From contig PBAO01000032.1 in NCBI GenBank assembly GCA_002715985.1, positions 1 through 46,220 on the forward strand: a stretch of DNA of 46,220 nt, given 5' to 3'. The DNA is from Lysobacterales bacterium. GTDB taxonomy: Bacteria > Pseudomonadota > Gammaproteobacteria > Nevskiales > Salinisphaeraceae. Under the pieces are notes generated by a model. The model worked only from the letters and a program-made list of their open reading frames with translations. It was not told where the DNA came from and searched no databases. The translations under genes and the position numbers were made by a program. Positions 1 through 46,220 of this stretch are shown piece by piece; within the stretch, counting starts at the first letter, position 1, and every line of letters begins with the position of its first letter.

Positions 1-228
1 ATGGCCAAGGTCAACGTCTCGGAAACGCTGCACAAGGCCGTGGATACGGCCATCCAGCTCAATGGCGCGCGCGGCTATTCCAAGGACACGGTGCTGGAGT
101 GGATCTATCGCTATGCCCGCCAGGCCCGGTTGGTGGACGGCGCTTCGGAAGTCCACAAGATGGTCTTTTCCAGGACGCTGATGGCCGAGGGCACGGATTT
201 CTGGCACTGGCCGGGTCGAACGTCATGA
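1..228 (+). CDS. Acyl-CoA dehydrogenase, C-terminal end (partial)
   Basis: Only the last 75 codons are visible; the frame is open at base 1, so the ATG there is probably an internal methionine. The segment matches the C-terminal helical domain of acyl-CoA dehydrogenases: AIQLNGARGYSKDTVLEW is the conserved Q-x-x-G-G-x-G-Y-(S/T) block, and RLVDGASEVHKMV corresponds to the R-I-x-D-G-(T/A)-x-E-(I/V) motif that ends the domain. These FAD enzymes introduce the alpha,beta double bond into acyl-CoA thioesters. The stop overlaps the start of the acyl-CoA synthetase (ATGA at 225-228), which indicates translational coupling and a shared substrate. The flavin-binding part and catalytic base lie outside the window, so chain-length class cannot be judged. 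Confidence 0.85.
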   Translation: MAKVNVSETLHKAVDTAIQLNGARGYSKDTVLEWIYRYARQARLVDGASEVHKMVFSRTLMAEGTDFWHWPGRTS

Positions 229-1829
229 CACAGGCCGACTGGTCATCGCTTGCACCGAATGCGGCCAACCACGCGCCGCTCTCGCCCATATCGTTTCTCA
301 AACGTTCGGCACGGATCTATCCTGACAAGACCGCGATCATCGATGGCGAAACGCGCCTGACCTATCGCCGGTTCGAGCAGAGGGCACGAGCACTGGCCGC
401 CGGGCTGTCCGCGCGCGGCGTGACATGCGGCGACACGGTGGCCGTGCTGTCGCGTAATCGCCACGAGATGCTGGAAGCCCGCTATGGCATTCCCATGGCG
501 GGGGCCGTGATGAACCCGATCAACACGCGTCTGGACGCCGCCACGATTGCCTTCATCCTGGGCCACGGCCGGGCACGCAGCGTGCTCGTGGACACGGTGT
601 TCGCCCCGACGGTGCTTGATGCCTGTGCCCGGATGGCCACGCCGCCGGCGCTGGTCTGGATGACCAACGCCGGCTACGACACGCCCGAGCTCGGCCAGAC
701 GTACGAGACACTGCTGAGCGCCGGTCACGATGATTTCGCTCCGCTCACGCCGACCGATGAATGGGCGCCGCTGACGTTGTCGTATACCTCGGGCACCACG
801 GGGGATCCCAAGGGCGTGGTGTATCACCATCGCGGCGGGTATCTGGCCGCCATGAGCAACGCCCTGGCCTTCGAGATGACGCAGTCCTCGGTCTATCTCT
901 GGACCCTGCCGATGTTTCATTGCGACGGCTGGGGCTATGTGTGGTCGGTGACCGCGATGGGGGCCACGCATGTCTGCCTGCCGGCCATCGACGCCGAGCG
1001 TATTTACGACGAGATCGAGACACACGGCGTTACCCATCTGTGCGGGGCGCCCATCGTGCTCAATACGCTGATCGGGGCCTTTGATGCGGCCAACAAGCGG
1101 CTGAGCCAGACCGCGATATTCGCGCTCGGCGGGGCGGCACCGCCGGCAGCTGTGATCCGCAAGGCCCAGAGCATCGGTTTTGCGATCACCCACCTCTATG
1201 GCCTGACCGAAACCTATGGCCCGTCGGCGCTCTGTGTCTGGCAGCCCGACTGGAAAGCACTGGATACCGAGGCCCTGGCCGCGCGCATGGCGCGCCAGGG
1301 CGTGGCCAATTACGCCATCGAGGATATCGCGGTGCATGATGTGAATGGTGCCGCGGTGCCCGCCGACGGCGTCACGATCGGCGAGATCTGTATCCGCGGA
1401 CACACCGTGATGGCCGGCTATCTGGACAATCCGGCCAAGACCGCCGAGGCGTTTGCCGACGGCTGGTTTCATACCGGCGATCTGGCGGTCTGTCATCCCG
1501 ATGGCTACGTCGAGATCAAGGATCGGGCTAAGGACATCATCATCTCCGGCGGCGAGAACATCTCCAGCCTGGAGATCGAGGACGTGCTCTATGACCACCC
1601 GGCGATCGCCGAGGCCGCGGTGGTGGCCGCCCCGGACGAGACCTGGGGCGAGGTGCCCTGTGCGTTCGTGACGCTGGCCGTGGACACCACACTCGATGCC
1701 GAGACGCTGATCGACTATTGCCGCGCGCGCCTGGCCCACTTCAAGGCGCCCAAGCGCGTGGTCTTCTGTGAATTACCCAAGACCGCGACCGGAAAGATCA
1801 AAAAGAACGTGCTGCGAGACACGCTGTGA
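225..1829 (+). CDS. AMP-forming acyl-CoA synthetase
   Basis: A 534-residue member of the ANL adenylating superfamily that activates a carboxylic acid to its CoA thioester using ATP. Visible motifs are the AMP/phosphate loop LSYTSGTTGDPKGVVYHHRG near residue 186, the YGLTET adenine motif, GWFHTGDLAV with the conserved ATP-ribose aspartate, the hinge region KDIIISGGENISS, and the C-terminal catalytic lysine in KTATGKIKK. Length is normal. The frame is open further upstream, but ATG 225 overlaps the dehydrogenase stop as ATGA and begins just before the family's usual N-terminus, so it was preferred. The neighbours (dehydrogenase upstream, ABC importer downstream) suggest it activates the imported acid. 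Overall pattern is of the medium-chain or DmdB-like group; the substrate is unknown. Confidence 0.9.
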   Translation: MTQADWSSLAPNAANHAPLSPISFLKRSARIYPDKTAIIDGETRLTYRRFEQRARALAAGLSARGVTCGDTVAVLSRNRHEMLEARYGIPMAGAVMNPINTRLDAATIAFILGHGRARSVLVDTVFAPTVLDACARMATPPALVWMTNAGYDTPELGQTYETLLSAGHDDFAPLTPTDEWAPLTLSYTSGTTGDPKGVVYHHRGGYLAAMSNALAFEMTQSSVYLWTLPMFHCDGWGYVWSVTAMGATHVCLPAIDAERIYDEIETHGVTHLCGAPIVLNTLIGAFDAANKRLSQTAIFALGGAAPPAAVIRKAQSIGFAITHLYGLTETYGPSALCVWQPDWKALDTEALAARMARQGVANYAIEDIAVHDVNGAAVPADGVTIGEICIRGHTVMAGYLDNPAKTAEAFADGWFHTGDLAVCHPDGYVEIKDRAKDIIISGGENISSLEIEDVLYDHPAIAEAAVVAAPDETWGEVPCAFVTLAVDTTLDAETLIDYCRARLAHFKAPKRVVFCELPKTATGKIKKNVLRDTL

Positions 1830-1894
1830 CCGGCGATGGCGCCGGCTGAATCAGATAACGACAACGCGATAGATCGCGAAACGAGGAGAACATC

Positions 1895-3121
1895 ATGGCC
1901 CATCAACGATTCCGCCGGGCGGCCTGTGTGGCCGCCACCGTGCTTGGCCTGGCCGCGTGCGGCCTGGCGCAGGCGGCCGAGGAGCCGATCACGCTGGGGG
2001 CTGCGTATATCCGCTCGGGCAGTGCGGCCGGCTACGGCCAGTTCGCCGAGGAAGGCATGCAGCTGGCCGTGGACGAGATCAACGCCGCCGGCGGCGTGAT
2101 GGGCCGCCCGCTGGCTTACAAGATCGAGGACAGCCAGGGCAACGCCGGTACCGCCATCCAGGCGCTGCGCAAGCTGGTCTATCAAGAGCGCGTGGATGCG
2201 TTGATGGGGCTGGACAGCTCGGGCGTGGCCCAGGGCGTGGTGGCCACCGTACCGCGGCTGAAGAAGCCGCTGATCATCACCCATGCAGCCACGCCTGATG
2301 TCACCGGGGCCATGTGTAACCCCTATGTCTATCGCATCAGCGTGAACATCCAGCAGAACATGCGCGGGGCGGCCCGGATCGCCGCCGAGAGCGGGGCCAG
2401 GCGCTGGACCACGATCGGCCCGGATTACGCGTTCGGCCGTCAGTCCTGGGATTTCTTCGGGGCGGCGCTCAAGAAGGCCAATCCCGAGGTGACGCTACTG
2501 GAAACGACTGCCTTTCCGCGTTTCGGCGCCGAAGAGTTCACGCCCTTCATCAACGCGGTCATGGCCGCCAAGCCCGACGGCGTGCTGATCTCGCTCTGGG
2601 GCGGGGATCTCGTCAACTTCGTGCGCCAGGCCACCGACCTGGGCTTTTTCGACCAGGATCTGACGGTCATGTTCACCGTGGGCGCGGCCACCGAGGTGCT
2701 CACTGCCCTGGGCGACCAGATGCCCGAAGACGTATGGCTGGGCACGCGATACTGGTTCGATGCCTACGACAACCCCATGAACAAGCGCTTCGTCTCGGCG
2801 TATGCCAAGCGTTATGGCAAACCGCCCAGCTACAACGCCGAAGGCGCGTATGCCGCGGTTCATGCCTACAAGACCGCGATCGAAAAAGCCGGCAGCACCG
2901 ACGGCACGGCGATCGCCCGAGCCTTGTCGGGGCTGTCGGTCGCCACGCCCATGGGCGACGTGGTCTTTCGCGCAGGGGATCATCAAACGCTGGTCGGCCC
3001 GACCTGGGGCCGCTCGGGCCCCATGGACACACGTTTTGATATCCGCTCGCTGACTGATGTTCATGTCTTCGACGGGGCCGATGTCACGCCGCCGGTCAGC
3101 CAGACCGGTTGTTCGCTCTAG
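1895..3121 (+). CDS. Branched-chain amino acid-type ABC transporter substrate-binding protein
   Basis: A 408-residue type I periplasmic binding protein of the LivK/Leu-Ile-Val class. The signal sequence has basic residues at positions 5-8 and a hydrophobic core ending in LAAC (Cys22), a usable lipobox, so it may be a lipoprotein; a signal peptidase I site after AQA (residue 27) is the alternative. The mature start EPITLGAAYIRSGSAAGYG is the usual first strand and ligand loop. The Shine-Dalgarno AGGAGA precedes ATG 1895. It is the first gene of the importer and is followed by a strong stem-loop before the permease genes. Many relatives of this class bind aromatic or other carboxylates rather than amino acids, which fits the CoA-ligase context; the ligand cannot be read from sequence. 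Confidence 0.9.
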   Translation: MAHQRFRRAACVAATVLGLAACGLAQAAEEPITLGAAYIRSGSAAGYGQFAEEGMQLAVDEINAAGGVMGRPLAYKIEDSQGNAGTAIQALRKLVYQERVDALMGLDSSGVAQGVVATVPRLKKPLIITHAATPDVTGAMCNPYVYRISVNIQQNMRGAARIAAESGARRWTTIGPDYAFGRQSWDFFGAALKKANPEVTLLETTAFPRFGAEEFTPFINAVMAAKPDGVLISLWGGDLVNFVRQATDLGFFDQDLTVMFTVGAATEVLTALGDQMPEDVWLGTRYWFDAYDNPMNKRFVSAYAKRYGKPPSYNAEGAYAAVHAYKTAIEKAGSTDGTAIARALSGLSVATPMGDVVFRAGDHQTLVGPTWGRSGPMDTRFDIRSLTDVHVFDGADVTPPVSQTGCSL

Positions 3122-3133
3122 CCATGTCGGGCC

Positions 3134-3167
3134 GCGCTCGTGACGGTCGGTCGGTCGGCACGAGCGC
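3134..3167 (+). other. Stem-loop between binding-protein and permease genes
   Basis: A perfect 9-bp inverted repeat (GCGCTCGTG at 3134-3142, CACGAGCGC at 3159-3167) encloses a 16-base loop made largely of tandem CGGT units. No T-run follows, so it is not a clear intrinsic terminator. It lies 12 bases after the binding-protein stop. In several ABC operons such hairpins protect the upstream mRNA end or attenuate read-through so that the binding protein exceeds the permeases; that role is inferred here from position. Confidence 0.6.
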
Positions 3168-3185
3168 TATACAGGGGAAACAGAT

Positions 3186-4055
3186 ATGAGCGGATTCGCT
3201 ACCGCCGCCCTGAACAGTCTGGATATCGGGCTGCTTCTGTTCGTGATCGCGGTCGGGCTGAACATCGTCTTCGGCGTACTCAACATCATCAATTTCGCCC
3301 ACGGCGCGCTTTACATGCTGGGCGCGTATCTGGCGTTCACGCTCATTGGCCTGCTGGGGCTGCCGTTCTGGGTGGCGCTCGTCGTGGCCCCGCTGGGTGT
3401 GGCGGGGCTGGCGATTGTCATCGACCGGCTGTTGCTGCGCTTCATCTACGGGCGCGAGATCACCGACAGCCTGCTGCTGACCTTCGCGCTGCTTTTGATC
3501 ATCAACGAATCAACACGTCTGATCTGGGGCAGCGGGATTCATGTGATCGACCCGCCGGCGCTGCTGGCGGGCACGCTGACCCTGCCGGGCGGGCTGCGCT
3601 ATCCAGTCTATAACCTGTTCGTGATCGGCGTGGGGCTGGCCCTGCTGGCGGGACTGTGGTTGTTGTTCAATCGCAGCCGCATCGGGCGGATCATGCGCGC
3701 GGCCAGCCTCGACGGCGACATGGCGGCCTCGCTGGGCATCAACACCCGGGCCGTGGTGACCGGTGCGTTTGCACTGGGGGCCTGGCTGGCCGCGGTGGGC
3801 GGCGTCGTGGCCGCGCCCATGCGGGCCATTGATCCGGGCATGGGCGACAAGATCATCATCGAGTCGTTCATCGTGGTGGTCATCGGCGGCCTGGGCAGTT
3901 TCCCCGGTGCGCTGATCGGGGCGCTGGCGCTGGGCGTGATCCACGGCTTTGGCGGGCGCTATCTGCCCGAGATCAATCTCATCCTGCCGTTCATCGGCAT
4001 GGCCCTGGTACTGCTCGTCAAGCCGCATGGCTTGATGGGCCAGAAAACGGATTAG
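3186..4055 (+). CDS. livH: Branched-chain amino acid-type ABC permease LivH
   Basis: A 289-residue inner-membrane permease, slightly shorter than E. coli LivH (about 308). The N-terminus shows the family hallmark GLNIVFGVLNIINFAHGALYMLGAY, here split across residues about 20-45, followed by about eight hydrophobic segments. The cytoplasmic coupling region appears as SRIGRIMRAASLDGDMAASLGIN, the loop that docks to the ATPases. The C-terminal part contains FIVVVIGGLGSFPGALIGA, typical of the family. AGGGGA at 3172-3177 is the ribosome-binding site for ATG 3186. It pairs with LivM just downstream. Confidence 0.92.
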   Translation: MSGFATAALNSLDIGLLLFVIAVGLNIVFGVLNIINFAHGALYMLGAYLAFTLIGLLGLPFWVALVVAPLGVAGLAIVIDRLLLRFIYGREITDSLLLTFALLLIINESTRLIWGSGIHVIDPPALLAGTLTLPGGLRYPVYNLFVIGVGLALLAGLWLLFNRSRIGRIMRAASLDGDMAASLGINTRAVVTGAFALGAWLAAVGGVVAAPMRAIDPGMGDKIIIESFIVVVIGGLGSFPGALIGALALGVIHGFGGRYLPEINLILPFIGMALVLLVKPHGLMGQKTD

Positions 4056-4067
4056 GGGGCGCGTGTC

Positions 4068-5036
4068 ATGTCACGTGTATTGATGAGGGCGCTCGGCGTG
4101 GTGGGCGCAGCTGCCGTGCTGGCCGGCCTGGTGGCCGTGCCGTGGGTGGCGCCGTATTTCTATATCTTCATCGCCACCGAGGTGGTGATCCTTGGCCTGC
4201 TGGCCGCCAGCTTCAACCTGGTGTTCGGCTATGCCGGCATGCTGAGTTTCGGGCATGCCGCGTTCTATGGCGTTGGCGCGTATGCCACCGCCCTGGTGCT
4301 GTTGCATCTGCAATGGCCGTTGATTGCCTGCCTTGCGGTGTCGGCAGTGGCGGGGGCCGCGCTGGCGCTGGTCATCGGCTTTCTGAGCGTGCGTCTGGAT
4401 GAGGTCTATTTCGCCATGCTCACGCTGGCCTTCGGCATGATGGTCTTCGGCGTGGCTTATCAATGGCGCTCGGTCACCAACGGTAGCGACGGCATCGCCG
4501 GCTTCATGCTCACCGATTTCGCCCCGGGGGTGGGCTGGGTACTGGATGATCCGGCTGTCTATTACCACGTCGTGCTGGGTGTCGTGATCGTGGCCGCTGC
4601 GCTGTTGTATCTGATCTGTCGCAGCTCGTTCGGCCAGGTACTGCGCGCAATTGCCCAGAACCCGGAACGGGTGGCTTTCTGCGGACTCAACGTGCGGGCC
4701 TATCGGTTGGCTGCGTTCACCGTGGCCGGGGCGTTCGCCGGGTTGGCCGGCGGCCTGATGGCGCCGTTCTTGCGGGTGGCGAGCCCGGAAATGCTGCACT
4801 GGTCGATGTCGGCCGAGCCGGTCCTGATGGCGATTCTGGGCGGTACCGGCTATTTCCTGGGCCCATTCGTGGGCGCGGCCCTGTTCGTGTTGCTGGAGAC
4901 CTGGATCACGGGTTTCACCGAGGCCTGGATGCTGGTGCTGGGCGTCTTGCTGGCGCTGATGGTGATGTTCTTTCGGCGCGGGGTGTTCGGTACGGCACTG
5001 GCCTGGCTGACCCGTCGCACGGGGGACCGCTCATGA
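4068..5036 (+). CDS. livM: Branched-chain amino acid-type ABC permease LivM
   Basis: A 322-residue membrane protein, second permease of the importer. Conserved signatures are SFNLVFGYAGMLSFGHAAFYG near residue 50, the cytoplasmic loop SSFGQVLRAIAQNPERVAFCGLN that contacts the ATPase, and ILGGTGYFLGPFVGA near the end. It is shorter than E. coli LivM (about 425) because it lacks that protein's long N-terminal extension, as is common in non-enteric homologues. It starts 12 bases after livH and its stop overlaps the livG start (ATGA at 5033-5036), so the genes are probably translated together. Confidence 0.92.
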   Translation: MSRVLMRALGVVGAAAVLAGLVAVPWVAPYFYIFIATEVVILGLLAASFNLVFGYAGMLSFGHAAFYGVGAYATALVLLHLQWPLIACLAVSAVAGAALALVIGFLSVRLDEVYFAMLTLAFGMMVFGVAYQWRSVTNGSDGIAGFMLTDFAPGVGWVLDDPAVYYHVVLGVVIVAAALLYLICRSSFGQVLRAIAQNPERVAFCGLNVRAYRLAAFTVAGAFAGLAGGLMAPFLRVASPEMLHWSMSAEPVLMAILGGTGYFLGPFVGAALFVLLETWITGFTEAWMLVLGVLLALMVMFFRRGVFGTALAWLTRRTGDRS

Positions 5037-5824
5037 ATACGACGGATACACCGATTCTCTCGATCCGGGGCCTGGCCAAGCGTTTTGGCGGCGTGGCCGC
5101 GGTCTCGGGGATCGATCTCGACGTGGCCGCGCGCGAGACCGTGGCCATCATCGGGCCCAATGGGGCCGGCAAGACCACGCTCTACAACATGATTTCCGGC
5201 CGCATGACGCCCAGCGAGGGCGAGCTGGTCTTCGAAGGCCGCTCGATCACCGGCCTGGCCCCGCACCGCATCAGTCGGGCCGGGATTTCGCGCTCGTTCC
5301 AGATCAACAATATCTTTCCCGAGATGAGTGTGCGCGAGAACGTGGAGGTGGCGGTCTCGGCGCGGCGTGGCACGGCGCGGCGCTGGTGGAATATCGCCTC
5401 CCGGGCGCGGGGCGTGCAGGATGAGGCCGCCGCGCTTGTCGAGCGGTTATCGATCGCGCATCTGGCCGAGCGTCGCGCGGCGACCATCAGCTACGGCGAC
5501 AAGCGGCTGCTGGAGCTCGCCATGGTATTGGCGACCCGGCCGCGCCTGGTGTTGCTCGATGAACCCACTGCCGGCATGACGCCGGATGAGACCCAGCGCG
5601 TGACCGCGCTCATCCGTCGCCTGGCCGACAGCGGCGAGTTCACGTTTTTGATCACCGAGCATGATATGGCCGTGGTTTTCGGCCTGGCCGATCGAATACT
5701 GGTGATGCACCGCGGCGAGCGTCTGGTGCTGGGCACGCCCGAGGAAGTTCGTGTTCATCCCGAGGTGCGACGGGCGTATCTCGGCGACACCGACGAGGCA
5801 GACGAGGCAGACGAGACGACATGA
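5033..5824 (+). CDS. livG: ABC transporter ATP-binding protein LivG
   Basis: A 263-residue ATPase of the importer. Walker A is GPNGAGKTT (residues about 42-50), the family-specific Q-loop segment reads SRSFQINNIFPEMSVRENV, the signature is the degenerate ISYGDKRLLELA typical of LivG, and Walker B is RLVLLDEPTAGM followed by the switch histidine in FLITEHDM. The C-terminus carries an unusual acidic tail with repeated DEA units (DTDEADEADETT), encoded by tandem copies of a 9-base unit. Start and stop both overlap neighbours by ATGA, tying its synthesis to LivM and LivF. Confidence 0.93.
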   Translation: MNTTDTPILSIRGLAKRFGGVAAVSGIDLDVAARETVAIIGPNGAGKTTLYNMISGRMTPSEGELVFEGRSITGLAPHRISRAGISRSFQINNIFPEMSVRENVEVAVSARRGTARRWWNIASRARGVQDEAAALVERLSIAHLAERRAATISYGDKRLLELAMVLATRPRLVLLDEPTAGMTPDETQRVTALIRRLADSGEFTFLITEHDMAVVFGLADRILVMHRGERLVLGTPEEVRVHPEVRRAYLGDTDEADEADETT

Positions 5825-6528
5825 TGCTCGAAGTCGACGATATCCAGACCTACTACGGCGAAAGCCATGCGCTACAGGGGGTGTCCTTGACGGTAGCGGC
5901 CGGGGAAACGGTGTGTCTTCTCGGGCGAAACGGGGCCGGCAAGTCCACCACGCTCAAATCCATCATGGGGCTCACGCCACCGCGTAGCGGGCGCATCGTG
6001 TTTCAGGGCGAGGCGATCCAGGGGCGGCCGCCACATCGTATCGCCCGCGCGGGTATCGCTCTGGTGCCCGAGGATCGACGCATATTCCCCGGCCTGACCG
6101 TGCGTGAAAACCTGGAGGTGGCCCAGCGCCCGCCCCGGCGCGGCACCAAGCCCAGCTGGTCGATCGAGCGGATCTTCGATCAGTATCCGATGCTGGCCGA
6201 ACGTGCCCAGCAGGACGGGGCCACGCTCTCCGGTGGCCAGCAACAGATGCTGGCGGTGGCCCGGGCGTTGATGACCGAGCCCAGGCTGCTCTTGCTCGAC
6301 GAGCCCAATGAAGGCCTGGCGCCGGTGATCGTCAAGACGATCGGTGCGCTGATCGATGCCTTGGCCGAAACCACCACGATCGTGTTCACCGACCAGTCCG
6401 TGCATTTTGCACTGGCCCACGCCGATCGCGCCTATATTCTGGAGAAGGGCCGTGTGGTTCATGAGGCCGAGGCCGCTGCGCTGCGTAATGATACCGCGAC
6501 CCAGGAGCGTTATCTGTCGGTCGCCTGA
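5821..6528 (+). CDS. livF: ABC transporter ATP-binding protein LivF
   Basis: A 235-residue ATPase that pairs with LivG. Walker A is GRNGAGKST, the signature is a canonical LSGGQQQMLAVARAL, and Walker B is LLLLDEPNEGLAP. The segment EDRRIFPGLTVRENL is typical of LivF. In the switch region the usual LivF V-E-Q-N is replaced by FTDQSVHFAL. Two in-frame ATGs (5821 and 5824) are adjacent; the first overlaps the livG stop. The last 19 bases overlap the 3' end of the convergent TetR-family gene, so the operon terminates inside that gene's coding region. Confidence 0.92.
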   Translation: MMLEVDDIQTYYGESHALQGVSLTVAAGETVCLLGRNGAGKSTTLKSIMGLTPPRSGRIVFQGEAIQGRPPHRIARAGIALVPEDRRIFPGLTVRENLEVAQRPPRRGTKPSWSIERIFDQYPMLAERAQQDGATLSGGQQQMLAVARALMTEPRLLLLDEPNEGLAPVIVKTIGALIDALAETTTIVFTDQSVHFALAHADRAYILEKGRVVHEAEAAALRNDTATQERYLSVA

Positions 6529-7244
6529 TCGGGGATTTCCACGCCCAGATGCGCGCGCAGCAGGGCGCGCAGATGGGCCCCGTAGCGCGATACGCTGGTG
6601 TTCTGTGCCCGGTACTTGCCGCGTTTGAGGTACCAGTCCTGCAGCATGGCCTTGGTCATCGAGGCTGTCAGGCGTGCATCCACGGGCGCGAACTGGCCCG
6701 CGTGGATACCGTCGATGATGATGTCGTGAAACAGATCCTCGGTTTCGCGCTCGATGGCCACCGCATCGGCGCGGTGCGCGGCCGGCAGATGTCGTGCCTC
6801 CATGTACGAGAAATAGAACCAGGGGCGCATGGCTTCGGTCAGAAACAGATGGCTGGTCACCGCCGCGTCCAGCCGGGCCAGCGGCTCGGTGATGCCGTGG
6901 GTGAAATCACCCAGGATCTGGCGGGTGAGCATGAAGCCATGGCTCTGGATCAGCCCGACCAGATCGTCCTTGTTCTGGATCATGGCATACAGCCCGCCCA
7001 TGGACAGGCCGGCCTCGCGACACAGCGCGCGCATGCTCATGGCCGCAAACCCGCGCCGATTGGCCAGACGCAGGGTGGCATCGATCACGCGCGCCAGATT
7101 GCGCACCGCCACCCGCTCTTTCTTGATGCGGATGGTCTGTGGGTTGGCGTGATACAGCGCACGACAGATCTCGGTCTGTGACAGATCGACCGCGGCCATG
7201 AACCGCTCGAAGTCCAGGATATCCGGTGCTGGGCTGTTCGACAT
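6510..7244 (-). CDS. TetR-family transcriptional regulator
   Basis: A 244-residue regulator. The helix-turn-helix is clear at about residues 61-95 (RRGFAAMSMRALCREAGLSMGGLYAMIQNKDDLV), matching TetR_N with its glycine and tyrosine at the recognition helix. The remainder is helical, with a probable ligand-binding core around PWFYFSYMEARHLPAAH. About 45 residues precede the DNA-binding domain, longer than usual in TetR proteins. ATG 7244 was chosen; the frame continues to a GTG at 7253. It converges on livF and is transcribed away from the outer-membrane gene at 7381. It is the likely regulator of the adjacent transport and catabolism unit, with an acyl-CoA or the imported acid as effector; this is inferred from position. 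Confidence 0.85.
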   Translation of the reverse strand: MSNSPAPDILDFERFMAAVDLSQTEICRALYHANPQTIRIKKERVAVRNLARVIDATLRLANRRGFAAMSMRALCREAGLSMGGLYAMIQNKDDLVGLIQSHGFMLTRQILGDFTHGITEPLARLDAAVTSHLFLTEAMRPWFYFSYMEARHLPAAHRADAVAIERETEDLFHDIIIDGIHAGQFAPVDARLTASMTKAMLQDWYLKRGKYRAQNTSVSRYGAHLRALLRAHLGVEIPDQATDR

Positions 7245-7266
7245 GGGGGGCACAGCGGGCGTCTAC

Positions 7267-7281
7267 GACACGCAAGGTGTC
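7267..7281. promoter_or_regulatory. Candidate operator (short inverted repeat)
   Basis: GACAC and GTGTC are separated by five bases (GACACGCAAGGTGTC) in the divergent gap between the TetR-family gene and the outer-membrane protein gene. Position and symmetry suit an autoregulatory TetR site, but the arms are only five bases, so it could be chance. Confidence 0.25.
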
Positions 7282-7380
7282 ATGAAAGCGTTACAAGCCA
7301 TATGCAATCTGAGGACCTCGTTCAAGGGATAAAGCCTGACCGACCGCGATTGTGCGGTGTCTGGCAAAGCAGGGGAAACG

Positions 7381-8226
7381 ATGGGAATGCGGATACGCCC
7401 ACGCTGGGGGGGCGGGCTGGCGATGTCATGTCTGCTGATCACGGTGGCGCCCGCCGCGGAGCTGTCGCCCGAGGGGGCCGATCCGGCGCTCGTCGAGCTG
7501 CACCGACAGGTCTCGCTGGCCGGCGGGGCCAGCTATCTGGATCATGACGAGGCGATTGCCGGGCGTCGCGAGCACGACACGGGCGGGTTGCCTCAGCTCC
7601 GAGCCAGCGGTGGCTGGCTGTTCGATAACGGTCTGTTTTTCGAGGTCGGTGCGGCCTACAGTTTCGGCGAGACAGACCAAGATCGATCCGGACCCGACAC
7701 GCCGCGCAACGATCGTGACAGCGACAATGATCTCGTCTCGACCTACGGCCAGCTCGGTTTTTCTGCCGCGGCCTCGAACCGGGTATTGATCACGCCCTAC
7801 CTGAGCTATGGCTATCAGCACTGGCAGCGGGATATCCGCTACGGCATCGATTACAGCCGCGATTACGACACACACTTTCTGGGCGGCGGGGTGATGGTCG
7901 ATATCGGTATCGTGCATAACCTGATTGCCAGCATCGATCTGCTGGGCGCCTCGACCTTCGCCAATGAGCAGACGCTGGATATCCAGGCGCCGGGCTTTGC
8001 AGGGCAGACCGTATCGAGCGACAACGCGCCGCTGGCGCGTGCCGAGCTGAGCCTGGACTATCTGCTGGCCCCGCATGTTCATATCTTCACCGCCGCTCGC
8101 TACCGCTATATCTCGCGCCGTGCCCCGGAACAAGCCGATGTGGCCCCATCGGGCACGGCACAGGCCGACTACGACAGCGATACCCACGAAGTGAATCTGA
8201 ACGCCGGGCTCCGATTGACGTTCTAG
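7381..8226 (+). CDS. Outer-membrane beta-barrel protein, unknown function
   Basis: A 281-residue exported protein. The N-terminus has RIRPRW followed by a hydrophobic stretch ending APAAEL, a signal peptidase I site near residue 27. The mature region alternates polar and hydrophobic or aromatic residues (YLSYGYQHW, ARYRYISRR) and ends in LRLTF, the terminal phenylalanine typical of BAM substrates. It resembles autotransporter-like barrel domains without a passenger. AGGGGA at 7371-7376 supports ATG 7381 or 7387; an in-frame GTG at 7357 lies ahead of that site and is less likely. No specific function is recognised. Confidence 0.75.
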   Translation: MGMRIRPRWGGGLAMSCLLITVAPAAELSPEGADPALVELHRQVSLAGGASYLDHDEAIAGRREHDTGGLPQLRASGGWLFDNGLFFEVGAAYSFGETDQDRSGPDTPRNDRDSDNDLVSTYGQLGFSAAASNRVLITPYLSYGYQHWQRDIRYGIDYSRDYDTHFLGGGVMVDIGIVHNLIASIDLLGASTFANEQTLDIQAPGFAGQTVSSDNAPLARAELSLDYLLAPHVHIFTAARYRYISRRAPEQADVAPSGTAQADYDSDTHEVNLNAGLRLTF

Positions 8227-8572
8227 GGCTTGCCGTTTTGAGAGGCCGGCGCAGGACAGGTGCATCGCCACGTGATGCGCGGCAGGCGTGCCGGTCAGGC
8301 CGGTGAGCCCGCCGAGGGGATCAAGCTGGCGACCGGCCCGAAACGAGCCGACGTCATGGCTTATTCAGAAAAGGGCGGCCGATGTCATGACGGTATCAAG
8401 CCCGTCGGACCAGTTTCTCTGTTGGCCGACGAAGGAAACGACATAAGCCATGACCATGTGCATGCTTCATGCAAGTATGTTATGACGTACTTTTGTCTAA
8501 GTGCATGACTGATAACGCTCTTATACCGTGCCGCCTGCCAAAAGATCATGGCGATTCTTCGGAGAGCGATTT
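8227..8572. promoter_or_regulatory. Intergenic region with TGCATG inverted repeat upstream of the porin gene
   Basis: No convincing gene is seen in these 346 bases. The last 130 are richer in A and T than the surroundings. They contain TGCATGCTTCATGCA (8459-8473), an inverted repeat with 6-base arms, and another TGCATG at 8502-8507. GGAG at 8561-8564 is the ribosome-binding site for the porin. This is the expected place for the porin promoter and a repressor or activator site; no promoter hexamers can be assigned with confidence. Confidence 0.4.
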
Positions 8573-10057
8573 ATGCGGCTGATCCCGCGCACGACATCGG
8601 TATTGTTCATCGGCATGGCCGGTTTGACGGGTACGGCCATGGCCGAAACCGACACCGAGGCGCTCGAGGAGCGGGTCAAGCGACTGGAACGGATCATCCA
8701 GGCCGCGGGATTGACGTTGCCCGAGGACGGCAATCGGCAGGCCGTGTCGAAAGCGCGCCAGCGATCGGGCGTTGACAAGCCGACGGTCGCTGCCGAAACA
8801 GAGCGCCCCGCCGAGAGACAGGTCCTTACACAGGCACAACTCGCCGATTTCTCGCCGGAACCGGTGGCCAGGGAACTGCTGAGTGACGAGACCGATCTCG
8901 CGGGCGCTGAAGACGATGACCCGCTGCAGTTCAGTATCGGCGAGCATACGACCGCGGACATCGGCGGGTATGTCAAGGTCAACGCCAACTTCAGCAATTT
9001 CAGCACCGGCGATTCCACGGATCGACAGCGCGAGCTCTATACCCCGTCGCGTGTGAACGTGGGCCAGGGGCCAGGCTCGGAGGCCACCGATTTCTCGGCC
9101 CGCTGGACACGCATCAATCTGCTGACCAATACCCGTCTCGGCGGCCACGAGATCGAGGGCTACGTCGAGTTCGACTTCTTCGGCGATGATGCCAACGAGG
9201 CCACGACGGGCTCATACGGCATGCGCCTGCGCGATGCCATCTTCGAACTCGACAAGACCTGGCTGTTCGGCCAGACCGACTCCACGTTCATGGATACCTC
9301 GGCGACACCGGAAACGCTGGACCAGATCGGCCCGGCTGAATCCATCAGCCTGATTCGCCAGACCCAGATCCGCTATACGAAGAACAATTTTGCAATCGCG
9401 CTGGAAAACCCGAGCGTGACCGAGGAATTCTTCGATCGTGACACCGGCGTGGGCACGACCGCCACGCTACAGGAAGAGAGCTGGCCCGATCTGGTGGCCG
9501 ACTATCGCATCGAGCATCGCCTGGGGCATGTCGGCTTTGGCGGCATCGTGCGCCGGGTGAGTAACGAAGGCATCGATAACCCGGTGACCGGCGAGCGTTT
9601 CGATGAGGATGCCGCGGTCGGCTACGGCTTTCGCCTGTCGGGCCGCCTCAAGGTCGGCGACAACGGCGATGATCTGCGCTTCTTCTCGACCTACGGCGAC
9701 GGCCTGGGCCGCTACGTGGCACTGGGCCTGATCCCGGCCGGCACGATCGACGCCGAGGGCAACGTCGAGACGATTTCCTATGCCTCGGGGTATCTGGCCT
9801 ACCAGCACGTCTGGTCGCCGAAATGGCGCTCGAATGTCGTGCTGGGCACGCTGCAGGTCGACAACAACGGGCGCACCGATTTCGGCCCGCGCGATGCAGC
9901 CACGAAAAGCGCTTCGAGCTTTCACGTGAACCTGATCTGGAACCCGATCACGCCGCTGTCGTTCGGCGGCGAGTACATCTACGCCGAGCGCGAGGTCGAG
10001 TCGGGCACCGAAGGCAATCTCGACCGGCTGCAGTTTTCGGCCAAGTACGCGTTCTGA
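8573..10057 (+). CDS. DcaP-like trimeric outer-membrane porin
   Basis: A 494-residue porin. Signal peptide MRLIPRTTSVLFIGMAGLTG ends at AMAET. The mature N-terminus (TEALEERVKRLERIIQAAG) is the short coiled coil characteristic of DcaP porins, which form trimers and pass dicarboxylates, phthalates or other negatively charged solutes. After a linker, the barrel begins GGYVKVNANFSNFSTGDS and continues with porin-like strands such as INLLTNTRLGGHEIEGYVEFDFF, given here only as a pattern. It ends KYAF, an outer-membrane assembly signal. An in-frame GTG at 8528 exists, but GGAG before ATG 8573 and the signal peptide decide the start. It could supply outer-membrane entry for the acid handled by the adjacent ABC unit; that link is speculative. 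Confidence 0.85.
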   Translation: MRLIPRTTSVLFIGMAGLTGTAMAETDTEALEERVKRLERIIQAAGLTLPEDGNRQAVSKARQRSGVDKPTVAAETERPAERQVLTQAQLADFSPEPVARELLSDETDLAGAEDDDPLQFSIGEHTTADIGGYVKVNANFSNFSTGDSTDRQRELYTPSRVNVGQGPGSEATDFSARWTRINLLTNTRLGGHEIEGYVEFDFFGDDANEATTGSYGMRLRDAIFELDKTWLFGQTDSTFMDTSATPETLDQIGPAESISLIRQTQIRYTKNNFAIALENPSVTEEFFDRDTGVGTTATLQEESWPDLVADYRIEHRLGHVGFGGIVRRVSNEGIDNPVTGERFDEDAAVGYGFRLSGRLKVGDNGDDLRFFSTYGDGLGRYVALGLIPAGTIDAEGNVETISYASGYLAYQHVWSPKWRSNVVLGTLQVDNNGRTDFGPRDAATKSASSFHVNLIWNPITPLSFGGEYIYAEREVESGTEGNLDRLQFSAKYAF

Positions 10058-10173
10058 CGAGCAGTCGTCATCGGTCGGTGATCCGACGGATAGCCGGGCG
10101 GGGCGGGCAGGGCGCATAGTCGGGAGATCGATCTCAGGTCGGCCGTCTGGCTGGCCCTGCATGGAACACGCGC

Positions 10174-10716
10174 ATGGTCTCGTTCATGAATCGCTCGTTC
10201 GGTTTCTCGGCGGCGAGCATCGCGCCGGATCGGTCTTTCCCCCGCGCCGACCACGTGGACCTGGACCGCTATATGCGCGACTGGTATGTCATCGCGCATA
10301 TTCCGCCCCGGATCACGAAGACCGCCCACCACTCGATCGAGCGCTATCGGCGCAACGGCAACGATCGGATCGATGTCACCTTCACGTTCAGAAAGGATGG
10401 CCCCGACGGCGAGCACAAGACGATGAACCCCACGGGCTTCGTGGTGCCCGATACCGGCAACGCGGTCTGGGCGATGCAGTTCATCTGGCCGATCAAGATG
10501 CAGTTCGTCGTGTCTTACGTGGACGCCGACTACCAGACGACCATCGTGGCCCGCGAGCGCCGGGATTTCGTCTGGATCATGGCGATTACGCCGCAGATCA
10601 GCGACGATGCCTACGCGGGCCTGGTCGAGCGCGTGCGACAGACCGGCTACGACATCTCCAGGCTGCGCAAGGTGCCCCAGCAATCGGCCACGGCCGGAAT
10701 GCAATCGACCGGCTAG
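10174..10716 (+). CDS. Lipocalin-family protein (Blc-like)
   Basis: A 180-residue lipocalin. The first conserved block is LDRYMRDWYVIAHIPPR, equivalent to Blc R-Y-x-G-x-W-Y-E-I-A, but aspartate replaces the usual glycine before the tryptophan. The barrel strands follow (IDVTFTFRKDG, MQFIWPIKMQFVVSYVD, TTIVARERRDFVWIMAITPQI), and the C-terminal helix AYAGLVERVRQTGYDISRLRKVPQ matches bacterial lipocalins closely. Unlike E. coli Blc there is no lipobox or clear signal peptide, so it may be cytoplasmic. Bacterial lipocalins bind lysophospholipids or fatty acids and are often stress-induced. GGAA at 10163-10166 precedes ATG 10174. Confidence 0.85.
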   Translation: MVSFMNRSFGFSAASIAPDRSFPRADHVDLDRYMRDWYVIAHIPPRITKTAHHSIERYRRNGNDRIDVTFTFRKDGPDGEHKTMNPTGFVVPDTGNAVWAMQFIWPIKMQFVVSYVDADYQTTIVARERRDFVWIMAITPQISDDAYAGLVERVRQTGYDISRLRKVPQQSATAGMQSTG

Positions 10717-10764
10717 GATGTGGCACCGGGTGGATCATGCGCCCGATACCGTGCCGGCGCGGCG

Positions 10765-11046
10765 CTACGCTCCCGGCGGTCGCCGACCGAGCCGCTTGCG
10801 CCAGAGCTTGCTGACAACCCCCTGGGCCACGAACCGTGCGAGTGCCACCGACAGGCCACTGGCACCGGCCCACAGAATGAGATCACGCCAGCGGTTGGCC
10901 GGCTCGGCGACATCCTGAGGCGGAGCGTCGCCGCGCAGCTGGCGCCAGGCACGGTCTGCGCCCTTGCGCGCGACCATGCTGGCGCCGATCACGGCCCCCG
11001 CGCTGAGTGCGGCCCAGACGATACGTTCCTTGTCAGCCTGATTCAT
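10765..11046 (-). CDS. DUF4235 small membrane protein
   Basis: A 93-residue protein with two hydrophobic segments (IVWAALSAGAVIGASMVA and LILWAGASGLSVALARFVA) separated by a polar linker carrying PPQDVAEPANRWRD. The order, with W-R after the first segment, G-x-x-P-P-x-D in the middle and an A-R-x-x-x-x-G/R end, is that of the DUF4235 family. Function is unknown. It is the only - strand gene between the lipocalin and the SOUL gene and is divergently transcribed from the latter. Confidence 0.8.
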   Translation of the reverse strand: MNQADKERIVWAALSAGAVIGASMVARKGADRAWRQLRGDAPPQDVAEPANRWRDLILWAGASGLSVALARFVAQGVVSKLWRKRLGRRPPGA

Positions 11047-11206
11047 GGCGTGGTGTTCATTGTTGGGCAGGACCTGAAGTGTGCCACGTCAAGAGGGACG
11101 TGATAGCGCGTATCGCTACGGATAGCGCTTGTGGGGCCGGCTTGCTTTCAGCGGGCGTTGGCAGCGGTTTGCTAGCATTTCGACAGTAATGGATACGGGC
11201 ATCGTC

Positions 11207-11866
11207 ATGACAAGAACAACCAAAATCTGGCTCGGCGTAGCGCTCGGCGTAGCTTCCAGTCTATTACTGGCCGGCTGTTCGGTATTCGGCTATCGCGGTG
11301 GCACCGAAACGCCGGACTACACGGTCGTCGATCAGGTCAGGGACCTCGAGATTCGTGACTACGCCCCGCGCCTGGCCGCCGATACGGTGGTTCAGGCCGC
11401 CACGGTTGAAAAAGCCCGCAAACAGGGGTTCAAGCGGCTGGCCGGCTATATTTTCGGTGACAATCAGGCCGGCGAAGAGATGGCCATGACCGCGCCCGTG
11501 GCGCAGTCCTCGAAAAAGATCGAGATGACCGCCCCCGTGGCCCAGACGGCGACCGATCGCGGCTGGCGGATCCGTTTCTTTCTACCCGGCCGGCTGACGA
11601 TGGCGACAGCCCCCAAGCCGACCAGCGACACGGTCACCCTGCATGAAGTACCGAGCCAAACCTATGCCGTGTCGCGTTTTTCCGGCAGCCGCGGCGAGGA
11701 CGCGGTCAATACGCATATCGCCCAGTTGACGCAGACGCTGGCCGATAGCCGATGGGAGACCACCGGTCAGGCGATTGCCTGGTTCTACGATCCGCCGTGG
11801 ACGTTGCCGTTTCTGCGGCGCAACGAGGTGGCCGTGCCCGTTGAACAGAAAGAGGCAGAAACATGA
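11207..11866 (+). CDS. SOUL-family heme-binding-like lipoprotein
   Basis: A 219-residue protein. The N-terminus has basic TRTTK, a hydrophobic core and lipobox LLAGCS, so it is probably anchored in the outer membrane facing the periplasm. The mature part contains the SOUL/HBP hallmarks: YTVVDQVRDLEIRDYAPRLAA, GFKRLAGYIFGDN, and the duplicated M-T-A-P-V motifs in EEMAMTAPVAQ and KIEMTAPVAQ, then RIRFFLPG and a C-terminal WFYDPPWTLPFLRRNEVAV. Eukaryotic members bind heme or porphyrins; bacterial roles are unclear. ATG 11207 was preferred over ATG 11189 because it gives a compact lipoprotein signal. Its stop overlaps the next gene by ATGA. Confidence 0.88.
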   Translation: MTRTTKIWLGVALGVASSLLLAGCSVFGYRGGTETPDYTVVDQVRDLEIRDYAPRLAADTVVQAATVEKARKQGFKRLAGYIFGDNQAGEEMAMTAPVAQSSKKIEMTAPVAQTATDRGWRIRFFLPGRLTMATAPKPTSDTVTLHEVPSQTYAVSRFSGSRGEDAVNTHIAQLTQTLADSRWETTGQAIAWFYDPPWTLPFLRRNEVAVPVEQKEAET

Positions 11867-12081
11867 TCAAGCATCTCGTGATCGATCAGGCCCGGCGGTG
11901 GCTATCGGATCCGCACAACCGCGACCGGCTCAAGAAAGCCGGCCGTTCGGCCTGGCAGGCCTACCAAGACAGCCGGCGCCAGCGCGAGCCCGGCCATGGG
12001 CCCGGTGACGCGCCGCGCGGGCGTCGCGATCAGTCGGCCGCCCCGGCCGGGCGCTCCCGCAGCGACGACCAGACCGGATGA
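11863..12081 (+). CDS. Small basic hypothetical protein coupled to the SOUL gene
   Basis: A 72-residue soluble, strongly charged protein. The first half looks helical (HLVIDQARRWLSDPHNRDRLKKAG); the second half is rich in Arg, Gly and Pro and probably disordered. Its ATG overlaps the stop of the SOUL-family gene (11863-11866), the arrangement expected for a translationally coupled partner. No family is recognised. Codon use is like the neighbours, which supports it being real, but a short open frame in GC-rich DNA could arise by chance. Confidence 0.6.
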   Translation: MIKHLVIDQARRWLSDPHNRDRLKKAGRSAWQAYQDSRRQREPGHGPGDAPRGRRDQSAAPAGRSRSDDQTG

Positions 12082-12133
12082 CCGACGCCCTGCGCCGGGC
12101 GCTCAAGCAGGGCCTTGCGACCCGCCGGGCGAT

Positions 12134-13492
12134 CTAGGCAGCCACAGCGGGCGCCTGGCGCGGGTAGCGCACGATCTGGCCGCCCTGGGCCGGGGCAAAG
12201 GCCACGCCGCGTGAATGAGAGCCTTCCCCCTTGTCTGTGGTGGGCTGCAGTCGGTGCTCGGACAGAAGCGTTTTCAAGACCACTTGCAGCTCCATATGCG
12301 CGAACGCGGCCCCGATACAGCGCCGCACGCCACCGCCAAACGGGATGAGCTGATACGGGTCGGGCCGTACGCCGACGAAACGGTCCGGATTGAAGCGCAT
12401 CGGCTCGGGAAACAGATCGGCGTCGGTCTGCACGAGATCGATCGCGATCATGATGTGCATGCCCCTGGGCGCCCGCCACGGCCCGATGGTGTAGGAATCG
12501 GCCAGAACCTTTCGGAATGTGAACGCGATGACCGGGCGCGTGCGCTGGACCTCGTTGATGAACGCATCCAGCAGATCGGTCTCTCCGGCATCGAGGCTGG
12601 CCACCAGGCGATCCATGAACTCGGGATGCCGGCGTAGACGCTCGACCGCCCAGGCCAGCGTGGTGGCCGTGGTTTCGTGACCCGCGGTGAGCAGAGTGAC
12701 GAGCTCGTCGGCAATCTCGCGATCGCTCATGGGCGCGCCGTCGTCGTAGCGAGCGCCCAGCAACATCGACAGGATATCGCTGCGGTGCTCGTAGGCCCCG
12801 TCGGCGCGGGCATTCTCGATCAGCCGATTGACGATGGCGTCGTACTCCGCGCGCATGCGGTGGAAACGTCCCCACGGCGCATAGCCGAACAGATCGATCC
12901 GAGGGATCGGCGTGGCGGCGAGAATGGATCCCAGGTTGACCAGCCGAGGCAGCAGTTCGCGCAGGGCATCCAGATCCTGGCCCTCGGCACCGAATACGGT
13001 ACGCAGGATGATCCGCAGGGTGATGTCGTTCATGGCCGGCAGGCTGGCCACGGATTCGCCCTCCGGCCAGTGGGCCATGCCGGCCCGGGCTTCTTCGGCC
13101 ATCAGCTCGCGGTATTCGGCCAGACGATTGCCATGAAAGGCCGGCGTCAGCAGCTTGCGCTGTGCGCGATGGGGCTCGCCGGACAGCGCGAACAGCGAAC
13201 CGCGGCCCATGACCCGGCCGAGATTGGGCTCCATGTTGCCAAGCTCTGCCGGATCGGCCTTGAACAGGGTTCGGATCTTGTCCGGATCGCTGATCACCAG
13301 CGTCTTGCCGAACAACGGCAGCTTGAGCGTGAAATCACGCCCGTATTGACGACGACGATCGGCCAGCGACAGCGAGCGGCTGCGATCCATGGCCCCAAGC
13401 AGCATACGCAGTAGAAACGGCGCCCACGGGCCGCTGGGCAGCATGGCCGAGTGGCCGGGCAGATGTCGGGTATCGGTCTGGGGTTGTGTCAC
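12134..13492 (-). CDS. Cytochrome P450
   Basis: A 452-residue bacterial P450 monooxygenase. The I-helix oxygen-activation motif is AGHETT (270-275), the K-helix E-x-x-R is EVQR (314-317), and the heme-binding loop is FGGGVRRCIG with cysteine ligand Cys392. PEPMRFNPDRF is the usual meander segment. There is no membrane anchor, so it is cytoplasmic and needs ferredoxin-type electron donors, which are not in this window. The frame extends upstream, but GTG 13492 is preceded by GGAGGA at good spacing and gives the normal N-terminus. The overall sequence resembles CYP120/CYP102-like class B enzymes acting on fatty acids or terpenoids; the substrate is unknown. Confidence 0.92.
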   Translation of the reverse strand: MTQPQTDTRHLPGHSAMLPSGPWAPFLLRMLLGAMDRSRSLSLADRRRQYGRDFTLKLPLFGKTLVISDPDKIRTLFKADPAELGNMEPNLGRVMGRGSLFALSGEPHRAQRKLLTPAFHGNRLAEYRELMAEEARAGMAHWPEGESVASLPAMNDITLRIILRTVFGAEGQDLDALRELLPRLVNLGSILAATPIPRIDLFGYAPWGRFHRMRAEYDAIVNRLIENARADGAYEHRSDILSMLLGARYDDGAPMSDREIADELVTLLTAGHETTATTLAWAVERLRRHPEFMDRLVASLDAGETDLLDAFINEVQRTRPVIAFTFRKVLADSYTIGPWRAPRGMHIMIAIDLVQTDADLFPEPMRFNPDRFVGVRPDPYQLIPFGGGVRRCIGAAFAHMELQVVLKTLLSEHRLQPTTDKGEGSHSRGVAFAPAQGGQIVRYPRQAPAVAA

Positions 13493-13542
13493 GGCGTGTC
13501 CTCCAAGCGTTCGATTCGACGCTACGCCGCCCGATGGCATAA

Positions 13543-13559
13543 ATCAATCATTGGTTGAT
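13543..13559. promoter_or_regulatory. Candidate operator upstream of the P450 gene
   Basis: ATCAATCATTGGTTGAT has 8-base arms matching at seven positions around a central T, the size and symmetry of a TetR-family binding site. It lies about 50 bases upstream of the P450 start and 97 bases before the DNA-glycosylase-like gene, so it could control either. Confidence 0.5.
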
Positions 13560-13655
13560 GTAAGAGTGACAGTGTTCGCGTCGCGACTCGGCGTTGAGCC
13601 TGAACCCGGCCGCGCGTAATCTCGCGGCCCTCGTCATCGTTTTCCAGGCATTGCC

Positions 13656-14348
13656 GTGGCATTGAACAACGCCCAGCGAGCCGCGTTTCGGGCGCTGGCC
13701 GCTGATATCGAGGGTATCGATACGTCGGTATACGAGCGCTTCGCGGCCGATCCGGCCGAACCCGTGATCGGCCTGGGGTGGGCCGATGCGCGTATCGGTT
13801 TCTTTGGCCGTGACCCGGGCCGGGACGAAGTGCGCTACGGCGAGCCGTTCATCGGTGCGGGCGGGCAACTGGTGCGCAAAACGCTGTATCGGGCGTTATA
13901 CGGCGCCGAACTGCCGGATTTCGAAACCTCGCGGTGCGTCGGACGCGATTTCTTCTGGGTCAACACGGTGCCCTACAAGCCGGCCGGCAACAAAGCCTGG
14001 TCGATGAAGATCAAGCGTCGCTTTCACCCGCTGATGCGCGCCTTGCTCATCGATGCCTGGCAGGGACGTGACCTGATCACGCTGGGCCGCGAGGCGTTTC
14101 TGTGGTTCGGGATCGATCGCCCCAAGGCCGAGCGCGACGCTATCGAGGCGTTCTGGCAAAGCGAAACCCGATTTTCTGCGTCTCTGACGGTCTGGCTGGC
14201 CGACGAGGACGGGCGCGACGAGGCCTTTCGGTTGCATCCTTTGCCGCATCCGTCGCCGCTGAACGCAACCTGGTACAAGCGCTTTCCCGATCTGCTGAGC
14301 GCCCGGCTGGCCGCGCTCGATGTCCGGCCGGATAATCTGACGGTCTAG
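13656..14348 (+). CDS. Uracil-DNA glycosylase superfamily protein
   Basis: A 230-residue protein of the uracil-DNA glycosylase fold. Motif A appears as GFFGRDPGRDEVRYGEPFIG followed by AGGQLVRKTLY, closely parallel to the G-E-x-P-G-x-x-E-x-x-x-G-x-P-F-V-G block of families 4 and 5. The C-terminal HPLPHPSPLNATWYKRFPDL contains the H-P-S-P-x-N active-site loop. Only one cysteine is visible, so the four-cysteine iron-sulfur site of family 4 is absent. A base-excision or related DNA-repair role is likely, substrate unproven. The start is GTG 13656; no strong ribosome-binding site is evident. Its TAG stop lies in the CTAG that flanks a MITE-like insertion. Confidence 0.8.
   Translation: MALNNAQRAAFRALAADIEGIDTSVYERFAADPAEPVIGLGWADARIGFFGRDPGRDEVRYGEPFIGAGGQLVRKTLYRALYGAELPDFETSRCVGRDFFWVNTVPYKPAGNKAWSMKIKRRFHPLMRALLIDAWQGRDLITLGREAFLWFGIDRPKAERDAIEAFWQSETRFSASLTVWLADEDGRDEAFRLHPLPHPSPLNATWYKRFPDLLSARLAALDVRPDNLTV
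14345..14348. repeat. Left CTAG target-site duplication
   Basis: CTAG immediately outside the left end of the MITE-like element, matched by CTAG at 14603-14606. It contains the TAG stop of the DNA-glycosylase-like gene. Confidence 0.6.
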
Positions 14349-14364
14349 GGGTGTCGTCATGAGA
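14349..14364 (+). repeat. Left terminal inverted repeat
   Basis: GGGTGTCGTCATGAGA; pairs with the right repeat over 14 contiguous bases. Confidence 0.7.
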
Positions 14365-14585
14365 CAAGGCGGCGCATCGGCGGCCAGGCCGCGGCAAGAC
14401 CGGGCATTGCGAGCGTCGCGTGGTCGTTCCACGTGAGCCAGCCCCTAAAAATCAACCATGGCGCAGGATTGTCGGGGCTTGGCCGCCGACCCATCGCCAT
14501 ATTTTGAGGGTTGCCCGCGGCGGACGCGCCATGCGGCGTTCCGGGCCTTGCCTGATACGCCCGGAGCGGGCAATGCGACGTCATA

Positions 14586-14602
14586 TCTCATGACGACACG
14601 CC
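14586..14602 (-). repeat. Right terminal inverted repeat
   Basis: TCTCATGACGACACGCC on the + strand; the reverse complement aligns with the left terminal repeat with one extra C near the tip. Confidence 0.7.
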
Positions 14603-14606
14603 CTAG
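14603..14606. repeat. Right CTAG target-site duplication
   Basis: CTAG just outside the right end of the MITE-like element; read on the - strand it provides the TAG stop of the HAD phosphatase. Confidence 0.6.
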
Positions 14607-15271
14607 AATCGGCGCACGTGCAAGGCACCACTGGCGTCCTGTTCGGCCGAAAGATGGGTGTAGTCCGTGATCTGTTCGTGATCCGCCGCTGCGGCCAGTG
14701 GTGCCGGATGACCGGCGGTGACGACCAGCACAGCCGCGCCGCTGGCCTCGGCGGCGACGATACCGGCCTCGGCGTCCTCGAAGATCAGGCAGGATTCCAC
14801 GGGCACCCCCAGTGCCGCCGCGCCTTTATGAAACGGTTCGGGAGAGGGTTTGCCCTCGGTGACGTCGTCACCGGCGATCAGCGTGGCCGGCATGGGCAGG
14901 CCGGCCGCCGCGATCCGGGCCTGGGCCAGGCGGCGCGGCGCTGATGTCACGATCGCCCAGCGATCGACCGGCAGGCTGGCCAAGAACGCCGGCGCGCCGG
15001 CGATCGGCTCGATACCGGCGACATCATGGATCTCGGCTTCCATGATCGCTGCGGCTTCGGCCTCGATATCGATACCGGTCACGCCCGAATCGCGCACTGT
15101 GTCGATTCCGCGCTTGCCGTGAATCGTGGGCAGAAACTCGGCCGGGTCGAGCCCATGCTCCAATGCCCAGCGATGCCAGACGCGTTCGGCGGCCGCGATC
15201 GAGGTCAGCACTGTGCCGTCCATATCGAACAGAAAGACACCGTGGCCGGCAGAAGAATAGACACGAGACAT
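14603..15271 (-). CDS. HAD-superfamily (subfamily IA) phosphatase
   Basis: A 222-residue HAD hydrolase with all four motifs: I, FLFDMDGTV, nucleophile and acid/base aspartates near residues 16-18; II, the serine or threonine in AIVTSAPRR; III, the lysine in TEGKPSPEPF; IV, the acidic residues in LIFEDAEAG. A helical cap lies between motifs I and II, as in sugar-phosphate phosphatases of the YfbT/YniC or 2-deoxyglucose-6-phosphatase type, the most likely activity. ATG 15271 places motif I at the usual distance; upstream in-frame codons lack similarity. The stop lies in the right CTAG flank of the MITE-like element. Confidence 0.88.
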   Translation of the reverse strand: MSRVYSSAGHGVFLFDMDGTVLTSIAAAERVWHRWALEHGLDPAEFLPTIHGKRGIDTVRDSGVTGIDIEAEAAAIMEAEIHDVAGIEPIAGAPAFLASLPVDRWAIVTSAPRRLAQARIAAAGLPMPATLIAGDDVTEGKPSPEPFHKGAAALGVPVESCLIFEDAEAGIVAAEASGAAVLVVTAGHPAPLAAAADHEQITDYTHLSAEQDASGALHVRRF

Positions 15272-15412
15272 TGAGCAGGTCGCCTGTAGACAAGAGCAAA
15301 GCGGCAAGCCTACAGACTGTGGCCGGGCGCGGGAATCCGCCGGGCCCGGCGTGGTTGTTTTGCCCGTATCACGCCATAGATTTCGGCTTGTATACCCGAA
15401 ACGAGCGTTCCC

Positions 15413-15565
15413 ATGCCCCGGCCATTCGATCCAGACGACGACAAGACCAAGCGCGAGCACGCCCAAGACGACGATGCCGATCGCCCGACGCGCGGCAGTC
15501 AGAAAGAGAAGAACGACAACGGCTACAGCGAGAAGGACGAAGACGACGACTCGCCGAACGTCTGA
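15413..15565 (+). CDS. Small acidic hydrophilic protein (50 aa)
   Basis: An ATG-started 50-codon frame encoding a highly charged peptide, rich in Asp, Lys, Glu and Arg with no hydrophobic segment. It begins MPRPFDPDDDKTKREHAQ and ends KDEDDDSPNV. Its composition is strikingly non-random for a chance frame in GC-rich DNA, and it fills the gap between two - strand genes. No strong ribosome-binding site is seen. Such low-complexity hydrophilic proteins are often stress-related and disordered; no family is recognised. Confidence 0.5.
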   Translation: MPRPFDPDDDKTKREHAQDDDADRPTRGSQKEKNDNGYSEKDEDDDSPNV

Positions 15566-15570
15566 AGATT

Positions 15571-15942
15571 TCAGTCGTACGCCACCGCCTGCCAGCCGTC
15601 GGCGACGGCGCGCAGCTGGATGGTGCGGGTCATGCCGCGGCTGTTATCGGGCGTGACGAGATCGTAATGGATCTTCATCGTGTAATCGCCGTTGTCCAGG
15701 CGCTGTGCGTCGAGCACTTCAAGATGCTCGACGTAGAGCTCGTCCGGATCCGGCGCGCCGAATGCGCGCAGCATCTTGACGGCCGAATCCCCGCCCAGAC
15801 GATCGGCCAGCGTGTCGATGTCCGACAGGCCGTCGCGTACCTGCTGCTGCACGGCCCGGGTGATCGCGGCGTCGTCGGGCCGCTGGCTGCAGCCAGCGAG
15901 CAGAACCGCTGTCAGCAGAACAATCGGAAACAATCGAGTCAT
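15571..15942 (-). CDS. Predicted lipoprotein, unknown function
   Basis: A 123-residue protein with a lipoprotein signal: MTRLF, a hydrophobic stretch, and lipobox LLAGCS with Cys18. The mature region holds a predicted helix (AAITRAVQQQVRDGLSDI) and a C-terminal set of strands (DYTMKIHYDLV, GMTRTIQLRAVADGWQAV) resembling small NTF2-like or DUF-type periplasmic domains. It is divergent from another small lipoprotein gene 92 bases away. No function is assigned. Confidence 0.75.
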   Translation of the reverse strand: MTRLFPIVLLTAVLLAGCSQRPDDAAITRAVQQQVRDGLSDIDTLADRLGGDSAVKMLRAFGAPDPDELYVEHLEVLDAQRLDNGDYTMKIHYDLVTPDNSRGMTRTIQLRAVADGWQAVAYD

Positions 15943-16034
15943 GACAGACGAGTGGGGCAGAGCATGAATGCCCGAAGGCTAGCCGACGGGCCGCGCGTGC
16001 TGGCTGAACGAGCCGGACACGCTACACTCGGTGC

Positions 16035-16397
16035 ATGACCACGCGTGCGATCGTCCTTTTCATTCTTGTTGTGTCGACGTCTCTGGCCGGCTGTGCCGGC
16101 GGGCTCGACAACCGCCGCGAAGCGGCCTATGACACCTACTGGGGCTGTGTGGGCCAGGCCGTGCAGCCCTATGTGCTGGGCTCGCCTCTGCCGGCCCGGC
16201 AGAGCGTGTTGGCGGCACAAGCCTCGTGCAGCACGGCCTATACGCAATTCGAGAACGCACAGACAGCCCTGGTGCAATCACGCCTGCAGCGCGATAACGC
16301 CCGCCTGGGCGAGCGGCTGGGCGTCGAGCAGGCACGGGTATGGCGCCGGCGCGTCACCCAGGCCATGACCGATTACGTGATCGAGCAACGCCGCTGA
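16035..16397 (+). CDS. Predicted lipoprotein, unknown function
   Basis: A 120-residue protein with signal TTRAIVLFILVVSTS and lipobox SLAGCA (Cys20). The mature sequence is mostly helical and charged; three further cysteines (WGCV, ASCS and the lipidated one) are visible, and the C-terminal half (QSRLQRDNARLGERLGVEQ) could form a coiled coil. It stands alone on the + strand between the divergent lipoprotein gene and nitronate monooxygenase. Confidence 0.7.
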   Translation: MTTRAIVLFILVVSTSLAGCAGGLDNRREAAYDTYWGCVGQAVQPYVLGSPLPARQSVLAAQASCSTAYTQFENAQTALVQSRLQRDNARLGERLGVEQARVWRRRVTQAMTDYVIEQRR

Positions 16398-16434
16398 ACG
16401 CAGTCGGCAACTGAAATGCCGGGTGCGCTCGTCG

Positions 16435-16448
16435 ATACGCCGGCGTAT
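16435..16448. promoter_or_regulatory. Perfect 14-bp palindrome upstream of nitronate monooxygenase
   Basis: ATACGCCGGCGTAT is fully self-complementary and lies 71 bases before the start of the nitronate monooxygenase gene, in a gap with no coding potential. A dimeric regulator site is the simplest reading; the bound protein is unknown. Confidence 0.4.
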
Positions 16449-16519
16449 GGTAAAACGGTGTGATCCACCAGGCCGGGCAGCGCTGCCTGCTCGGTCGATA
16501 TCGTTTTCAAGGAAAGCCC

Positions 16520-17485
16520 ATGCGCGTTGCCGATCGTTTGTTGTCCCAGATGCGGTTGCCGGTTATCGGCGCCCCGATGTTCATCCTGTCGAATCCGGAG
16601 CTGGTGATCGCCCAGTGCCGTGCCGGCATCGTGGGCTCGTTTCCCGCATTGAATGCCCGTCCGGCGGCTGCGCTGGATGACTGGCTGACACAGATCGACG
16701 AGGCGCTGGCCGCCACCCGAGAGGCCGAGCCGGAGCGCTTGATCGCGCCCTATGCCGTCAACCAGATCGTGCACGGTTCCAACGATCGACTCGAGCACGA
16801 TGTCCAGGCCTGTGTGGATCACCAGGTGCCGATCATGATCACCAGCCTGCGCCCGCCGGGCGATGTGGTCACTGCCGCGCACAGCTATGGCGGGCTGGTC
16901 TTTCACGATGTGATCAGCGTGCGCCATGCCGAGAAAGCCATCGAGGCCGGCGTCGACGGGCTGATTGTGGTCTGTGCCGGGGCCGGCGGCCACGCAGGGA
17001 CGTTGAGCCCGTTCGCGCTGGTCTCGGAGATTCGCCAGTTCTGGGACGGGCCGCTGATCATGTCCGGCTCGATCACCAAGGGCGAGCATATTCTGGCGGC
17101 CCGCGCGCTGGGGGCTGATTTCGTCTACATGGGCACGCGCTTCATCGCCAGCGCCGAAGCCGGGGCGGCTGACGACTACAAGACAATGGTCACGGATTCA
17201 TCGGCCTCGGATATCGTCTATTCCAATCTGTTCACCGGCGTGCACGGCAATTATCTGCGGGGCTCGATCGAGAACGCCGGGCTGGATCCCGATGATCTGC
17301 CCGAGGCGGATAAATCGGCGATGTCGTTCGGCTCGGGTGGCTCGTCCAAGACCAAGGCCTGGAAGGATATCTGGGGCGCCGGTCAGGGCGTGGGCAATAT
17401 CCAGCGCACCGAGCCAGTGGCCGATATCGTGGCCGGACTGGCCCGGGAATACGACGATGTGCGGGCGCGCCTGACCGGGCTGTAG
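16520..17485 (+). CDS. Nitronate monooxygenase (NPD-type flavoprotein)
   Basis: A 321-residue FMN-dependent TIM-barrel protein of the nitronate monooxygenase / 2-nitropropane dioxygenase family, which oxidises nitronates such as propionate 3-nitronate. Diagnostic blocks are LPVIGAPMFILSNPELV at the start, VGSFPALNARP, the phosphate-binding VCAGAGGHAGTLSPFALV, and GADFVYMGTRFIAS. ATG 16520 follows AAGGAA and places the first barrel strand correctly; the frame extends upstream without similarity. Related proteins include enoyl-reductase-like FabK, but the A-G-G-H-A-G and early A-P-M signature favours NMO. Confidence 0.88.
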   Translation: MRVADRLLSQMRLPVIGAPMFILSNPELVIAQCRAGIVGSFPALNARPAAALDDWLTQIDEALAATREAEPERLIAPYAVNQIVHGSNDRLEHDVQACVDHQVPIMITSLRPPGDVVTAAHSYGGLVFHDVISVRHAEKAIEAGVDGLIVVCAGAGGHAGTLSPFALVSEIRQFWDGPLIMSGSITKGEHILAARALGADFVYMGTRFIASAEAGAADDYKTMVTDSSASDIVYSNLFTGVHGNYLRGSIENAGLDPDDLPEADKSAMSFGSGGSSKTKAWKDIWGAGQGVGNIQRTEPVADIVAGLAREYDDVRARLTGL

Positions 17486-17514
17486 GCGTGCCCTGTGACG
17501 ACATGCCCCGGGAG

Positions 17515-18294
17515 CTATTTGCGCTTCAGGAACTTGTTCATGATCGTCTTCACCTCGTCGCTGGCCAGCCGCTGGCCGAAGATCGCGGCCTCGGCCTGAA
17601 TCTGCTGGCTCACGCGATCCGCGTCGATGCCCTGACGGATCAATTGCTTGCTGGCGGCCACGGCCGCCGGTGATTTGGCGGCCAGGCGGGCCGTGAGGGT
17701 GTCGGTGGCCGTGGCCAGTTCGTCACGGGGCACGACATAAGCCACCAGCCCCATACGCAATGCCTCATCGGCCTCGAGCACGTCGCCGGCCAGCAACAGC
17801 CGATTGGCGTTCTGTGTGCCAAGACGGGCGGGCATGAGCAGGCTGGAGCCGGCCTCGGGCACCAGCGCCAGGTCGATGAAGGCGGTGAAGAATCGGGCGT
17901 CGTCGGCGGCGATCACCAGATCGGCGTGCAGGAGCATGGTCGTGCCGATGCCCGTGGCCTGGCCCTGGACTGCAATCACCGTGGCCTTGTCGCAGGCCGA
18001 GAGCTTCTGGACGAAGGTCAGCGCCGGGCCGACGTCGCCGGCCTGGCTGGCGGCCGGATCACGATCGGCAAAGTCGGCGATATCGTTGCCGGCACAGAAC
18101 ATATCACCTTCGCTTCTGATGCATACGACCCGGACCTCGTCGCTGGCCTGGGCATGGTCGACGGCTCGCGACATGTCCTCGTACATCACGCCCGTCAGCG
18201 CATTGCGTTTGTCGGCCCGGGCGATGGTGATATTCAGGACGTGATCGGCCTGCTCGGCCCGGATATGCTCGCTTTCCAATGCGATGTTCGTCAT
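17515..18294 (-). CDS. Enoyl-CoA hydratase/isomerase family protein
   Basis: A 259-residue crotonase-fold protein. The oxyanion-hole loop is FCAGNDIADF, and the second conserved stretch is GQATGIGTTMLLHADLVIAADDARF. The position of the first catalytic glutamate of true hydratases (G-G-C-E-L) is threonine here (GTTMLL), while the second region keeps a glutamate in LALVPEAGSSLL. This pattern is more like delta3,delta2-enoyl-CoA isomerases or PaaG-type proteins than enoyl hydratase. ATG 18294 was chosen; an alternative in-frame ATG is at 18321. It is divergent from surE with 95 bases between starts. It may serve beta-oxidation of unsaturated acyl-CoAs. Confidence 0.85.
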   Translation of the reverse strand: MTNIALESEHIRAEQADHVLNITIARADKRNALTGVMYEDMSRAVDHAQASDEVRVVCIRSEGDMFCAGNDIADFADRDPAASQAGDVGPALTFVQKLSACDKATVIAVQGQATGIGTTMLLHADLVIAADDARFFTAFIDLALVPEAGSSLLMPARLGTQNANRLLLAGDVLEADEALRMGLVAYVVPRDELATATDTLTARLAAKSPAAVAASKQLIRQGIDADRVSQQIQAEAAIFGQRLASDEVKTIMNKFLKRK

Positions 18295-18389
18295 GAGAGG
18301 CGCTCTTGCGTGGTGTGCCATACGTCAGCGTATTGATAGCACGCCAGGACGTCCGGCGGCGAGTCGCGCCCCGTGTCACAATCAGGCCG

Positions 18390-19178
18390 ATGAAAAAACT
18401 CTCACGAATTCTCGTCACCAACGACGATGGTATCGATGCGCCGGGCCTGGCCGTGGCCGAGCGTCTGGCCCGGCAACTGGCCGATGAGGTCTGGGTGTTC
18501 GCGCCCGCCGGCAATCGCAGCGGCACAGCCCAGGCGCTGTCGCTGCACGAGACCTTGCCGATCACTCAGCACGGCCGCCGGCGTTATGCGGTCGGTGGCA
18601 CGCCGGCCGATTGCGTGATGGCGGCCCTCGGCGGGCCCTGGCTGGCCGGAGCCGGTTTCGATCTGGTGCTTTCCGGGGTGAACTGGGGCGGCAACCTCTC
18701 GGATTCGGTCATGTACTCGGGCACCGTGGGCGCGGCCCTGGCCGCGGCCCATTTCGAGTTGCCGGCGATTGCCCTGAGCCAAGCGTTCAACGGTCCGAGC
18801 GAGATCGATTTCTCGGTCACCGAAGCCTGGATGGCGGCAGTGGTGGCTGCACTCTGGCCCATGCGCGACGATCACGGCTGCTGCTGGAACGTGAACTTTC
18901 CCTTTGGCGCGGCCGATGCCGTCGCGGGGCTGCGCTTTACGCGTCAGGTCGGCGGGATGATCCGTTCGCCCGAGGTCGCCCGTGCGGGGCAGGGCGCGGA
19001 CTACAGGCTTTCGTTCGTGCGTGATCCAGAGGCCGTGACCGATCCCTGTGCCGACAGCGTGGCGATTCGCGACGGCTTTGTCTCGGTCACGCCGCTGATC
19101 CGCGAGCGCTCGGATGAAACCCGCCTGGCCGCCGTCGGCGCCGGGCGCGAGATGACGCTGGTCGGGCAGGGAGGCTGA
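18390..19178 (+). CDS. surE: 5'-nucleotidase SurE
   Basis: A 262-residue metal-dependent nucleoside 5'-monophosphate phosphatase. It begins with the canonical RILVTNDDGIDAPGL, whose N-D-D residues bind the divalent metal, and has VLSGVNWGGNLSDSVMYSGTVGAA and ALSQAF, the conserved SurE blocks. The C-terminal TPLIRERSDET matches the family end (T-P-L). Length is normal. ATG 18390 is fixed by the N-terminal motif. In many proteobacteria surE stands beside pcm and nlpD; here it is instead followed after 2 bases by a ketopantoate-reductase-like gene. Confidence 0.95.
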   Translation: MKKLSRILVTNDDGIDAPGLAVAERLARQLADEVWVFAPAGNRSGTAQALSLHETLPITQHGRRRYAVGGTPADCVMAALGGPWLAGAGFDLVLSGVNWGGNLSDSVMYSGTVGAALAAAHFELPAIALSQAFNGPSEIDFSVTEAWMAAVVAALWPMRDDHGCCWNVNFPFGAADAVAGLRFTRQVGGMIRSPEVARAGQGADYRLSFVRDPEAVTDPCADSVAIRDGFVSVTPLIRERSDETRLAAVGAGREMTLVGQGG

Positions 19179-19180
19179 GC

Positions 19181-20152
19181 ATGGCTGCATCGAGTGATAC
19201 CAACAACAGCGCCCCGCGCGTTGTAATCGTCGGCGCCGGGGCGATCGGCGGCTTCTATGGCGCGATTCTGCATCGGGCCGGCGCGCGCGTGGAACTGGTC
19301 ATGCGCTCGGATGCCGAGCTCGTGCGTGAACACGGGTTGACCATCGACAGTGATGTGGCCGAGCTGGGGGATCTGTCGTTCACGCCGGCTGACGTGCATG
19401 CGGCCTCGGATACGCCGGCGCCGGGCGCGGATTTCGTGATCTGCTGCGTGAAGGTGGTGCCGGGCATCGACCGGGCGGCGCTGATCGCGCCCTGGCTGGG
19501 GCCGGATTCGGCCATCGCACTCATCGAAAACGGCATCGATATCGAGCCGGCGATTCGCCAGGCCCTGCCCGATCATCGTCTGGTCAGCGGGCTGGCGTTC
19601 GTGGCGGTATCGAAAACCGCGCCGGGCCGGCTGCACCATCATGCCTATGGGCGTGTATCGCTGGGCAACTGGCCGGGCGGGATCGACTCGACCGTCACGC
19701 GCCTGGCCGATTTACTCAATGCCGGCGGCATCCGTGCCAAGTGCACCGAGTCGATCGTGGCCGAGCGCTGGGGCAAGAGCCTGTGGAATACGCCGTTCAA
19801 CCCGGTCTCGGTGCTGGCCGACGGCACCGATACCGACATCATGCTCGATACGCCGGGTGGCGAGACGCTCATTCGGGCGTTGATGGCCGAGGTGGCCGCC
19901 GTGGCGGCCGCTGATGGCCATCCCCTGCCCGCCGACGCCATCGACAAGAACATCGCGGCCACGCGGACCATGAACGCGTATCGCAACAGCATGGCGCTGG
20001 ATCAGCGCAGTGGCCGTGCACTGGAGATCGAGGCCATTCTGGGCAACGTCTGTGCGCTGGCCGAGCGTTACGAGATCGCCGTGCCACGGCTGGCCATGCT
20101 GTACACGCTGATTGCCATGAAACAGGCCGAGGCAGGCAGCGATCGTTCATGA
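19181..20152 (+). CDS. 2-dehydropantoate 2-reductase family protein
   Basis: A 323-residue NADPH-dependent reductase of the ApbA/PanE family. The Rossmann motif is VVIVGAGAIGGFYGA; the substrate-binding helix ERWGKSLWNTPFNPVSVL carries the catalytic lysine and asparagine expected after the family K-x-x-x-N-x-x-x-N-x-x-x pattern. AVSKTAPGRLHHHAYGRVSLG is also typical. Length is close to E. coli PanE (303). It follows surE by two bases, so they are probably co-transcribed. Several paralogues of this family exist in proteobacteria and not all make pantoate, so the gene symbol is not given. Confidence 0.88.
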   Translation: MAASSDTNNSAPRVVIVGAGAIGGFYGAILHRAGARVELVMRSDAELVREHGLTIDSDVAELGDLSFTPADVHAASDTPAPGADFVICCVKVVPGIDRAALIAPWLGPDSAIALIENGIDIEPAIRQALPDHRLVSGLAFVAVSKTAPGRLHHHAYGRVSLGNWPGGIDSTVTRLADLLNAGGIRAKCTESIVAERWGKSLWNTPFNPVSVLADGTDTDIMLDTPGGETLIRALMAEVAAVAAADGHPLPADAIDKNIAATRTMNAYRNSMALDQRSGRALEIEAILGNVCALAERYEIAVPRLAMLYTLIAMKQAEAGSDRS

Positions 20153-20230
20153 AGCATCTGCTATAGCCGGACTTTGACACAGAGACGCACCTGCTGACGG
20201 CCAGCGGGCACGTCGACAACGGAGATGGTT

Positions 20231-21343
20231 GTGACAGGTGATCGGGATGTCCTCGTATTCTACGACGAACGCATGCTCCAGCACCGGCCCGAGGCCGAGG
20301 AGCCGTTTCTACCCGGGCGCATGAACAGCCGGGTGCGCGGGATTCTCGACGGGCTGGGTCTCGGTGTGCAGGCCAAATGGTCGTATCCAGAGCACCCGGG
20401 CCGGGTGACAGCCGTTCACGATCTGTTGCGGGCCGAGCCGATTCCCGGTGTGCGTCTCGTGCCCGGCGAAAAAGCGACCCTCGAGCAGCTCCAGCGGGTA
20501 CACACCACCTCGTATATTGAAAGCCTGCACGAGCTGGAAGGCCAGCAGGCCTGGCTGGATATCGACACCACGGCCATATCCGCCGGCAGCATCGAGGCCG
20601 CCGAAGTGGCCGCCGGTTCCGTGATCGCCGCTGTGGACGCCGTGTTCGAAGGCCAGAGCGACAGCGCGTTCGTGATCTGTCGCCCACCCGGGCATCACGC
20701 CAACGCCGTGCGGGCTCGCGGTTTCTGTCTTTTCAACAATATCGCCGTCGGGGCGGCCCACGCCCAGGCCCACTGGGACGCCGAGCGCGTGCTCATCGTC
20801 GACTGGGATGCCCATCACGGCAACGGGACCCAGGATATCTTCGCCGCGGATCCCAGCGTGATGTTCTTCGATACCCATCGGGCGGCCCCGTTCTATCCCG
20901 GTACCGGCCAGCTCGATGAGGTCGGCGAGGGGCTGGGCGAGGGCACGACCGTCAATGTGCCCTTGCCGGGCGATGCCGGTGACCGAGCGATGATCATGGC
21001 GTTCGAGACCATACTCGTGCCGGCGGTGGAATGGTTCAAACCCGACCTGATTCTTGTATCTGCGGGCATGGATGCGCACATCACCGAGCTGTGCATGGCC
21101 ATGACGTACGACGGTTACTCGACGCTGACCGGCATCCTCCAGCGTCTGGCCGATACGTACTGCCACGGTCGTCTGGTCATGGCGCTTGAAGGCGGCTACA
21201 ACCCGGATACGCTGGCCCGATGCACCCGGGCCACGTTGGAGGTGATGGCCGGCGGCGAGCCCGTCGAGCCGCGCGAACCGGGCATGGCCGAAGTTGCCGA
21301 GATCGCCGATTTCCATAATTCGGCCTTTGCCGACAGCGAGTGA
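20231..21343 (+). CDS. Histone deacetylase-family amidohydrolase
   Basis: A 370-residue zinc hydrolase of the arginase/deacetylase fold. The catalytic pair lies in CRPPGHHA near residues 152-158, followed by RGFCLFNNIAVGAAHA; zinc ligands are Asp193 and His195 in DWDAHHGNG and Asp281 in SAGMDAH; EGGYN ends the catalytic core. Bacterial members deacetylate acetylpolyamines, acetoin-related or other acetylated small molecules, and sometimes proteins. GTG 20231 is favoured because GGAG at 20221-20224 is well spaced from it; an ATG at 20225 abuts that site. A GNAT acetyltransferase follows after 2 bases, suggesting an acetylation and deacetylation pair. speA and speE in this window make a polyamine substrate plausible. 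Confidence 0.88.
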   Translation: MTGDRDVLVFYDERMLQHRPEAEEPFLPGRMNSRVRGILDGLGLGVQAKWSYPEHPGRVTAVHDLLRAEPIPGVRLVPGEKATLEQLQRVHTTSYIESLHELEGQQAWLDIDTTAISAGSIEAAEVAAGSVIAAVDAVFEGQSDSAFVICRPPGHHANAVRARGFCLFNNIAVGAAHAQAHWDAERVLIVDWDAHHGNGTQDIFAADPSVMFFDTHRAAPFYPGTGQLDEVGEGLGEGTTVNVPLPGDAGDRAMIMAFETILVPAVEWFKPDLILVSAGMDAHITELCMAMTYDGYSTLTGILQRLADTYCHGRLVMALEGGYNPDTLARCTRATLEVMAGGEPVEPREPGMAEVAEIADFHNSAFADSE

Positions 21344-21345
21344 GC

Positions 21346-21825
21346 ATGGATCGCGAGAACCCGGCTGCAACCCGTCTGCCCGTCACGCTCGTACCCGTGA
21401 CCCAGGCCAACTGGCAGGACGTGATCGCCCTGCGCGTGGCCGATGCCCAGGCCGATAATCTGGCCAGCAATCTGTACTCGCTGGCCGAGGCCTATGTCGA
21501 GCCGGCCTGCCGGCCGCGCGCGATCGTGGCCGGCCAGACCGTGATGGGATTCGTGATGTATGAATATCTGGCGTGGTGTGACACCTACAACATCCCGCGC
21601 TACATGATCGATTATCGCTGGCAGGGCCGTGGCTACGGCCGGGCCGGGCTGGCCGCGCTCGTCGCCGAGGTGGATGCCAGTGACCCGGCGGCCGCGCTCA
21701 CGATCAGTCTGTTGCCGACCAATGACGGCGCGCGCCGACTCTATGCCGGACTGGGCTTCGTCGAGACCGGTGATGTCCACCACGGCGAGATCGTCATGCG
21801 TCGCGCCGCCGCCACACCGCGCTGA
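21346..21825 (+). CDS. GNAT-family N-acetyltransferase
   Basis: A 159-residue acetyltransferase. The acetyl-CoA pyrophosphate loop is visible as RWQGRGYGRAGLAAL (Q/R-x-x-G-x-G), preceded by YMIDY, and the C-terminal ARRLYAGLGFVETG is the usual helix and strand ending. The N-terminal AQADNLASNLYSLAEAYVEP and the MGFVMYEY strand resemble spermine/spermidine acetyltransferases of the BltD type. It starts two bases after the deacetylase-like gene and one base before the DUF2256 gene. Polyamine acetylation is a reasonable inference, not shown. Confidence 0.85.
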   Translation: MDRENPAATRLPVTLVPVTQANWQDVIALRVADAQADNLASNLYSLAEAYVEPACRPRAIVAGQTVMGFVMYEYLAWCDTYNIPRYMIDYRWQGRGYGRAGLAALVAEVDASDPAAALTISLLPTNDGARRLYAGLGFVETGDVHHGEIVMRRAAATPR

Positions 21826-21826
21826 T

Positions 21827-21985
21827 ATGGCCAAGATGCGCAAGAAGGCCGACCTGCCGGAAAAAACCTGCGTGCACTGTGGCCGGCCGTTCACGTGGCG
21901 CCGGAAATGGGCCCGCGACTGGCACCAGGTCAAGTATTGCAGCAAGGCCTGTCGATCGGCGCACAAGACAAGTGAGACCTCATGA
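21827..21985 (+). CDS. DUF2256 zinc-ribbon-like small protein
   Basis: A 52-residue protein. It contains KKADLPEKTCVHCGRPFTWR and KWARDWHQVKYCSKACR, with two C-x-x-C-type pairs (CVHC and CSKAC) that can bind one zinc ion, and the DUF2256 signature P-F-x-W-R-(K/R)-K-W. Members are usually found next to photolyase or cryptochrome genes, as here. Its stop overlaps the start of the CRY-DASH gene (ATGA at 21982-21985), a strong sign of co-translation. Its biochemical function is unknown. Confidence 0.88.
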   Translation: MAKMRKKADLPEKTCVHCGRPFTWRRKWARDWHQVKYCSKACRSAHKTSETS

Positions 21986-23394
21986 GCAGCGGTATTCTCT
22001 GGTTCAAGAACGATCTGCGCCTGGACGACAACCCGGCGCTCGTCGCCGCGGCCGGACAGGTCGATCGCCTGATTTGTGTCTACTGTATCGATGCGCACTT
22101 CGAGCAGAGCAGCGACTACGGCGGGGCCGCTCGCGTGGGCCCGCATCGCAGCGGTTTCATCGCCCAGGCACTGATCGATCTCGATCAACAGCTGGCCGAC
22201 AGGCAGCAGACACTGCTGACCGTGCGCGGTGAGCCCGAGGAGGTTCTTCCCCGAATCGCGGCCTTCATCGAGGCCAGCGCGGTCTGGGCCGAGATCGAGC
22301 GGGCCCCCGACGAAGCGGCCCAGCTTGGCCGGGTGAGCGCGCGGCTGCCCGCCGGGTGTGCATTGGTCACCACCGAGGACAACACGCTCTATCGGCTTGC
22401 CGATCTGCCCTACGATGACCTGGCCGACGTGCCGGCCACGTTCACCCGGTTTCGCAAGACGATCGAGAGCACGATCGATAACCGCGTGCCGGTGGCGGCA
22501 CCCGAAACGCTGCCCGGGGCCGCCGAGCTATCGACGCTGGTTTCGGAGCTGGCGCTCGAGTCTGTCGACGTCGGGCCCTGGCTGCCGGCCAACCCGCGCT
22601 TTAGCGGCGGTGAGCGGGCCGGCCAGGCACGCCTTGCCCACTATCTTTTCGATACCGATGCCATCGCCGACTACAAGCAGACGCGCAACGGCCTGCTGGG
22701 CGACGATTATTCGTCGAAGTTCTCGCCCTGGCTGGCGAGCGGATGTCTGTCGGCACGGCGTATCGCCGAGCAGGTGCGCCTGTACGAAGCCCGTCAAACG
22801 GCCAACCAATCGACCTATTGGTTGGTCTTCGAGCTGCGTTGGCGCGAGTTCTTTCACTGGACACTGGCACGCGTCGACGCCGAGCTGTTCTCTCGCGGTG
22901 GCATCATCGGCCGCGATGATCGGCCAACGGCCACTGACGGCCCGACCATCGCGGCCTGGCAAGCCGGGCGCACCGGTATGCCATTTGTCGATGCCAATAT
23001 GAAAGAACTGGCCGCGACCGGCTATATGTCAAACCGCGGCCGTCAGAACGTGGCCAGCTTCTTCGCCCGGGACCTGGCTCAGGACTGGCGCTGGGGAGCG
23101 GCCTGGTTTGAATCCCAGCTTGTCGATTACGACGTGGCCAGCAACTGGTGCAATTGGGCCACGGTGGCCGGTGTGGGCACCGACAAGCGCGATAACGGCT
23201 TCAATGTCCTGTCGCAGGCCAAGCGCTATGACGCGAAGGCCGAATACGTTCTGTACTGGCTGCCCGAGCTTGAGGCGGTGCCGGCAAAATGGCGACATAC
23301 GCCGTGGCTGGCCGACGCCGATACGCTGGCCGCGATCGGCTATCCTCGTCTTGCCCACATACCCCGAGACTGGGGCAATCATTTGCCGGACTAG
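21982..23394 (+). CDS. CRY-DASH cryptochrome/photolyase
   Basis: A 470-residue flavoprotein. The N-terminal photolyase domain starts GILWFKNDLRLDDNPAL. The FAD-binding domain has YKQTRNGLLGDDYSSKFS, which matches the DASH pattern, then ELRWREFFHW, GMPFVDANMKELAATGYMSN with RGRQNVASFFARDL, and WCNWATVAGVGTD. These features separate it from class I CPD photolyases, which have M-R-x-x in the active site. CRY-DASH proteins repair CPDs in single-stranded DNA and may signal blue light, binding MTHF as antenna. Its stop codon lies in a CTAG ten bases from the CTAG holding the convergent ohrR stop. Confidence 0.92.
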   Translation: MSSGILWFKNDLRLDDNPALVAAAGQVDRLICVYCIDAHFEQSSDYGGAARVGPHRSGFIAQALIDLDQQLADRQQTLLTVRGEPEEVLPRIAAFIEASAVWAEIERAPDEAAQLGRVSARLPAGCALVTTEDNTLYRLADLPYDDLADVPATFTRFRKTIESTIDNRVPVAAPETLPGAAELSTLVSELALESVDVGPWLPANPRFSGGERAGQARLAHYLFDTDAIADYKQTRNGLLGDDYSSKFSPWLASGCLSARRIAEQVRLYEARQTANQSTYWLVFELRWREFFHWTLARVDAELFSRGGIIGRDDRPTATDGPTIAAWQAGRTGMPFVDANMKELAATGYMSNRGRQNVASFFARDLAQDWRWGAAWFESQLVDYDVASNWCNWATVAGVGTDKRDNGFNVLSQAKRYDAKAEYVLYWLPELEAVPAKWRHTPWLADADTLAAIGYPRLAHIPRDWGNHLPD

Positions 23395-23409
23395 CGGCAA
23401 CCGCCTAGT
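23390..23409. terminator. Compact hairpin between convergent stops
   Basis: ACTAGCGG, a CAA loop and CCGCCTAGT form a short imperfect stem with one bulged C. It spans the stop codons of the CRY-DASH gene and the convergent ohrR gene. No T-run follows, so any termination would be weak or factor-dependent. Confidence 0.3.
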
Positions 23410-23878
23410 AAGCGGCGTCGTCGTGCTCGTCGATGCGTTTGACCAGTTCCATGATGTCGCGGCGCAGGGCCGTGGCTTCCTCGCGGGTCATGTCGATCCG
23501 ACATAGAACGTCGTCGGATACGCCCTGGGCCTTGTCGCGCAGCTGATCGCCGTTGGCGGTCAGCTCGATGAGCACGCGCCGCTCGTCGTCGACGTCACGC
23601 CGGCGCGAGACCAGTTCGTTCTTTTCCATGCGCTTGAGCAGCGGCGTGAGCGTACCGCTATCCAGAAACAGGGCCTCTCCCAGCTCGCCGACCGATCGCG
23701 GAGCCTGCTCCCAGAGCACGAGCATCACCAGGTACTGAACATAGGTCAGCCCCAACGCTTCCAGAAGCGGGCGATACGCACGGGTCATGCGGTGTGTGGC
23801 GGTATACAGCGCGAAACACAGCTGGCCATCGAGCCTGGGGGCGGCCGACGTATCGGTCGATCGGGCGGTCTGTTTCAT
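23405..23878 (-). CDS. ohrR: OhrR-type MarR-family organic-peroxide regulator
   Basis: A 157-residue winged-helix repressor. The N-terminal QLCFALYTATHRMTRAYRPL contains Cys21, equivalent to the peroxide-reactive cysteine of OhrR proteins. LGLTYVQYLVMLVLWEQ and the recognition helix LFLDSGTLTPLLKRMEKNELV match OhrR closely, and DERRVLIELT forms the wing. OhrR normally represses ohr, encoding an organic hydroperoxide reductase, and is inactivated by cysteine oxidation. No ohr is adjacent; an OsmC-family gene lies at 31147. A single N-terminal cysteine suggests sensing through mixed disulfide formation. Confidence 0.85.
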   Translation of the reverse strand: MKQTARSTDTSAAPRLDGQLCFALYTATHRMTRAYRPLLEALGLTYVQYLVMLVLWEQAPRSVGELGEALFLDSGTLTPLLKRMEKNELVSRRRDVDDERRVLIELTANGDQLRDKAQGVSDDVLCRIDMTREEATALRRDIMELVKRIDEHDDAAY

Positions 23879-23897
23879 CTCGGTCTATCCGGCCGGG

Positions 23898-23910
23898 AAT
23901 TAAAAAAATT
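23898..23910. promoter_or_regulatory. AT-rich candidate OhrR operator
   Basis: AATTAAAAAAATT lies about 20 bases upstream of the ohrR start in otherwise GC-rich DNA. OhrR sites characterised elsewhere are AT-rich palindromes containing AATT, so autoregulation here is plausible. The exact site is not defined. Confidence 0.35.
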
Positions 23911-23934
23911 GATACTTGCCATTAGTGTGTCATA

Positions 23935-24963
23935 TCAGCCGGCGTTGCTGCGGGGTGGCATGCGGTTGTGCCGGGCCGATAGTGCTTCGGCCACGAGCTC
24001 GTAAGAGCGCAAACGCGCGTTCGCATCGTGGATATTGGATACGATCATCAGCTCGGACGCCGCTGTACGCTCGGCCAGATCGGCCAGCTGATCGGCGACC
24101 TGCTCGGGCGCGCCGATGATATGCCGTCCGCGGTTTTCATCGACCGCGGCCCGCTCGAAGTCACTGTACGGATAGGCCGCAGCCTCCTCGGGGGAGGGCA
24201 GGGCAGCGAACTCGCCCTTGCGTAGACGCAACCACATCAAGTCGACCGTCTGGGCCAGATGCCGGGCCTCGGCCTCGGTATCGGCACAGATGACCGATAC
24301 GCCGAGAATCGTATGCGGTCGGGCAAATGCCGGTGACGGGATGAACCCGTCCCGATACGCCGCCAGTGCGGCATTCGGATCCATCGGACTGAAATGACTG
24401 GCAAAGCTGTAACCGAACCCGCGCTCGGCGGCAAAGCCCGCGCTCGCACCTGACGAGCCCAGTATCCAGATCGGTGGCAGGCCGACATCATCGGGCATGA
24501 TGCGCACGCCGTGATACGGGTGATCGGCCGGATAGGTATCGGCCGACAACGCCAGCATCTCGTCCAGCATGCTGACGAAGTGCTCGCCCGAGCTGGCGTG
24601 CATGGCGCGATTGGCGCGGGCATCCGAGCCCGGGGCGCGCCCGAGTCCCAGATCGACTCGGCCCGGATACAGTGCTTCCAGTGCCTTGAAGTGCTCGGCG
24701 ACACGCATAGGCGAGTGGTTGGGCAGCATGATGCCGCCCGAGCCGATGCGAAGCGTGTCCGTCAGCGCCCCGATGCGCGAGAGCAATACCTCGGGCGAGG
24801 CGCTGGCAATCGCCGGCATGCTGTGGTGTTCGCTGATCCAGTACCGGGTATAGCCGGCTGCCTGTGCCGCCTGTGCCAGGTCGAGCGTATCGCGCAATGC
24901 CTGCGACGGGGCTGTTCCGCTGGGAACAGGAACGAGATCAAGAACTGAAATATCAAATGACAT
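23935..24963 (-). CDS. Luciferase-like monooxygenase (LLM, MsnO8-type)
   Basis: A 342-residue flavin-dependent monooxygenase of the bacterial luciferase TIM-barrel family. The N-terminal LDLVPVPSGTAPSQALRDT and RYWISEHHSMPAIASASPEV are hallmarks of the MsnO8-like subgroup, with GSGGIMLPNHSPMRVAE and YPGRVDLGLGRAPGSD following. ILGSSGASAGFAAERGFGYSF is the phosphate-binding loop region. It uses reduced FMN supplied by a separate reductase and oxygen; the substrate is not known. ATG 24963 starts directly at the first barrel strand; an upstream ATG at 24996 would add 11 residues. Confidence 0.88.
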   Translation of the reverse strand: MSFDISVLDLVPVPSGTAPSQALRDTLDLAQAAQAAGYTRYWISEHHSMPAIASASPEVLLSRIGALTDTLRIGSGGIMLPNHSPMRVAEHFKALEALYPGRVDLGLGRAPGSDARANRAMHASSGEHFVSMLDEMLALSADTYPADHPYHGVRIMPDDVGLPPIWILGSSGASAGFAAERGFGYSFASHFSPMDPNAALAAYRDGFIPSPAFARPHTILGVSVICADTEAEARHLAQTVDLMWLRLRKGEFAALPSPEEAAAYPYSDFERAAVDENRGRHIIGAPEQVADQLADLAERTAASELMIVSNIHDANARLRSYELVAEALSARHNRMPPRSNAG

Positions 24964-25044
24964 GTCGAGACGCCTGGTTTCGAAATCGTCCGACAACCAT
25001 GGGGCTGCGATTGGACCAAACCAATCACAGCCTCGGCCGGTCGA

Positions 25045-25206
25045 TCAGTCGCGGGTGACGATGATATAGACGGCATGGATGATACCGGGGACATAGCCGA
25101 AGATCGTGAGCAGAATATTGATCCAGAACTGAAGCCCGATACCCACCTGCAGAAAGACACCGACCGGCGGCAGCAGGATGGCAAAGATAAGTCGAATGAT
25201 ATCCAT
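25045..25206 (-). CDS. YqaE/Pmp3-family membrane peptide
   Basis: A 53-residue proteolipid with two membrane segments: IIRLIFAILLPPVGVFLQVG and FWINILLTIFGYVPGIIHAV, then YIIVTRD. The L-P-P-V-G-V-F and G-Y-x-P-G-x-x-H-A motifs are diagnostic of the UPF0057/Pmp3 family, involved in membrane potential and salt or cold tolerance in yeast and plants. ATG 25206 gives the family length. It is divergent from the glycine-zipper gene. Confidence 0.93.
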   Translation of the reverse strand: MDIIRLIFAILLPPVGVFLQVGIGLQFWINILLTIFGYVPGIIHAVYIIVTRD

Positions 25207-25369
25207 AAGGTGATGGCTTGGATGGTTGTTGTGTACTGAAAATGCCAGACCGGCGTGTCCATGGGCTGAACAAGCGGTAAATTCCGCCATCCATTAATTC
25301 CGTTCAGTCTTGGTTAAATGGGTTGGATTAAATTAGCGCCAAGACTCGAGATAAATACAGGATCACATC

Positions 25370-25678
25370 ATGCGTCGACTATTCATTCCTTTGGTGGCTG
25401 CCGTTTGTCTTGCCGGTGCCAGTGGTTCAGCCCTTGCCGGCGATACCTTGAACAGCGCACTGGGCGGCGGTCTCGGCGGGGCGATAGGTGCTGCCGTGGG
25501 CGGCTCGGTTGGGGGCCAGACCGGCGCGGTCATCGGTGGGGGGCTGGGGGGCGCCGGCGGTGCGGTGATTGCCGATAAAATCAACGAACACGACGACGAT
25601 CGCTACGACGACAATCGGTATCGGCGCGATCGGCACTACGACGACCGGCGAGGCCACTGGGGGCGCTGGCATCATTAG
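25370..25678 (+). CDS. Exported glycine-zipper protein
   Basis: A 102-residue protein. The signal peptide MRRLFIPLVAAVCLAGASGS ends at ALAG. The mature region first has a glycine-zipper run (LGGGLGGAIGAAVGGSVGG and a second unit) able to pack in or against membrane, then a basic and acidic tail with repeated DDDRYDDNRYRRDRHYDD and H-rich end. Such proteins sit in the envelope of many gammaproteobacteria. AGGA upstream of ATG 25370 supports the start. It ends before a strong bidirectional terminator. Confidence 0.8.
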   Translation: MRRLFIPLVAAVCLAGASGSALAGDTLNSALGGGLGGAIGAAVGGSVGGQTGAVIGGGLGGAGGAVIADKINEHDDDRYDDNRYRRDRHYDDRRGHWGRWHH

Positions 25679-25717
25679 GCCGTCTTGTGACGACATGGCC
25701 TGGCTCCGGCCGCCGAA

Positions 25718-25752
25718 ATGAAAAAGCCGCGCTCTTGGCGCGGCTTTTTCAT
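25718..25752. terminator. Bidirectional intrinsic terminator
   Basis: A perfect 15-bp stem (ATGAAAAAGCCGCGC and its complement) with a five-base loop TCTTG, giving T-runs on both strands. It serves the glycine-zipper gene on + and the M23 peptidase gene on -. Confidence 0.9.
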
Positions 25753-25776
25753 GCGTGATGAAAGCCTTGCGGCCGG

Positions 25777-27222
25777 TCAGGCGCTCGTGGCTCTGCGCCC
25801 GAGCAGACACAGAATACCGTCGGCCGGATCGTTTTGCTCCTGAATCAGCTGGGTCTGGAAGCCGTCATGGCCCAGACATGTTCGACCGTTGGCCGGGGTC
25901 GAGGCTGTCTTTGCCAGTAGCGTGGTCGGGGCAGGCGACATCCGTGCGATCAGAGGCTGGATATGACGTTCGAACGTTGCCAGCCGGCTGTCGGGCAGGT
26001 CATGCCCGCCGGGCAGCTTCATCGTCAACGGGTTATGTGGCACGCCATTGCGCCGGATCTCGAAGTGCAGATGCGGCCCGGTGGCACGCCCCGATTCGCC
26101 GACGTAACCGATGATATCCCCCTGCGAGACATGCTGGCCGGGCGCCAGGTGGGAACGGAAGCGATGCAGGTGGCCGTAGCGCGTGCTGAATCCGGCTGCA
26201 TTCTTGATCTCGACCAAGCGCCCATAGCCGCTCATCCAGCTGGCGTACTTGATCACGCCGTCTGCAGCGGCGTGTACGGGCGTGCCGGTTGGCGCAGCCA
26301 TATCCACGCCTTCATGCGGGCTCACGCGATGCGTGATCGGATGCAGACGGTGCATGTTGAACGGGCTGCTGATACGAGTATAGGCCACCGGCTTGCGGCT
26401 GAACTTCGGCTCGTAGGCCTTGCCCAGCCCGTCATAATAAGCCGTGCCGCCATCGGGGCTCTTGCCGCGAAAGCTTTCAAGAATACGGTGATTGGTCGTG
26501 ATGCGGGCGGCAACGACTTCGCCGGTGCCGATCTCTTCGTTATCGGCATAGATGGCGTTATACACCACGGCGAATCGGTCGCCCTGATGCAGGGTGTCCA
26601 GATCGTGACGATACCGATAGATGTGTTCGAGGTCTTCGGTGATCCGGGACGGCACGCCCTCGGCGCGAAGCGACTCAGACAGGGAGCCGTCGATCGTGCC
26701 CGAAGCCAGAATCTGACGCGTCTGTGTCGGGCGATGATCGATAGCCGCCACCAGTTGGTGATCCCGACGATGAACCGACAGTGTGCGCAGCCGGTCGATC
26801 TTGAAACGCAGCTCGGCCAGCTCGCCGGTCGGTGTCTTGCGATAATGCAGCACATCGCCGGGATGAAGCTGCTTGAGCGCACGCGCGGAGGGCTGGTGGA
26901 TCAACGTCGCCCAGGCTCGGGCCGGCAGATCCGCCTGGGCGAACACGCCGGACAAGGTATCGCCACGGCGTACCGTGATCTGCTCCCAGGGCGTGATCTG
27001 CGGCGTGGTGGTCAGGCCCAGCGCGTCTGCAGCCTGCATCTGGTTGTCGGCCAGGGGCTCGATGCGCATTTCGTGATCGGGGCCGGCGGTTGCCGCAGTG
27101 CGTGCCGAGGCCAGGCCGACGCCCGGTTGGCCCGGTGTGGCATGGCCCAGTGTGGTGGCCATGCACAAGGAAAGCCCTAGTGCGCCGGCCAGACCGGTAC
27201 AGCGTGTTTGCATAATCCGCAT
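25777..27222 (-). CDS. M23-family peptidoglycan endopeptidase (MepM-like)
   Basis: A 481-residue exported protein. After a signal peptide (hydrophobic core LAGALGLSLCMATTLG) comes a LysM-like/OapA-type domain with ITVRRGDTLSGVFAQADL, then a central linker, then the peptidase core: HEGVDMAAPTGTPVHAA, with the H-x-x-x-D zinc ligands, and TGPHLHFEIRRNG with the H-x-H motif. This architecture and length match E. coli MepM/YebA, a D,D-endopeptidase needed for cell-wall expansion. GAGGG six bases ahead of ATG 27222 supports that start. It faces the glycine-zipper gene across a shared terminator. Confidence 0.92.
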   Translation of the reverse strand: MRIMQTRCTGLAGALGLSLCMATTLGHATPGQPGVGLASARTAATAGPDHEMRIEPLADNQMQAADALGLTTTPQITPWEQITVRRGDTLSGVFAQADLPARAWATLIHQPSARALKQLHPGDVLHYRKTPTGELAELRFKIDRLRTLSVHRRDHQLVAAIDHRPTQTRQILASGTIDGSLSESLRAEGVPSRITEDLEHIYRYRHDLDTLHQGDRFAVVYNAIYADNEEIGTGEVVAARITTNHRILESFRGKSPDGGTAYYDGLGKAYEPKFSRKPVAYTRISSPFNMHRLHPITHRVSPHEGVDMAAPTGTPVHAAADGVIKYASWMSGYGRLVEIKNAAGFSTRYGHLHRFRSHLAPGQHVSQGDIIGYVGESGRATGPHLHFEIRRNGVPHNPLTMKLPGGHDLPDSRLATFERHIQPLIARMSPAPTTLLAKTASTPANGRTCLGHDGFQTQLIQEQNDPADGILCLLGRRATSA

Positions 27223-27355
27223 TCAAAACCCTCGAGGCAACGCCGTCTCCCCGAAATGACATTTCGACGTTGTCGCGTGACGGCGCGTTACGCGGATTGC
27301 GACCGCGGCATGCGCAAAAAGTTCCGTTATCCCGGCAAAAAACGTAATCGCATGA

Positions 27356-28162
27356 TCAAGCGCCGGACGATAACGCCCAGCCGGCCAGCCCAATGACGGC
27401 CGCACCGGCAAAAGCGGCGGCCCAGAATCCCCTGTCCTTCTGACCGAAGCCGGCGCTGTTTCTAATGAAGCCAAGGGCCACGAACGAGAACAGACCGGCT
27501 GCGATGCCGAACATCAATCCGCTGGAAATCGGCAGCGTTGGATGCATCATCGCAATGGACAGCGCACCGAGTCCAGTCGCCATGGCCGGCCATCCCACCA
27601 GCGCACGCGAGCGGTCGGCCTCGCGAAGCCGGCGTGCCAGGAGATAGCCGGCCGGGGCCTTGTGCGCGAGAATGGCAACGCCGGCCGTCCAGCCGAGTGC
27701 CGGCAAAAACGTATAGAGTGCGCCGATGGCTACGCCGGCGCTGATGGTGTGCAGTGTCAGCCCGGTCAGGGCGACCTGGTCGATCGCGCCGCGAGTCGCC
27801 CGATGCAGCAGGGCCCCGATGGCGATCCCCGTGGCCAGCCCGAGCGTGCCCGGCAGGGCGTGTTTGATCAGTGCATGGGGCACGACGAACACGAGTGCGG
27901 CCGAAAGCATGGCGCCGCCGGCGGCGGCATCGGCCAACACGATCGTGCGCTCGGACACCGCGCCAAGACTGGCCAGCGCGCCGACAGCCAGCGCCAGCGC
28001 GCCGAAGACCGCCAGGCCCGCCAGTGTGACCAGCCCCTGGCACTCGGCCATGATAAGCAACACGAACCACGCCAGCCAGCCGATACCCAGACAGGCAGTG
28101 GCGGCCGGCCCGGGCAGATGATCACGCCACAGGCGTCTTGTAATCGACAGGTGCTGTGTCAT
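27356..28162 (-). CDS. ZIP-family-like transporter with altered metal motifs
   Basis: A 268-residue membrane protein with about eight hydrophobic segments. The arrangement fits ZIP metal transporters: a G-A-x-L-x-x-A-x-x-x-x-x-P-H segment (AGGAMLSAALVFVVPHAL), then LTLHTISAGVAIGALY at the place of the helix-4 H-N-I-P-E-G motif, and ILAHKAPAGYLLARRL at the place of the helix-5 H-E-x-P-x-G motif. Both histidines are kept, but the glutamates are replaced by alanine or lysine. Metal transport may therefore be changed or lost. ATG 28162 was chosen over the longer frame. Function is assigned at fold level only. Confidence 0.65.
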   Translation of the reverse strand: MTQHLSITRRLWRDHLPGPAATACLGIGWLAWFVLLIMAECQGLVTLAGLAVFGALALAVGALASLGAVSERTIVLADAAAGGAMLSAALVFVVPHALIKHALPGTLGLATGIAIGALLHRATRGAIDQVALTGLTLHTISAGVAIGALYTFLPALGWTAGVAILAHKAPAGYLLARRLREADRSRALVGWPAMATGLGALSIAMMHPTLPISSGLMFGIAAGLFSFVALGFIRNSAGFGQKDRGFWAAAFAGAAVIGLAGWALSSGA

Positions 28163-28481
28163 GGCCGTATGCCGGCGCATGTCCTGGGACTGTTCATGCG
28201 GCACACCCGGACGAGAGCGAGATTCTGGGCCGATAGACGACGGCAGGCGAGAGATAAACGAGCAAACCGGGCGATCCACACCAGACAGTATCGTTACAAG
28301 ATAACACGTGCATTCAAGCCCTGTCCCGCTCCCGGGTTCGTAACCGGGCGGTGCCGGCCGCCACGGCATACTTCACAAGACACGGCTGGTGGCGAACAGC
28401 GCCGTTGCGGGCTCGCGTTCGATCGCGCAGCAGTTTAGGTTATGCACCCGCCTGCGTGGTTCGTCGATGTAAAGGAGCGTC
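28163..28481. promoter_or_regulatory. Divergent intergenic region, ZIP-like and Sel1 genes
   Basis: No gene is seen in these 319 bases. The least GC-rich part, around 28285-28310, holds GTTACAAGATAAC (28293-28305), a short inverted repeat with 4-base arms, within reach of the ZIP-like promoter. AAGGAG just before 28482 is the ribosome-binding site of the Sel1-repeat gene. No promoter hexamers are assigned. Confidence 0.35.
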
Positions 28482-29609
28482 ATGACCCTACGGTCTGTTC
28501 TGGGATTGGTTGTCGTCTGTTTAGCGTCGTGGTGTGTCCCCGCGCTGGCGGCATCGGCTGATATCCACGCCGATATGACGCCGGCCGAGGCAAAGAAGAT
28601 TCTGGCCACCACCCGCCCGCGGGCCGAAAAGGGCGATGCCTCCGCGCAGTACAATCTGGGCGTGCTCTATGACCGCGGGCTGGGCGTTGAGCAGGATTAC
28701 GACCAGGCCCGCAAGTGGTATCGCAAGGCCGCCGAACAGCGCTATGGCCGGGCCGAGCACAACCTGGGCATCATGTACGAGTCGGGCAAGGGCGTGGCCA
28801 AGAACACGGCCAAGGCCGCGCACTGGTTCCGTCGAGGCGCCGACGATGGTCAGGCGGCCTCCCAGAACAACCTCGGCGTGCTCTACATGAAAGGCGACGG
28901 CGTGCCGCAGAACAGCGGCAAGGCTGCGTTCTGGACCGCGCGGGCCGCAGCGGCGGGCAACGGCGCAGCGATCGAGAATCTGCCCCGTATCGTCGATGAC
29001 CTGCCGCAAGGCCATGTCAGCGCACAGGACGTCAACGTGCGCGACCAGCCGAACAATCAGGCCCGTATCGTGCGCCAGGCCGACAGTGATGCGACCGTGG
29101 TCATTCTGGCCCGCGAGCCCGAATGGACCCAGGTGCTTTTCCCCGAAACCTACGAAACCGGTTGGATCGCCAATTTCCTGCTGGCCGAGGGCCTGGCGCC
29201 GCTGGCCCGACCCCGCGAGGCTGAGCCCGAAGCCGCGGCGGTTGCCAAGACCTCATCGGAGAAGACCCGCCCGAAGGATCTCGAAACCGGCAGCAATCAA
29301 TCAACGGCTGGTGATGAACAGCCGGCTGCAACTCAGTCGTCAACATCGGCCGCGCCGGATGCACGGGCCGAACAGACATCGGTGGCGACATCGAAAGCCG
29401 ATTCCGAGACCTCGGGCCAGGCCATGCACGTGGGGGTCAGCAGTGCCAATATTCGAGCCCGGGCCGAGCGCTCGGCCCGAGTGATCGGGCAGTTGCAACG
29501 CGATGGTGTCGTGACCGCCCTGGAGCGCCGTAACGGCTGGGTTCGCGTTCGCACCCAAGACGGAATGATCGGCTGGATGGCCGGCTATCTGCTGGTCGAG
29601 GGCCGATAG
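28482..29609 (+). CDS. Sel1-repeat protein with two SH3b domains
   Basis: A 375-residue exported protein. Signal peptide core LGLVVVCLASWCVPALAA. Residues about 50-155 form three Sel1-like TPR repeats (ASAQYNLGVLYDRGLGVEQD, RAEHNLGIMYESGKGVAKN, ASQNNLGVLYMKGDGVPQN). A bacterial SH3 domain follows (VSAQDVNVRDQPNNQARIV to GWIANFLLAEG), then a long low-complexity Ala/Glu/Ser/Thr linker, and a second SH3b domain (VGVSSANIRARAERSARVI to GWMAGYLLVEG). Sel1 units mediate protein contacts and SH3b domains often bind peptidoglycan, so an envelope scaffold role is likely. AAGGAG supports ATG 28482. Confidence 0.88.
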   Translation: MTLRSVLGLVVVCLASWCVPALAASADIHADMTPAEAKKILATTRPRAEKGDASAQYNLGVLYDRGLGVEQDYDQARKWYRKAAEQRYGRAEHNLGIMYESGKGVAKNTAKAAHWFRRGADDGQAASQNNLGVLYMKGDGVPQNSGKAAFWTARAAAAGNGAAIENLPRIVDDLPQGHVSAQDVNVRDQPNNQARIVRQADSDATVVILAREPEWTQVLFPETYETGWIANFLLAEGLAPLARPREAEPEAAAVAKTSSEKTRPKDLETGSNQSTAGDEQPAATQSSTSAAPDARAEQTSVATSKADSETSGQAMHVGVSSANIRARAERSARVIGQLQRDGVVTALERRNGWVRVRTQDGMIGWMAGYLLVEGR

Positions 29610-29620
29610 GGCCCGACATG

Positions 29621-29652
29621 AAAAAGCCGCTTTCCGAACACGGAAGCGGCTT
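29621..29652 (-). terminator. Intrinsic terminator, mainly for the - strand SDR gene
   Basis: AAGCCGCTTTCCG and CGGAAGCGGCTT pair with one bulge around loop AACA. On the - strand a run of five T follows, so it terminates the SDR gene; on + only two T follow. Confidence 0.85.
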
Positions 29653-29682
29653 GATATCTCGCGCAGCACAGGCCGCTTACGA

Positions 29683-30378
29683 TCAATCCTCGATTGCCGG
29701 CGTCGGCCGTACCAGGATCTCGTTCACGTCGACGCTGGCCGGTTGCTCCAGGGCATACAGGGCCGCGTTGGCGACGTCCTTGTCGGTCAACGCGTGCTCG
29801 GGCGTTTCGTCGAAGAACGGCGTATCGACCATGCCGGGCTCGATCAGCGTGGTACGAATCCCCGTGCCACGGAGCTCTTCGCGAACCCCGTAGCCGATCG
29901 CGCTCACGGCCCACTTGGTCGCGCTGTACATCGAGCCTGGAATGGTGGCCCGTCCGGCCGCCGATCCGGTGATCAACAAATGCCCGCGGCTGGCCTTGAG
30001 CGCCTCGGCGGTGCATTGGATCGTCAGACCGACGCCGTAGACGTTGGTCAGGATCATGTCTTTCCAGACATCCGTATCGGCGCCGGTGAAACCACCCGGT
30101 TTGCCGCCAATGCCGGCATTGGCGAAAACCGCATCGATTCGCCCGAAGTGCTCGATGACGGTATCGACCATCGCCTGCTGAGACGCCTTATCGGTGACGT
30201 CGCAGGCCACCGGCAGCGCTGTATCCGCACCGCCAAGCTCATCGACCAGTGCCGTGAGCTTGGATTCGGTGCGTGCGGCCAGCGCCACGCTATAGCCTCG
30301 AGCGACCGCCGCACGGGCCGTTGCCGCCCCGATACCGGTCGAGCCACCGGTGATCAACAATACTTTGTTGTCCGACAT
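29683..30378 (-). CDS. Short-chain dehydrogenase/reductase
   Basis: A 231-residue classical SDR. The cofactor motif is TGGSTGIG (10-17), with an arginine and the ARTESK segment after strand 2 suggesting NADP(H). NAG is at 87-89, and the catalytic residues are Ser139, Tyr151 and Lys155 in the Y-x-x-x-K motif. It oxidises or reduces an alcohol/carbonyl substrate that cannot be deduced. It is followed downstream by its own terminator and preceded, 45 bases away, by the SlyD-like gene on the same strand. Confidence 0.92.
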   Translation of the reverse strand: MSDNKVLLITGGSTGIGAATARAAVARGYSVALAARTESKLTALVDELGGADTALPVACDVTDKASQQAMVDTVIEHFGRIDAVFANAGIGGKPGGFTGADTDVWKDMILTNVYGVGLTIQCTAEALKASRGHLLITGSAAGRATIPGSMYSATKWAVSAIGYGVREELRGTGIRTTLIEPGMVDTPFFDETPEHALTDKDVANAALYALEQPASVDVNEILVRPTPAIED

Positions 30379-30423
30379 CAGTCGTTTCCTCTTCGGCAGG
30401 TCTGTGCCGAGGCGTTTCCTCGC

Positions 30424-30906
30424 CTACTCGGCGTGAGTGTGCTCGTCGTGCACGTGGCCGTGCTCTTTCTCGGTCTCGCTGGCTTCACGCACGCCTGCGA
30501 TGTTGACCGTGAAATCGAGCGTCTGGCCGGCCAGCACGTGATTGCCGTCGACGGTGACTTCCTCGCCCTCGACTTCCTTGACCGTCACGACCATGGGGCC
30601 GGCATCGGACTCGGCACGAAAGCTCATGCCCGGGGCCAGCTCGTCCACACCCTGAAAGGCTTCCCGATTGACCTTCTGGACCAGTTCCTCGCGATACGGC
30701 CCGTAGCCTTCCTCGGGCTCGACGGTCGTCTTGACCTCATCGCCTTCGCCGTGGCCTTCGATGGCCTTCTCCAGACCCGGCACGATGTTGTCGTGGCCGT
30801 GCAGATAGGACAACGGCTGGCCTTCGGCCGACTGATCGATGATTTCGCCTTGGTCGTCGCGCAGGACATAGTGAATGCTGACGACGTTGTCGCGCTGGGC
30901 TTCCAT
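30424..30906 (-). CDS. FKBP-type peptidyl-prolyl isomerase, SlyD-like
   Basis: A 160-residue cytoplasmic prolyl isomerase. The FKBP part is split by an insert-in-flap domain as in SlyD: NVVSIHYVLRDDQGEIID, then YLHGHDNIVPGLEKAIEGH, the flap insertion YREELVQKVNREAFQGV, and DGNHVLAGQTLDFTVNIAGV closing the core. The tail is short and histidine-rich (HGHVHDEHTHAE), a nickel-binding feature of SlyD that is trimmed relative to E. coli SlyD (196 residues). It probably assists folding and metal delivery. Confidence 0.92.
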   Translation of the reverse strand: MEAQRDNVVSIHYVLRDDQGEIIDQSAEGQPLSYLHGHDNIVPGLEKAIEGHGEGDEVKTTVEPEEGYGPYREELVQKVNREAFQGVDELAPGMSFRAESDAGPMVVTVKEVEGEEVTVDGNHVLAGQTLDFTVNIAGVREASETEKEHGHVHDEHTHAE

Positions 30907-31081
30907 AACCGCCTCTAAGCGTGGTGTTTCGTTGATGAGCGAATTAACCTTGCGACGATCGATGAAAAGTCAATGGCATGATTGGGAATCGATCGTCGAG
31001 CGGATGTCGTCAGCCGGGGAAAAAGCGCTTATCGAGAGTCGCCGGGTGCATGGCATTGTCTTGTCTGACCGGCCAGACACT

Positions 31082-31112
31082 GAAAAAGCCGGGCACTGCG
31101 CCCGGCTTTTTC
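31082..31112. terminator. Bidirectional intrinsic terminator
   Basis: A perfect 13-bp stem (GAAAAAGCCGGGC and its complement) with loop ACTGC and T-runs on either strand. It lies 35 bases beyond the OsmC stop and terminates that gene; no + strand gene upstream needs it. Confidence 0.9.
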
Positions 31113-31146
31113 CATGCATCGTCACGGGGCGATCGCTGTCGCCGAG

Positions 31147-31572
31147 CTAGCCTTCGAGCGCGGCATCCAGCTCGATATCGGCCCCCTGGTACAAGCGCGA
31201 CACCGGGCAGGCGTCCTTGGCCTTGGCGGCGATGTCCTTGAACTGGGCATCGTCCATGCCGGGAACCTTGCCGCGACAGACCAGCTCGATTTTTTCGATC
31301 GTGGGGGTGCCGTCGGTGGAAAAATGCACCTTGGCTTCGGTCTGAATCGAGTCCGGTGCATGGCCTTCTTCGGCCAGCATGGCCGAGAACTGCATCGAGA
31401 AGCAGCCGGCATGAGCCGCGCCGACCAGCTCTTCCGGGTTGGTGCCCGTGCCATCCTCGAAACGTGTCTTGAACGAGAACTGGCCTTCATAAGCGCCGCT
31501 GGCCAGCTTCATGTGGCCCTGGCCGGATTTCAGATCGCCTTCCCACTGGGCGTTGGCTTTACGTACGGGCAT
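31147..31572 (-). CDS. osmC: OsmC-family peroxide reductase
   Basis: A 141-residue thiol peroxidase. The two catalytic cysteines are Cys57 in AAHAGCFSM and Cys122 in KDACPVSR, with the supporting Arg38 and Glu48. TNPEELVGAAHAGCFSMQ is the OsmC/Ohr signature, and the sequence is closer to OsmC than to Ohr. OsmC reduces organic hydroperoxides and is usually osmotically and RpoS induced. It is divergent from the ProP-like gene 158 bases away, a pairing that fits osmotic stress. Whether the ohrR product at 23405 controls it is unknown. Confidence 0.92.
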   Translation of the reverse strand: MPVRKANAQWEGDLKSGQGHMKLASGAYEGQFSFKTRFEDGTGTNPEELVGAAHAGCFSMQFSAMLAEEGHAPDSIQTEAKVHFSTDGTPTIEKIELVCRGKVPGMDDAQFKDIAAKAKDACPVSRLYQGADIELDAALEG

Positions 31573-31730
31573 ATCGCTTTTCCTTGGAAGTCAAAAACCA
31601 TCTGCGCTATGAAACTAAGACCTGCGTCGCGACAAAACAAGGTGGCCGACCGGCTGCATTGTGCAGGCATCTGCAAGGTGCTAGCGTCGGATCGAAACAA
31701 CGACAGCGCATCCGCGCAGGCTTGGGGCCC

Positions 31731-33071
31731 GTGAGCGACACCGTAAACGACGATCGATCGGTCGATTCAGACGACGTACGCAAAGCCGTTTCGGCTGCCG
31801 GGCTCGGCAATGCCCTGGAGTGGTTCGACTTCAGTATCTATGCGTACACCGCGAGCACGATCGGGCAGGTCTTCTTCGCCTCGGACTCGGGCGGCGGCTC
31901 ATTGTTGAAGTCGTTGATGTTCTTCGCCGTGGCGTTCGCGGTGCGCCCGCTGGGCGGCTTGTTCTTCGGCCCGCTGGGTGATCGCATCGGTCGCTCCAAG
32001 GTGCTGGCCGCCACCATCATCATGATGTCGCTGGGCACCGTGATGATCGGCCTGATGCCAACATATGCCCAGATCGGGATCTGGGCGCCGATCGGCCTGC
32101 TGCTGGCCCGGCTCGTTCAAGGATTCTCCACCGGCGGTGAGTACGGCGGGGCGGCGACGTTCATCTGTGAGTATGCGCCGGACAAGACCCGCGGCTTTCT
32201 GGCCAGTTTTCTGGAGTTCGGTACGTTGGGCGGCTATATCGTCGGCTCGGCGCTGGTGTTCGTGACCCAGCTGTCGCTGGGGGATGCCGCCTTCACCGAG
32301 TGGGGCTGGCGTATTCCGTTCCTGTGTGCGGCGCCACTGGGCCTGTTCGGTCTGTATCTGCGACTGCGCCTGGAAGACAGCCCGGCTTTCGAAGAAGCCC
32401 AGGAGAACAACGAAGCCGACGGCACGCTGGGCGAAGTCGTGACCACGCACATGCGCCAGCTGCTGTTGTGCATCGGGCTCACCCTGATTCTCAATATCGC
32501 CTATTACACGGTGTTGACCTATCTGCCGAGCTATCTCGAAACGGTACTGAATATCGGCACCTGGGAAGCATCGGGCCTGTTGATTCTGGTCCAGCTTGTC
32601 ATGATGAGCATCATCTTCCTGTTTGGCGGCCTCTCGGATCGAGTCGGGCGCAAGCCGGTGCTCATAGTGGCCTGTATCGGGTTCATATTGTTTGCCTGGC
32701 CGGCGTTCTGGCTGCTTTCGTTGACGACCATCTGGAGCCTGGTCGGTGGCCTCGCCATTCTCGGCCTGCTGACGGTGATGCTGGCCGGCGTGATGCCCTC
32801 GACGCTGCCGGCGATCTTTCCGACCCGCGTACGCTACGGTGGGTTTGCCATCGCATACAACGTCTCCACGTCGTTGTTCGGCGGGACGGCGCCGCTGATC
32901 ATTCAATGGCTGATCGGCGAGACCGGCAACAATTTCATACCGGCTTATTACCTGATGGCCGCCGCGGCAATCGCGCTTGTTCCGATCATGCTGATTCCGG
33001 AAACCGCCAGCCGGCCGCTACCCGGCTCTCGCGGACAGAACATGGGCAAGAAACCGGCGCCGGCGGCGTGA
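31731..33071 (+). CDS. MFS transporter, metabolite:H+ symporter (ProP-like)
   Basis: A 446-residue, 12-segment carrier. The N-terminus GNALEWFDFSIYAYTA is the MHS-family first helix; GGLFFGPLGDRIGRSKVL is the MFS loop 2-3 motif; GFSTGGEYGGA and YAPDKTRG are also MHS markers. ProP imports proline, glycine betaine and ectoine under osmotic stress; other MHS members import citrate, alpha-ketoglutarate or shikimate. The C-terminal coiled coil of E. coli ProP is absent. GTG 31731 starts just ahead of the conserved region; the open frame extends upstream without similarity. Confidence 0.85.
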   Translation: MSDTVNDDRSVDSDDVRKAVSAAGLGNALEWFDFSIYAYTASTIGQVFFASDSGGGSLLKSLMFFAVAFAVRPLGGLFFGPLGDRIGRSKVLAATIIMMSLGTVMIGLMPTYAQIGIWAPIGLLLARLVQGFSTGGEYGGAATFICEYAPDKTRGFLASFLEFGTLGGYIVGSALVFVTQLSLGDAAFTEWGWRIPFLCAAPLGLFGLYLRLRLEDSPAFEEAQENNEADGTLGEVVTTHMRQLLLCIGLTLILNIAYYTVLTYLPSYLETVLNIGTWEASGLLILVQLVMMSIIFLFGGLSDRVGRKPVLIVACIGFILFAWPAFWLLSLTTIWSLVGGLAILGLLTVMLAGVMPSTLPAIFPTRVRYGGFAIAYNVSTSLFGGTAPLIIQWLIGETGNNFIPAYYLMAAAAIALVPIMLIPETASRPLPGSRGQNMGKKPAPAA

Positions 33072-33306
33072 AGCGGCCCATCGGGTTGTGGCGGGGCCGT
33101 TGCGCCCCGTCGATCGGGCGCTCGTGTTTCGTCGGCGAGCGGTGCTCGACCGGTAATGAAATGGCGCTGGCCTTGCCGGACTGGCCACCGTTGGCCTTGT
33201 TGAACGAAACAGGCCGGCCAATTCCGGATGAAAAATGGCCTGGTGGATCGCGGTCTGGCCCGGCTCGGGCGAGGTGTCCAGCGATGCAGCGGGTACGACG
33301 CGCATA

Positions 33307-33338
33307 AAAAAGCCCGCGACCGGTGCCGCGGGCTTTTT
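33307..33338. terminator. Bidirectional intrinsic terminator
   Basis: A 12-bp stem (AAAAAGCCCGCG and CGCGGGCTTTTT) with an eight-base loop. It separates the ProP-like gene (+) from the acidic lipoprotein gene (-). A second shorter hairpin, CGGGGC and GCCCCG, lies just after the ProP-like stop at 33092-33109. The 288 bases between the two genes otherwise show nothing. Confidence 0.88.
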
Positions 33339-33359
33339 CACGATGGCATCAGCCGATGA

Positions 33360-33623
33360 TCAGTTGTTGTGATCGTCGGTGGCGTCTTCCATCTCGTCGC
33401 TGGCGTTGTCCATGGCGTCCGAGGTTTCGTCGGCGGCGTTGTCCATGGCGTCGGAGGTTTCGTCAGCCGCGTTGTCAATGGCGTCACCGGCATTATCGGT
33501 GGCGTTGTCGAGGCTCTCGCCGGCTTCTTCGGCCGGGCCTTCGTTGCTGTCACAGGCGGCCAGACCGAGCGTGGAGACACCCAGCACAGCGGCGATCAGA
33601 AGGGCTTGCAGTTTATGGCTCAT
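33360..33623 (-). CDS. Acidic lipoprotein with 11-residue repeats
   Basis: An 87-residue protein. Signal peptide core LLIAAVLGVSTLG ends in lipobox LAAC (Cys24). After a short linker, four tandem 11-residue units fill residues 37-80: SLDNATDNAGD, AIDNAADETSD, AMDNAADETSD, AMDNASDEMED. Each has a hydrophobic second position, Asn/Ala faces and acidic ends, an 11-mer periodicity known from LEA-type and synuclein-like amphipathic helices. It would be a very acidic envelope lipoprotein. No named family is recognised. Its neighbour is an osmoprotectant-type carrier, and a long palindrome lies upstream. Confidence 0.8.
   Translation of the reverse strand: MSHKLQALLIAAVLGVSTLGLAACDSNEGPAEEAGESLDNATDNAGDAIDNAADETSDAMDNAADETSDAMDNASDEMEDATDDHNN
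33384..33515 (-). repeat. Four tandem 33-bp coding repeats
   Basis: Encodes residues 37-80 of the acidic lipoprotein as four 11-codon units; units two and three are nearly identical at DNA level, showing recent duplication. Confidence 0.85.
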
Positions 33624-33649
33624 CGATTTTCTCCCTGGTGCTCAAAAAG

Positions 33650-33671
33650 GAACATGCGTTGACGTATGTTC
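33650..33671. promoter_or_regulatory. 22-bp near-perfect palindrome upstream of the acidic lipoprotein
   Basis: GAACATGCGT, a TG spacer, and ACGTATGTTC match as inverted arms at nine of ten positions. It lies 27 bases upstream of the lipoprotein start codon and 103 bases before the CoA-transferase gene on the other strand. It differs from known LexA-type boxes in spacing; a dimeric repressor or activator site is likely. Confidence 0.5.
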
Positions 33672-33773
33672 GCTACAAATGTGCGGCGAGTATAAATAAC
33701 CGCCCGCTTGCTGGTATATGAACGCACCCGGCGCCTACACTTTGAACATTGCGTAATTTCTGTATTCAACGTC

Positions 33774-34988
33774 ATGCAACATCCGTTATCGGGCTATCGC
33801 ATCATCGACACCACGGCCATGGTTTCCGGGCCGGTGGCCACCCAGCAGTTGGCCGATCAGGGGGCTGATGTCATCAAGGTCGAACGCCCTGGCGTGGGTG
33901 ATTTCACGCGGCTGGCCGCCAATCGGCACAACGACATGTCGGCCAGTTATCTCAACAACAATCGCAACAAGCGCTCGATCGCGCTTGATCTCAAGCACCC
34001 GCAGGGCATCGCCGCGATGCGGCGCCTGGTGGCCGGGGCGGACGTGTTCGTGCAGAACTTTCGCCCGGGGGTGGCCGAGCGCATGGGGCTGGGGTACGAG
34101 ACCCTGTGCGCTGACAATCCCGAGCTGATCTATGTTTCGATCAGTGGATTCGGCGACGAGGGCCCGTATGCCGCGCGCCCGGTTTATGATCCGCTTATCC
34201 AGGCGCTGTCGGGGCTGGCCAGTATTCAGGGCGGCGCTGACGATGCGCGCCCGCGGCTGGTGCGCACCATCGTGCCCGACAAGCTGACCGGTTACATGGC
34301 TGCCCAGGCGATCACCGCGGCGCTGTTGGCGCGCGAGCGTGGCGCGGGTGGCCAGCACGTCAGGCTGTCCATGCTGGATGCGGTCATCGATTTTCTCTGG
34401 CATTCGGACATGAACAGCCAGACGTTCGTCGGCCACGAAATGGATCAGGCCAAGGCTGCCAGTTTCATCGATCTGATCTATGAAACCACGACCGGCCATA
34501 TCAGCGTGGCGGTTCAGAATGATGCCGAGTGGCACGCTCTGACCGAGGCCCTGGAGCGGCCCGAGTGGCGCGATGACCGACGTTTTGCCACGGCCGCGGC
34601 TCGTCAGGACAACGTCAACGCACGGCTCAGACTGACCCAGCAGCGCTTGGCCGAGGCCAGCGCCGAGCACTGGCTCGAGCGTCTGGAGGCCCACGGCGTG
34701 CCGTGTGCGCCGGTCCTCACGCGCAGCCAACTGACCGAGCATCCGCAGATTCGGGCCAACGGCATCATCGTGGAAACCGATCATCCGGTCGCCGGGCGGC
34801 TGCGACAGGCCCGCCCGGCGGCGCGTTTTTCTGCCATGGCTGCGCCGCCGTTTCGGGCTGCGCCGCGCCTGGGGGCGGATACGCGCGCCGTGCTGGCCGA
34901 GGCCGGCTACAGCCCTGACGAGATCGCGAGACTCGTCGCCGAGGCTGCGGCCGTACCGTTACATGCCGCCGACGAGGCCACGCCGTGA
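33774..34988 (+). CDS. CaiB/BaiF-family (class III) CoA-transferase
   Basis: A 404-residue enzyme that moves CoA between carboxylic acids. Typical family blocks are LSGYRIIDTTAMVSGPVATQQLADQGADVIKVE, here only as a region at residues 5-40, then NNNRNKRSIALDLK, VFVQNFRPGVAERMGLGYE and YVSISGFG. The catalytic aspartate is in IVPDKLTG at residue 169, the same number as in formyl-CoA transferase. GGQHVRLSMLDAVIDF is the following helix. ATG 33774 is the natural family start. The stop overlaps the GTG start of the glutathione transferase gene, suggesting a two-step pathway. Confidence 0.92.
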   Translation: MQHPLSGYRIIDTTAMVSGPVATQQLADQGADVIKVERPGVGDFTRLAANRHNDMSASYLNNNRNKRSIALDLKHPQGIAAMRRLVAGADVFVQNFRPGVAERMGLGYETLCADNPELIYVSISGFGDEGPYAARPVYDPLIQALSGLASIQGGADDARPRLVRTIVPDKLTGYMAAQAITAALLARERGAGGQHVRLSMLDAVIDFLWHSDMNSQTFVGHEMDQAKAASFIDLIYETTTGHISVAVQNDAEWHALTEALERPEWRDDRRFATAAARQDNVNARLRLTQQRLAEASAEHWLERLEAHGVPCAPVLTRSQLTEHPQIRANGIIVETDHPVAGRLRQARPAARFSAMAAPPFRAAPRLGADTRAVLAEAGYSPDEIARLVAEAAAVPLHAADEATP

Positions 34989-35683
34989 TCGATTTCTATT
35001 ACTGGCCCACGCCCAACGGCTGGAAGATCTCGATCCTGCTCGAAGAACTCGGGCTCGATTATCGCGTGAAACCGGTTGATATCAACGCCGGCGATCAGTT
35101 CGATGCCGAATTCCTGGAGATATCCCCCAACAACCGCATGCCGGCCATCGTGGATCATGCACCGGCCAGCGGGTTTGGCGACAACGCCCTGCCGATCTTC
35201 GAATCGGCCGCGATCGCGCGCTATCTGTGCGCAAAGACCGGTCAGCTCATGCCGGCTGATCCGCGCCTGGCCAAGGAAGTCGATGAGTGGCTGTTTTGGC
35301 AGGTGGGCAACCTCGGTCCGATGGGTGGCCAGATGAGTCATTTCGTCAACTACGCCGACGGCGATCATGCCTATGCCGAGCGACGTTATCGTGATGAATA
35401 TCATCGTTGTCTGGGCGTTCTGGAACGGCGCCTGAAGGCACGTGACTATCTGGTCGGGGGCCGGTACAGCGTGGCCGACATCATCAACTGGCCGTGGGTG
35501 CTGATCGCCAAGGCCATGGGCCAGCCTCTGGACGAGTTTCCGGCGGTGGCCGCCTGGCGTGGCCGGGTGAAGTCGCGCGAGCCCGTGCAGCGGGGCGTTG
35601 CACTCGGCAAGGCCTGGGCCACCGGCGGGCAGACCAAGAGCGAAGCGGCCCGGGCGACGCTGTTCAATCAGCGGGGAACATGA
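34985..35683 (+). CDS. Glutathione S-transferase (YfcG/YghU-like)
   Basis: A 232-residue GST. The thioredoxin-fold N-domain begins DFYYWPTPNGWKISILLEEL, with the T-P-N-x-x-K pattern of Nu-class or YfcG-type enzymes rather than a Tyr/Ser class active site; SPNNRMPAIVDH and IFESAAIARYL provide the cis-proline and glutathione gamma-glutamyl contacts. The C-terminal helical domain carries SVADIINWPWV. GTG 34985 overlaps the CoA-transferase stop by GTGA. YfcG-like proteins have disulfide reductase activity; here a role in the adjacent acyl-CoA pathway is inferred. Confidence 0.9.
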   Translation: MIDFYYWPTPNGWKISILLEELGLDYRVKPVDINAGDQFDAEFLEISPNNRMPAIVDHAPASGFGDNALPIFESAAIARYLCAKTGQLMPADPRLAKEVDEWLFWQVGNLGPMGGQMSHFVNYADGDHAYAERRYRDEYHRCLGVLERRLKARDYLVGGRYSVADIINWPWVLIAKAMGQPLDEFPAVAAWRGRVKSREPVQRGVALGKAWATGGQTKSEAARATLFNQRGT

Positions 35684-35784
35684 AACTGATCGCAGGATGG
35701 CGTCGGGCTTTGTACAATTCGCCGCCGCAAGCGATTGGCGGTATTCGAATGTCGCTGATTGCATAACGCTGTCTGGAGTACACC

Positions 35785-36210
35785 ATGTTCGCCTATATCA
35801 AGGCTTTCATCGCCGGCTTTATCGCTGTTCTGGCGTTTCATCAGGGCCTGCTCTGGCTGTTCGATCACTTTGACGTGATGACGGCCACCGCGTGGAATCT
35901 GGCGCCCGTCGGGCCGTTCGGCGTACCGATCGTCGTGTCCCTGGCATTCTGGGGGGCGCTCTGGGGCCTGGTGCTCTGGTTGTTGATTCGTCGCGCCGAA
36001 AGCGCCGGTTATTACGTGGGTGCGGCCATCCTGGGTGCCATCCTGCCCACGGCGCTGGCGTTCTCCCTGGTGCCGCTGGCCAAGGGCGCGAGTCTGGAGG
36101 GCCTGCTGGCCGACCTGACCCTGGCGCGAATAGGCCTGGCCATGGCGCTCAACGGCGCCTACGGCCTGGGATTTGCACTGCTCATGCGCGTCATGCATCC
36201 ACCGCGCTGA
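35785..36210 (+). CDS. Small four-helix membrane protein, unknown
   Basis: A 141-residue inner-membrane protein with four hydrophobic segments (IKAFIAGFIAVLAFHQGLLW, VPIVVSLAFWGALWGLVLW, YYVGAAILGAILPTALAFSL, IGLAMALNGAYGLGFALLM). The W-N-x-x-P-V-G-P-x-G-x-P linker suggests a conserved uncharacterised family seen in proteobacteria. GGAG before ATG 35785 supports the start. Its last 20 bases overlap the 3' end of the convergent histidine kinase gene. Confidence 0.78.
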   Translation: MFAYIKAFIAGFIAVLAFHQGLLWLFDHFDVMTATAWNLAPVGPFGVPIVVSLAFWGALWGLVLWLLIRRAESAGYYVGAAILGAILPTALAFSLVPLAKGASLEGLLADLTLARIGLAMALNGAYGLGFALLMRVMHPPR

Positions 36211-37447
36211 CGGTGGCGACCGGCGGCGGGCCGGCCGGCTCGGCCTGGCCGCTACAGGGCAGGCGCAGGACGAACACGGTCGCCCATTTGCGGTGATCGG
36301 CGATCAGCCAGAGGTCGCCGCCATGAACGCGGGCCAGTGATCGGCCGACGTACAGTCCCAGGCCCAGCCCGTCGCATTTCCGGGTATCGAAGGCGGCAAA
36401 CGGATCATCGCCGGACTGGACCCCCGGGCCGTTGTCGCTTATTCGAAACTCGACGTGCTGATCATCCGTCAAGCGAACACTGGTCTCGATATGACGTTGG
36501 GCCTCGGCTTCGGACTGACCCGAGTGTGCTTCGATGGCGTTCTGCACCAGGTTGCGCAGCACCTGCTGTACGAGAATACGATCGACACTGATTTCAGCCG
36601 CGGCCGTGGATTCGTCGACGTCCACGCTGTATTCGACCTCACCGGCGCGAATGGCGGTGTCGACCAGACAGTGTAGATCGGCAAGAAGATCGTCGATCCG
36701 GACCTGGTTCAGGTTGGGTTCGCCCTGACGTGCGTAGTTGCGCAGATGACGCACGATATCGCCGGCACGCTGGAGCTCGCGGTCGGCCTGGCGGGCTGCG
36801 GTGCGCGCTGTCGTCAGTTCGTCGGCCGTACTGCCGCGAGCCAGGTGCCCGCGGGCAGCCGTCAGTGGCTGGGCGATATCGTGGGCGATACCGGCTCCGA
36901 GGGCGGCAAACACCTCGATCCGTTCGCGACAGGCCAGCGTTTCGCCCAGCTCGTTCATCCGATCCTGTTCGGCCATGCGAGTCGTGATGTCGTTGGCAAA
37001 ACCGGCCAGTCGATAAAGCTGGCCCGTGTCGTCGTATACCGGCCAGGCGCGGTCGCGAATCCAGCGGATTTCACCGTCGGGCCGATCGATACGAAACGTC
37101 TCGTCGTATTGGCCGGATCGCGCATCGCGTTTGAAGGCCTTCAGCACCCGTTCGCGATCGGCCTCGTGCACCCAGGCCAGCCGACGCCCGGGCTCCTCGT
37201 ACAGGCTCTGACAGGTTTGGCCCCAGATCGCTTCATAAGCGGGGCTGATATAGATCAGTTCATCACCCAGGGGCGTCGTCATCCAGAAGACTTCATGGAT
37301 ATGCTCGGCCAGCTCGCGAAACGCACGAGTTTCCAGCTCGGCAGAAGCCGCACGATGCTTGAGCGCTCGAATCTGTCGGCATAATACCTGTACATCGGTA
37401 CAATCCGGATTGGCGACGATATCGTGATTACTTGCAAAACCAGTCAT
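36191..37447 (-). CDS. PAS-domain sensor histidine kinase
   Basis: A 418-residue soluble kinase with no membrane segment. A short coiled segment precedes a PAS domain with PAC end (residues about 45-155; FWMTTPLGDELIYISPAYEAI, then DGEIRWIRDRAWPV). The H-box AHDIAQPL has His189 as phosphoacceptor, and the ATPase domain has the N-box LVQNAIEA (Asn303), G1 DNGPG (338-342) and G2 GLGLGL (360-365). A cytoplasmic stimulus such as redox, oxygen or a ligand in PAS is likely. ATG 37447 was chosen over the longer frame. The divergent FixJ-type regulator is the presumed partner. Confidence 0.88.
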   Translation of the reverse strand: MTGFASNHDIVANPDCTDVQVLCRQIRALKHRAASAELETRAFRELAEHIHEVFWMTTPLGDELIYISPAYEAIWGQTCQSLYEEPGRRLAWVHEADRERVLKAFKRDARSGQYDETFRIDRPDGEIRWIRDRAWPVYDDTGQLYRLAGFANDITTRMAEQDRMNELGETLACRERIEVFAALGAGIAHDIAQPLTAARGHLARGSTADELTTARTAARQADRELQRAGDIVRHLRNYARQGEPNLNQVRIDDLLADLHCLVDTAIRAGEVEYSVDVDESTAAAEISVDRILVQQVLRNLVQNAIEAHSGQSEAEAQRHIETSVRLTDDQHVEFRISDNGPGVQSGDDPFAAFDTRKCDGLGLGLYVGRSLARVHGGDLWLIADHRKWATVFVLRLPCSGQAEPAGPPPVATVSAVDA

Positions 37448-37823
37448 GGAACCTATCTCGTAAGGCGTGTTGCGGCCGGGTCGCGGTATGGCATCAGTCG
37501 GACGGGCGGGCCACGCCGGCTGCTCATCGATGCGTATCATCACTCTAGCGCCCGCTGAGAGACGCGTGGCGCAATTCACGTATTATCGGGTGTGCAGACC
37601 AAGGGCGATATATCGCGTCATGACCATAGCGTCGATTGTGGGCGCTCGTCCCGGGACGTTGCGCCGCTCGTGAAACAAGGATGAACGCGCAGACAGCGTG
37701 AAGTGTTGGCAGTGCACATATTGAACGCTCAACCAGGACGGCTGCATGAAAATCCAACAGCCCTCAGGTTGAGTGGGCGGTATCCAAACAGACTCTAGTA
37801 CGGACGAATCAACGGGGAATAGG
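37448..37823. promoter_or_regulatory. Divergent regulatory region of the two-component pair
   Basis: No gene is seen in these 376 bases. They contain a perfect 12-bp palindrome GCGATATATCGC (37605-37616), an AT-richer stretch around 37580-37620, and a nested stem-loop at 37728-37773 listed separately. Both starts face away from it, so it must carry two promoters. GGGGAATAGG just before GTG 37824 is the regulator's ribosome-binding site. Confidence 0.45.
37728..37773 (+). other. Nested stem-loop in the regulator leader
   Basis: The outer stem CTCAACC (37728-37734) pairs with GGTTGAG (37767-37773) and the inner stem GGCTG (37740-37744) with CAGCC (37758-37762). If transcribed it would fold just 50 bases before the response-regulator start. 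No T-run follows. It could be a 5' leader structure or a protein-binding site. Confidence 0.4.
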
Positions 37824-38456
37824 GTGAAAAACGACTTGCATGTTCATATCGTTGACGACGACGCGAGTGTTCGTGAGTCGCTCAAGGCGCTGATTCGCGC
37901 TGCGGGCTATGGCGTGACCTGCTATGCCAGCGGCAAGAGCCTGATCGACCATATCGACACGGTCAGTGGGTGCGTCATCGTGGATCTGCGGCTTGCCGAC
38001 ATGGACGGACTGGTCGTCCAGCGTACGCTGATACAGGAGCAGGTCGATGCCGATGTCATCATCATGAGTGCCTATGGTGATATCGCGCATGCCGTGGAGG
38101 CGATGCGTTTGGGGGCAGTCGATTTCGTAGAGAAACCGTTTGATCCGGAAACCTTGATCGATCGGCTGGCCACGCTGGAAAAAGCCAGCGACGACGCAAC
38201 GCGCCTGCAGCGGGATGCCCGACAGCGGGCCGCGCTGATCGACACCCTGACGCCACGAGAAAAACAAGTGCTTTCGGGCATCGTCGACGGCCAGGCGAAC
38301 AAGGAGGTTGCCGCAGCGCTGGGTATCAGTGCACGAACGGTTGAAACACATCGCGTGCACATCATGCAGAAACTACAGGCCAATTCGCTGGCACATCTGG
38401 TGCGCATCTGGATAGAGGCAACAGCGCATCACGAGCAGGCCCTGGATACGGATTAG
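37824..38456 (+). CDS. FixJ-type two-component response regulator
   Basis: A 210-residue regulator. The receiver domain has acidic Asp11/Asp12 (IVDDD), phosphoacceptor Asp54 in VIVDLRLADMDG, Ser82 and Lys104 in EKPF. A LuxR/GerE helix-turn-helix follows at 141-195, with LTPREKQVLSGIVDGQANKE and ISARTVETHRVHIMQKL. Length and the N-terminus fit FixJ, TodT or StyR proteins. GTG 37824 has a strong ribosome-binding site; an upstream in-frame GTG at 37773 is less likely because it overlaps the stem-loop. It is divergently paired with the PAS kinase; target genes are not evident. Confidence 0.9.
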   Translation: MKNDLHVHIVDDDASVRESLKALIRAAGYGVTCYASGKSLIDHIDTVSGCVIVDLRLADMDGLVVQRTLIQEQVDADVIIMSAYGDIAHAVEAMRLGAVDFVEKPFDPETLIDRLATLEKASDDATRLQRDARQRAALIDTLTPREKQVLSGIVDGQANKEVAAALGISARTVETHRVHIMQKLQANSLAHLVRIWIEATAHHEQALDTD

Positions 38457-38503
38457 AAAACGCCGGCCTGCCGTGGACAGACCGGTGTTGGTCTTGTGTG
38501 ACG

Positions 38504-38680
38504 CTATATCTTCGGCCCGCGTCCGCGCACGGCATTGGAGACCAGCGCAAGAACGAACAGCACCAGGAAGATAAAGAAAAGAACCTTCGCGATGCCGGCC
38601 GCACCGGCTGCGATGCCGCCGAATCCGAACACGGCCGCGATAACGGCGACGACAAAAAATACGACTGCCCAACCCAACAT
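38504..38680 (-). CDS. DUF1328 (YtjA-like) small membrane protein
   Basis: A 58-residue protein with two hydrophobic segments: [20 protein letters not shown] and [20 protein letters not shown], joined by GGIAAGAAG. The L-x-W-A-x-x-F and F-G-F-G-G-I-A motifs and size match DUF1328 exactly. GGAGAAAGG precedes ATG 38680, deciding it over the longer frame. Function is unknown; members are often in the stress regulon. Confidence 0.93.
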
Positions 38681-38800
38681 GGCCTTTCTCCGTTTGAATA
38701 AACCAACACTGCGTTGACGCCTTGCGCCGCGCATCTTCCGGGGCTACATCATCGAACGACAGCCCGTCCGTGCCATGAACGATGAAAGCCTGATTCGGAA

Positions 38801-39241
38801 CTACTTGTAAAGCTGCGTATTGAGATGCTTGGCGATCTTGTCGTCGTCTTCGTTGGTCCAGTCCTTGTCGATCGAATCAACGATCGTGGCCGAGACCGTG
38901 TCATCGAGCTTGTCGCGCAGATGACCCAGGAACTGGGGCGCAGCGGCCAGTACCAGCGCATCGAATTTCTTGTCGTTGTGATCGGACTTGAGCTTTTTCG
39001 CCAGTTCCTTGGCAAAGATGTCCGCATGTTTTTCGCTGGTTCGGACTTGCGGATCGGCTTCGTGATGACCGGCACCCGCGGAATCGTCCACGCCGCCCTT
39101 GCCACCGGTTCGCAGATCCCCTTCGTGCATGCGACTGGCGTCGTGATAGGTCGCGCCAACACGTTTGAGCCGGCCGTCGGCGGTGCGCTCGAAAAAGCGA
39201 GCAGCGGCCGCATCGGCCACGACGATCCACTGTGTACTCAT
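38801..39241 (-). CDS. Host-attachment family protein (pfam Host_attach)
   Basis: A 146-residue soluble protein. It begins TQWIVVADAAAARFFER, the family's nucleotide-binding-like first strand, and continues through HADIFAKELAKKLKSDH, FDALVLAAAPQFLGHLRDKL and the acidic end IVDSIDKDWTNEDDDKIAKHL. The pattern A-x-P-x-x-L-G-x-L-R is diagnostic of proteins described in Agrobacterium as required for attachment to host cells, although biochemical function is unproven. AGGGA before ATG 39241 supports that start. Gene 39434 diverges from it. Confidence 0.85.
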   Translation of the reverse strand: MSTQWIVVADAAAARFFERTADGRLKRVGATYHDASRMHEGDLRTGGKGGVDDSAGAGHHEADPQVRTSEKHADIFAKELAKKLKSDHNDKKFDALVLAAAPQFLGHLRDKLDDTVSATIVDSIDKDWTNEDDDKIAKHLNTQLYK

Positions 39242-39433
39242 ATGATCCCTGTCGCCCGAGACCGACGTACGGGCCGGCCTCTGTCGTGTGTTCATCCTGT
39301 CGAAAATTAACCAACGCCCGGCCGAGCGGCTATCCGTGCTACTACGCAAGCCCCGGATGAGGGCCGACGTCGGTTGCTGCAGCATGGCATACAGCACGTT
39401 AAGCTCGACGATCGACTTGAACTCGGCATCTTC

Positions 39434-40465
39434 ATGAACGACCACGCAGCGGCAACCGACGACTTGCGCGAGCGCCTGCGCCAGGCCCATCGAGCCTTTG
39501 AGCGTGAGCAATGGCAGGGGGCTGCGGGCCGGGATCGGCTGGCCGGAATCGCCGACCGTATCTGGGACTGGGCCGAGGCGACGACGCTTGCCGCCTGTAT
39601 CGATGCCGCAACCGTGCGCGAGGCCGCCGTGCGCCTGTCGCTGGATCTGTCGCTGCCGGATACGCTGGCCGGTGTGATCGGTGGCGTGGCCGATGATCTG
39701 GTCCGCCATGAGATCAATCGCGACACACGGGTTCGTGATGTCGTCGACGAAAGCCTCTACGACGACGGCGTGTCGTTGTTCGTGGAGCTCGAGGCGCTGC
39801 GTGCCCGTCTGATCAAGCGGCTGCTGAACAGCCCGGTCTATACCGCGCTGGCCTCGGACGTGCTGTATCAGGGGATCAAGGACTATATCTTTTCCGATAC
39901 CGGGGCGATCCAGTCGCTGCCAGGCGTCTCGCGCCTGATCAAGGGCTCGTCCAGTGCGGTCTCCAAGCGTATGCCGGGGCTCGAGGCCCAGGTCGAGAAA
40001 CGCGTGAAAGCCTATATCGAGAACAATACGGCCAAGACGCTGGCCCGTAGCGAGGCCTATCTGCTGGGCTCGCTCGACGAAACACGAATCCGGGCCATTG
40101 CAGACGAGATCTGGGCCGCGTCGGCCGACGAAACGCTCTCGGTCGCCGATCTGCTTGATGGCGATGAGCTACAGCGCATGATCGATTACGGCCTGCGCGT
40201 ATGGCAGTCGCTGCGCGAGACCGAATATCTCGGGGTGATGATCGAGGACGGCGTGACGCGTTTCTTTGCTCGCCACGGCGATACGACGTTGGCCGAGCTG
40301 GCCGGTCACGTCGGCCTGGACCGGGCCACGCTGGCCGCCGAGATCGATGCGCTGGCGCCCGAGATCATTGCCGGTCTGGCCGAGACAGGCCTGCTCGATG
40401 CCCTGGTCAACGACCAGATCGATGCCTTCTACGATTCCCCGGCCTTCACCGAGGCTGTTTCATGA
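39434..40465 (+). CDS. Conserved hypothetical protein, helical
   Basis: A 343-residue soluble protein with no signal peptide. It is almost entirely predicted helical and rich in Asp, Ala and Leu. Notable stretches are LPDTLAGVIGGVADDLVRHE, SLYDDGVSLFVELEALRARL, LASDVLYQGIKDYIFSDTG and a repeated theme DETRIRAIADEIW and LRETEYLGVMIEDGVTRFF. I do not recognise a named family. ATG 39434 was chosen over an upstream TTG. Its last 20 bases overlap the convergent spermidine synthase gene. Confidence 0.72.
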   Translation: MNDHAAATDDLRERLRQAHRAFEREQWQGAAGRDRLAGIADRIWDWAEATTLAACIDAATVREAAVRLSLDLSLPDTLAGVIGGVADDLVRHEINRDTRVRDVVDESLYDDGVSLFVELEALRARLIKRLLNSPVYTALASDVLYQGIKDYIFSDTGAIQSLPGVSRLIKGSSSAVSKRMPGLEAQVEKRVKAYIENNTAKTLARSEAYLLGSLDETRIRAIADEIWAASADETLSVADLLDGDELQRMIDYGLRVWQSLRETEYLGVMIEDGVTRFFARHGDTTLAELAGHVGLDRATLAAEIDALAPEIIAGLAETGLLDALVNDQIDAFYDSPAFTEAVS

Positions 40466-41285
40466 ATGCAGGCAATGCGAACGCTGCGCGATGAATCTCG
40501 GCGGTGTAGTAGAACGTCTCGAAGCTCGGATCGGTGGCCGGCGCATACAGTTCGCGCGCCTCGGCTCGTGCAAGCGTGGCTGACCACCAGCCGGTGGGGT
40601 AGCAGGGCTGGGGGAAACTCAGCAGATCGGTCGCGGCGAAGCCGGCCCGCTGCATGGCCGCCGACATGTCCGCGATCAGGCGTTGATGCACCAGCGGCGA
40701 TTCGCTTTGTTGCACCATCAGGCCGCCGGTATCCAGCACGCGATGACACTCTCGATAGAAGGCCTCGTTGAACAGGCCCTCGGCCGGGCCGATGGGGTCG
40801 GTGCTGTCGATGATGATCAGATCCGCCGAATCCGTTGATGCGTTGCGCATCCATTCGATGCCATCGATGAAGGCCAGCGTGGCCCGCGGATCGTCGTTGG
40901 CCTCGGTCAGGCGCGGGAAATACCGCTCGGCCACGCGGGTCACGCGTTCATCGATATCGATCTGCATGACCGAGGCCACGGTATCGTGCTTCAAGACCTC
41001 GCGCAGCGTGCCGCAGTCGCCACCGCCGATGATCACGACGCGCGCGGGCGCCCCGTGGGCAAGCAGCGCGGGGTGCGTCATCATCTCGTGATAGAGGAAA
41101 TTGTCGCGCTCGGTGAGCATCACCAGGCCGTCGATGGTCATCAAACGGCCGAACGTCTCGGTGTCGTAGACCGCGATGCTCTGAAACGGGGACGTCTCTT
41201 CGTGCAGCTTGTCACGTGTCTTGAGCGAAAAGCCCAGCCCCAGCTCGTCGCTGGATTCGGTATACCAGTCGCCATCGCTTACCAT
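40446..41285 (-). CDS. speE: Spermidine synthase (polyamine aminopropyltransferase)
   Basis: A 279-residue enzyme transferring an aminopropyl group from decarboxylated S-adenosylmethionine to putrescine. The N-terminal strand domain is followed by the Rossmann-like core: YHEMMTHPAL, VVIIGGGDCGTLREVLKH (dcSAM-binding), and DLIIIDSTDPIGPAEGLF, holding the two catalytic aspartates, with GGLMVQQSESP next. Length matches E. coli SpeE. ATG 41285 is 39 bases from the divergent speA start. SpeD and agmatinase are not in the window. Confidence 0.95.
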   Translation of the reverse strand: MVSDGDWYTESSDELGLGFSLKTRDKLHEETSPFQSIAVYDTETFGRLMTIDGLVMLTERDNFLYHEMMTHPALLAHGAPARVVIIGGGDCGTLREVLKHDTVASVMQIDIDERVTRVAERYFPRLTEANDDPRATLAFIDGIEWMRNASTDSADLIIIDSTDPIGPAEGLFNEAFYRECHRVLDTGGLMVQQSESPLVHQRLIADMSAAMQRAGFAATDLLSFPQPCYPTGWWSATLARAEARELYAPATDPSFETFYYTAEIHRAAFALPAFMKQPR

Positions 41286-41324
41286 GCCAATCTCTTTGTT
41301 TGCGCTGCAAGGGCCCGAGTATAG

Positions 41325-43175
41325 ATGATCAACCCAGCAGATCCGGCCGACGAGGCCCCCTGGCGTACCGACGATGCCGCGCGGCTGTATCGCACGCACG
41401 CCTGGGGCGAGGGGTATTTCAGCGTCAACGCGGCCGGCCACGTCGAGGTCAGCGTGCCGGGGCACGGCCCACGGGTGGACCTGGCCGAGCTGGCCGATGA
41501 AGTCCAGCTGCACGGGCTGCGTCTGCCGGTGCTCGTACGCTTCGTGGATATTTTGGCCGATCGCATCACATGCCTGGCCGATGCGTTCGATGCCGCCCGG
41601 GCTGAGCACGGCTACGCCGGGCGTTATACCGTGGTCTATCCGGTCAAGGTCAATCAACAGAAAAGCGTGTGCGAGCGCCTGGTGGCCGCCGGCGGCGAAC
41701 GCGCCGGTCTCGAAGCCGGCAGCAAGCCCGAGCTGATGGCGGTGCTGGCTCTGGCCCGGCCCGCCAGCACGATCGTGTGCAACGGCTATAAGGATCATGC
41801 GTTCCTGCGCCTGGCCATGGCCGGGCAACAGCTGGGCCACCGGGTGTTCATCGTGGTGGAGAAACCCTCGGAGCTGGTTCCGATCGCCGAGTTGGCCGCT
41901 ACACTCGGACTGCGCCCGCGCCTGGGCCTGCGGCTGCGCCTGGCCAGTGTAGCCGCCGGTCACTGGCAGAACACCGGCGGCGAGAAATCCAAGTTCGGGC
42001 TGACCGCCAGCCAGGCCCAGGCCGCGATCGAGACACTGAAGACACTGGGCTATCTGGATTGCGTGCAGATGCTGCATGTCCATATGGGCTCACAGGTGGC
42101 CGATCACGCCGCTCTTGGCCGTTCGATGGACGAAACCGCCCATCTGTATCGCGCACTGGTCGAGGCCGGGGCGCCGATCGATACCGTGGACGTCGGGGGC
42201 GGATTGGCCGTGGATTATGAAGGCCGTGGGGCCAAGTCCTTCTGCTCGATGAACTATGGCGTGGCCGATTATGCTCGCGTGGTGGTGAGGGCCATGCAGC
42301 GCGTCTGTCGTGAGCACGGCCTCGCCGAGCCCGATCTGATCAGCGAATCCGGCCGGGCCCTGACTGCCCACCACGCCGTCCTGCTGACGCAGGTCATCGA
42401 CAGCGAGGCCCCCGTGGCCACAGCGCCGGTTGCGCTGGAGGCTTCGCTGTCGGCCAGTGCCCAGCTCGATCGTGCGGCCACCATGGCCGCGCAGGCCCAC
42501 GAGGCCTTCGTCGCGGGCCGGATCGGTCTGGCCGAACGGGCAGCCACCGAGCGCGAGGTCGCGGGCATCTACAAGGCACTGGCAGGCCTCGCGCCGGCCG
42601 ATGCCGATGAACGCCGGGCTGCGGCCATCGCTCGTGACAAGCTGGCGAGCAAGTACTTCGTCAACTTCTCGGTCTTTCAATCGGTGCCCGATGTCTGGGC
42701 GCTGGATCAAGTGTTTCCGGTGATGCCGATTGCCCGCCTGGACGAGGCGCCGACCGAGCGCGCCCGACTGTGTGATCTGACCTGTGACTCCGATGGTCGC
42801 CTGGATCGCTACGTCGACGAAGACGGCGTGGACACCACGCTGGCCCTGCACGCGCCCACGCCCGGTGAGCCGTATCGCATCGGTATCTTCATGGTAGGCG
42901 CCTATCAGGAGAATCTGGGCGACATGCACAATCTGTTCGGCGATACCGATGTGGTTAACGTCGAGATCGATGACACCGGCTGGCATCTCGTCGAAGCCCA
43001 GCACGGGGACCGCGCCGACGAACTCCTGCGCTACGTGCACTTCGAGCCCGAAGCCCTGCGCTCGGCCTATCGCCGCAAACTGGCCGCGGCCGGCCTGGAC
43101 AGGGCCACCCGCGCCGAGTGCGAGGCCCTGCTCGAAGCCGGCCTGGCCGGCTATACCTATCTTCTGGAGTCATAG
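41325..43175 (+). CDS. speA: Biosynthetic arginine decarboxylase
   Basis: A 616-residue PLP enzyme (fold III) converting arginine to agmatine, the first step of the SpeA route to putrescine. The PLP lysine is Lys108 in YPVKVNQQ; other diagnostic blocks are GLEAGSKPELM, KFGLTASQ, LHVHMGSQ, DVGGGLAVDYEG, ESGRALTAHHAV, KYFVNFSVFQSVPDVWAL and GAYQENLGDMHNLFGD. It is slightly shorter than E. coli SpeA (658) mainly at the N-terminus. The divergent gap to speE is only 39 bases, so the two genes share overlapping promoters or sites. ADC plus SpeE implies agmatine and putrescine metabolism encoded elsewhere as well. Confidence 0.96.
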   Translation: MINPADPADEAPWRTDDAARLYRTHAWGEGYFSVNAAGHVEVSVPGHGPRVDLAELADEVQLHGLRLPVLVRFVDILADRITCLADAFDAARAEHGYAGRYTVVYPVKVNQQKSVCERLVAAGGERAGLEAGSKPELMAVLALARPASTIVCNGYKDHAFLRLAMAGQQLGHRVFIVVEKPSELVPIAELAATLGLRPRLGLRLRLASVAAGHWQNTGGEKSKFGLTASQAQAAIETLKTLGYLDCVQMLHVHMGSQVADHAALGRSMDETAHLYRALVEAGAPIDTVDVGGGLAVDYEGRGAKSFCSMNYGVADYARVVVRAMQRVCREHGLAEPDLISESGRALTAHHAVLLTQVIDSEAPVATAPVALEASLSASAQLDRAATMAAQAHEAFVAGRIGLAERAATEREVAGIYKALAGLAPADADERRAAAIARDKLASKYFVNFSVFQSVPDVWALDQVFPVMPIARLDEAPTERARLCDLTCDSDGRLDRYVDEDGVDTTLALHAPTPGEPYRIGIFMVGAYQENLGDMHNLFGDTDVVNVEIDDTGWHLVEAQHGDRADELLRYVHFEPEALRSAYRRKLAAAGLDRATRAECEALLEAGLAGYTYLLES

Positions 43176-43183
43176 CGCGGGCA

Positions 43184-43207
43184 GGGCGGCGTCCGGTTGA
43201 GCCGCCC
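43184..43207. terminator. Hairpin between convergent speA and DUF748 genes
   Basis: GGGCGGC (43184-43190) and GCCGCCC (43201-43207) form a 7-bp stem with a ten-base loop, eight bases after the speA stop. No T-run is present, so any termination is weak or Rho-assisted. Confidence 0.35.
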
Positions 43208-43271
43208 GCAAGACACCGATCAATGCGGATGGCTGCGGCTAATCCGTGCGGCAGGCGTCTTCGCAACCGGG

Positions 43272-46220
43272 TCAATCGTCTTGCTTGTCGAGCGTGAAGC
43301 GCACGATGGGTCTGGCATCGGCGTCATCGAGCACGGTCGGGCCCTTGGAAATGATGCGCTCGGGGCTTACGCCGCGCGCCGCAAGATAATCGCGGATGGC
43401 TTGTTCACGGCTGCGCGCCAGTTCCTTGAGCGCGATTCGGTTGTCTTCGTCGACGCGCCCGGTCTGAAACAGACCCATGGCCTTGGCATCGGCCGGCACG
43501 CCCTGACCCTCGACGGTCAGCGTCCAGTCGAGGTTCTTGTTCATGGCCTGGGCGATCAGGCCCATGTAGGGACGATCTTCCGGGCGGACATAGTGCTTGC
43601 CCGCGGCGAAGACGGCCGGGCGGCCCTCGACCGAGCGAAACAGGTTCAAGAACGCGTTCTTGAGCTTGTTGGCCAGGCCCACCGGCGAATAGTTCGAGAA
43701 CAGGGCCGTGCGGATACCGGCCAGCACAGCCTCGCGTACAAGATTGTCGACCGAGAAGTACGGGTTGGTGATATCGCCGAGAATACTGGTCTGAAAGGTG
43801 AATTCGTCGTCCTGGCCGCGAATGATGGCCAGCGCGGTTTCCATGTTGATGCCGAGTGCGATCTCGGTGACCTTTTCGCTGTCGTTGGCCAGGCGAAAAT
43901 TGCTGATCGTGGCCTGGAGCTTGCCATCGAGCTGGCCGGACTTGGCCTCGAGGTTCAGGGTGCCGTTGATGGCCCCGCGGGCGATCTTGCGGCCCATTGC
44001 CTGATTGAGATAGCCCGACAGCGAGGGCATGTTCAGCGAGCGCAGCCAGGCATCGATATCCATGTTCATGCCGCCCGAGGCCAGCGGGGCCACGGTGCCG
44101 GTGCTATCGAAATGCCCGTAGGCGCCGAGATCGATCGATAACCGATAATCGGCGTCTTGCTCGGGCTTGGCGGTATCCAGATCGTTCAGGACGAAGTTCA
44201 GATCCATGCCGTGCAGGGCCACGTTGGGCTGGGTCACGGTATCGACGAACCAGACCGACGGGCCGCTGATGCCCAAGTGCTTGATCGAGAACGTGGATGC
44301 GGTCGCGCCGCCGGTGGTGTTTTTCGAGGTGTCTTCTGATGAAGACGCAGCCTGGGCCTTGGCGCTGTCTTGACCGTCGCCGCCGAGATACTCGCTGATC
44401 ACGCCGTAGCCCGACGAATCGCGTCGTACATGCATGATCGCATCTTCGAGCTCGGCGGATTCGAGCTCGTAGTGCAGCAGATCGCGCAGATGGAAATTCT
44501 TCAAATCCAGCGAGACAGCCTGTACGACCTCTGAATCGGTATTGGTATCGCCCATGATACGAACGCCGCTGGTTTCCAGGCGATCGACGCGGATATCGGA
44601 CAGGCCGTCAATCTCGATGCCGGTGGCATGATCCTGCAGCGTGGCCAGCCAGGGGGCATCGATGGTGGTATTACGCATGTCCAGATCGGTTCCCATCGCC
44701 TCGCCGGACATCATCAGCTTGAGTGCGTTGCCACTGGCATCGGGCGTCTGTGCATAGCGTCCGTCGTAGATGAAGCGATGTGCGACAAAGGCCAGCGGCA
44801 CGCCTTGTAGATCCAGACGTGCGTCGGTGCTCGCCAGGCGTCCACGCGCGGAGTGCACGAACAACGCACCGGAATCGATATGGGTCTGGCCGTCCCAGTC
44901 GATATCGCCGGCGGTGAAGGTGCTGGTCCGGGGAATCACGAAAACCAGATCCGTGCCGCCGAGCTGGCCGTTGGTGTCGATTCGTGTGGCTTTATCGGTC
45001 AGCGTGGTCTGTGTGGTGCCTTGCCAGTTCATGGCGTCCGTCTGGGTCGACAGGCTGCCCGGTACGGCGAATTCAAAGCCGGTGGCGCGATAGGCGCCGT
45101 TGCTGACGATGGTGGTGCGGTTCTTGCCGAACGTGGTTTCCAGATCGCCGGTCAGGTGTTCGGAAGCCGCCTCGAGTCTGAGCCGATCACCCGAGACCAG
45201 TCGGACATTGGCATCGTTGTAGGTGCCGTGGGTCGTGATACGGAACGGGTCATCCAGGCTGACGAAGCTCTGGCCTGCCCAGGCGGCCTTGTCGGCGGTG
45301 AGATCGAGCGTGCCGTCCTTCTGGATGGACAGCCCATCGACGGCGAAACGGCCGTCTGTCGTGATCTCACCCGGTTGGGCTCCCGCACGCATCAATTGCC
45401 AGTCGGAGACGCCGTCGAAGGACACGGCATCGGCATCGATCCGCATGCCGTCTGTACGAACGAGCACCACGCCCTCGAAGGCAGTCTGGCCGTCGCTGTG
45501 AATGAGCAGATGCTTGTCGGCGTCATAGCTCAGCGACAGATCCAGCTGGGTATCGATACGCCCGTCGAGGCGATCGATACCGGCCTGACGGACCCAAGGG
45601 GCGAGCACCGAGACAGGGAAGTTCTCGGCCCGGATATGCAGATCGGCGCTCGGATTGTCGGCCAGCGCAGCGATCGAGCCCGACAGGCTGAGGCTGCCGC
45701 CGGCGGCCCCCAGATGGGCATCCACCGGAATCGGTTCGCCCTGGCGCCAGGTGACCATGTTCTCGGCCCCCGACTGGTTGAGGGTGATGACCTGATCGAT
45801 GGCCGGTGTCTGGCCGGTCGCCGGCTGTCTGTAATGAACACGCAGGGCACCGACCTGAACATGTTCCACGCCGAACCGCCAGGCACGACCGCCCGAGGAC
45901 TGGCCCTGGGGCAGGGGCACGCCGGCGATGGTCAAGCCCGTGTCGGGGCTGCGCGTGATATCGATGCTGGCGCCGCGAAGCGATATCGATTCGAGCACGA
46001 TCCTGTGATTCAGCAACGGCGGGTAGGCCAGCTCCAAGCCCAGATGCCCGATGGTGAAGCCCTGGCCGGCATTGGGTCCGTCGGTGATTTCGCCGTGGGC
46101 ATCGTCGATGGCGATATGCCCGGTCAGCAGATTGATATCGATCTTGTCGATATCCACGTTCAGGCCCTTGGCTTCCAGATAGTTCACGACGACATAGCGC
46201 GCGATATAGCCCGGTGCCAC
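43272..46220 (-). CDS. DUF748/AsmA-like envelope protein (partial, 5' end missing)
   Basis: The last 982 codons of a large protein are visible; the reading frame remains open at the window edge, so the true start is outside. The sequence is repetitive beta-strand: LESISLRGASIDITRSPDTG and many similar units across residues 70-690 resemble AsmA-like and DUF748 domains, which form long hydrophobic grooves in lipid-transport proteins of the TamB/AsmA group. The C-terminal part (FAAGKHYVRPEDRPYMG, then SREQAIRDYLAARGVSPERI) resembles an OmpA-like end. It probably acts in envelope or outer-membrane biogenesis. Convergent to speA. Confidence 0.8.
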   Translation of the reverse strand: MAPGYIARYVVVNYLEAKGLNVDIDKIDINLLTGHIAIDDAHGEITDGPNAGQGFTIGHLGLELAYPPLLNHRIVLESISLRGASIDITRSPDTGLTIAGVPLPQGQSSGGRAWRFGVEHVQVGALRVHYRQPATGQTPAIDQVITLNQSGAENMVTWRQGEPIPVDAHLGAAGGSLSLSGSIAALADNPSADLHIRAENFPVSVLAPWVRQAGIDRLDGRIDTQLDLSLSYDADKHLLIHSDGQTAFEGVVLVRTDGMRIDADAVSFDGVSDWQLMRAGAQPGEITTDGRFAVDGLSIQKDGTLDLTADKAAWAGQSFVSLDDPFRITTHGTYNDANVRLVSGDRLRLEAASEHLTGDLETTFGKNRTTIVSNGAYRATGFEFAVPGSLSTQTDAMNWQGTTQTTLTDKATRIDTNGQLGGTDLVFVIPRTSTFTAGDIDWDGQTHIDSGALFVHSARGRLASTDARLDLQGVPLAFVAHRFIYDGRYAQTPDASGNALKLMMSGEAMGTDLDMRNTTIDAPWLATLQDHATGIEIDGLSDIRVDRLETSGVRIMGDTNTDSEVVQAVSLDLKNFHLRDLLHYELESAELEDAIMHVRRDSSGYGVISEYLGGDGQDSAKAQAASSSEDTSKNTTGGATASTFSIKHLGISGPSVWFVDTVTQPNVALHGMDLNFVLNDLDTAKPEQDADYRLSIDLGAYGHFDSTGTVAPLASGGMNMDIDAWLRSLNMPSLSGYLNQAMGRKIARGAINGTLNLEAKSGQLDGKLQATISNFRLANDSEKVTEIALGINMETALAIIRGQDDEFTFQTSILGDITNPYFSVDNLVREAVLAGIRTALFSNYSPVGLANKLKNAFLNLFRSVEGRPAVFAAGKHYVRPEDRPYMGLIAQAMNKNLDWTLTVEGQGVPADAKAMGLFQTGRVDEDNRIALKELARSREQAIRDYLAARGVSPERIISKGPTVLDDADARPIVRFTLDKQDD

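Follow-up and report, generated by a model that had tools for sequence, protein, structure and literature searches.

A Salinisphaera MITE with IS5/IS427-type ends that recurrently sits on the stop codons of its host genes

We identified a non-coding miniature inverted-repeat transposable element (MITE) of 256 bp with IS5/IS427-type inverted repeats between two convergent genes in a contig of 46,220 nucleotides (the window, that is, the whole stretch of DNA that was analysed). Both flanking genes end on a TAG stop codon, the third base of which is supplied by the element's terminal G. The locus is not an isolated case, as sitting on stop codons is recurrent in the repeat family to which the element belongs. 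The most likely explanation is that an IS5/IS427-derived MITE is tolerated at stop codons because its insertion there is silent.

The element occupies positions 14,348 to 14,603, without an assigned strand, and is supported by matches in its own genome, an alignment of 29 copies of the family and an empty site. The left terminal inverted repeat (TIR) GGGGTGTCGTCATGAGA lies at 14,348-14,364 on the plus strand and the right TIR GGGCGTGTCGTCATGAGA at 14,586-14,603 on the minus strand. The arms are identical over 14 nt (GTGTCGTCATGAGA) and extend imperfectly to 37 nt with 78% complementarity; the left arm in the window is one C short of the family consensus (GGGGTGTCG versus GGGCGTGTCG). As read from the window, CTAG brackets the element at 14,345-14,348 and 14,603-14,606, giving the arrangement CTAG-GGGTGTCGTCATGAGA...TCTCATGACGACACGCC-CTAG. 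The open reading frames listed for the window include no transposase frame inside the 256 bp. Being short, bounded by TIRs, present in dispersed copies and accompanied by a target-site duplication and an empty orthologous site, the element is a MITE. A preliminary description of this DNA had already pointed to a MITE-like element with 14 identical terminal bases bracketed by CTAG, and this description holds for the element of 256 bp delimited here.

A search for the terminal repeat in the genome and its relatives, as suggested in the preliminary description, revealed a family that is spread over the genus Salinisphaera at unrelated sites. The own genome contains 36 DNA matches, the best of which cover the full length with 92-94% identity, and a reversed-pattern control gave no matches in the same genus genomes, so the likeness is not due to chance. 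The own genome has 16 exact copies of the 17-nt end CTAGGGCGTGTCGTCAT, a sequence present in 7 of the 14 Salinisphaera genomes. When 84,980 species genomes were searched with a 21-nt end pattern, 70 stretches were found, all in Salinisphaera except two: an IS fragment with the same end in Rickettsia and a stretch in a Rhodospirillaceae metagenome-assembled genome. In the Rickettsia endosymbiont of Culicoides newsteadi, far outside the Gammaproteobacteria, the 3'-terminal part of an IS5-type transposase gene (L233:1-125) closes with a near-identical inverted repeat, GGGCGTGTCGTCACGAGAT, which is adjoined by CTAG. Flanking sequences suggest that two insertions are shared across species (G003 C42:61043 with G005 C27:43775, and G000 C29:20245 with G013 C13:20412), and some copies may therefore predate speciation. 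Salinisphaera also has another intergenic repeat, about 200 bp long and high in copy number (in the flanks of copy L010, at G013 C2:17747-17940 and C34:59651-59830, and at about 15 more places); it has the core of the MITE (model positions 44-236), not its ends, and often lies about 50-60 bp from a gene.

The genes on either side of the element in the window are convergent. The first, at 13,656-14,348 on the plus strand, encodes a member of the uracil-DNA-glycosylase (UDG) superfamily (Pfam UDG, 2.1e-15), and the second, at 14,603-15,271 on the minus strand according to the gene call (longest open reading frame to 15,466), encodes a HAD-family phosphatase (Pfam Hydrolase/HAD_2). The UDG stop TAG is formed by positions 14,346-14,348 on the plus strand and takes its third base from the first G of the left TIR, and the HAD stop TAG is formed by 14,605-14,603 on the minus strand and takes its third base from the first G of the right TIR. 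The closest relative, S. japonica (G013), has the same gene pair without the MITE and reads ...CTGACGGT-TTAG-CCGGGCACGG..., in which TTAG carries both stops, TAG for UDG on the plus strand and TAA for HAD on the minus strand. The two genes overlap further, by about 17 nt, in UBA1666 (G010). Taken together, these two relatives indicate that the 3' ends most likely overlapped originally and that the arrangement in the window is derived. The ancestral four-base double stop proposed in the preliminary description, together with the empty site it predicted, is thus found in S. japonica, but as TTAG with a HAD gene ending in TAA, not as a single CTAG providing two TAG codons. Its statement that neither protein was changed is exact for UDG only, which ends on LTV, at the same residue, whether or not the MITE is present; the HAD tails differ, HVRRF in the window versus HVRRHAVPG in S. 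japonica, due to a 12-nt in-frame difference adjoining the site.

The position of element ends relative to predicted genes was determined in eight Salinisphaera genomes, with genes called by a simple codon model trained on a sample of about 1.02 Mb of S. japonica containing 830 genes. Of 121 element ends, 50 fall exactly on the stop codon of a predicted gene. In S. japonica, a gene's TAG stop consists of TA plus the G of the element at 15 of 44 clean ends, corresponding to 15 of about 27 insertions. The own genome contributed 13 of 31 ends (after copy L012 was corrected by one base by hand), UBA1666 17 of 28 and the five other genomes 5 of 18, and both edges of one copy (L144) coincide with gene stops. 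The background was taken from S. japonica alone, where CTAG is depleted 8.6-fold (401 sites in 1.02 Mb, where base composition predicts 3,467); stop codons account for 82 of the 401 sites, coding sequence for 139 and intergenic DNA for 180. The 50 ends compare with a per-end expectation of 43/401 (about 11%) for all CTAG sites (p = 4e-18) and of 43/262 (16%) for non-coding CTAG sites (p = 7e-11), p-values that are only guides since the ends are not all from separate insertions. Counted per insertion in S. japonica, 15 of 27 on a stop versus 82 of 262 in the background gives p = 0.008. None of four intact IS copies examined, a small sample, was located on a stop codon. The stop bias could not be attributed to a longer target motif, as the flanks show no more than C at -1 and a weak G signal at -4. 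Among 114 convergent gene pairs in the 1.02-Mb sample of S. japonica, ten overlap by exactly the four bases of their stops.

These observations are very probably explained by a non-autonomous MITE that a transposase of the IS5 family, IS427 group, mobilises in trans. The element would insert at YTAR, mostly CTAG, and duplicate TA. A TAA or TAG codon cut at its TA would be rebuilt as TAG at the edge of the element, on either strand, because both element ends begin with G. At a YTAG overlap of convergent stops, one insertion would restore both codons and move the genes 258 bp apart. Insertions at stop codons would survive and accumulate because CTAG is rare in coding sequence and because such insertions are silent; we infer that this selection for harmlessness causes the enrichment.

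Simple tolerance would require a smaller enrichment above non-coding CTAG than that observed, and two further readings can be considered. The first is that stop codons form a niche, in which YTAR targeting, the two-base duplication and the terminal G make landing on TAA or TAG silent, and occupancy is raised beyond that given by the four-base motif by a further cue, for example the context of 3' ends or continuing selection for a hairpin there. We consider this extension possible but tentative. The second, which we consider unlikely, is that the 260-bp hairpin terminates transcription in both directions or stabilises mRNA at the 3' end, with copies at stops being positively selected. Besides the excess over the non-coding background, the very stable fold of the MITE (z = -8.0) and a covariation of the consensus fold above that of shuffles (36 versus 13.5 for cells changed on both sides) would fit such a role. 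However, no intrinsic terminator with a T-tract was found in the scan, the covariation is mostly confined to a few pairs that separate subfamilies, palindromes are expected in MITEs regardless, and the compared sites are mostly occupied in one species and vacant in the other. Silent insertion of a tolerated MITE remains the preferred reading.

According to the preliminary description, the stops had been saved by duplication of a palindromic CTAG. A four-base duplication in the YTAR style of the IS5 group agrees with the CTAG found at both edges of 15 of 18 intact copies with TA on both sides, and a CTAG or YTAA duplication has been reported for MITEPsy1 of Pseudomonas syringae (PMC3189936). 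At a CTAG target, however, duplication of TA by an element that ends in G produces the same sequence as duplication of CTAG, so only targets other than CTAG can discriminate. At L011 the empty site reads GTAG and the filled site GTA[G...C]TAG; at L145 the empty site reads CTAC and the filled site CTA[G...C]TGC, TG having replaced TA in the right copy; at L144 and L007 the sequence is CTA[G...C]TAA, with CTAA as right flank; and a related IS copy (L127) shows the same edge pattern, CTAG..CTAA. The left edge is G in all four MITE copies, and the base beside the target is in each case a G or C that belongs to the element. Since the edge G and C at these sites derive from the element, the duplicated unit would be TA. 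CTAG as the duplicated unit is disfavoured by these four insertions and the IS copy, and we regard it as improbable. The target duplication is thus most likely TA, judging from the site sequences, with the outer G and C belonging to the MITE, and duplication of TA would be the general rule for the family. For the element in the window, the putative TA copies lie at 14,346-14,347 and 14,604-14,605, as deduced from the empty sites of sister insertions and from duplication variants, and the third base of each stop would come from the terminal G of the element instead of from a duplicated CTAG. Across 107 distinct flanks, the position outside TA is occupied by C in 79% and by T in 14%. Copy L010 lies within another host repeat; 16 uninterrupted copies of this repeat extend across the site, mostly with a single CCCAC-TAG, which also fits a duplication of TA. 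The TA adjoining the element is often changed to CA on the left (L005, L006, L140, L150) or TG on the right (L158, L166, L167); these changes (CTAGGG to CCAGGG) are mostly one-sided and are recurrent T-to-C changes, like products of very-short-patch repair.

A candidate cognate IS was found in S. hydrothermalis. It is 836 bp long, has nearly the TIR of the MITE, contains two overlapping frames and carries CTAG at both edges; a sister IS of 835 bp is present in G011, and the ends of these elements include GGGCGTGTCGTCACGAGATA. Both encode an IS5 family transposase (PF13340 and PF01609; NF033580 at 1e-42 and 1e-40). IS427-group elements are 832-865 bp long, some have two overlapping frames, and they mostly generate 2-bp duplications (PMC3281130). 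The candidate agrees with this group in its IS5 DDE transposase, its two overlapping frames and its size within the 830-870 bp range, and a 2-bp duplication, TA, is given by the MITE sites other than CTAG and by the related IS copy L127. The IS5-family origin put forward in the preliminary description is thus supported by both the TIRs and the duplication length, and these two features suggest that the MITE is mobilised in trans by a transposase of the IS427 group. A transposase of this kind, for which that description proposed a search in the genome and its relatives, was detected in S. hydrothermalis and G011, but no IS5_3, DUF4096 or NF033580 transposase was found in the draft genomes of the high-copy carriers G000, G013 and G010, so the mobilising enzyme in these carriers is lost or hidden in assembly gaps. 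It is very improbable that an IS630/Tc1-mariner transposase moves the MITE: such enzymes likewise duplicate TA and prefer CTAG, but an IS630-type DDE_3 gene occurs in only one of six carriers, no DDE_3 transposase with the TIR of the MITE was found, and it is an IS5-family element that is bounded by nearly the same TIR.

Truncation of longer genes by the element, recorded by the gene calling as stops at its edges, is conceivable since an in-frame insertion always yields TAG and GC-rich frames stay open long, but it is the least probable explanation and is rejected as the cause of the bias on the basis of the uninserted orthologs of 17 genes ending at an element edge, 13 of which end at the same residue and the other four within five residues. 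These insertions therefore sit at pre-existing stops and have not created new truncations. The 13 ortholog stops at the same residue are TAG in five, TAA in four and TGA in four cases, and all are TAG after insertion; as TGA cannot be a target, the four TGA cases require a switch of stop codon in one lineage. A second insertion in a CTAG double stop was found at L002, where the empty site of S. japonica, GGCTAGTC, serves both convergent genes.

Among known elements, the IS427 group (for example ISPaes1, ISPpa6 and IS1248) resembles the family described here in the 836-bp relative with two overlapping frames and an IS5 transposase, in TIRs of about 14-20 bp and in the 2-bp target duplication, but differs in that the MITE in the window is only 256 bp long and transposase-free; a stop-codon bias of IS427 elements is not reported in the papers found. 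MITEPsy1 is likewise an IS5-type MITE with CTAG/YTAA targets and has been shown to be mobile; in contrast, it is 100 bp long, has a different TIR and a reported 4-bp duplication, and no link to stop codons is reported for it. The pneumococcal BOX, RUP and SPRITE repeats are MITE-like and also enriched between convergent genes. BOX is the nearest precedent for the supply of a stop, as it provides the stop codon of 36 pneumococcal genes without clear truncation (PMC3049150). The BOX stop lies within the repeat, whereas at the MITE the target TA combines with the element's first base to form the stop, precisely where the old one stood and at either edge. The open-access literature searched yielded no account of an IS or MITE that routinely lands on stop codons. 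The element is a new member of the IS5-type MITEs, and, as far as this literature goes, its habit of occupying stop codons that are rebuilt by its own first base is undescribed.

This arrangement would provide a simple route by which a transposon can spread harmlessly in a gene-dense genome. Stop codons hold a large share of the sites that can be cut, and the element's own end would mend the cut, by which stop codons, including the four-base double stops of head-on genes, may become safe landing sites. Insertion at stop sites also offers an explanation of how overlapping convergent genes can be separated undamaged, and a clear prediction follows for every TA-duplicating element with ends that begin with G or A.
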